Shown here: positions 1 to 35,407 of the stretch, in pieces
Position numbering within the stretch: position 1 is the first letter of the stretch
Layout: each line of letters opens with the position of its first letter
Assembly: GCA_903921455.1 (NCBI GenBank)
Contig: CAIXPZ010000317.1
Span: 1-35,407, forward strand
DNA length: 35,407 bases
Source: an uncultured Verrucomicrobia subdivision 3 bacterium
Lineage (GTDB): Bacteria > Verrucomicrobiota > Verrucomicrobiae > Limisphaerales > UBA11358
Direction: 5' to 3'
The notes under the pieces: model-generated
Database searches by the model: none
Told to the model about the DNA's origin: nothing
What the model saw: only the letters and a program-made list of their open reading frames with translations
Position numbers and translations under genes: made by a program

Positions 1-1743
1 ATCGCCAACCCAGCCGGATTCACCCACTACATTTATACATTCACCTCTCCGGCGACGTTCAATGGTGCGCCCTCGGTCCAGTTATGGAACCTCACCGCCG
101 GCGACAATACGGTTGACTTCGCCAATGTCTCGCTCGTCCTGCTCTGGATCAAAAGCCCTGCCACCACCACCTTGATGTCGAGCGCGAATCCCTCGACGTA
201 TGGCGGCGCGGTCACCTTGACCGCCACGGTGACGACCACCAATGGCGTTCCGACCGGAACGGTCACGTTCCAAGACGGTGTCACCACTCTGGGCATGGGC
301 ACATTAGGAAGTGGCAGCAGCAACACCTTGACCGCCACGCTGACGCTTACAAATTTGTCGGCGAGTTCGCACAGCCTCACCGCCAGCTACGGCGGCGATA
401 CCAACTTTATCGGGAGCACTTCGAGTGCGTTGGCGCAGGTGGTGAACCTGAAGCCGTTGACTGTGACCGGCCTGACGGCGGGAAACAAAGTTTATGACGG
501 CGGGACCAACGCCGCGTTGACCGGCGCCGCCGCGCTCGTCGGCGTGGTGGGCGGCGACACGGTGACACTGGCCGGAACGCCGGCCGCCAGCTTCTCGGAC
601 AAAAACGTCGGCACGGCAAAAACCGTCAGCGTCAGCGGCTACACGTTGGGCGGCGCGAGCGCGACGAATTATTCGCTGGCGCAACCGGCGTTGAGCGCAA
701 ACATCACGGCCCGGCCGGTGACGCTCTCCGGCAGTCGCGTATATGACAGCACCACCACGGCGGCGGCGTCAATCTTGACCATTGGCAACAATGTGGACGG
801 CGCAAATCTGACGTTGAGCGGCAGCGGCACGCTGGCGGGCGCGAACGTCGGCTCGCAGGCGATTTCCGCCGGCACGCTGGCGCTGGGCGGCTCGGCGGCG
901 GGCAACTACACGCTCGTGGGCATGAGCAGCACGGTGACGATCACGGCCGCGTCTTCTGCCACGGCCCTGGCGGCTTCGCTCAATCCATCGTTGCCTGGAA
1001 CGAACGTGGTCTTCACGGCCACGGTGAGCGCGGTGCCGCCTGGCAGCGGCACGCCGACCAACGCGGTGCAATTTCGCACCAACGGTGTAGCGGCGGCGCT
1101 GGTCAACTTGAATAGCAGCGCACAGGCGCTTTATGCCACAAGCTCGTTGCCACATGGTTCCAATGTCGTTACGGCGGAATATTTGAGCGATGGCAATTTT
1201 CTCGCCAGCACCAACAACTTGGTGCTGGTGGTGAACACGCCGCCAGTGGCGAACGCGCTAACGCTGGGCGCAGTGAGCGGGTTGCTGGCGACGATCCAGA
1301 TCATCGGCGGCTCAAACGCGCCGACCGATGCGGACGGCGATCCGCTGACGGTCACGGCGGTGGGCGTTCCCGCCCATGGCATTGCCAGCGCCGACGGCAC
1401 AAACGCGACTTACACCGCCACGAACAATTTTGTCGGCAGCGATAGTTTCAACTACACGGTGAGCGACAACTACGGTGCCACCGCCACGAATGCGGTGACG
1501 GTGAACGTCATCGCCAACAACGCGGGCGTGAACCGGATGACCGCCGGATTGAGCGGCGGGAACCTGGTGCTGGCGTTTCTGGGGATACCGTGGAACAACT
1601 ACGCATTGGATCAGACATTCAGTTTGTCGCCGCCGGTGTGGTTGCCGGTGGTGACCAATCTGACTCCGGCCAACGGGCAACTGCTGTTCACAAACCAACC
1701 GACCGGCAGCAACAGTTTCTGGCGCACCCGTTATGTCCCGTGA
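1..1743 (+). CDS. Large secreted/surface protein with Ig-like and MBG (YDG) repeats, 5' end missing
   Basis: The frame is open from base 1, so the first ATG at 172 is internal and the gene starts outside the window; 580 codons are visible. Domains seen in order (window codons) are a bacterial Ig-like repeat (about 55-150), two MBG/YDG-type repeats with the marker KVYDGGTNAALTG and a second RVYDSTTTAA copy (about 155-315), another Ig-like repeat (about 318-415), and a cadherin/VCBS-like repeat containing DADGDPLTV and DSFNYTVSDNYGAT (about 420-505). The C-terminal 70 residues form a beta-rich tail ending SFWRTRYVP that resembles the tail of the secreted protein at 32780-33787. Such repeats are typical of extracellular adhesin or scaffold proteins. 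No enzyme domain and no PEP-CTERM anchor is visible. The role is inferred as cell-surface binding; the ligand is unknown. Confidence 0.85.
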   Translation: MANPAGFTHYIYTFTSPATFNGAPSVQLWNLTAGDNTVDFANVSLVLLWIKSPATTTLMSSANPSTYGGAVTLTATVTTTNGVPTGTVTFQDGVTTLGMGTLGSGSSNTLTATLTLTNLSASSHSLTASYGGDTNFIGSTSSALAQVVNLKPLTVTGLTAGNKVYDGGTNAALTGAAALVGVVGGDTVTLAGTPAASFSDKNVGTAKTVSVSGYTLGGASATNYSLAQPALSANITARPVTLSGSRVYDSTTTAAASILTIGNNVDGANLTLSGSGTLAGANVGSQAISAGTLALGGSAAGNYTLVGMSSTVTITAASSATALAASLNPSLPGTNVVFTATVSAVPPGSGTPTNAVQFRTNGVAAALVNLNSSAQALYATSSLPHGSNVVTAEYLSDGNFLASTNNLVLVVNTPPVANALTLGAVSGLLATIQIIGGSNAPTDADGDPLTVTAVGVPAHGIASADGTNATYTATNNFVGSDSFNYTVSDNYGATATNAVTVNVIANNAGVNRMTAGLSGGNLVLAFLGIPWNNYALDQTFSLSPPVWLPVVTNLTPANGQLLFTNQPTGSNSFWRTRYVP

Positions 1744-1779
1744 ACGAGCTAATGAATCGGATAATCCAGTTGCAAATGG

Positions 1780-1802
1780 CCGTCTGCCTCTGCGTCAGAC
1801 GG
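1780..1802. terminator. Hairpin after the surface-protein gene, possible terminator
   Basis: A perfect 7-bp stem, CCGTCTG (1780-1786) with CAGACGG (1796-1802), and a 9-base loop lie 37 bases after the stop codon at 1743. No uridine tract follows, so it is not a classical intrinsic terminator. It may still mark the 3' end of the upstream transcript. Confidence 0.3.
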
Positions 1803-1896
1803 AACGATTTGACAATTCGAAAAATAAATTAAAATCAAAGACCTTGTTGTAAAGAACAATTGTTTGCGCAAAACCTAACTAAACTGAAATACCATC

Positions 1897-2907
1897 ATGT
1901 TCATCATCGAATCCTACGCCGTCGCCGTCGCCATGTGCATCATCACCATGCTATGTTGGGGCTCGTGGGCCAACACCCAGAAACTCGCCAGCAAGGAGTG
2001 GCGGTTTCAACTATTCTACTGGGACTATGCCATCGGTGTCTTCCTGCTCGCGCTGCTCCTTGCGTTCACGCTGGGCAGCACTGGCAGCGGCGGCCGCGGC
2101 TTCCTCGCCGACCTGCATCAAGCCGACACCAAATGGCTCGGTTCAGCTTTCGTCGGCGGCGTTATATTCAATCTATCGAACATCCTGCTCGTCGCGGCGA
2201 TTGACATCGCCGGCATGGCGGTGGCGTTTCCCGTCGGCGTCGGGCTGGCGCTCTGCATCGGCGTTATCACGACTTATCTGTCCACCAAGGTTGGCAACAC
2301 GCCGATGCTCGGCCTCGGCGTGGCGGCCATCATGCTGGCGATCATCCTCGACGCCATCGCCTACAAACGCCTCGCCAGCGGCGACAAAAAAACACCGGTC
2401 AAAGGCATTGTCATTTCCATCGCCGCCGGTGTGCTGATGGGTTTCTTTTACAAATATGTTGCGCAATCCATGGGCAAAATTGAACCGCTGACCCACACTC
2501 TCGAACCCGGCAAACTCAGTCCTTACACCGCCGTCGTTTTATTCAGCGCGGGATTGCTGCTCTCGAATTTTCTTTGGAACAGCATCATGATGGTCAAACC
2601 GTTCACCGGTTCGGCTGTGCCGTTCGGCGATTATTTCACCAAAGGCAACGTCCGGCTGCATCTCGTGGGCATCCTCGGCGGCATGATCTGGAACACCGGC
2701 ATGGCGTTTAGCATTATCGCCAGCACCAAGGCCGGCGCGGCGTTGTCCTACGGCCTGGGCCAGGGCGCGACGATGATCGGCGCGTTCTGGGGTGTGTTCA
2801 TCTGGAAAGAATTCAAAGGAGCGCCAAAGGGAACGAACAGCCTGCTCGCCGCCATGTTCCTGCTTTACATCCTCGGCCTCGCCATCCTCATCGCGTCGAA
2901 ATCTTGA
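1897..2907 (+). CDS. GRP/DMT-type sugar transporter, probably ribose or nucleoside-derived sugar
   Basis: The 336-aa protein has about ten hydrophobic segments and almost no soluble domain. It starts with an N-terminal helix carrying CWGSWANTQKLASK, a motif pattern seen in the glucose/ribose porter (GRP) branch of the drug/metabolite transporter superfamily, and has GMAVAFPVGVGLALCIGV in the middle. It would be an inner-membrane sugar:proton symporter. The ATG at 1897 is the first start in frame and puts the first membrane helix at the N-terminus. It lies 15 bases upstream of a ribokinase gene, which is followed by a nucleoside hydrolase, so ribose is the likely substrate. It is related in fold to RhaT but clearly different from the true RhaT at 14775. 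Specificity is inferred from neighbours only. Confidence 0.8.
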   Translation: MFIIESYAVAVAMCIITMLCWGSWANTQKLASKEWRFQLFYWDYAIGVFLLALLLAFTLGSTGSGGRGFLADLHQADTKWLGSAFVGGVIFNLSNILLVAAIDIAGMAVAFPVGVGLALCIGVITTYLSTKVGNTPMLGLGVAAIMLAIILDAIAYKRLASGDKKTPVKGIVISIAAGVLMGFFYKYVAQSMGKIEPLTHTLEPGKLSPYTAVVLFSAGLLLSNFLWNSIMMVKPFTGSAVPFGDYFTKGNVRLHLVGILGGMIWNTGMAFSIIASTKAGAALSYGLGQGATMIGAFWGVFIWKEFKGAPKGTNSLLAAMFLLYILGLAILIASKS

Positions 2908-2922
2908 ACAAATAAAACTGTC

Positions 2923-3972
2923 ATGTCCACTCCTTCCATCATTGTCGTTGGCAGTTCCAACACCGACATGATCATCAAGCTCGACCGCATTCCGCGACCG
3001 GGCGAAACCATCCTCGGCGGCGAATTTGTCACCGCCGCCGGCGGCAAAGGCGCGAACCAGGCCGTCGCCGCCGCCCGCGCCGGCGGCAAAGTTACCTTCA
3101 TCGGCCGCGTTGGCTGCGACATGTTCGGCGACGAAGCAATCGCCGGTTTTCGCCGCGACGGCATCAATTTGAAACACCTCGTCCGCGACGCCAAAGCGCC
3201 GTCGGGCGCGGCCTTGATCTTCGTGGCGAAGGACGGCGAGAACAGCATCGCCGTGGCTGGCGGCGCGAACGGACGGCTTTCGCCCGCCGATGTCAGGAAA
3301 GCGAAACGGGCTTTCGCCAATGCCAGCGCCGTGATAATGCAGTTGGAAACGCCGCTCGAAACCGTCCAGGCCGCCGCCGAACTGGCGGCCAAGGCCGGTG
3401 TCCGCGTCATTCTCAACCCCGCACCGGCGCGGTCGTTGCCGGATAAATTGCTCAAGCTGGTTTCCATTCTCACGCCGAACGAAACCGAAGCCGAATTGCT
3501 CACCGGCATCAAAGTCACCGACGAGAAATCCGCCGGTCAGGCTGCCGATAAACTTTTGGCCAAGGGCGTCGAGACCGTGATTCTCACGCTTGGCGCACGC
3601 GGCGCGTTTGTGGCCGGCGCGGGAATCCGCCAGCTTGTGGCTGGTTTCAAGGTGAAGCCCGTGGATACCACCGCCGCCGGCGACACCTTCAACGGCGCGC
3701 TCGTCGTGGCGCTGGGCGAGAGCCTTGCGCTGATTGACGCCGTGCGTTTCGCCAACGCCGCCGCCGCCATTTCCGTCACGCGCCTGGGCGCGCAACCGTC
3801 CGCGCCGTCGCGGAAAGAAATTGACCGGTTCCTTGGATGTCAGTCAAAAACACCGCAAGTCAGAGCGGGTGTCAATGGCTTCATCACTTCCCTGTCATCC
3901 AACAAATTGACCACTACTAAAACCATTTGCGCCCGTGACGAACTTGCCGTGCAACCACCACAACTATTATGA
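2923..3972 (+). CDS. rbsK: Ribokinase (PfkB family)
   Basis: This kinase phosphorylates D-ribose to ribose 5-phosphate with ATP in the cytoplasm. The N-terminus GSSNTDMIIKLDRIPRPGET and the PfkB signature 1 region GGKGANQAVAAARAGG (about residues 42-57) are clear. The second signature, DTTAAGDTFNGALVVAL (about 247-263), contains the catalytic Asp of the AAGD anion hole. Homology to RbsK ends around residue 305 (EIDRFLG). The remaining 44 or so residues, rich in Thr, Ser and Gln, are not part of the family and look like read-through of former intergenic DNA. The gene is 15 bases after the sugar transporter and overlaps the nucleoside hydrolase by 4 bases (ATGA), indicating one operon for ribose from nucleosides. 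Another sugar kinase specificity within PfkB is possible but less likely. Confidence 0.88.
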   Translation: MSTPSIIVVGSSNTDMIIKLDRIPRPGETILGGEFVTAAGGKGANQAVAAARAGGKVTFIGRVGCDMFGDEAIAGFRRDGINLKHLVRDAKAPSGAALIFVAKDGENSIAVAGGANGRLSPADVRKAKRAFANASAVIMQLETPLETVQAAAELAAKAGVRVILNPAPARSLPDKLLKLVSILTPNETEAELLTGIKVTDEKSAGQAADKLLAKGVETVILTLGARGAFVAGAGIRQLVAGFKVKPVDTTAAGDTFNGALVVALGESLALIDAVRFANAAAAISVTRLGAQPSAPSRKEIDRFLGCQSKTPQVRAGVNGFITSLSSNKLTTTKTICARDELAVQPPQLL

Positions 3973-4985
3973 TCAAAAAAATTCTTTTCGCCTGGCTGCT
4001 TGCGACGTCGCTCGTGCAAGCCGCACCGGTGAAACTCATCCTGGACACCGACATGGGCAACGATGTGGATGATCTCATGGCCTTGTGCATGATTCACACC
4101 TTGGAAGCACATGGCGCGGTGGAACTGCTCGCCGTGACCATCACCAAGGATAATCCGCAGGCGGCGGCCTTTGTGGATGCGGTGAATACTTTCTACGGAC
4201 AACCGGATGTCCCCATCGGCGTTGTGACCAATGGCGCGACGCGAGATGCCGGCAAGTTCCTCTTGCTGGCCGATGCTAGGAACGAAGACAGCTCGCTGCG
4301 TTATCCCCACAAACTCAAGAGCGGCAAAGATGCCCCAGAAGCGGTCAGCTTGATTCGCAAGCTGCTTGCCGCACAACCGGACGACAGCGTCACGCTGGTG
4401 GGGACGGGCTTCTTCACCAATTGGCGACGCTTGCTGGAATCGCCGCCGGACGATGCCTCACCGCTCAATGGACACGATCTCATCGCGAAGAAAGTGAAGT
4501 TGCTTTCAGTCATGGCAGGGGCCTTCCAGACAGTAAACTGGGATTCGCGGTATCGCGAATACAACGTGGTCACTGATTTGCCCGCTGCACAGGCCGTGGC
4601 GAAAAGCTGGCCAACGCCGATGGTTTGGAGCGGCTTCGAGATTGGCGCAGCGGTGATGTTTCCCCACGAGGTGATTGAGCATGACTTCGAATATGTGAAG
4701 CATCATCCGCTTAAGGAAGCCTATTATCTTTATTGTCCGCCACCACAAGACCGCCCCATGTGGGATCCGACCGCACTATTGTATGCGGTTTATCCCGACC
4801 GCGGCTATTTTGACCTTTCGCCACCCGGCACCGTCACGGTCGAGAACAACGGTGCCACTTGGTTTCGCCCGTCGAATGATGGCAAATGCCTCCATCGCTA
4901 CCTTGTGATGAACGCCGTTCAAGCCGCCCGTGTGCGCGAAGCCATCGTGCAGCTCTGCGTGACTCCACCCGCAAAAATGAAGTGA
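3969..4985 (+). CDS. Secreted nucleoside hydrolase (inosine-uridine preferring family)
   Basis: The 338-aa protein starts with a signal peptide (two Lys, then a hydrophobic stretch ending LVQAAP), so it is exported. The mature N-terminus carries LILDTDMGNDVDD, the calcium-binding Asp cluster that defines nucleoside hydrolases, which cleave the N-glycosidic bond of ribonucleosides to free base and ribose. The His and Asp expected near the C-terminus could not be assigned with confidence. The start codon overlaps the ribokinase stop. Together with the GRP transporter and ribokinase it forms a coherent unit: cleave nucleosides outside the cytoplasm, import the ribose, phosphorylate it. Base preference cannot be read from the sequence. 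Confidence 0.85.
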   Translation: MIKKILFAWLLATSLVQAAPVKLILDTDMGNDVDDLMALCMIHTLEAHGAVELLAVTITKDNPQAAAFVDAVNTFYGQPDVPIGVVTNGATRDAGKFLLLADARNEDSSLRYPHKLKSGKDAPEAVSLIRKLLAAQPDDSVTLVGTGFFTNWRRLLESPPDDASPLNGHDLIAKKVKLLSVMAGAFQTVNWDSRYREYNVVTDLPAAQAVAKSWPTPMVWSGFEIGAAVMFPHEVIEHDFEYVKHHPLKEAYYLYCPPPQDRPMWDPTALLYAVYPDRGYFDLSPPGTVTVENNGATWFRPSNDGKCLHRYLVMNAVQAARVREAIVQLCVTPPAKMK

Positions 4986-5142
4986 TGAACGAACATCCAA
5001 AGATTGTCGGTAGCCGTTCACCAAATGAAAGGGGGCAGAGATGACTGATATGTATCCATCTCGTGTAACGAGTGCATCGCAAAGGCAACGCTCCATTAGC
5101 CAGCTCTTCACATGCGTATACGAACAAAAAAAAAAATCGGCG

Positions 5143-7110
5143 ATGCTGGTGCAACTCGGTTGGTTGCTGCTCTTGTTCGTCGGCCTGCCGGCGCGTTGTG
5201 AAAAAATCTCCGGTTGGGTCGGGGCGCATCAGTTTGCGTTCGACGTGCGCTCTGTGCCCTCGACAGAAGTGTTCCCGGTTGCCGGAGTGACGGCGGAGTT
5301 CATCGCCATTACCGAGGTTTATCCCGATAATCCCAAAGCGGTTTCATATCACTATCTCGTTACTGCTCCCGGCCTCGCTCCGTTTGAGCGCTGCTACTCT
5401 GCCCGGGGGTTCGGACCGGTCGCCTACTTCTTGCGCGTCGCCCGACAACCGGTCGGCTCGGTAACGCTGACCAATCTCGGCGGCGGCACGCCACAAATTC
5501 TTGGCGTGCGCGCGGTGACTCGCGATGAACTGGCCCGTATCAAACGCGATGACAAGTTCACGCTCATGGGCACGGTGATTAATCCGAGGAATGCCATGAG
5601 CGAGGACGAACAAGTCAGGCGGATTGCTGAGAGGCTTGTCGCCGATCCAAAGCGGAACATTGGCCGGGCATTCTCCTACGAAATCTATTATGCCAACAGT
5701 AACACCAACGATGTGCGTCGACAGTTGGAGGCTGCCAGACAGTGGTCACTACAATACAAACTGCCAGTGCTGCTCGGCATGGTCTCGTGGTGGAACGGCA
5801 CGCCGCGCAACGTGCCAGACGGGCTGGGTGGCAAGTTTGGCGACCTTCAGTATCAGCAGGTATGCTATACCCCGGACAGCATTCACCCGGAAAACACGGA
5901 GTTGCGGAAGTTGCTCGGCGAGCGATACAACCCCCACTATTGCCTTTCGACACCGAATATTTGGAACAATACTCCATGGCTGACCTTGAACAGCACGGAA
6001 CTAAATGCCTATCGCGCCCGCCGAATGCGTGAAGCGGTGGACTTGTTGGCTGAAATCAGCCAGGGCGACACCGCGTGGATCGCCGGCATCTTTCTGGAGA
6101 ACGAGCCGCGTTACTGGGACACACAGTCAACCCAGGGAACGCCGCAATGGTGTGGCGAACGCTGGGCTGATTTCAATCCCTGCGTTATTGCCGCCGCCGC
6201 TCGGGACGGGGTGACATTGGATCCCGCCGATGGATTGTCGCTGGAGGAATTGACCTGGTTGCAAAAAAACGCCGGACGCTATTTTCAAGAGACGGTCAAC
6301 ATGTTCCGCGCGGCGCTGGCGGCCCGGGGGCTGCTTGATAAGTTTCCCATATACACCCACTCACTCCAGATTCCGATCTTGTTTCCCGGAGTGAAAATCA
6401 ACCGGACGCCATCAGACTGGGCCAGAGCAGTCGGGGCGCGCACCGGCATCGAAGGCATCTGGAGCCAACCCTCGGATTTCGATCGCGTGCGCGAATGGGG
6501 GCCGTGGTGCAATCTAAATCGCGAGGAGACCGATGGCAGTCCCATTGATACACACCTCTGGGATCTGCGCACGGCCTATGCCATGGGTGCCGAGTTGTTC
6601 AACAGCTATAACTGGCATCTGATCAAGAAAGACGCCTACTTCAACTACGCGCGCAATTTTGTGGCGGCGCTGCCGTCCGTCACGCTCCCGCCGGTTCGCG
6701 CCGAGCGGATAAACTCAAACACCATCACCCTCACGCCACCCGGCGGTCTGCAGGCTTTCACACAAATCATTGTTCCAGTGGAAACCATTCCCGGTCGTGC
6801 AGTCAAAGGCATGACGGTGGCATTGGCTGTTGACGGCGGCCCAAATCTAACGTGGTTCTCCGAACGCCAGCCGCTTCCAGCCGGTGGCCGCCGTCTGTTG
6901 ACGTTTGTTTTTCCCGCGCCAGCCGAGGTGCGTTGGTCGGACACAGGAACGATTCGCCTGCGCGCGTATGATGCGGGTGGCGCGGAGGTGCATAGGGCGG
7001 TGGCTTTTACCAGTGGCGCGGCGCAGGAGCTGCGCTTAAACTACGATTTGGAGCAGAGTCGCGCCTTGAGCCGGCTGCTGATGCAATGGAAACAAGCTGC
7101 TCCGCGATGA
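5143..7110 (+). CDS. Secreted TIM-barrel-like protein of unknown family, possible glycoside hydrolase
   Basis: I place the start at the ATG at 5143, not the in-frame ATG at 5041, because it sits directly before a hydrophobic signal peptide (LVQLGWLLLLFVGLPARC) and the intervening 34 residues include a run of 11 A bases and no domain. The mature protein is about 635 aa. The N-terminal 110 residues look like a beta-sandwich. The middle contains repeated Trp/Tyr-rich strands, including VSWWNGTPRNVP and WIAGIFLENEPRYWDT (about 312-327), where the ENEP pattern resembles the acid/base motif of clan GH-A barrels. The last 110 residues are a beta domain. I do not recognise a named family. It lies among secreted sugar-degrading enzymes and probably acts on a plant or algal glycan, which is inference. 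Confidence 0.6.
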   Translation: MLVQLGWLLLLFVGLPARCEKISGWVGAHQFAFDVRSVPSTEVFPVAGVTAEFIAITEVYPDNPKAVSYHYLVTAPGLAPFERCYSARGFGPVAYFLRVARQPVGSVTLTNLGGGTPQILGVRAVTRDELARIKRDDKFTLMGTVINPRNAMSEDEQVRRIAERLVADPKRNIGRAFSYEIYYANSNTNDVRRQLEAARQWSLQYKLPVLLGMVSWWNGTPRNVPDGLGGKFGDLQYQQVCYTPDSIHPENTELRKLLGERYNPHYCLSTPNIWNNTPWLTLNSTELNAYRARRMREAVDLLAEISQGDTAWIAGIFLENEPRYWDTQSTQGTPQWCGERWADFNPCVIAAAARDGVTLDPADGLSLEELTWLQKNAGRYFQETVNMFRAALAARGLLDKFPIYTHSLQIPILFPGVKINRTPSDWARAVGARTGIEGIWSQPSDFDRVREWGPWCNLNREETDGSPIDTHLWDLRTAYAMGAELFNSYNWHLIKKDAYFNYARNFVAALPSVTLPPVRAERINSNTITLTPPGGLQAFTQIIVPVETIPGRAVKGMTVALAVDGGPNLTWFSERQPLPAGGRRLLTFVFPAPAEVRWSDTGTIRLRAYDAGGAEVHRAVAFTSGAAQELRLNYDLEQSRALSRLLMQWKQAAPR

Positions 7111-7176
7111 GCGAAAAATGAAAACCAAACCATCACCATTAACTCAACTCCGAAAAGTTGTTTTCGGCAGCTTCCT

Positions 7177-8430
7177 ATGATAGCCGCATCAAACAAAACA
7201 GGTTGGATACGCGGACTGCTGCTGTTAGTGGCCATTGCCCCCGAGTTGGTGAATCTTGCCGGTTGGGCCGGGAAAACCAATTCGCCTATCACCGTGGCGT
7301 GCTATTATTTTCCCGATTTTCATCCGGGCGACCCACGCAACACCAAACTCAAGGGCAAAGACTGGTCGGAATGGAAGCTGGTGGCGGATGCCAAGCCGCG
7401 CTTTCCCGGCGAGCATCAGCCCAATGTGCCGCTGTGGGGGTATTGCGATGAATCCAACCCGCAGGTAATGGCCAAAAAGATAGGCGCCGCGGCTGACAAT
7501 GGCATCAACGTCTTCATCTTTGATTGGTATTATTACAACGACGGCCCGTATTTGCAGGGCTGTCTGGATGATGGGTTTCTCAAGGCCACAAATGTCAATC
7601 GCATCAAATTTGCCCTCATGTGGGCGAATCATGACTGGCTCGAATTGCATCCTGCCAAACTGGGCCAGCCACAAAAGCTGCTGTATCCTGGGAAAGTTAC
7701 GCCCGAACACTTTGACCAGATTTGTGATTACGTCATCAAGAATTATTTTCTGAATTCGTCCTATTGGAAAATTGACGGCAAGCCTTATTTTTCCTTTTAC
7801 GATTTGAACAAGTTGCTGGAAAATTTCGGCTCAGTGGAAGCGACACGGGCGGCTCTGGACAAGTTTCGCGCCAAAGCCAAGGCAGCCGGTCTGCCTGGAC
7901 TTCATCTGAACGCCGTGGTTTGGGGGCAGCCTATTCTGCCTGCGGAGAAAACCCCCGCCGATGTCGCCAAACTGGTGCGCGAACTCGGTTTTGATTCCGT
8001 CACTTCCTATGTGTGGATTCACCATGTGCCGCTGCCCCAGCAGCAGACTGACTACAACTATGTCCGCGACGCCTACTTCAAGTATTGGAACGAGGCGGAG
8101 AAGGAATACGACGTGCCATATATTCCGAATGTGACGATGGGCTGGGATCCCAGTCCCCGCTGCAATCAGAGTGACAAGTTCGGCAATTTTGGTTATCCCT
8201 TCATGAACACCATCTGCAGCAACACGCCGGAGCGGTTCAAGGAAGAATTGGAATTGACCAAGCAACGCCTGCTCGCCGCCCCGAATGGCCCTCGCATCCT
8301 CAACCTCAATTGCTGGAATGAATGGACCGAGGGCAGCTATTTGGAGCCGGACACTGTCCATGGCCTGTCCTACTTAAAAGCGGTCAAAGAGGTCTTTCCG
8401 CCACCGAAGTCCGGTTTGTCCGCTCAATAA
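7177..8430 (+). CDS. Secreted WbsX/GH99-like protein
   Basis: The 417-aa protein has a hydrophobic leader at residues 10-33, and mature sequence begins near TNSPITVACYYFPDFHPGD. The opening YYFPDFHPGD, the central FIFDWYYYNDGPYLQGCLDD with WANHDW, and the C-terminal NLNCWNEWTEGSYLEPD are the signature blocks of the glycosyltransferase WbsX/GH99-like barrel family (PF14307). In polysaccharide-degrading bacteria, members with leaders are usually treated as endo-acting glycoside hydrolases related to GH99 and GH71. It is followed 12 bases later by the GH43-like gene, so both are probably co-transcribed. The true substrate is unknown. The alternative, a glycosyltransferase role, is less likely given the signal peptide and neighbours. 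Confidence 0.75.
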   Translation: MIAASNKTGWIRGLLLLVAIAPELVNLAGWAGKTNSPITVACYYFPDFHPGDPRNTKLKGKDWSEWKLVADAKPRFPGEHQPNVPLWGYCDESNPQVMAKKIGAAADNGINVFIFDWYYYNDGPYLQGCLDDGFLKATNVNRIKFALMWANHDWLELHPAKLGQPQKLLYPGKVTPEHFDQICDYVIKNYFLNSSYWKIDGKPYFSFYDLNKLLENFGSVEATRAALDKFRAKAKAAGLPGLHLNAVVWGQPILPAEKTPADVAKLVRELGFDSVTSYVWIHHVPLPQQQTDYNYVRDAYFKYWNEAEKEYDVPYIPNVTMGWDPSPRCNQSDKFGNFGYPFMNTICSNTPERFKEELELTKQRLLAAPNGPRILNLNCWNEWTEGSYLEPDTVHGLSYLKAVKEVFPPPKSGLSAQ

Positions 8431-8442
8431 AATGAACTGAAC

Positions 8443-9510
8443 ATGAAAAAAGTATTTCTTGTAACTGCCATTCTCGCTTGCACGGCAATATCGGGGTTCA
8501 CCGTTCCACCCGCCGCCTATGTGGACAGCCGTCCGCAGGCCAGCCTTCGGCTCGAAGCCAAGGACCAACGCGTCGTTCTCAAGCACGGCGGCGGGCCGGG
8601 GGATTGTGACATCTGCGGAGCGCGCGAGGCCATCGTGTTCGAGGACAAGGGAATTTATTATCTGCACTACGACGGTGCGGGGCCGAAGGGCTGGCTGGCC
8701 TGCCTGGCCACGAGCCATGACCTAGTTCACTGGGATAAACGGGGGGCGATCCTAGGCTTCGGCAAGCCGGGCAGCCCGGATTCTGCCAGCGCCTCGTCAC
8801 CGTGGGTCATCCACGATGGCAAATGGTGGCATCTGTATTATCTCGGCACGTCCAACGTGTCGCCCGCGCCGGATTTTGTCCCCATGTTTCCGTATCAGAC
8901 GCTCACGGCGCGCAGCCATTCGCCGGCGGGACCGTGGGAGAAGCAATATGAAGCCGCGCCTTTCACCACCCGGCCGGGAACTTACTATTCCGCGACGGCC
9001 AGCCCCGGTGCCATAGTGAAAGACCACGGCCAGTTTCTGATGTATTTCAGCGCCTCCACTCCGGGGCCGGATGTCAAACGAACGCTCAGCATTGCCCGGG
9101 CAAAGAATCTGGACGGGCCATGGGTGGTGCAGGTTGACCCCATTCTGCCGGCGACGGAGCAAGTTGAAAACAGCTCGCTCTACTACGAGCGGAAAATCAA
9201 AACGTGGTTTCTGTTCACCAACCACATCGGCATCAACGATCGCAAGCAGGAATTCACCGATGCGGTCTGGGTTTATTGGAGCAAGGATTTGAACCGCTGG
9301 GATGCGAAGAACAAGGCGGTGGTGCTGGATGGTCGGAACTGTTCGTGGTCAAAGGAGTGCATTGGGATGCCGTCCGTGATAAAGACAGGCAAACGTCTCG
9401 CTCTTTTCTATGACGCGCCCGGCGGCGATAGCATCAGCCACATGAACCGCGACCTCGGTCTGGCGTGGCTCGACCTGCCTTTATCTATTCCTGTTCCTGC
9501 CTCAAAATAA
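8443..9510 (+). CDS. Secreted five-bladed beta-propeller glycoside hydrolase-like protein (GH43/GH117-like)
   Basis: A clear signal peptide (MKKVFLVTAILACTAISGFT) precedes a 335-residue mature protein. Repeats typical of propeller glycosidases of clan GH-F are visible: GIYYLHYDGAG, SHDLVHWDKRG, GKWWHLYYLGTSN, GQFLMYFSAS and SKDLNRWDAKN. The SxDLxxW phrases mark blade boundaries. The likely catalytic Asp/Glu residues cannot be assigned without an alignment. Members of this group release arabinose, xylose or galactose residues from side chains. The gene sits between the WbsX/GH99-like gene and the alpha-L-rhamnosidase, so it probably contributes to dismantling a rhamnose-containing glycan. Family level is a judgement from motif style, and the exact GH family is uncertain. 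Confidence 0.65.
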   Translation: MKKVFLVTAILACTAISGFTVPPAAYVDSRPQASLRLEAKDQRVVLKHGGGPGDCDICGAREAIVFEDKGIYYLHYDGAGPKGWLACLATSHDLVHWDKRGAILGFGKPGSPDSASASSPWVIHDGKWWHLYYLGTSNVSPAPDFVPMFPYQTLTARSHSPAGPWEKQYEAAPFTTRPGTYYSATASPGAIVKDHGQFLMYFSASTPGPDVKRTLSIARAKNLDGPWVVQVDPILPATEQVENSSLYYERKIKTWFLFTNHIGINDRKQEFTDAVWVYWSKDLNRWDAKNKAVVLDGRNCSWSKECIGMPSVIKTGKRLALFYDAPGGDSISHMNRDLGLAWLDLPLSIPVPASK

Positions 9511-9534
9511 GCGCACAGTCTTTTTTTACTGCGC
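9511..9534. other. Bulged hairpin in the gap before the alpha-L-rhamnosidase gene
   Basis: CAGT (9516-9519) pairs with ACTG around a T7-containing loop, and the outer GCG/CGC bases extend the stem past one bulged A. It lies directly after the stop codon of the GH43-like gene. It could be a weak terminator or an mRNA-processing or stability element. Confidence 0.25.
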
Positions 9535-9572
9535 TAACCACAAATTAACACCGGTCTTCCAATCAAACATCC

Positions 9573-12479
9573 ATGAAACGAATCCTGCTCCTTATCCTAG
9601 TTGCGAATCTCTTCGCTTCCGTCTCCCGCGCCTCTTTGGAACCCGTCGAGTTGCGCTGCGAATACCGCGTGAACCCGCTCGGCATTGACGAGGTGCAGCC
9701 GCGCCTGACATGGCGCGTCGAGTCCGCCGAGCGCGGGCAAAAGCAGACGGCGTATCAAATCCTCGTGGCCAGCAGCGCCGCCGAATTGAAGAAAAACATC
9801 GGTGACTTGTGGGACTCCGGAAAAATCGCCAGTAGCGAAACCGTGAATGTGCCTTACGCGGGCAAGCCGCTCGTTTCACGGCAGCAATGCTTTTGGAAAG
9901 TGTGCGTGTGGGACAATGACGGGACTTCATGTTGGAGCGAGCCGGCGGTGTGGGCGATGGGGCTGCTGCAGCCGTCGGACTGGCAGGCGCATTACATTTC
10001 ATTCCGCGACACCACGCCGGTTTGGAAAGACACAAACAATCTTTTTCTCCCACCCGCCCGCCAGTATCGCAAGGAATTCATCGTTCCAAAAACCGTGAAG
10101 CGCGCGACGATTTATGCCACCGCGCTTGGCATCTACGAACTTTATGTGAATGGCCAGCGCGTCGGCGATGCGCGATTTGCGCCCGGCTGGACGGATTATC
10201 ACCAGCGTGCCTATTACAACACCTACGACGTGACGCCGCTAGTGAAACGCGGCGACAACACCCTCGGCGCGTGGGTTGCCGACGGCTGGTATTCCGGCTA
10301 TCTCGGTTTCGGATTATGCGTCGGCTACGGCCCGGAAAAGATCGGCCGCTACATCTACGGCAAAACGCCCGCGCTGATGGCGCAACTGGAAATTGAATAC
10401 AGCGACGGTTCGCGCGAAATCATTCCGACGGATAAATCTTGGAAGGAAACCGGTGACGGCCCGATCCGCGAGGCGGATTTTCTGATGGGCGAATACTATG
10501 ACGCGCGCAAGGAAACGGCTGGTTGGGCCAAGTTTGGATTTGACGACGCGAAATGGAACCCGGCCATTCTTGCTTCCGAAAATGGCCGCGTGCCAGCGAT
10601 GTTTTACGAATGTCAGAATCCAACCAATGTTGACACTGCGCCGATAATATCAGGTCATGCGGTGGATCTCGGATTCCAGCGCCCGCCGGAACTACAGGCG
10701 TTTCCCAGCGTGCCGGTGTGTCCGGTTCAAGAACTCAAACCGGTGTCCATCACTTCGCCGACGAATGGAGTTTATATTTTCAACCTCGGCCAGAACTTTG
10801 CCGGCGTCGTCCGCCTGAAAGTGAAAGGCCCGGCAGGCACGCAGGTTCAACTGCGCTACGGCGAAATGCTGCACGCGGACGGCAGCCTGATGACGGAAAA
10901 TCTGCGCCGGGCGCGGGCGACGGACTTTTATATTTTGCGCGGCGACAAACACGGCGAGACTTACACGCCGCGTTTCACCTACCACGGATTTCAATATGTG
11001 GAGGTCACTGGCTATCCTGGCAAACCCGGCAAAGATGCGATCACCGGCATCGTGCTGCAAAGCGACACGCCGATGACCAGCGCGTTTGAATGCTCCGATC
11101 CGATGGCGAACAAGCTGTTCAAAAACATCGTCTGGACGCAGCGTGCCAACTTCATTGATCTGCCGACGGATTGTCCGCAGCGTGACGAGCGGTTTGGCTG
11201 GACGGGCGATGCGCAGATTTATGTGCATTGCGCCACGCTCAACGCGGACGTAGCGGCGTTTTATACCAAGTGGCTGCGCGAGGTCATGGAGGCGCAGCGG
11301 CCCAGCGGCACATTTCCGGGCTACTGCCCGTTTCCATTTCAGCACGGCTGGGATTTCGGCACGGCATGGTGCGATGCGGGTGTCATCTGCCCGTGGACCA
11401 TCTGGCAGGCCTATGGCGACACGCGGATCATCGAGCGCTGCTGGCCGAACATGGTGAAGTTCATGGACTGGCGCAAGGCCACGAGCACAAATTTCCTCGG
11501 TATCGTTCACGGCAACGACTGGGGCGACTGGCTTTCGTTCGGCGGCAAAACGCCGCTGGACTATGTTGACACTGTTTACTTTGCTTATTCAGCAAAATTG
11601 ATGTCAGACATGGCCGCCGCCATCGGCAAGGAAAAGGAAGCCGCCGACTACCGCGAACTGTTCGCCAACATCAAGACGGCGTTCAACCAAAAGTATGTGA
11701 AGCCCGACGGCTCGCTCGCGGTGGACACGCAGACGGCCTACGCGCTGGCGTTGTTCATGAATTTGATTCCCGCCGAACTCCGGGTTGAGTCGGGGAAAAT
11801 TCTGGCGGACAAGTTGCGTGCCGGCGAGACGGCTGAAAATTCCGGCATGACCACCGGCTTCCTCGGCACGCGGCCACTGCTGCCGGTGTTGACGAGCGTT
11901 GGTGAAAACGATCTGGCGGTGAAACATTTCCAGAGTCGCAAATTTCCGTCGTGGGGCTACGAAGTGGATCAGGGCGCGACGACGATCTGGGAACACTGGG
12001 ACAGCTATACCAAGGCGCATGGTTTTGGCGGCATGGACGGCACGCAAAACGCGGGAATGAATTCCTTCGCGCACTATTCCTTCGGCGCGGTATGCGAGTG
12101 GATGTTGGGCCAACTTGCCGGCATTCAATCGGACGGACCGGGTTACGACAAAATCATCATCCATCCGCATCCACCATCGCCCGGCAGCAATCCTGATCAC
12201 ACGCCGATTAACTGGGTGAAGGCGCATTACGATTCCATCCACGGGCGCATCACGAGCAACTGGAAACGAACGGACGGAAAATTTGAATTGGAAACAGAAA
12301 TTCCCGCGAATACTACGGCCACCATTTATCTACCCGCAAGCAGCGCAGATCAAATTACCGAAGGCGGCCAGTCGCTGGCAAATGTCAAAGACGTGAAAAT
12401 TCTTCGGATGGAAGGCGGCCGCGCTGCGCTCGCCGTGGCCGCTGGCAAATATCAGTTCGTGGTAGAATCGGCCAAGTAA
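9573..12479 (+). CDS. Secreted alpha-L-rhamnosidase (GH78)
   Basis: The 968-aa enzyme releases terminal alpha-L-rhamnose from glycans or glycosides. It has a signal peptide ending VSRAS. The N-terminal Fn3-like domain (about 25-130) contains RVNPLGIDEVQPRLTWRVES. It is followed by the Bac_rhamnosid_N sandwich (about 165-345; YVNGQRVGDARFAPGWTDY) and the substrate-binding-type domain with IFNLGQNFAGVVRLKV (about 390-500). The (alpha/alpha)6 catalytic barrel (about 505-850) has the family signature TDCPQRDERFGWTGD at about 532-546, whose acidic residues lie in the active site, and GATTIWEHWDSY near 805-816. A C-terminal beta domain completes it. This length and order is typical of GH78. It supplies L-rhamnose for the regulon that starts at 13484; the AraC-type regulator gene converges on it 9 bases downstream. 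Confidence 0.95.
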   Translation: MKRILLLILVANLFASVSRASLEPVELRCEYRVNPLGIDEVQPRLTWRVESAERGQKQTAYQILVASSAAELKKNIGDLWDSGKIASSETVNVPYAGKPLVSRQQCFWKVCVWDNDGTSCWSEPAVWAMGLLQPSDWQAHYISFRDTTPVWKDTNNLFLPPARQYRKEFIVPKTVKRATIYATALGIYELYVNGQRVGDARFAPGWTDYHQRAYYNTYDVTPLVKRGDNTLGAWVADGWYSGYLGFGLCVGYGPEKIGRYIYGKTPALMAQLEIEYSDGSREIIPTDKSWKETGDGPIREADFLMGEYYDARKETAGWAKFGFDDAKWNPAILASENGRVPAMFYECQNPTNVDTAPIISGHAVDLGFQRPPELQAFPSVPVCPVQELKPVSITSPTNGVYIFNLGQNFAGVVRLKVKGPAGTQVQLRYGEMLHADGSLMTENLRRARATDFYILRGDKHGETYTPRFTYHGFQYVEVTGYPGKPGKDAITGIVLQSDTPMTSAFECSDPMANKLFKNIVWTQRANFIDLPTDCPQRDERFGWTGDAQIYVHCATLNADVAAFYTKWLREVMEAQRPSGTFPGYCPFPFQHGWDFGTAWCDAGVICPWTIWQAYGDTRIIERCWPNMVKFMDWRKATSTNFLGIVHGNDWGDWLSFGGKTPLDYVDTVYFAYSAKLMSDMAAAIGKEKEAADYRELFANIKTAFNQKYVKPDGSLAVDTQTAYALALFMNLIPAELRVESGKILADKLRAGETAENSGMTTGFLGTRPLLPVLTSVGENDLAVKHFQSRKFPSWGYEVDQGATTIWEHWDSYTKAHGFGGMDGTQNAGMNSFAHYSFGAVCEWMLGQLAGIQSDGPGYDKIIIHPHPPSPGSNPDHTPINWVKAHYDSIHGRITSNWKRTDGKFELETEIPANTTATIYLPASSADQITEGGQSLANVKDVKILRMEGGRAALAVAAGKYQFVVESAK

Positions 12480-12488
12480 GAGTTCCGG

Positions 12489-13364
12489 CTAGCTCAGTCG
12501 GGCATGTTGCCGGCGATATTGACTGGGCGTGACGCCTAGCAGCTTGCGGAACTGGCGCGCAAAGTAATTGCTGTCGGCGAATCCGACCTGAAACGCAATC
12601 TCGGTGACGCTCGACTCGGTGCGGCGGAGCAGAGAGGCCCCCCGGTTCACGCGCAGTTGGATGACATAGGCGATGGGCGAGCTGCCCATGGCGGCATGAA
12701 AGCTACGGATGAAATTCCGGTTCGACATGTGCGCGATACGGGCCAGTTGGTCGAGGTCAATAGCCTCCTGGTGGTTGGTTTCCAGATGGCTGATGGCGGC
12801 ACCGATGCGCAGCAACGCGCGCGAATCAGAGTTCTTCGCCCGGGCATAACAGCGGGAAAGATAGCCTACGATTTGCAAGAACGAGGCGGTGGCCATGAAT
12901 TTAAAGCCGCTTGAGCGCGTGACGAGTTCTTCTTCCAACTGGTCCACGAAGCCCATCGCCATGCTCAACTCGGATGGAGTCAGGCGTAGCCGCCCGTTGA
13001 ACTGATGCCGCCGTCGCCAGGCTGGCTCCAGCGTGAAGAGCGCGTGATAGCCCGGCAGGGTGCGGAGATCGAAGGTGCGCAGGTTCAGCTTCTTCGGCTG
13101 AAATAGAATGTTCACCAGGCACAGCCGTTCCATGCTGTGATAATCGTGCTGACGCGAGCCCCCGATCACAAACGCGTCGCCCGCGTTGAGCGGATAGGTT
13201 TCTTTGCCAGTCACATGCACACCGCGACCGGCGGTAATGATGACGATCTCCGTGAATTCATGCGAATGAAGGCCAAAAGGCTCCTGCGGGTCGCGCCGCT
13301 CAACCGCGATGGGAAACCCGTCCGGGTGAAACCAGTCTTTGTGTTTGAGGGTGGCGTGCTGCAT
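12489..13364 (-). CDS. AraC-family regulator of rhamnose genes (cupin sensor plus AraC HTH)
   Basis: The 291-aa protein has an N-terminal cupin-type sensor (about 1-110), with EPFGLHSHEFTEIVII and YPLNAGDAFVIGG as metal/sugar-pocket strands. The C-terminal double helix-turn-helix of the AraC family (about 195-288) has LDQLARIAHMSNRNFIRSFH as the first HTH and SVTEIAFQVGFADSNYFARQ as the second. It resembles RhaR/RhaS in layout. It is transcribed divergently from rhaA, with 119 bases between start codons, and lies between the rhamnosidase and the rhamnose operon. I infer that it binds L-rhamnose and activates rhaA onward, perhaps also the upstream hydrolase genes. Confidence 0.88.
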   Translation of the reverse strand: MQHATLKHKDWFHPDGFPIAVERRDPQEPFGLHSHEFTEIVIITAGRGVHVTGKETYPLNAGDAFVIGGSRQHDYHSMERLCLVNILFQPKKLNLRTFDLRTLPGYHALFTLEPAWRRRHQFNGRLRLTPSELSMAMGFVDQLEEELVTRSSGFKFMATASFLQIVGYLSRCYARAKNSDSRALLRIGAAISHLETNHQEAIDLDQLARIAHMSNRNFIRSFHAAMGSSPIAYVIQLRVNRGASLLRRTESSVTEIAFQVGFADSNYFARQFRKLLGVTPSQYRRQHARLS

Positions 13365-13483
13365 GGCAAATAGGCAGATTTAGTCTGGCCAGATAGTGCT
13401 AGCTTATGGCGGCATCGTCAAGGACTCGGGTGTGGTTCTAGTCTAAAGTGTTCGCGAATCATAGAAAGCACAAATTAATTTTT
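13365..13483. promoter_or_regulatory. Divergent control region between the AraC-type regulator and rhaA
   Basis: This 119-base gap must hold the promoters of both the regulator and the rhamnose operon and probably the AraC-type operator. TAGTCT occurs twice in direct orientation (13381-13386 and 13439-13444), but the match is too short to call an operator. No convincing -35/-10 pair or Shine-Dalgarno sequence was found before the rhaA ATG. Confidence 0.5.
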
Positions 13484-14749
13484 ATGGCCAACACTATCAA
13501 TATTGAAGCCGCTTACAAACTCGCCTGTGAACGTTACGCGGCGCTCGGCGTGGATGTGGGCCACGCGTTGAAGACTTTGGCGACGATTCCAATCTCGCTT
13601 CACTGCTGGCAGGGTGATGACGTGGACGGCTTCGAAAACGCCGGCGGCGCGCTCGGCAACGGTCTCGCCGTCACCGGCAACTATCCCGGCAAGGCGCGCA
13701 CGCCGGACGAGTTGCGCACCGATTTGGAGAAAACCTATTCGCTCATTCCCGGCAAACATCGTTTGAACCTGCACGCATTCTACGGCGAGTTCGGCGGCAA
13801 GAAAGTTGATCGCGATGCCATCGAGCCGAAACATTTTGCCAACTGGATTGCGTGGGCGAAGAAAAATGGTCTTGGACTCGACTTCAATCCGACCTGTTTC
13901 TCGCATCCAAAAGCCGCCGATGGATTCACTTTGTCCAATGCTGACAAGGGGGTTCGTAAGTTTTGGATTGAGCATTGCATTCGCAGCCGCGAAATCGGCG
14001 CGGCGATGGGTAAGGCGCTCGGCAAAACCTGCGTGACGAACGTGTGGATTCCCGATGGCTATAAAGACACGCCCGCCGACCGCGTTGCGCCTCGCGCGCG
14101 CCTCGCGGAATCGCTGGACGCGATTTTCAAAAAACAAATTTCCCCAAAGCTGAACCTCGACGCCGTCGAACCGAAACTATTCGGCATCGGCAGCGAAAGT
14201 TACGTTGTCGGTTCGCATGAGTTTTACATGGGTTATGCGGTTACTCGCAAAAAACTGCTGACGCTCGACGCCGGCCATTATCATCCGTCTGAAGGCATCG
14301 CGGACAAGATTTCCAGCGTGTTGCAATTTATGCCGGAGATTTTGTTGCACGTCAGCCGCGGTGTTCGTTGGGACAGCGATCACGTTGTGATTTTGAATGA
14401 CGATTTGCTTTCCATCGCGCGAGAGATTGCGGTGAACGGTTTTGAGAAACGCCTTCATATCGGCTTGGATTATTTCGACGCGAGTATCAATCGCGTTGCC
14501 GCGTGGACGATTGGCGCGCGCAATATGATTCGCGCGTTGCTCATCGCGTTGTTGGAAACGCCGCTCATCCGCACGGCGGAAGCAAGAGGAGATTTCACCA
14601 CTCGCCTCGCGTTGCAGGAAGAAGCCAAGTCGCTGCCCTTCGGCGCGGTCTGGGATTATTACTGCGAAAGTCAGGGCGTGCCCATCGGCGAACATTGGCT
14701 GACGGAAGCGAAGAATTACGAGAATACAGTTTTGATCAAACGTAACTAA
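13484..14749 (+). CDS. rhaA: L-rhamnose isomerase
   Basis: This cytoplasmic metalloenzyme converts L-rhamnose to L-rhamnulose. I choose ATG 13484 ([14 protein letters not shown]) over the upstream ATG 13448; it gives 421 aa, the usual RhaA length, and starts at the family's conserved N-terminus. Recognisable blocks are [15 protein letters not shown] (about 34-48), [33 protein letters not shown] and the C-terminal [19 protein letters not shown], which carry the metal-binding His, Asp and Glu residues of the xylose-isomerase-like barrel. It is the first gene of the plus-strand operon, followed after 25 bases by rhaT. Confidence 0.96.
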
Positions 14750-14774
14750 ACCTAACCAACAAACTACACGAATT

Positions 14775-15950
14775 ATGGGAAATCCATTTCTTGGTGTCTT
14801 CTTTCACTGGCTCGGAGGCCTCGCTTCCGGGAGTTTTTATGTGCCGTATCGCGGTGTCAAAAAATGGTCTTGGGAAACTTACTGGCTCGTTGGCGGGTTT
14901 TTCTCGTGGATCATCTGCCCGTGGGTGTTTGCCTTGACCATGACGAACGACGTGTTTGGCGTCTTGCATCAGCAGACCGCCAGCACGCTGTGGTGGACGT
15001 ATTTCTTTGGCGCGATGTGGGGCTTCGGCGGCCTGACGTTCGGTTTGACGATGCGCTATCTGGGCATGTCGCTGGGCATGGGCGTGGCACTGGGTTATTG
15101 CGCGGCGTTCGGCACGCTGGTGCCGCCGATTTTCAAACAGTTCATGCCGAGCCTGCCGGTGGGGGCGAGCATTTCGGAAATTGCCGGTTCCACGCCCGGC
15201 CAGGTCACGCTTGCGGGCGTGGGCGTGTGTCTGCTGGGCATCGCCATCGCGGCGGCGGCGGGCTTTACGAAGGAACGGGAAATGCCGGCGGAGCAGAAAA
15301 AAAAGGCCATCGCGGAATTTGATTTCAAGAAGGGCCTCATGGTCGCGACCTTTTCGGGCATCATGAGCGCGTGTTTTTCGTTTGCGCTGACGGCGGGCAA
15401 TCCGATTGGCGACGCTTCCAAGGCGGCGGGCACCACGGTCATCTGGAGCGGCCTGCCAAAACTCGTGGTGGTGCTGGCGGGCGGTTTTACGACCAATTTC
15501 ATCTGGTGCGTGTTGTTGAACCTCAAGAACCGCAGCGGCTATCAATACGTCGCTTCGCACGTCAAAGAAGAACACGCGCATCATGGCGGTCTGGGCAGCG
15601 GCGAGCATGTGCCGGCAGGAACGTCCGCCAGTGGCGCGGTGGCAGATCTGAAAATTCCGATGCTCGCCAATTATCTCTTCTCCGCGCTGGCAGGCACCTG
15701 CTGGTATTTCCAGTTTTTCTTCTACACGATGGGCGAGACGCAGATGGGCAAGTTCAGTTTTGCCTCATGGACGCTGCACATGGCGAGCATCATCATCTTC
15801 AGCACGATGTGGGGCTGGATTTTACATGAGTGGAAAGGCTCCAGCAAAAAGGCACATCTGCTCATCGCGGGCGGCATCGGCACACTCATCCTTTCGACCA
15901 TCGTCATCGGTTTCGGGACATATCTGAAAAGCCTCGGCGGCGGACATTGA
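14775..15950 (+). CDS. rhaT: L-rhamnose/proton symporter
   Basis: The 391-aa integral membrane protein has about ten hydrophobic helices. The start (MGNPFLGVFFHWLGGLASGS), the helix FYVPYRGVKKWSWETYWL and the central GGLTFGLTMRYLGMSLGMGV are diagnostic of RhaT, a transporter of the DMT superfamily that imports L-rhamnose with a proton. It is longer than the Escherichia coli protein (344 aa), with extra sequence in a His-rich loop around residues 255-285 (EEHAHHGGLGSGEHV). It lies 25 bases after rhaA and 31 bases before the Mqo-like gene in the same operon. Confidence 0.93.
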   Translation: MGNPFLGVFFHWLGGLASGSFYVPYRGVKKWSWETYWLVGGFFSWIICPWVFALTMTNDVFGVLHQQTASTLWWTYFFGAMWGFGGLTFGLTMRYLGMSLGMGVALGYCAAFGTLVPPIFKQFMPSLPVGASISEIAGSTPGQVTLAGVGVCLLGIAIAAAAGFTKEREMPAEQKKKAIAEFDFKKGLMVATFSGIMSACFSFALTAGNPIGDASKAAGTTVIWSGLPKLVVVLAGGFTTNFIWCVLLNLKNRSGYQYVASHVKEEHAHHGGLGSGEHVPAGTSASGAVADLKIPMLANYLFSALAGTCWYFQFFFYTMGETQMGKFSFASWTLHMASIIIFSTMWGWILHEWKGSSKKAHLLIAGGIGTLILSTIVIGFGTYLKSLGGGH

Positions 15951-15981
15951 ATAAAGATTAGAGCTTTCAAACTAAACGCTG

Positions 15982-17487
15982 ATGGCATCCTCGACGCACA
16001 TCGAATACCCCGACGTCATCCTGATCGGTAGCGGCGTCATGTCCGCCAATCTCGCGGCCTTGCTCAAGCGCCTCGACCCGGGCATCAGGATCCAGCTTTA
16101 TGAAGTCACCGACGGGCTCGCTCAGGAAAGCTCTGACGGCTGGAACAATGCAGGCACCGGCCACGCGGGCATTTGCGAGTTGAGTTACACGCCGAAGCGG
16201 GAGGCCGATGGGTCGGTGAATGTTAGCAAGGCGATAGAAATCTTTGAGCAATTTGAATACTCGAAGCAGTTCTGGAGCTATACCGTCGCGAGCGGCATGA
16301 CGGAGCGGCCGAAGGAATTCATCAACCCCGTCCAGCATATTAGTTTCGTGCATGGCGAGTCACAGGTCGCGTTTCTGAAAGCCAGACACGCCGGAATGGC
16401 TGCGCACCATTTTTTCCGCGAAATGGAATACTCCACCGACCGCGCCATCATCGCGGGCTGGGCTCCGTTGCTGCTCGAAGGCCGCGGTGACGTGTCCATC
16501 GCCACGACCAAAATGGACGCGGGGACCGATGTGAACTTTGGCGAGATTTCGCGCAAGCTTCTGAACTGGCTTGACCAGCAGGAGGGATGTGGTATCGCGT
16601 CCGGCCATCGCGTCGTTGGCTTGAAGAAAAGCAGCACGGGTTGGGATGTGCGCGCAAAAAATCTCGCCACCGGGGAAGTCCGAGAGAACCGCACGAAGTT
16701 CGTCTTCGTTGGTGCCGGTGGCGGCAGTCTATCGCTGCTGCAAAAGTCCGGCATCCCAGAAGCCAAGGGTCTGGGCGGCTTTCCCATCGGCGGGCAATGG
16801 CTCATCTGCGACAACCCGGAGATCGTCAGCCAGCATCAGGCAAAAGTCTATGGACAGGCGCTCGCCGCCGCGCCGACGATGGCGGTGCCGCATCTCGACA
16901 CGCGGATTCTCGATGGGAAAAAGACGCTGCTCTTCGGCCCGTTTGCCGCGTGGACGACCAAGTTTCTCCACAAGAAAGGCAGCATCACTGATCTGCCATT
17001 TTCCGTCCGACCGGATAATCTTGCCACACTCCTGAATATCGGAATCCGCAATCTTGATCTCGTCCGCTACCTCGTGCAGCAAGGCACGCAAAGCACGGCG
17101 GATCGCATGGAAGTCCTCCGCATCTTCTATCCCGCCGCCCAGGCCAAGGATTGGAAATTGATTGACGCTGGCATCCGTGTGCAGGCGATAAAAAAGACTG
17201 ACGGCCAAGCCGGCATCGTCCACTACGGCACCGAGGTTATCACCAACACGAACCATTCTATATCTGCGCTGCTCGGCGCCTCACCCGGTGCCTCGGTCTC
17301 GGTGAACATCGTGCTCGAAGTCATAAAAAAATGTTTCCCGCAACTGCTGGCCAGCAGCGAGGGACGAGTGCGGATGAAGGCGATGATCCCGACCTACGAC
17401 GAAGACATCAAGCTATCCAAGAACGCCGCGCGCTTCCGTGAAGTCAGTCAACGCGCGGACGAAATTCTTGGGCTTCGCTCTCCTTAA
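15982..17487 (+). CDS. mqo: Malate:quinone oxidoreductase family FAD enzyme, possibly acting on L-lactate
   Basis: The 501-aa protein begins with an FAD-binding Rossmann motif (VILIGSGVMSANLAALLKRL, about 13-32). It continues with family blocks including SSDGWNNAGTGHAGICELSYTP, KFVFVGAGGGSLSLLQKSGIPE and the C-terminal HSISALLGASPGASVSVNIV. Length and motifs fit the Mqo family, peripheral membrane flavoproteins that oxidise a 2-hydroxy acid and pass electrons to quinone. It lies inside the rhamnose operon between rhaT and the aldolase gene. Rhamnose breakdown yields L-lactaldehyde and then L-lactate, and at least one Mqo homologue (Lqo of Staphylococcus aureus) is an L-lactate:quinone oxidoreductase. 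The position therefore suggests lactate rather than malate as substrate, but this is inference. Confidence 0.9.
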   Translation: MASSTHIEYPDVILIGSGVMSANLAALLKRLDPGIRIQLYEVTDGLAQESSDGWNNAGTGHAGICELSYTPKREADGSVNVSKAIEIFEQFEYSKQFWSYTVASGMTERPKEFINPVQHISFVHGESQVAFLKARHAGMAAHHFFREMEYSTDRAIIAGWAPLLLEGRGDVSIATTKMDAGTDVNFGEISRKLLNWLDQQEGCGIASGHRVVGLKKSSTGWDVRAKNLATGEVRENRTKFVFVGAGGGSLSLLQKSGIPEAKGLGGFPIGGQWLICDNPEIVSQHQAKVYGQALAAAPTMAVPHLDTRILDGKKTLLFGPFAAWTTKFLHKKGSITDLPFSVRPDNLATLLNIGIRNLDLVRYLVQQGTQSTADRMEVLRIFYPAAQAKDWKLIDAGIRVQAIKKTDGQAGIVHYGTEVITNTNHSISALLGASPGASVSVNIVLEVIKKCFPQLLASSEGRVRMKAMIPTYDEDIKLSKNAARFREVSQRADEILGLRSP

Positions 17488-17523
17488 TTCCAACGGCCCA
17501 CGCGCCAGAACTCCAGTTTTTAC

Positions 17524-18822
17524 ATGAACACCATTTCCACCGCCCCTCGCACATTTCTTCATCCGCGCGACGAGATCATGCGCATGATGGAGCGCATCTA
17601 TCGCTACCGGATGACCACCACTTCCGGTGGTAATCTCTCGATACGCGAACCCAACGGCGACATTTGGATCACTCCGGCTCGCGTGGACAAAGGCAGCCTG
17701 CGCCGTGAAGACATCATTTGCGTTCGCGCCGAAGGACGGCGTGAGGGGCTGCATCCGCCGTCAAGTGAACTGCCGTTCCATCAGGCCATTTATCAACAGC
17801 GACCTGATCTTGGCGGCATCGTGCATGCACATGCCGTCGCGCTCGTTGCCTTCAGTGTCTGCCGCCGGGTGCCAGATACGCGGCTGTTTCCGCAGGCGCG
17901 TCATGTTTGTGGTGAGGCGGGATTTGCGCCTTACGCGTTGCCGGGCAGCACGGTGTTGGGAGGAAATATCGCGCAGACTTTCGCAAAAGGATTCAATTGT
18001 GTGGTTTTGGAAAATCACGGTGTCGTCTGCGCCGGAGAAAACCTCCAGCGCGCCTTTGAGCGGTTTGAAACGCTGGAATTCACGGCGAAGACCATCATCA
18101 AGGCCAGCCAACTCGGCGAGGTGCGCTATCTGAATAACCAGCAAGTCGCGCAACGGCATGGAATCGCACTACCCCAGTTCACGCCTAATTTGGCAAGCGA
18201 GGAGGAAAACGAACTTCGGCGGCAACTTGCCAACTTTCTGCAACGCGGCTACCGGCAGCGGTTGCTCATCAGCACGGAAGGCAGCTTTTCAGCGCGGCTT
18301 GCCGATGGATCAATGCTCATCACCCCCTCGCGCGCGGATCGTGGCTTGATTGACATCGCCGACCTAGTGTTGGTGCGCTCCGGGGCGGCGGAGGCGGGTC
18401 GCCAGCCGAGCCGGGCAGCGCAATTGCACGCCGCGATTTACCGGCGACATCCCAAGGTGCGGGCTATCGTCAACGCACTGCCCGTGAACGCGACCGCCTT
18501 CAGCGTCACCGACTCCCATTTGGACAGCCGCACAATTCCCGAGAGCTATCTTTTTCTCAAGGATGTCGCGCGTGTGCCGTTCGGGGAACAATACCAGGAT
18601 GGCCGGGCCGTGGCGGAACGGCTGTCGTCAGAAAACCCGGTTGCCCTCATCGAGAACGACGGAGCGCTGGTCTGCGGCACCAGCGTGCTGGATGCCTTTG
18701 ACCGGCTGGAAGTGCTGGAGACGACTGCCGAAGCGATCATCAACAGCCGCCCGCTGGGGAAAGTTGTTCCCATGTCGGACGCAATAATCGCGGAACTGAC
18801 CGCCGCCTTTTCCACCAAGTAA
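17524..18822 (+). CDS. Tandem class II aldolase, likely rhamnulose-1-phosphate aldolase; second domain lacks zinc ligands
   Basis: The 432-aa protein contains two class II aldolase/adducin domains. The first (about 10-205) has all the expected zinc and catalytic residues: Glu82 in SSELPFH, His101 and His103 in VHAHAV, and His165 in ENHGVV. The second (about 220-425) aligns by eye over the same blocks but has Ala298 for the Glu, Asn317 and Leu319 for the two His (VNALPV), and Asp379 for the last His (ENDGAL). It should not bind zinc in the usual way. In context (after rhaA and rhaT, 11 bases before rhaB) the first domain probably cleaves L-rhamnulose 1-phosphate to DHAP and L-lactaldehyde. The second domain may serve assembly or regulation. 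It is not the classical 270-aa RhaD. Confidence 0.85.
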
Positions 18823-18833
18823 ATCCACCAACC

Positions 18834-20282
18834 ATGAAAGAAAAAGTATATATGGCAGTTGACCTCGGCGCAGAAAGCGGCCGCGTAGTGGCTGGCCTTT
18901 GGAACGGACGAAAACTCCGGCTCGAAGAAATTCATCGCTTCCCCACCGGCGGCGTTTATCTCGGTGAGACATTTCGCTGGGATGTGTTGCGGCTGTGGTC
19001 GGAAATCCAGAACGGCCTCACGCTTGCCGGCAAGAAATATGGCAAACGAATCGTCTCCGTCGGCGCGGATACCTGGGGCGTGGACTTCGTGCTGCTGAAT
19101 AAACAGGACGAAATTCTTGGTCAGCCATACCACTATCGCGACCCCCGAACGCGGGGTGCTTTGGAGCGCACGTTTAAAAAAGTTTCGCGCGCGGAAATTT
19201 TCCGGCAGACCGGACTGCAGTTCATGGAGCTGAACTCGCTCTACCAATTGCTCGCGTGGAAAGAGCGTTCACCCGGGATCCTTGACGCAGCGGACAGGCT
19301 GCTGTTCATGCCGGACTTCTTGCACTGGGCCATGTGCGGTGCGAAGCGGACCGAGTTCACCATTGCCTCAACGTCGCAATGTGTGCATCCGCTCAAACGC
19401 AACTGGTCGCTGCCGCTATTGAAGAAGCTTGGTCTGCCCACACATTTCCTGCCGAAGATTGTTCCACCCGGCACGACGCTTGGTAAGTTCCGTAAATCAC
19501 TCGCCGAGCGCACCGGCCTGGCGGGCGTGAAAGTCGTCGCGCCGCCGTCGCACGACACCGCTTCCGCCATTGCCGGCGTGCCGACGGCCAACACCGGCAA
19601 AGCCAACTGGGCATACATCAGTTCCGGCACCTGGTCGCTCATGGGCGTGGAGGTAAAGAAAGCCAACCTTTCGTCGCGGGCGCTGGAACTGAACATGACC
19701 AACGAAGGCGGTGTGGACGGCACCTATCGCCTGCTCAAAAACATCATGGGTCTCTGGCTGGTGCAGCAGTGCAAGCGTTCGTTCGACGCGGCGGGCCGGA
19801 AATATGATTACGTCCAGATTGCTGAACTTGCGGCGAAGGCGAAGCCGTTCCGCTCCACCTTGAACCTCAACGACCCGCGCTTTTTCAATCCGCCAGATAT
19901 GCCGAAGGCCATTCAGGTATATTGCCGCGAGACGAAACAGCCGGTTCCTAAAACCGATGGCGAACTCGTGCGCTGCGCCTACGAAAGCCTCGCGCTCAAG
20001 TATCGCGAAGTCCTCGCCTCACTCGAAGAACTCACCGGCGAAAAAATCGAAGTCATCCACATCGTTGGTGGGGGATCTCAAAATAAATTCTTGAGTCAGC
20101 TTGCGGCTGACGCCTGCCAGCGGCCGGTTATCACCGGGCCGGTCGAAGCCACGGCCATGGGCAATCTCCTGACACAAATTCGCGCCGACGACGAACTCGC
20201 CTCACTGACCGAGATGCGTGAAATCGTCCGCGCATCCAGTTCGGTCCAGCGGTATGAACCTGCCGCGTGGGGCACGGGGTAG
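18834..20282 (+). CDS. rhaB: Rhamnulokinase
   Basis: The 482-aa FGGY-family kinase phosphorylates L-rhamnulose at O1 with ATP. The N-terminal ATPase-fold strand is MAVDLGAESGRVVAGLW. The substrate-side motif GADTWGVDFVLL is at about 77-88. HDTASA (240-245), the MTNEGGVDGTYRLLKNIMGLW block and the adenine-binding HIVGGGSQNKFLSQLAADA (about 408-426) are characteristic of RhaB. The length is normal for the family. It starts 11 bases after the aldolase gene and is followed 40 bases later by glpX, all in one orientation. Confidence 0.95.
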   Translation: MKEKVYMAVDLGAESGRVVAGLWNGRKLRLEEIHRFPTGGVYLGETFRWDVLRLWSEIQNGLTLAGKKYGKRIVSVGADTWGVDFVLLNKQDEILGQPYHYRDPRTRGALERTFKKVSRAEIFRQTGLQFMELNSLYQLLAWKERSPGILDAADRLLFMPDFLHWAMCGAKRTEFTIASTSQCVHPLKRNWSLPLLKKLGLPTHFLPKIVPPGTTLGKFRKSLAERTGLAGVKVVAPPSHDTASAIAGVPTANTGKANWAYISSGTWSLMGVEVKKANLSSRALELNMTNEGGVDGTYRLLKNIMGLWLVQQCKRSFDAAGRKYDYVQIAELAAKAKPFRSTLNLNDPRFFNPPDMPKAIQVYCRETKQPVPKTDGELVRCAYESLALKYREVLASLEELTGEKIEVIHIVGGGSQNKFLSQLAADACQRPVITGPVEATAMGNLLTQIRADDELASLTEMREIVRASSSVQRYEPAAWGTG

Positions 20283-20322
20283 ATTGTTTTGTTTACCTTT
20301 AACCATCATCCGAAAATAATTC

Positions 20323-21390
20323 ATGAACCAGCCTATTCCATCACTGACCACGACTGATCCGGAACGCACGCTTGAATACGAATTCGTCCGGGCCACTGAA
20401 AATGCCGCGCTCAACGTCCTGCAATGGCTGGGACGCGGCGAAAAGGAAATGGCAGACGCCGCCGCCTGCGACGCCATCAACGGCGTATTCGACCTCGTGG
20501 ACATGCGCGGCGAAGTCGTCATCGGCGAAGGCATCAAGGACAACGCTCCTGGCATTTTTCTGGGTGACAAGCTGGGCAACTGGAAGCCCGATGCGCCGGA
20601 GTTCGACATCGCGCTTGATCCCGTGGACGGCACGTCCAATCTCGCCAACGGCCTGCCTCATTCCATTTCCGTGATGGCCGCGAGCGAACGGCGCAACGGC
20701 CAGGGGCGCTCGATGAAAAACCTGCCGGCGTTTTATTCGGATAAATTGGCATTCGGCCCGGCCGTCGTAAAAGCGATGCAAAACGGGCTTGGACAGATTC
20801 ATTTGGATGATCCGCTGGAAAAGATTTTGCCGAAGGTGGCAGAGGCGTTGGGCAAACGGGTGCAGGAGCTCGTCGTATGCACCATGAACCGTCCGCGACA
20901 TGCAGATCTCATCAAGGAAATCCGGCGCGCCGGTTCGGCCTTGCGGTTGATCAGCGATGGCGACATCGCGGCGGCAGTCGCGCCGTCGCTGCCGGATTCA
21001 GGCGTGGATTTGTATTGCGGCATCGGAGGTTCGCCGGAGGGCGTGCTGGCGGCGGCGGCCTTGCGCGCCCTGGGCGGCGACATGCTCCTGCGCATGTGGC
21101 CGCGCGATGACGCAGAGCGCGCGGAATTGCTGGAACAAATGAGCGAGGCGGAATTAACTCAGGTTTTCAGTTCCAGCGATTTGGTTACGGGCGAAAGTGC
21201 GGTCTTTTGCGCCACGGGCATCAGCGACAGTGCCATGTTGCCGGGGGTGAAACTCACCGGCAAAAAAGCGATTACGCATTCCATCCTGATGCGTGCCTGC
21301 AGCCGGACCGTGCGCTACATCCGTGCCGTGCATGATCTGGAAACCAAAACGATTCACCTGCGCAGCGTGCAGCAGGAACAAAAACTTTGA
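20323..21390 (+). CDS. glpX: Class II fructose-1,6-bisphosphatase
   Basis: The 355-aa cytoplasmic enzyme hydrolyses fructose 1,6-bisphosphate to fructose 6-phosphate, a key gluconeogenic step. GlpX hallmarks are [20 protein letters not shown] at the N-terminus, the metal-binding Asp cluster [12 protein letters not shown] at residues 99-110, and SDGDIAAAV and [20 protein letters not shown] further on. It is the last intact gene of the rhamnose operon. DHAP from rhamnulose 1-phosphate cleavage can be condensed to fructose 1,6-bisphosphate, and this enzyme would pull that flux to hexose phosphates during growth on a deoxy sugar. Bifunctional FBPase/SBPase activity occurs in some relatives. Confidence 0.93.
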
Positions 21391-21397
21391 GAGGCCG

Positions 21398-21638
21398 ATG
21401 AAAACCGTTGCGTTCACCATGAAGCTGAAACCCGATGTGGCGGCAGAATACAAAAGGCGACATGATGAACTCTGGCCGGAGCTTACCCGCGCTCTCCTCG
21501 ACGCGGGCATCTCTGATTAGTCAATCTTTCTCGACGAAGCGACACTGACGTTTTTGTCGCGCAGAAACGGTCCGATAGCAACGCCGCCGCAGATTTGCTA
21601 AATCATCCGGCGGTCAAAAAATGGTGGAATCACATGGC
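21398..21638 (+). pseudogene. rhaM: Broken L-rhamnose mutarotase gene
   Basis: The frame from ATG 21398 encodes 40 residues that match the RhaM N-terminus ([18 protein letters not shown]), then stops at TAG 21518-21520 where the family has Tyr (ISDY). Homology resumes in the same frame after the stop (SIFLDEATLT). It then shifts by one base at the T5 run 21551-21555 and continues in another frame as VAQKRSDSN and NHPAVKKWWNHMA until about 21638. The last 25 or so residues of a normal 104-aa RhaM are absent. The gene thus has a nonsense codon, a single-base indel and a 3' truncation. It starts 7 bases after glpX, so it was the last gene of the operon. Confidence 0.88.
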
Positions 21639-21752
21639 TATGCCCAGGCCGCAGTGCTGGTGCGCATGGGAAAACTTGAAGAAGCCCGCAGTGCCGCCCG
21701 GCGTGCCCTCGAACTTGACTCGAATTCACCTGCCGCCAACCTGCTCCGGTAA
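21634..21752 (+). pseudogene. C-terminal remnant of a tetratricopeptide-repeat protein joined to the rhaM remnant
   Basis: Where rhaM homology stops, a third frame (continuing from about 21634 to TAA 21750-21752) encodes HGYAQAAVLVRMGKLEEARS followed by ARRALELDSNSPAANLLR. This is a typical TPR helix pair, with the Gly-Tyr, Ala, Leu and Pro positions of the repeat, and it ends in a stop codon. There is no start or upstream portion of a TPR gene. The simplest reading is a deletion that joined rhaM to the tail of an unrelated TPR gene. Confidence 0.7.
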
Positions 21753-21864
21753 CTTGGAGGGTATTGATTTGAGCGAGTAAATAGCTCACAATTGCCATGA
21801 AGAGTATTTTCTCATTATCTTGTGCAAATTTCGCTCTGACGCAAACAATCCCATTCTACAGCTA

Positions 21865-22260
21865 TCACGGATTCATCCGCCGCGCGCTAAAACCAAGATC
21901 TACGATCAATTGAGGAATACATATAGAGTTTAGAGCACGGGCGTCGTTTAATTCCCCAGTCATGTCATCCGTTAGCATACGATAACCATGCTTGGTTGAA
22001 GCCCGGGCAGCTATCTTTATGAATGGAATGGTTCGTCGCGCCAACTCATTCCGCAACCAGCGTAGCGACGGTCGGGAAGATTTCTCCAATAAAATGCCCG
22101 TCAAATTAGGGGATAATTGAATTTTTGATGGTGCAATCGGAAGCAGATAGACGAAAGTCCGTGACGGCAGATGAACCAATTTGGAAAAATCCTTGGACAA
22201 ATTGGCGACCCAACTGCTGTCGAAATTGATTACAAAAAACGCTTCCACCAAGGAAACCAT
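21865..22260 (-). CDS. Hypothetical protein at the end of the mobilisation operon
   Basis: This 131-aa frame begins 31 bases inside the 3' end of the coupling-protein gene, in the same direction. I do not recognise it. It has a hydrophobic N-terminal third (SLVEAFFVINF, TFVYLLPIAPSKI) and a basic middle (SLRWLRNELARRTIPFIKIAARA). The overlap and shared strand suggest the last gene of the TraK-to-T4CP operon, but there is no clear ribosome-binding site, so it may be non-coding. Confidence 0.4.
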   Translation of the reverse strand: MVSLVEAFFVINFDSSWVANLSKDFSKLVHLPSRTFVYLLPIAPSKIQLSPNLTGILLEKSSRPSLRWLRNELARRTIPFIKIAARASTKHGYRMLTDDMTGELNDARALNSICIPQLIVDLGFSARRMNP

Positions 22261-23723
22261 TTTGAAATTGTGCCATCGGCTTCAAGCGGCGGTAAAACCG
22301 TTTTGTGGAAGCCTTTCTCACAGTGAACGAGAACGCACTGGTGTTTTCTCAAGTTACGCAATTCGTAAGGTTTGATTTTATGCTCATCCACGTTTGTGTA
22401 TGAGCGCGTCAACATTCCGCCAGAATAGCCAGAGGTTCGTTGTCGGACTTTTCGTTGACCAAGAAAGTCCGCGCTTTCAACTGCGCCCGCTTCGTCTGCC
22501 CCTTTGAAAATCATCCGATTGCGAAGATTCAGCGTCAGCACTTGTGCCTTTTCCTCGCCGAGCGGCGGAATGAATGACGTTGACGACTGTGCGGCGGCAA
22601 CCAGCGTCGCCTTCGCTTCGCGCATCACGTCAATGCAGTTGTAATCGCTCATGCCGTCCTCGCTGGCTGTGACGAAGCGTTGCGCTTCGTCTGCCCACAG
22701 AATGAGCAGATTGTCGGTGGCGCGTTCTTCCTTTGGCCGGTCGAAGCGTCTCAAAACGTGCGCGTAAAAAAGCATTTTGAGAAACGTGTTTATGTAGCGT
22801 CGTTCCATCTGAAATTTCTGCGGCATCGCCACGCAGATTATTTTGCCACGATCAATTTCCTTGAAATCGAAACTGTTTTTGGCGTCGCCAAAAACCTCAA
22901 TGACATCGGGCGTCAAAAAGAATTGGAGATAATTGGCGATGGTCTCTTTCACGCCGCCCATCTGCTCGGCGGGCTGTCCCCGATAGCGTTCGGAAAAATG
23001 TTTGATGAGGGCTTTGTCGCGGTCAGTAGGATAATCCGTCTGCATCTCTCCCAACACCTCATTCATCGTATTGTCATCGAGAAGAAAATCACGGACATTG
23101 AACAGGGTCGCTTCCATCCCCAATCGCGTCAACAGTTCCAGCGCCAGACCGATATGCGTTTGTGCCTGGCTCTTGAAAAAGGATTGTTCGGCGCGCTGTC
23201 CCAAGCTCGTCACCGTATCCACTACAAACTTTGCGTAGGTGGACGGCGGAATTGTCCGGTCAGAAAGCAGATTGAATGTGTATGCCGGTTTCCATTTCTC
23301 CGGCGGGTTGTCCGGCCTGACTTGCAACAGAATTAAATCGTCTTGGCGATTAAACTTCGCTGCCATTTCCACGAGCGTTTCCCAATAGACGCCCTTGTCG
23401 TCAATGCACAGGCCGCCCCAATTGGGATCGTTTTGAAAAACCTGAAAGAGCAGTTGATTGATGCCGGAGCGGGTTTTGCCGGAGCCGGTGTCGCCGGTAA
23501 TGAGCCAGCCTCGGCAAAAATCTTCGCGTGTCCACGCAAAGCCCTTCAGCCGAACGATAAATTTACTTTTTGCAATTTTACCACCCTTCGCCGTGGCCGC
23601 GTAAGCAGCAATGCCAGCGAAGATCGCCGCCACAATCCACGAGGCCGGCGCGGGCAGAAAAAGGAGTGCTCCGGTCGCCATCAGCAAAGACAGGCCGGTC
23701 GTGATGTAATTTATCCAGCGCAT
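22230..23723 (-). CDS. Type IV coupling protein (VirD4/TraD-like DNA transfer ATPase)
   Basis: The 497-aa protein has two N-terminal membrane helices (about residues 5-42) and a cytoplasmic motor domain. Walker A is GDTGSGKT (77-84), and Walker B lies in NLLILWADEAQRFV. The last third has the conserved VAAAQSSTSFIPPLGEEKAQ region and a TraM-recognition-like segment. Such proteins link the relaxase-DNA complex to a type IV secretion channel and pump the DNA strand. It starts 2 bases after the TraM-like gene. The partner relaxase is encoded divergently at 25482. No secretion-channel genes are present in the window. Confidence 0.88.
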   Translation of the reverse strand: MRWINYITTGLSLLMATGALLFLPAPASWIVAAIFAGIAAYAATAKGGKIAKSKFIVRLKGFAWTREDFCRGWLITGDTGSGKTRSGINQLLFQVFQNDPNWGGLCIDDKGVYWETLVEMAAKFNRQDDLILLQVRPDNPPEKWKPAYTFNLLSDRTIPPSTYAKFVVDTVTSLGQRAEQSFFKSQAQTHIGLALELLTRLGMEATLFNVRDFLLDDNTMNEVLGEMQTDYPTDRDKALIKHFSERYRGQPAEQMGGVKETIANYLQFFLTPDVIEVFGDAKNSFDFKEIDRGKIICVAMPQKFQMERRYINTFLKMLFYAHVLRRFDRPKEERATDNLLILWADEAQRFVTASEDGMSDYNCIDVMREAKATLVAAAQSSTSFIPPLGEEKAQVLTLNLRNRMIFKGADEAGAVESADFLGQRKVRQRTSGYSGGMLTRSYTNVDEHKIKPYELRNLRKHQCVLVHCEKGFHKTVLPPLEADGTISKWFPWWKRFL

Positions 23724-23725
23724 AA

Positions 23726-24085
23726 TCAGAGTAAATATTTTCCAACCAGGATTCCGGCCAAGAGCGAAGCGATTGCCACGCAGAAAAAAGCCACGGCACG
23801 CCCGGCGGAAAGCTGCTGGGTGATTTGGGGAACGCTCCGAATTTCCTGTTTCAACTCCCGCGCCTCCTTTGAAAATTCCTTGGTCAATTGCGTAAGCGTT
23901 TGCAGCGAGACACGAACCGTCACCAACTGGATGGAATCCATGTCGGGCGGAATTTCAATTTTGACGTTCTGGAAAAATATCTTGAGCAATTCCAGCATCT
24001 GCAAAACGGAGTCATCATCCCGAATCCCGTGCTTGCGCCGCCATTCGGAAACCGCCTCGTTGAAGCTGTGCTTTTCCTCGTTCAC
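23726..24085 (-). CDS. TraM-like conjugal transfer protein with C-terminal membrane anchor
   Basis: I prefer the GTG at 24085 over the ATG at 24160: it gives a 4-base GTGA overlap with the preceding TraL-like gene instead of an 79-base overlap. The 119-aa product begins NEEKHSFNEAVSEWRRKHGI and has RDDDSVLQMLELLKIFF (about 21-37). A coiled-coil-like central part (LTQLTKEFSKEARELKQEI) follows, and one C-terminal hydrophobic helix (AVAFFCVAIASLLAGILVG). The KHGI...DD..LQ..E pattern and the C-terminal anchor recall TraM of the IncP plasmid RP4. Gene order after TraK- and TraL-like genes supports this. Assignment is from memory of the family, not from alignment. Confidence 0.6.
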   Translation of the reverse strand: MNEEKHSFNEAVSEWRRKHGIRDDDSVLQMLELLKIFFQNVKIEIPPDMDSIQLVTVRVSLQTLTQLTKEFSKEARELKQEIRSVPQITQQLSAGRAVAFFCVAIASLLAGILVGKYLL

Positions 24086-24828
24086 AAAAGTGAGTCGCTG
24101 GATTTCGTTTCCTTTTTCGACTTTTGAATTTTCGGCGGTGGTGGCAGTAACATCCCGCACACAGATTCCAGTTGGCTATAAAGCAGGTGCTGCCAGTTTA
24201 GCAGCCGTTGCCGGTTGAAGAAATCGAAGGCAGGATTATTGATGCCAGCGGAAACGGTCAGGTCGTGCCGGTTCAAATCGGCTACGATCCAATCGTAAAG
24301 TTTCGGCATGATGATTTCTTTGGCATCCAGTTCCTCCATCAGTCGTATCCTTGTGGCGCTGCGCTCGTAGTTGTCAAACCGTTCCGACAACGCCTCATTT
24401 TTGACAACCAGGTATCGGGCATTGTGATTGAGCCGGTCGGTGATGTTGCGAATCTGCTCCAAGCTGTCGGTTTCGTGATTCACCGGCATGATGAGATTCA
24501 AGGATGCGCCAACCTGTTTGAGCAGATCGAAGATTCGCACTTCGTCAAAATAATCGAGAAAAATGTCGGTCGAGGCCGCGCGGCAATCCATGACAACCAA
24601 ATCCGTTTTGTCCAGCATGGCGAAAACTGAATCAATTTCGGTCGGTTCTGCGATATTGAGAAACAGGGCTTCGGGATGGAAACGCTTCAGCGTCGAGTTT
24701 TCGTTGTCGGTATCAACGGCGATGTGGGCGATGTCCTTGTCTTTAAGATACTGGACGAAATTGACAGCGAAGAAACTTTTGCCGACGCCGCCCTTGCCGT
24801 TGATGACAGCATTGAATTGTTTTTGCAT
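24082..24828 (-). CDS. TraL-like ParA/MinD-type ATPase
   Basis: The 248-aa protein opens with a deviant Walker A motif, NGKGGVGKSFFAVNFVQYL (about residues 10-28). It has the ParA-type switch Asp in HIAVDTDNENSTLKRF and the strand DLVVMDCRAAST. Such ATPases dimerise on ATP and position DNA or protein complexes. In IncP-type transfer regions the TraL member sits between TraK and TraM, as seen here. The C-terminus is basic and low-complexity (PPPPKIQKSKKETK). It lies 9 bases after the TraK-like gene. A plasmid-partition ParA role is the alternative, but no ParB or parS is visible. Confidence 0.78.
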   Translation of the reverse strand: MQKQFNAVINGKGGVGKSFFAVNFVQYLKDKDIAHIAVDTDNENSTLKRFHPEALFLNIAEPTEIDSVFAMLDKTDLVVMDCRAASTDIFLDYFDEVRIFDLLKQVGASLNLIMPVNHETDSLEQIRNITDRLNHNARYLVVKNEALSERFDNYERSATRIRLMEELDAKEIIMPKLYDWIVADLNRHDLTVSAGINNPAFDFFNRQRLLNWQHLLYSQLESVCGMLLPPPPKIQKSKKETKSSDSLL

Positions 24829-24837
24829 AATTTTTGG

Positions 24838-25245
24838 TTAAAGGTTTTTTGAATCGGCGATGCGTGGTCCCGGCTTGCGCCGCGACCACGGGCCGGGAAA
24901 ACGCTCCCGCTGTTCCCGCAAGGTCGCCCCAATTTTTTCAGGTGGCGGTAGCACCGGAATAGGTTTTGACGGTGAATTTTTTGGCGGGCGTGATTTATGA
25001 GGTCGGTCGGATTCCTCGCCGATCACGTCGCGGCAAAATCGGTAAATGGTGTTAAGAGAAACAATTATTTTCTCCTCTGCCAAAATCAGCCGGATGTCGT
25101 CGTAGGCAGCATTGCGCGCGCGAAGCTCTTTAATTTGGGATTTGAAAGGAAGCAACAACGCCCGTTTGGGTGACAACTTGGGGTAGCCACAAACCACTCC
25201 CGCCAGTCGAGTTTTTATTTCGTCGGATGGACTTTGCTCGCTCAT
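24838..25245 (-). CDS. TraK-like oriT-binding protein
   Basis: The start is fixed at ATG 25245 by a good Shine-Dalgarno sequence (GGAGG, 5 bases upstream), rare in this window; the longer frame to 25302 lacks one. The 135-aa basic protein has a helical DNA-binding-like core, ELRARNAAYDDIRLILAEEK and VSLNTIYRFCRDVIG (about residues 30-70). The tail is rich in Pro, Lys and Arg. This layout matches TraK of IncP plasmids, which binds near oriT, wraps it and stimulates relaxase action. It is the first gene of the minus-strand mobilisation operon and sits next to the putative oriT. Confidence 0.6.
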   Translation of the reverse strand: MSEQSPSDEIKTRLAGVVCGYPKLSPKRALLLPFKSQIKELRARNAAYDDIRLILAEEKIIVSLNTIYRFCRDVIGEESDRPHKSRPPKNSPSKPIPVLPPPEKIGATLREQRERFPGPWSRRKPGPRIADSKNL

Positions 25246-25284
25246 AAAACCTCCGAAAATACGTCGAAAGAAGCTGGCGAATTG

Positions 25285-25325
25285 TTGGCAAGAATTTGGC
25301 AAACAAATCGAAAATCTTTGGCAAA
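25285..25325. repeat. Three phased TTGGCAA-type direct repeats
   Basis: TTGGCA occurs at 25285, 25296 and 25318, each followed by A. The start-to-start spacings of 11 and 22 bases place all three on the same face of the helix. This is the arrangement expected for multiple binding sites of a TraK-like or other accessory protein. They lie 40 bases upstream of the TraK-like start codon, so an autoregulatory operator is equally possible. Confidence 0.55.
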
Positions 25326-25434
25326 AAGGCGATAAGCAAAACCTCTAACGAAGGTTAGACGTAAGGCGTGCCATGAAAAAAGCCACTTCAGCGTTGAACT
25401 CATGCCTCCATGTAAACCGATTTCCGGCAATCAG

Positions 25435-25456
25435 GTTGTGATGATTTCATCACAAC
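25435..25456. promoter_or_regulatory. Perfect 10-bp inverted repeat upstream of the relaxase gene
   Basis: GTTGTGATGA (25435-25444) and TCATCACAAC (25447-25456) are exact inverse complements separated by TT. The element ends 26 bases before the relaxase start. It may be the relaxase-binding hairpin of oriT or an operator controlling the relaxase gene. Confidence 0.6.
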
Positions 25457-25481
25457 TTTTGTGGACGGGATGGGCTAAAAA

Positions 25482-28307
25482 GTGGGTGTGCTTTCAACCA
25501 AGACACAATGCAACCTGAACAATGCAGAAAAATACTTCAAAGAACATCTGCAACTCGGCGATTATTACAGTCAGGAAAACATCGTGTCCGGCGAATGGAC
25601 TGGAATCGGGGCTGAAACGCTTGGGCTTGCAGGCAGGGTGAAACAGGATCAATTTTTGAAACTCTGCCACAACCAGAATCCGAACACCGGCGAATTGCTG
25701 ACACAGCGGATGAAAACCACCCGTTGGGATTCGGACAAAATGGCAGAAGTTGCCAATCGCCGGATTTTTTATGACTTCACGTTTTCACCGCCAAAATCAG
25801 TTTCCATTCAGGCTTTGATTGCCAATGATAAACGGCTCTTGGATGCACACAGTCGCGCCGTGCGGATTGCCGTCAATGAATTGCAGCACTTCGCCGGGAC
25901 ACAAGTGCATCGGGGAATGGACAAATCGGAGCGGCTCACCGGAAACGTCGTCTGCGCCACGTTCCGCCATGACACCTCCCGCGCGCTTGATCCCCACTTG
26001 CACACGCATTGCGTCATGTTCAACGCCACGTTTGATGCAACCGAAAATCGTTGGAAGGCGTTATCCAATTACGAAATGCTTCAGGTGCGGAAGTTTGCCG
26101 AAAATGTCTATTACCACGAATTCGCCCGCGACTTGCGCCAATTCGGCTATGAGATTGAAAACAATCCACGCGGAGATTTTGAAATCAAAGGCGTGTCAAG
26201 TGAACTGCAATCGCGTTTCTCCAAACGCCACAAAGAAATTGATGCCAGCATCGAACGGATGCTGAAAGAGAAGCCGGAACTGGCAAATGGCAATCTGAAG
26301 GAACTGCGCTCACAAATCGCCCAAGCGGAGCGCAGCCGGAAAATTGCAGGAATTGCCCTGCCTGAACTTCAACGCCTCTGGGACAGCCAGCTTACGGGCG
26401 AAGAAAGGCAATCCCTGCGCGCGCTGGCTCGCCAGTCAAAGGCGGCGATTCAATCGCCGTCCGTCACGGCGCAAGCCGCAGTCCAGTGGGCGGAAGACCA
26501 CTTGTTTGACCGCCGTTCGGTCGTGCGTGAAAACGAAGTTTGGAGCGCGGCTTTGGAGCGCGGGCGCGGGTCAGAATTGACGGTTCATGGCATCAAGGCG
26601 GCAGGGCAGGAACGCGATTACATTCGCAACGAACACGCGCCGTCAAAAATCACGACGCGCGAGATTTTAAGCTGCGAATGGGAAATCGTCTGCCTCGCCC
26701 GCGACGGGCGGGGCAAGTTCACGGAGTTCAATCCGCATCACAAAATCGCCACTGACCTCATGCCGGATCAGCGCGCCGCCGCCGAATTGATTTTGGGGTC
26801 GCGTGATTTCGTCACGCTGTTCTGTGGCGGCGCGGGAACGGGGAAAAGCCACACGCTGCGGGAAATCGGCAAAGGCTTGAAATCTGCCGGTCAGGTTTCT
26901 TACGTCATCGCGCCGCAGCGCCAGCAAGCTCTCGACTTGAAAAAGAGTTTTGCCGACACCCAAACCGTTTCTGAATTTCTGACGAAGCGGCAGATGATGC
27001 CTGGCGCGGTGGTGATTGTGGACGAAGCCGGACAAATTGGCGGAAAGCAGATGCGCGAACTTTTGAGTTTCGTGCAAGCGAATGGTGGCCGCGTCATTCT
27101 GTCCGGCGACACGCGCCAGCATGGAGCGGTCGAAGCCTCGGACGCCCTGCGCGCCATCGAGCGGTATGCCGGTCTGGAAGCGGCGCGGCTGACAAAGATT
27201 CGGCGGCAAAACCCAAAGGCGGGAGAAACGAAGTCCGAACGGAAACGCATCAAGCAATACCGCGCAGCGGTTCGCAAGGCACAGTCCGGCCAATACGCTG
27301 AATCATTCGACCGTTTGGATCGGCTCGGCGCAATTGTCGAATGCCGCACCACCGACGAGCAACGCGAACGGCTGGTTGCCGATTATCTGACGCTGGCGGA
27401 AAGGAAAAAGTCCACCGTGATTGTTTCGCAGACTTGGGCAGAGATTCGGGAAATCAATGAGCGGATTCGGATTGGACTGCGAAGGGCGGGGTTGATTGAC
27501 AAAGCCGATTCGATGGTGACGGCGTATGAGCGATTGGATTTGACGGATGCCCAAAAGCGCGACCAGCGGTTTTATCCGGCCAATGCGGTGATTGTGTTCA
27601 ATCGCGAGACGGGGGATTTTGCCAAAGGCGAAGTCGGCAAACTGTTGGTCGCAACGCCCACACATTTGCTGGTCAAGGGGGAAAAGAAAGAGCAGAAAAT
27701 CCCCTTCAAGCTGTTGAACCGGCTCACAGTCTGCCAGCCGGTTGAAATGCCGCTCGCCAAGGGCGATCAATTGCAACTCAAGACCAATGCGCCGTCGCTT
27801 GGCGGCAAAGAACTGATTAACGGCGAACTGGTGACGGTCAAAGCCGTCAATTCAAACGGGCGCATTGAGTTGAAAGACGGGCGAGTCCTGCCAGAAAAAT
27901 ATCGGGAGTTCGTCCGTGGTTACGCGATTACGTCTTATGGCTCACAAGGCAAAACCGTCGAACACGTTCTGTTTTCCGATTCGTCCGTTAAGGCCGCGAC
28001 GAATAATCAGCAATGGCTCGTCACGATTTCACGCGGAACGCGGGCGGTCAAAATCTTCACCCAGGACAAAGCGCAGTTGCGCGAAAATGTCGGTCGCTTG
28101 GGCGACCGTGAACTGGCGATTGAATTTGCGAAGCAAGATTCAGCGCAGGCGCGGCGCGTGCCGCCGCCGGTTCGCAAATATATCGCCGGGCTGATTCAAA
28201 GCCGACGTTCGGAAACGATTCAACAAAAGATTGAGAACATTGATTTATGGAAACACAAACAAACTCCCCGAATGACGCCGCAACGGACACACGGACAAAA
28301 AATCTGA
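25482..28307 (+). CDS. MobF-family relaxase-helicase (TrwC/TraI type)
   Basis: The 941-aa protein starts at GTG 25482 or GTG 25488; the second gives an MLS N-terminus like TrwC. Numbering here uses 25482. The relaxase domain (1-290) has the candidate catalytic tyrosines Tyr18 and Tyr28/29 (EKYF, GDYY), the conserved GEWTGIGAETLGLAG, the YDFTFSPPKSVSI strand, and the metal-binding triad His172, His174 and His176 (DPHLHTH). The SF1 RecD2-like helicase part has Walker A GGAGTGKS (449-456), VIVDEAGQIGG, SGDTRQHGAVEA, and C-terminal motif VI-like YAITSYGSQGKT. It nicks oriT, stays bound to the 5' end and unwinds the strand for transfer. Length is near TrwC (966 aa), so it looks intact. Confidence 0.93.
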   Translation: MGVLSTKTQCNLNNAEKYFKEHLQLGDYYSQENIVSGEWTGIGAETLGLAGRVKQDQFLKLCHNQNPNTGELLTQRMKTTRWDSDKMAEVANRRIFYDFTFSPPKSVSIQALIANDKRLLDAHSRAVRIAVNELQHFAGTQVHRGMDKSERLTGNVVCATFRHDTSRALDPHLHTHCVMFNATFDATENRWKALSNYEMLQVRKFAENVYYHEFARDLRQFGYEIENNPRGDFEIKGVSSELQSRFSKRHKEIDASIERMLKEKPELANGNLKELRSQIAQAERSRKIAGIALPELQRLWDSQLTGEERQSLRALARQSKAAIQSPSVTAQAAVQWAEDHLFDRRSVVRENEVWSAALERGRGSELTVHGIKAAGQERDYIRNEHAPSKITTREILSCEWEIVCLARDGRGKFTEFNPHHKIATDLMPDQRAAAELILGSRDFVTLFCGGAGTGKSHTLREIGKGLKSAGQVSYVIAPQRQQALDLKKSFADTQTVSEFLTKRQMMPGAVVIVDEAGQIGGKQMRELLSFVQANGGRVILSGDTRQHGAVEASDALRAIERYAGLEAARLTKIRRQNPKAGETKSERKRIKQYRAAVRKAQSGQYAESFDRLDRLGAIVECRTTDEQRERLVADYLTLAERKKSTVIVSQTWAEIREINERIRIGLRRAGLIDKADSMVTAYERLDLTDAQKRDQRFYPANAVIVFNRETGDFAKGEVGKLLVATPTHLLVKGEKKEQKIPFKLLNRLTVCQPVEMPLAKGDQLQLKTNAPSLGGKELINGELVTVKAVNSNGRIELKDGRVLPEKYREFVRGYAITSYGSQGKTVEHVLFSDSSVKAATNNQQWLVTISRGTRAVKIFTQDKAQLRENVGRLGDRELAIEFAKQDSAQARRVPPPVRKYIAGLIQSRRSETIQQKIENIDLWKHKQTPRMTPQRTHGQKI

Positions 28308-28618
28308 CGTGCTGGCGCACGGCCACAAGTCCGCAATGCTTGCGGGTGGAAACCACCAACGAGGTTCACCTGTTTCCATACGGCTATTTTCAGCACGCAA
28401 AATTCATCCGGCAAAGCGGCAAGGACATTGTGCAAATCCAGTTTCAAGACCGAATCATCATGGTCAAAGGAAAAGGTTTAGAGCCGCTGTGCGATGCTCT
28501 GGAACGGCTCGCCGTGGAACGAATCAGAGTGCGTCCAGAAAAATACGGGGCAATTGTCAAAAACGAAGGGATTATTGAGGACATTGAAATCACCAAGGCG
28601 AGCGGGACAACAAATTGA
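28247..28618 (+). CDS. Hypothetical protein overlapping the relaxase 3' end
   Basis: The 123-aa frame starts 61 bases inside the relaxase gene, in another frame, and runs 311 bases beyond it. The product has a polar N-terminus, then a beta-rich core (EVHLFPYGYFQHAKFI, DIVQIQFQDRIIMVKGKGLE) and a helix with DALERLAVERIRV. I recognise no family. The overlap suggests translational coupling with the relaxase, and it is probably a small accessory protein of the mobile module. Confidence 0.6.
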   Translation: METQTNSPNDAATDTRTKNLTCWRTATSPQCLRVETTNEVHLFPYGYFQHAKFIRQSGKDIVQIQFQDRIIMVKGKGLEPLCDALERLAVERIRVRPEKYGAIVKNEGIIEDIEITKASGTTN

Positions 28619-28736
28619 GCGCTCTACGGTTTGCCAATGCTGCGGTGCGGTTGTCCTCGTGGACTAGGTTGGTAAATCGGAGGTGATTCATAAAGTGAAT
28701 GAGCGTGTCCGGCTCGGCCTCAAGGTTCAAAAGTTA

Positions 28737-29468
28737 TCATTGCATAATTAAAATTTCCGGGCGCAACCTGCCGACGAATTGATTTGGCAATCTTTGATCG
28801 AGCGAACCAGACACCATTGATTCCATTGCCACATGGCCGTCGCAGAAGGTGACATTGGCTTTTTTAGCATGACGGAAATGGCCGTTGGGATAACTAATTG
28901 TGGTATCCACATAATACCATTCTTCAAGCATTGGATTGATGTGGGAAGCGGGTGCTTGAAAGTCGTTCACCTGGGCGGCGTCCGCAAACAAAGCCGTTTC
29001 TGTGGGTTGTTTGATCCGATTGGAATTTATCGGCGTCTGGTTGGGGCCGGTGGAGAGATAATTATTGTAACCGTAGCTGAACACCACGTTGGTGGCTTTT
29101 AATTTGAATTGCGCCATCGTGGAGTCGAGTGCCGGGCAAAGCCGGACATCGCTGCCATTGAGGTAGGGAAATAATTTTCCAACCGACAAGTCAAACGGTC
29201 GCTGGCCTTCAGATCCCGATCCAATCCAGCCAAACCAATAAGTCTGCCCACCGTTGGTCGGACCATATAAATAATTGAAACAATTCCCGCTGTTATCGCC
29301 CCAGTATAACTGTGTGGCGATGCCAAGCTGGCGCAGGTTGCTCGTGCATTGGGCGCGCCAGGCGGACGCTTTGGCCTTGGCCAGTGCCGGCAACAACATC
29401 GCCGCAAGAATCGCAATGATGGCAATCACGACGAGCAGCTCAATCAACGTGAATGCGCGTTGCTTCAT
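28737..29468 (-). CDS. Prepilin-like protein with N-terminal methylation motif and H-x9-DG tail
   Basis: The 243-aa protein has a class III prepilin leader, with [20 protein letters not shown] following a short basic start (MKQRA), as in type II secretion or type IV pilus pseudopilins. The globular part carries [18 protein letters not shown] and the C-terminal [13 protein letters not shown], the H-x9-DG signature of the DUF1559-like proteins abundant in Verrucomicrobiota, Planctomycetota and Lentisphaerota. It should be cleaved by prepilin peptidase and stay in the envelope. Its ATG overlaps the stop of the BtuF-like gene by 4 bases, so it is the last gene of the cobalamin operon. Its function there is unknown. 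Confidence 0.9.
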
Positions 29469-30580
29469 GGTTTTTCACTGCGGATGTGTTCGACTGCTTT
29501 CGCCAAACACGCAGGACAAAGGCAATCTGCGCCGGGCGCGGTGGATGGCGGGAGCGGCGGAAAATCATCGCACCAGCAACTGCCAGCTATGCACTCAAAC
29601 GGCTGGCCACATTCGGGACAGGCTTTGACTCGAACCGGACGCGGTTCGAGTCCGCCGGTTTGGATTTGCCGAAACGCGTTGTCCGGCCCGTTCCAATCGA
29701 ACAGTTCCGGGTGAATCAAATGCGCGAGCAGTTCTACACCATCCACGACGCGCGGGCCGGGCCGGGCGAAATAGGCGTTGGCGTTCACGGCGAAAACGCG
29801 GTTGTTGCGGACGGCGGGCAAATCGCTCCAACCGGGCTGCTGCAAAAGCAAATTCGCCTGTTCCACGGCCTGTTCCACGCTGAAACCGCAGGGCGACACG
29901 ATCAGGATTTCCGGCGCCCACGCCGCGATGTCCTTCCATGTGGTGCGGACGGAATCAGTTTTCTTGCAGCCGAGCGCATCTTGGCCACCGGCGAGTTCGA
30001 TCATTTCCGGCACCCAATGGCCGCAGCAGTAATACGGATCAATCCATTCGAGACAGAAAACTTTCGGACAGCGCGGCGCTTTTTTCGCGAGGTTGGCGAC
30101 GCTTTGCAAACGCACACGGGCGGCAGCAACAAGTTGTTCGGCCTTGGCTAGACGGCCGGTGGCCGCGCCGAGTTCGCAGAGGTTGTCGAAAATGGCCTCG
30201 ATGCAATGCGGCGTGAACCAGAGGATTTGCGGTTTGGACGGCAGCGCCTTCAGCGCCCGTGCGATTTCGCCGCCGGACGGCGCGCAGACCTGGCACAGCG
30301 CCTGGGTCAGAATGTGCGTTGGTGCGAGCCGCTCGATGGCTGGCTGGTCCACCGCGTAAAGATCGCCGCCGCTGCCGATGCATTCGGCAACCGCCACGTC
30401 AATTTCCTTCAGAGTCATCGTCTCCACCGGCAACGCGCAGCGGACGACAACCAGTTTTGATTTGGCGTCCGCCGGAAAATCGCACTCGTGCGAGATGCCG
30501 ACGACCTGCTCGCCGAGGCCGAGGGCATACGCCATCTCGGTAGCGGCGGGCAGAAAGGAAACAATGCGTAAAGTGTTCAT
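29465..30580 (-). CDS. BtuF-like cobalamin-binding protein without signal peptide, fused to a Cys-rich CWC domain
   Basis: The start at ATG 30580 ([20 protein letters not shown]) overlaps the DUF1289 stop by 4 bases and begins directly with the first strand of the periplasmic-binding fold, so no signal peptide exists. Residues 1-270 match BtuF/FepB-type cobalamin-binding proteins: [38 protein letters not shown], and the inter-lobe helix with [20 protein letters not shown]. The last 60 residues contain [19 protein letters not shown] and CLCPACL, the cysteine-rich CWC motif, which could bind a metal or iron-sulfur centre. It probably acts in the cytoplasm on corrinoids, unlike classical BtuF. 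The total length is 371 aa. Confidence 0.85.
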
Positions 30581-30774
30581 GGGATTTGTGCAAAGGTCAG
30601 ATGGCATCCTGCAACCGCCCGTCTTGCCTGTGCGGCGGCGATGACACGAATCTTTTCTGCGTCGGTCAAGTGTCTCCAGTTGGCGATTTCGGACAATGAC
30701 CGATGGCAGCCGGTGCAGACAGTTTTGTCTTCCGACATTTGACAGGCGTCAACACATGGAGATTTGATGGTCAT
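30577..30774 (-). CDS. DUF1289-family small cysteine protein
   Basis: The 65-aa protein has four Cys in its N-terminal half (SPCVDACQMSEDKTVCTGC), then RSLSEIANWRHLTDAEKIRV, the defining pattern of DUF1289. The Cys set may bind a metal or iron-sulfur cluster; no reaction is known to me. Its start overlaps the preceding PP-loop gene stop and its stop overlaps the BtuF-like start, both by 4 bases, so it is translationally coupled within the cobalamin operon. Confidence 0.85.
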   Translation of the reverse strand: MTIKSPCVDACQMSEDKTVCTGCHRSLSEIANWRHLTDAEKIRVIAAAQARRAVAGCHLTFAQIP

Positions 30775-31442
30775 GGCACGGCGAGTTCCAACTCGTGAAT
30801 TTCCATGTAGGCCAGCAAATCTTTGGTGCGTTTTGAATGGGAGCGAATGCGGATCGGACGCTTGAAGAACGGCCCGTCCGTGACGAGCGTATGATACTCA
30901 CCTTCCTCGCCACAGAGATCGAGGCCGGTCCGGTCGCGAACGCCGCGCAGGTCGGCAATGGCGGCGTCATCCAACTCACGGCCAACCCAGCCCGCCGCGA
31001 GCCAGCGGGTATTGACGCATGAGAAAACCACCTTGAATCCGCTGGCTAGTTGTTGTCGGAGCAAGGTGAGCCGGTCACGACCCCACAACGGCGTATGCAC
31101 CTTCATTCCCACCGGGCGGCTGCGCTCGCGAATCCAATTCGGACTTCCGTTCACTTCCGCGATGTCGCCGGTGATGACCGTGCAGATGCCCATTTCGTCC
31201 CGCAGCTTGCCCAACGCGGTTTCGTAACTTTTCTCGAACGGTTCGGTGATGGACAAAATATAATGCGGCAGTGCCAATGCCTGCGCCTGCATTTTGATGA
31301 AGCCCGGCGGATGCGCCAAAAAATTCGGATTCAACGGCGCGAACGTGACGAGGCAGCAAACGTCATAACCGTCCCGCCCGGCTTCGTAAAGTGCCAGTGA
31401 ACAATCCTTGCCTCCAGTCCAGAGCATCGCTGCGCTTTGCAT
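30771..31442 (-). CDS. DUF71/Dph6-like PP-loop ATPase, copy B
   Basis: The 223-aa protein begins with the PP-loop MLWTGGKDCSLALYEA (adenylate-forming amidotransferase type). It ends with the DUF71/COG2102 active-site motif GEEGEYHTLVTDGPFF (about 187-202). Archaeal and eukaryotic members make diphthamide; a bacterial subgroup has been predicted from genome context to act in B12 salvage. The location under a cobalamin riboswitch fits that subgroup. The loop has TGGKDCS where copy A has the canonical SGGKDS, so the two copies have diverged. The start is the only ATG near the motif. The stop overlaps the DUF1289 start by 4 bases. Confidence 0.88.
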   Translation of the reverse strand: MQSAAMLWTGGKDCSLALYEAGRDGYDVCCLVTFAPLNPNFLAHPPGFIKMQAQALALPHYILSITEPFEKSYETALGKLRDEMGICTVITGDIAEVNGSPNWIRERSRPVGMKVHTPLWGRDRLTLLRQQLASGFKVVFSCVNTRWLAAGWVGRELDDAAIADLRGVRDRTGLDLCGEEGEYHTLVTDGPFFKRPIRIRSHSKRTKDLLAYMEIHELELAVP

Positions 31443-31469
31443 GGGATAAGTGATTGCTCTACGGACACA

Positions 31470-31997
31470 TCAGGCGACACCCGCTGCGGGTTCGCGCAAG
31501 CGGACAAAACGATTTTCCGCGAAGGCCAATGCACCGAAGAGCAGCGCCGAATAAATCAAATCGCCCAGCAGCATATTTCGGAAGAAGGGAATGGCGGCAA
31601 CATAACAATCCACCAATCCGGCGGTCGTTTTTGGATACAGATTGTCAATCGCCCAAACGCCGAAATTCGTCAGCACGAAAAATAACACCGCGCTCGCGAC
31701 GGCGGCGAACGCAATGCGTTGAACCGAGCGACGGTGGCGCACCCAAAAACCAAGGCAGACCGTAAGTGCGAAGCTCCCATAAACCACCGGCGTGATCGCG
31801 TAAAATCCGAACACAAGGTCGCTCAAAAACAATCCGGCCAGCGGCACGAGGAACGCAGCACGCTTGCTGGAAAATTGCGCGCCGCCGAACAGGGCGATTG
31901 CGGCAATGGGCGTGAAGTTAGGCGGATGCGGAATCAATCGTGAGGCGGCAGCCGCCAGTATCATTCCTGCAAGCATGGTGAATCGAGGTTTGTTCAT
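31470..31997 (-). CDS. DUF6580-like integral membrane protein, resembling an ECF-type substrate-binding subunit
   Basis: The 175-aa protein has about five or six membrane helices. It opens with LAGMILAAAASRLIPHPPNF and TPIAAIALFGGAQF, a pattern I associate with DUF6580, whose layout resembles S-components of energy-coupling-factor vitamin transporters. Later helices include VLFFVLTNFGVWAIDNLYP and NMLLGDLIYSALLFGALAFA. It lies between the two PP-loop genes in the cobalamin operon, so a role in moving a corrinoid or its precursor across the membrane is reasonable. No ECF ATPase or T-subunit is in the window, so this remains inference. Confidence 0.72.
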   Translation of the reverse strand: MNKPRFTMLAGMILAAAASRLIPHPPNFTPIAAIALFGGAQFSSKRAAFLVPLAGLFLSDLVFGFYAITPVVYGSFALTVCLGFWVRHRRSVQRIAFAAVASAVLFFVLTNFGVWAIDNLYPKTTAGLVDCYVAAIPFFRNMLLGDLIYSALLFGALAFAENRFVRLREPAAGVA

Positions 31998-32034
31998 ATT
32001 TTTTCTTTCTGGTTTGGTGGTTGGTTAATTTGTT

Positions 32035-32778
32035 TCAGTTTGTGTCGGGCAGCAAATCGCAAAACCAAAATCCTTTCGTGCCGCGCGGACTGGACGGGCA
32101 GACGTAGGACGAATTGGAATCGCCCGGATGCGTCACTTCGACCGGGCGATAAACTTTTTCACCGACCTTGAATCTCACCGGCTGTTTGAAAACCGGCCCG
32201 GCGAAGGCGAAGGAATGGAACTCGCCATTCTCGCCGCACACGTCAACCTCCGGCGGCAGCGTGGCGATGAAGTCCGCGTCAATGTTGCGGCCCACGGCGT
32301 CTTCGCCGAGATACGCATCATTCACGCAGCAGATGACCGAGCCGAAGCCGAGCGCAATGAATTCGCCGATCAATTTGCGCGAATCTATTTTCCACAGCGG
32401 GAAAATTCCGCGCATTCCGACCTTCGCCAGATTTTCCTCGCGCCAGCGTTTGAGGTCTTCAAGAAAAATGTCACCAAAGACACAGCCAGTGACACCGCGC
32501 GCCTTGTTCGCGAGCAGGCACGCGGACATTTTTTGCTGATACTCCTCGTTGGAACTGCGCTGGCTGACAAACACTTTCTCCAGCGGCAGGCCGATGGCTT
32601 CGGCCTGCGCGTCGAGCAATTCCAGACGCACGCCGTGCATGGAGACGCGCTGGAAATGTTCGTTGCATGTCGTGAGCAGCGAGACGACTTCGTAACGCTC
32701 GTCGCGCAAAATGCGGTTCAGCGCGAGCGCGGAATCTTTGCCGCCGCTCCAGCAGAAAATGATTTTTTCACGGTTCAT
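32035..32778 (-). CDS. DUF71/Dph6-like PP-loop ATPase, copy A
   Basis: The start is ATG 32778, one base after the stop of the secreted-protein gene; the long upstream frame extension is that gene's shadow. The 247-aa product has the canonical PP-loop IIFCWSGGKDSALALNRIL at the N-terminus. The middle has GVTGCVFGDIFLEDLKRWRE, and the C-terminal active-site motif is GENGEFHSFAFAGPVF. It should activate a carboxylate with ATP and transfer ammonia, as Dph6 does. In this context a corrinoid side chain is a plausible substrate, in line with the published prediction that some DUF71 proteins work in B12 salvage. About 25 residues longer than copy B, mainly at the C-terminus. Confidence 0.88.
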   Translation of the reverse strand: MNREKIIFCWSGGKDSALALNRILRDERYEVVSLLTTCNEHFQRVSMHGVRLELLDAQAEAIGLPLEKVFVSQRSSNEEYQQKMSACLLANKARGVTGCVFGDIFLEDLKRWREENLAKVGMRGIFPLWKIDSRKLIGEFIALGFGSVICCVNDAYLGEDAVGRNIDADFIATLPPEVDVCGENGEFHSFAFAGPVFKQPVRFKVGEKVYRPVEVTHPGDSNSSYVCPSSPRGTKGFWFCDLLPDTN

Positions 32779-32779
32779 A

Positions 32780-33787
32780 TCAGGGGCGTTCGGCGCGAAC
32801 GCGATAAAAGCCTTTGTCCGCAGGTGTGTTCGTGTCCGGTAAAAATAGATTTGTTCCGTTGCCGCTGGCGGCAGCGGAAACGTCCGTCCACGAAACGAAA
32901 TTTGTCGTGCGTTCGAGCGTGTATAGCCAGTTGCTCCGGCTGATGAATTGCGCCTGCCAGAGGCCGTTGCTGAACGCGCCGGTAAGATTTTGGACCGGCG
33001 GCGGCGGCAGGGTGACGACAAAATTGTCCACCGACCCATGCGCCAGTAGGGAACCGGCGTAGATGACGCCGCCGTAATCATTTGTATCCTGTCCCGCCTG
33101 GCTGTAGCTGCTAATGGAAATGGCATCCACACGAAAATCCGTGAAGTTGGTTCCCAAACTGGCTACGCAATTGGAAACGAACATCTCGTTGTTGCGCGTT
33201 ATGGTCATCACCAGATTGGAGTTGCTCGCCGAATAAGTCAGGTTCACCCGATAAATGTCGTTGGTCGTCAAACTGTCTGGATCATATCCGCCGGATGAAT
33301 AATTGAAACCGGTCGAATCAATCATGGTCGCCGTGAGTGATGGCCCGTATATCCACGCGCCACCGGGATCGGGGAAAAAGCTGAATTCAGCCAGGTCTTG
33401 GGCGCTATAACCCGTGCCGCGCAGGAAACCGGACTGTGAAGCTTCCGCCAGATTGAGAAATCCCACTGACAGCGGAAACGTGCTGGGCATTTCTGGATCA
33501 AGACCGGCGACAAAATCATTCAAGCGCAGGTCAAACGCGACGCTGAAGTCGTCATCGCGGGCAAGAATCGTGCCGAGCGGATGGTAAAAATAACTGTTGC
33601 TCTGCGAGGAATCCCAAGTGACGGCGAGATTTTGATTCGTCGAATCCCACTGAAACAGATTGGTGTCGCCGAAAACCTGCCAGCCGTCCTGAGCCGGGTT
33701 ATTGGTGAAATTTTCGGTGATGGTGGTTGCGTGAACGGTGGACAGGACGAACAGGCTGGCAAACGCCAGCGAACGGATTTTTTTCAT
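32780..33787 (-). CDS. Secreted beta-rich protein, first gene of the cobalamin-riboswitch operon
   Basis: The start is ATG 33787 (MKKIRSLAFASLFVLSTVHA), a clear signal peptide with cleavage near VHA-TTITENF; the open frame upstream is riboswitch leader. The 335-aa protein is predicted by eye to be all beta: DGWQVFGDTNLFQWD, FSVAFDLRLNDFVAG and VNLTYSASNSNLVMTITRN look like a jelly-roll domain (about 25-255). The tail (about 265-335; WLYTLERTTNFVSWTDV, GFYRVRAERP) is the Verrucomicrobia-style C-terminal module also seen in the gene ending at 1743. It is placed where a B12 receptor would be expected. Corrinoid capture is a hypothesis only, as no known B12-binding motif is visible. Confidence 0.82.
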   Translation of the reverse strand: MKKIRSLAFASLFVLSTVHATTITENFTNNPAQDGWQVFGDTNLFQWDSTNQNLAVTWDSSQSNSYFYHPLGTILARDDDFSVAFDLRLNDFVAGLDPEMPSTFPLSVGFLNLAEASQSGFLRGTGYSAQDLAEFSFFPDPGGAWIYGPSLTATMIDSTGFNYSSGGYDPDSLTTNDIYRVNLTYSASNSNLVMTITRNNEMFVSNCVASLGTNFTDFRVDAISISSYSQAGQDTNDYGGVIYAGSLLAHGSVDNFVVTLPPPPVQNLTGAFSNGLWQAQFISRSNWLYTLERTTNFVSWTDVSAAASGNGTNLFLPDTNTPADKGFYRVRAERP

Positions 33788-33863
33788 GGCTGATCTTTCA
33801 ATTTTGTTCCGCAAAAAAATGCAGAACGGTTTTAGTTGAGAGACCAGCGCGAAGTCTGAAAAT

Positions 33864-33902
33864 AAAAAAACCTCCAGACTCCGGCAAAACGGGGAATGAA
33901 GG
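33864..33902 (-). terminator. Candidate intrinsic terminator in the cobalamin leader
   Basis: On the minus strand CCTTCA (33902-33897) can pair with TGGAGG (33876-33871), with an inner CCG/CGG pairing, directly followed by seven T bases (33870-33864). It lies between the riboswitch and the first start codon. An alternative 8-bp hairpin using GGAGTCTG and CAGACTTC (33882-33851) would compete with it. Two further hairpins (33970-33990 and 33915-33938) lie closer to the aptamer. Transcription attenuation by B12 is the likely mode. Confidence 0.45.
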
Positions 33903-34004
33903 CATCCAACGAATCCTGACGAAAAACAGTTCGTCAGGCTGGCCTCATCCTTCTCATTGACGGAGAAGTGACTCCGAAAAAATCGGAGTCCGACGAGCGC
34001 AATC

Positions 34005-34170
34005 AAACCGGTATCCTGACTTGGGCCTCAATCCTCACTCCCGCCTTCCCGAACTTTCGTTCAGTGGCATTGGGAGTTTGTAGCCGTTACAGTGGCGCAA
34101 CCGTCCCGGATTCTCACCGGGTTCCCTGACATTTGACTGCATTCAAAAGCGAACACTTGTTCGCTGGTTT
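34005..34170 (-). ncRNA. Cobalamin (AdoCbl-type) riboswitch
   Basis: On the minus strand the leader contains the conserved core GGGAACCCGGTGAGAATCC, then GGGACGGTTGCGCCACTGTA (about 34135-34092), and the closing GTCAGGATACCGG (about 34021-34009). These are the hallmark segments of the B12 riboswitch. The closing P1 helix can form between AAACC (34170-34166) and GGTTT (34009-34005). It controls the minus-strand operon starting at 33787 and should switch it off when cobalamin is plentiful. Confidence 0.95.
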
Positions 34171-34184
34171 CAAAGAGCGGACAA

Positions 34185-34213
34185 GTTTTATGATGCAAAC
34201 GAAATTTTGGCAA
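34185..34213 (-). promoter_or_regulatory. Probable promoter of the cobalamin operon
   Basis: TTGCCA (34213-34208) and TAAAAC (34190-34185) on the minus strand are separated by 17 bases, resembling a housekeeping sigma promoter. The expected transcription start near 34178 lies just before the first riboswitch helix. Confidence 0.5.
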
Positions 34214-34252
34214 GCAGATTAAGAGACAATCAAAATTAAATTGCAGATTGAA

Positions 34253-34381
34253 ATGCTTCAACCAGCAATAATCCATCCATTCACTGTGATTTTAGGCGGA
34301 TTGATTACATCAACGCTGCTCAATCTGGTCGTGCTGCCGACGCTGACTTTGCGTTACGGACGATTTGGCGGGAAAAGGTAA
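34253..34381 (+). pseudogene. C-terminal remnant of a CzcA/CusA-type RND efflux pump
   Basis: A 42-codon frame with ATG at 34253 and TAA at 34379-34381 encodes HPFTVILGGLITSTLLNLVV followed by LPTLTLRYGRFGGKR. This matches the last transmembrane segment of heavy-metal RND pumps, where the phrase is close to P-x-x-x-VILGGLxTSTLLNLxVLPxLYLRFG. The rest of the roughly 1000-aa pump is absent. It is a genomic fossil lying upstream of and divergent from the cobalamin promoter. Confidence 0.75.
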
Positions 34382-34464
34382 CGTGGTTTCCAGACCGTCA
34401 ATTCACAAATGTCTTCACAAACGGAATCAAAAAAAATAGATTGATTGAGCCGTATTTGAGTTTC

Positions 34465-34881
34465 TTAATTCCGCATCGGGTCGTTGCCAAAAGCACGTCG
34501 TCTTTCAGAAAATGAACGAAGGGTGTGTGGAATCCCCGGATAATCCCATGCTTCGTTGACCGCCCACTGAATCATCCCCGAATCCCGATTCTCCAAAGTG
34601 GGAAAAAGCCCCGTCGTGCAGGTGCTTAACGCCAATGCCAAATCAACACCGTAACCCAGCCGAAAATACAACATCAATACTTGCTCGTCTGTGAGCGCGG
34701 GCCAAGTTTTTGTTTTTGCAAATCCGCGCACAGCTTCGCCAAGCGATTCACGAGTCGTTTTTTCGAGACGCTTGAAAGTGTCCGCCGCCTTTTCTCCAAT
34801 CTGGGCGAACTCGGAGATTGGCCGAGGAACAAGAGCCAGCCGTTGCGAATTCAGAAAATTGCTTAATTCACTCCACGTCAT
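34465..34881 (-). CDS. Hypothetical protein
   Basis: This 138-aa frame (starting MTWSELSNFLNSQRLALVPR) is soluble and mostly helical by eye. It has a charged first half (AADTFKRLEKTTRESLGEAV) and a second half with TDEQVLMLYFRLGYGVDLAL. I recognise no family. It is not overlapped by another plausible gene and has even, protein-like composition, so I think it is real. It lies between the RND remnant and the tRNA gene, on the strand opposite the tRNA. Confidence 0.6.
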   Translation of the reverse strand: MTWSELSNFLNSQRLALVPRPISEFAQIGEKAADTFKRLEKTTRESLGEAVRGFAKTKTWPALTDEQVLMLYFRLGYGVDLALALSTCTTGLFPTLENRDSGMIQWAVNEAWDYPGIPHTLRSFSERRRAFGNDPMRN

Positions 34882-34939
34882 TTCATGCAGGTTAGCCCAT
34901 CACGCGCTCCACGTCCATTTCGCTTTGCCACGATGCGAC

Positions 34940-34967
34940 TTGGCAAAAAATCGGAAGCGCGTATGCT
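34940..34967 (+). promoter_or_regulatory. Promoter of the tRNA-Arg gene
   Basis: TTGGCA (34940-34945) and TATGCT (34962-34967) are spaced by 16 bases and end 13 bases before the mature tRNA 5' end, a good fit to a housekeeping promoter. Confidence 0.6.
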
Positions 34968-34980
34968 AGTCGAAATTTGC

Positions 34981-35057
34981 GCTCCCGTAGCTCAAATGGA
35001 TCAGAGCGGCCGTTTCCTAAATGGCAAATCCCGGTTCGATTCCGGGCGGGAGCACCA
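34981..35057 (+). tRNA. tRNA-Arg(CCT)
   Basis: A full cloverleaf can be drawn by hand. The acceptor GCTCCCG (34981-34987) pairs with CGGGAGC (35047-35053). The D stem is GCTC/GAGC. The anticodon stem GCCGT/ATGGC encloses loop TTCCTAA, giving anticodon CCT at 35016-35018. The T stem CCCGG/CCGGG encloses TTCGATT. The discriminator is A and CCA is encoded (35055-35057). It decodes AGG arginine codons. Its 5' half is duplicated in inverted orientation at 35267-35308. Confidence 0.96.
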
Positions 35058-35096
35058 CTTTTTCCAGCCAAATTTCCACCGAATTCCGAGCCTAAA

Positions 35097-35118
35097 ATCT
35101 GATACCGCATCTGATACC
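35097..35118. repeat. Pair of ATCTGATACC direct repeats
   Basis: ATCTGATACC occurs at 35097-35106 and 35109-35118, a 12-base period, 40 bases after the tRNA. Closely spaced short repeats near an attachment site can be arm-type recombinase or excisionase binding sites. With two copies only, chance is possible. Confidence 0.4.
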
Positions 35119-35266
35119 ATATTGAGTTTTTAGAGCAATTTGCGGCATAAAACAGCAAAAGGTCGCGCCGTCAAAAATGTGGCGGAACCAAAAAAATCTT
35201 CAATGAAATCAATGCGAATATGCGGAAGCGAACGGTAGCAAAAATTCAAAAAAAGTGCTTGCATAG

Positions 35267-35308
35267 ATTTAGGAAACGGCCGCTCTGATCCATTTGAGCT
35301 ACGGGAGC
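35267..35308 (-). repeat. Inverted 42-bp copy of the tRNA-Arg 5' half
   Basis: Read on the minus strand from 35308 to 35267, this segment is identical to bases 34981-35022 of tRNA-Arg(CCT). It covers the acceptor 5' strand, D arm and anticodon loop, and ends two bases into the 3' side of the anticodon stem, after which identity stops. The two copies are separated by 244 bases. It cannot form a functional tRNA. Confidence 0.92.
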
Positions 35309-35407
35309 AACTGGCGCAGGGCAAAATAACTGGGTTTCCGCTTCCTTACAAGCATCGGTGTGGATCGCTTTTCTAAATCAGCTTGCATTGACATCATTCT
35401 GACTTCA

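Follow-up and report, generated by a model that had tools for sequence, protein, structure and literature searches.

What part in vitamin B12 metabolism could be played by an operon that lies behind a cobalamin riboswitch and lacks the usual B12 receptor and importer? BtuB with BtuCD is the textbook route for B12. We have analysed a 35,407-nucleotide stretch of DNA (the window) from an uncultured Verrucomicrobia subdivision 3 bacterium, in which none of the seven genes of such an operon is BtuB (the TonB-dependent receptor), BtuC, BtuD or a Cbi/Cob gene. Our analysis points, by a modest margin of confidence, to a B12-regulated operon for corrinoid acquisition and processing that is built from non-standard parts.

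A covariance-model search placed a cobalamin riboswitch aptamer (RF00174) on the minus strand at 33989..34151, at full model length and with a score of 87 bits, where the gathering score is 31.5 (E 2.4e-20). Between the aptamer and the first gene is a 201-base leader (33788..33988, minus strand), the presumed expression platform, which is strongly structured (z -6.95 for the fold of 33788-34000); a search of this leader for terminators gave a single terminator-like match, no better than those in shuffles. The operon occupies 34151-28737 on the minus strand and reads, from 5' to 3', as follows: SEC, a secreted beta-rich protein of type T1 with a lectin-like domain and a signal sequence recognized by eye (32780..33787); the PP-loop ATPase DUF71-A (32035..32778, DUF71 130.6 bits); a DUF6580 membrane protein with a predicted S-component fold, our candidate for a solitary B12 transporter (31470..31997, DUF6580 208.2 bits); a second PP-loop ATPase, DUF71-B (30771..31442, DUF71 121.1 bits); a Cys-containing DUF1289 protein of 65 amino acids (30577..30774, DUF1289 65.0 bits); a BtuF-like Peripla_BP_2 protein (PF01497, 64.9 bits) with a C-terminal CWC-like Cys-rich stretch (29465..30580); and PIL, a prepilin-like protein (28737..29468). 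The successive junctions measure +1, +37, +27, -4, -4 and -4. An earlier note, made from the sequence of the window, had described a B12 riboswitch ahead of seven same-strand genes, four junctions with 4-base overlaps or a 1-base gap, and a cluster lacking BtuB, BtuC, BtuD and Cbi/Cob enzymes; all three descriptions hold for these seven genes, and from the layout we infer that they are co-expressed.

The same note had treated SEC and the prepilin as side genes, a view that was not borne out when we examined riboswitch targets in 97 relatives of the same order. A strict-filter scan with 23 candidates scored per genome found at least 105 cobalamin riboswitches, and we profile-scored the downstream regions of 102 of the 105 (left out were the one in G001, which was read in locus L050, the second in G005 and the second inside L097; loci L083 and L084, taken for DUF71 and without a detected riboswitch, stand outside the 102). 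With cut-offs of 60 bits for the secreted families and 100 bits for the others, and with profiles built from the same regions' matches, 80 of the 102 sites preceded a secreted protein of type T1, like that of the window, or of types T2 or T3. PIL accompanied the secreted protein at 72 sites, and 7 of the 8 sites with the secreted family only are at a contig end. BtuB followed the riboswitch at 10 sites and the ribonucleotide reductase large subunit at 9 (three examples annotated); at the remaining 3 nothing was scored and the contig ends. At these cut-offs BtuB was found jointly with a secreted family or PIL at none of the 102 sites.

Genome-wide searches of the relatives gave a similar picture. 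Pilin-like proteins are numerous in these genomes: the PIL scan returned 12 to 135 candidates per genome at first look, of which at most 28 were scored. PIL itself was present at E 1e-30 in at least 72 of the 97 genomes, as one copy in 71 of these, and 66 of 73 PIL matches have a cobalamin riboswitch at most 7.5 kb upstream of them. The same holds for 62 of the 70 stronger SEC matches, the 11 others of the 81 SEC matches (58-75 bits) being left out of this comparison. SEC was found in none of the 9 BtuB-type genomes, for which all candidates were scored, and PIL in none of them, with all candidates scored in 3 of the 9; SEC/PIL was shown by 73 of the 88 non-BtuB-type genomes (Fisher p 1.4e-6 for PIL, kinship not corrected for). 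A comparison of loci L089 and L088 reveals an exchange of BtuB for SEC/PIL beside the same cytosolic pair. Outside the order, 29 loci from the phylum (L185-L213, 1.5 kb flanks) contained BtuB in 7 cases, PIL at 83-89 bits in two and strong SEC in none; SEC and PIL were also found outside the order in L006/L007 and L011. In the aggregate, what is conserved best among the targets of B12 riboswitches in the order is SEC with PIL, and these two are exclusive with BtuB at the riboswitch; it is plausible from this distribution that a putative SEC-PIL device substitutes for BtuB.

The two proteins themselves are of recognizable kinds. SEC combines a concanavalin/L-type-lectin-like domain with a C-terminal beta domain; it gave no Pfam match at E 0.1, and PDB sequence searches with SEC and with the secreted proteins of two relatives returned nothing useful. 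Among T2/T3 examples, L098 and L096 had no match to DUF4465 (the BtuJ family), and L112 had only a weak PEP-CTERM match. PIL carries the N-terminal cleavage/methylation motif (N_methyl 35.5 bits, TIGR02532 31.7 bits), a DUF1559 start and an H-X9-DG end. A lectin-like protein and a pilin could also be made in response to B12 starvation, the former as an adhesin or glycan binder, and would let cells attach to B12 producers or particles while import proceeds otherwise. We regard this as a serious possibility, somewhat short of an even chance; against it, a substitute for BtuB, rather than an addition to it, is what the absence of any site with both BtuB and SEC/PIL among the 102 would predict.

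For the inner membrane, the earlier note had proposed an ECF-like subunit, and this was supported by modelling of the DUF6580 protein. The AlphaFold2 model (pLDDT 94.8) has six helices, and the 19 top VIA-align rows are, by title, S-components or subunits of ECF or metal transporters; the aligner carries a caveat on helical models, and on these grounds we say that DUF6580 looks like an ECF S-component. PDB sequence searches with a single sequence and with a profile gave no useful match, BtuM included. Residues R20, F106, N111 and W115 are invariant in the aligned proteins, H24 and D60 are conserved, and none of the columns in 46 aligned DUF6580 proteins has Cys at 90% or above. The gene is found in 87 of the 97 relatives; only five copies score near 200 bits, all of them beside DUF71, and most others score about 67-116 bits, none of the latter at a detected riboswitch. 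Two fragments of about 30 bits (G037:C65 and G069:C45) are the exceptions that do lie at riboswitches. A scan of species genomes yielded 42 DUF6580 loci, two of which (L006 and L007, equal in length and coordinates) may be one contig twice. The idea that DUF6580 is a B12-only family is ruled out by these paralogues and by 16 unlinked loci among the 42. We found no publication on DUF6580 in the literature searched.

The binding domain of the BtuF-like protein begins at residue 4-5 in the window, with no signal peptide visible by inspection, and it lies at most 13 residues from the frame start in 15 of the 20 rows compared, all with at least 150 bits (of the remaining five, three frames are extended upstream and two are off-pattern). 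These observations support the proposal, also made from the letters of the window, that the protein is kept inside the cell. The companion claim of a BtuF-like/CWC fusion stood in part: Peripla_BP_2 and the Cys pattern are present, and the CWC match at the C terminus, at 15.9 bits, falls below the Pfam cut-off of 24. The best PDB match of the BtuF-like protein is a protein called iron-binding. DUF1289 and the CWC-like stretch are no more than candidates for iron-sulfur or metal proteins, as the note had suggested. In the literature searched, no publication linked DUF1289 to a cobalamin-binding protein. FecCD, the family of BtuC, was matched in 53 of the 97 relatives, in 47 of them over the cut-off; scores reach 264-307 bits in 3 relatives, and the best in the other 50 are 19-50 bits, which we read, from score and partial coverage, as probable cross-matches of another permease family.

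The set recurs in other Verrucomicrobia, so that the gene order is not unique to the window genome. The window's order is also present in L003, where SEC is split over two frames, and in L004 and L005, both cut at a contig end; L002, which is the G010 contig, shares all of these genes but has PIL in second place. G057 (L082) has the set without DUF71-B, and G074 (L084) has SEC, both DUF71 genes, DUF6580 and the BtuF-like gene. Two DUF71 copies with DUF6580 are rare, being found only in G010 and G074 among the 97 relatives. Farther away, DUF6580 occurs with DUF71 under Ignavibacteria and Leptospiraceae labels and with the BtuF-like gene under Acidobacteria labels. One frame in L006/L007 joins DUF71 to DUF6580; the PP-loop is in another frame, and we rejected a clean fusion.

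The rarity of the double-DUF71 and DUF6580 set, together with a TrwC-type relaxase/helicase gene beside the operon (25482..28307, plus strand, TrwC 257.9 bits), suggests that it may be mobile cargo. A TrwC relaxase is near the operon in 4 of 6 copies (the window, L002, L003 and L084, the last three with 37-55% identity); the flank of L005 has none, and the contig of L004 ends too early to show one. On the operon's other side lie a tRNA-Arg and, in inverted orientation, a partial copy of it that is perfect over 42 bases. G010 and G074 each hold a second operon of the SEC-PIL type, and mobile elements may have carried the cassette into hosts in which one was present before; a near match was not found in the plasmid collection. 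Taken further, these features, and DUF71 matches in only 9 of 104 regions scored, would suit a mixed set, the inner genes being insertions between SEC and PIL, with response to B12 or cooperation limited to part of it. We consider that unlikely, since DUF6580, BtuF-like and DUF71 genes are together elsewhere without SEC or PIL, in records labelled Zixibacteria, Blastopirellula, Gemmatimonadetes and Caulobacteraceae (L008, L010, L019 and L025), in L010 behind a riboswitch.

Both DUF71 proteins carry, in addition to the PP-loop, the His that replaces Glu188 in the B12-type signature (ENGEF/YH): SGGKD and GENGEFH in DUF71-A, TGGKD and GEEGEYH in DUF71-B. Assignment to the B12 type is thus supported by motif in both. 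Of 31 DUF71 rows compared, 30 have the His signature and 24 show the PP-loop pattern, some frames starting late and L002 and L081 being one locus. DUF71 scored over the cut-off in 9 of the 97 relatives, and 4 others gave matches that fall short of it; in 7 of the 9 the gene follows a riboswitch of the same strand, and of the remaining two the G095 contig begins inside SEC and no riboswitch was found in G074 by the strict-filter scan. CbiB and CbiZ were each found in none of the 97 relatives, a set that the window genome stands outside; the same searches were positive in 8 and 5, respectively, of 14 control genomes. Since CbiB was not found in the relatives, cleavage of cobamides to cobyric acid is an unlikely role for DUF71, and the CbiZ-substitute route seems, from these gene searches, to be closed in the order. 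Dph6, an amide ligase related to DUF71, uses ATP and ammonia in amide formation, and by this analogy our preferred but tentative guess is that DUF71 re-amidates hydrolysed corrinoid side chains. That DUF71-B12 replaces CbiZ, converting pseudo-B12 to cobyric acid for remodelling, was proposed in 2012 from co-occurrence with CbiB, so far as the portion of that paper used here sets it out (PMC3541065), and would fit the signature motif, but we judge it improbable for this operon on the argument by kinship that CbiZ and CbiB, the latter needed for cobyric acid use, were found in none of the 97 relatives.

We therefore return to acquisition and processing of corrinoids, for which we infer the biochemical steps, each protein's ligand included. 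The operon would, by analogy, be B12-repressed. At the envelope, the lectin-like SEC and prepilin-like PIL would capture or draw in corrinoids at the step served by BtuB; DUF6580, as a solitary S-component, would replace BtuCD in passing them through the inner membrane; on the cytosolic side, the BtuF-like protein would bind the incoming corrinoid, such trapping giving import its direction, and would hand it to the DUF71 PP-loop enzymes, which may spend ATP on re-amidating, or activating in some other way, corrinoids that are damaged or foreign. Our confidence is lowered by the FecCD counts, the scope of PIL scoring, the aligner's caveat and the best PDB match of the BtuF-like protein. A stronger version for the whole order, in which T1, T2 or T3 proteins capture corrinoid, a dedicated pilin-like subunit moves it across the outer membrane and so replaces BtuB, DUF6580 replaces BtuCD and the cytosolic BtuF-like protein feeds repairing DUF71 amide ligases, is speculative and in our opinion doubtful.

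Most sampled cobalamin riboswitches in this order precede something other than BtuB, and clear FecCD permease scores are confined to few of its sampled genomes. For two families that had no ligand, the lectin-like secreted family and the pilin-like subfamily, the riboswitch suggests one; DUF6580 becomes a B12 transporter candidate open to direct testing; and the failure to find CbiB in the relatives narrows the long-standing question of DUF71-B12 function.

The literature listings searched, mostly of open-access papers, contained nothing describing this combination, DUF6580 as a transporter candidate or the exclusivity with BtuB, and the closest known systems each resemble one portion of the operon. 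The Bacteroides B12 operons (BtuG, BtuH, BtuJ, BtuK) are likewise riboswitch-controlled and encode several secreted proteins that capture B12 at the cell surface; as described in the sections of the source drawn on here, they carry BtuB and BtuCD (PMC12751083), whereas the window operon lacks both, has a lectin-like SEC and adds a prepilin. In structure, the DUF6580 model is matched best by BtuM of Thiobacillus denitrificans, a solitary B12 S-component reported, in the available part of its description, to function without an ECF module (PMC6072759); the invariant cobalt-ligating Cys of BtuM is not conserved in DUF6580. Periplasmic BtuF shares PF01497 with the window protein, which matches solved BtuF weakly in sequence (22.8 bits) and differs in having no visible signal peptide and a C-terminal CWC-like stretch. 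With the DUF71-B12 subgroup (COG2102), as far as the consulted text of its description extends (PMC3541065), our proteins have in common the PP-loop, the ENGEFH/EEGEYH signature and B12-type gene neighbours; the window operon differs in its two copies, in relatives without detected CbiB (0 of 97) and in neighbours that are a signal-less BtuF-like protein and DUF6580 rather than BtuCDF. Each part is of a known kind, and the set belongs with B12-regulated uptake and salvage operons.

A Cys-rich stretch of the CWC type was found upstream of the prepilin motif in at least 23 of the 64 frames of PIL, the prepilin-like family that closes the operon, and the prepilin motif is likewise preceded by such a stretch in the relative G001 (locus L050). 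In another relative, G020, the BtuF-like protein and the prepilin are fused in a single open frame (locus L087, reversed, 4823-6685).

Immediately downstream of the operon, window positions 22230-28618 hold conjugation-type genes for a TrwB-like coupling protein, a ParA-like ATPase and a TrwC relaxase. The window also carries a tRNA-Arg(CCT) gene at 34981-35057 and, at 35267-35308, a perfectly complementary inverted copy of its 5' half, 42 bases long and lying 244 bases away; together they are perhaps the trace of an integration.

We also observed a further class of cobalamin riboswitch sites in the relatives' genomes, upstream of ribonucleotide reductase large-subunit genes (loci L091, L095, L097, L101, L103-L105, L121 and L154).

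At L056 and L060, a paralogue of the membrane protein DUF6580 comes after MtaB, a subunit of the methanol-corrinoid methyltransferase, at a distance of about 23 bases, and at L034, from a record labelled Uhrbacteria, an AdoCbl riboswitch, a gene matching alpha/alpha-toroid proteins of the squalene-cyclase type and DUF6580 lie on the same strand. At the Pelagibacteraceae loci L042 and L043, an AdoCbl-II riboswitch is followed by a BtuB-like gene and then by DUF6580, a row that is a candidate B12 importer for SAR11.
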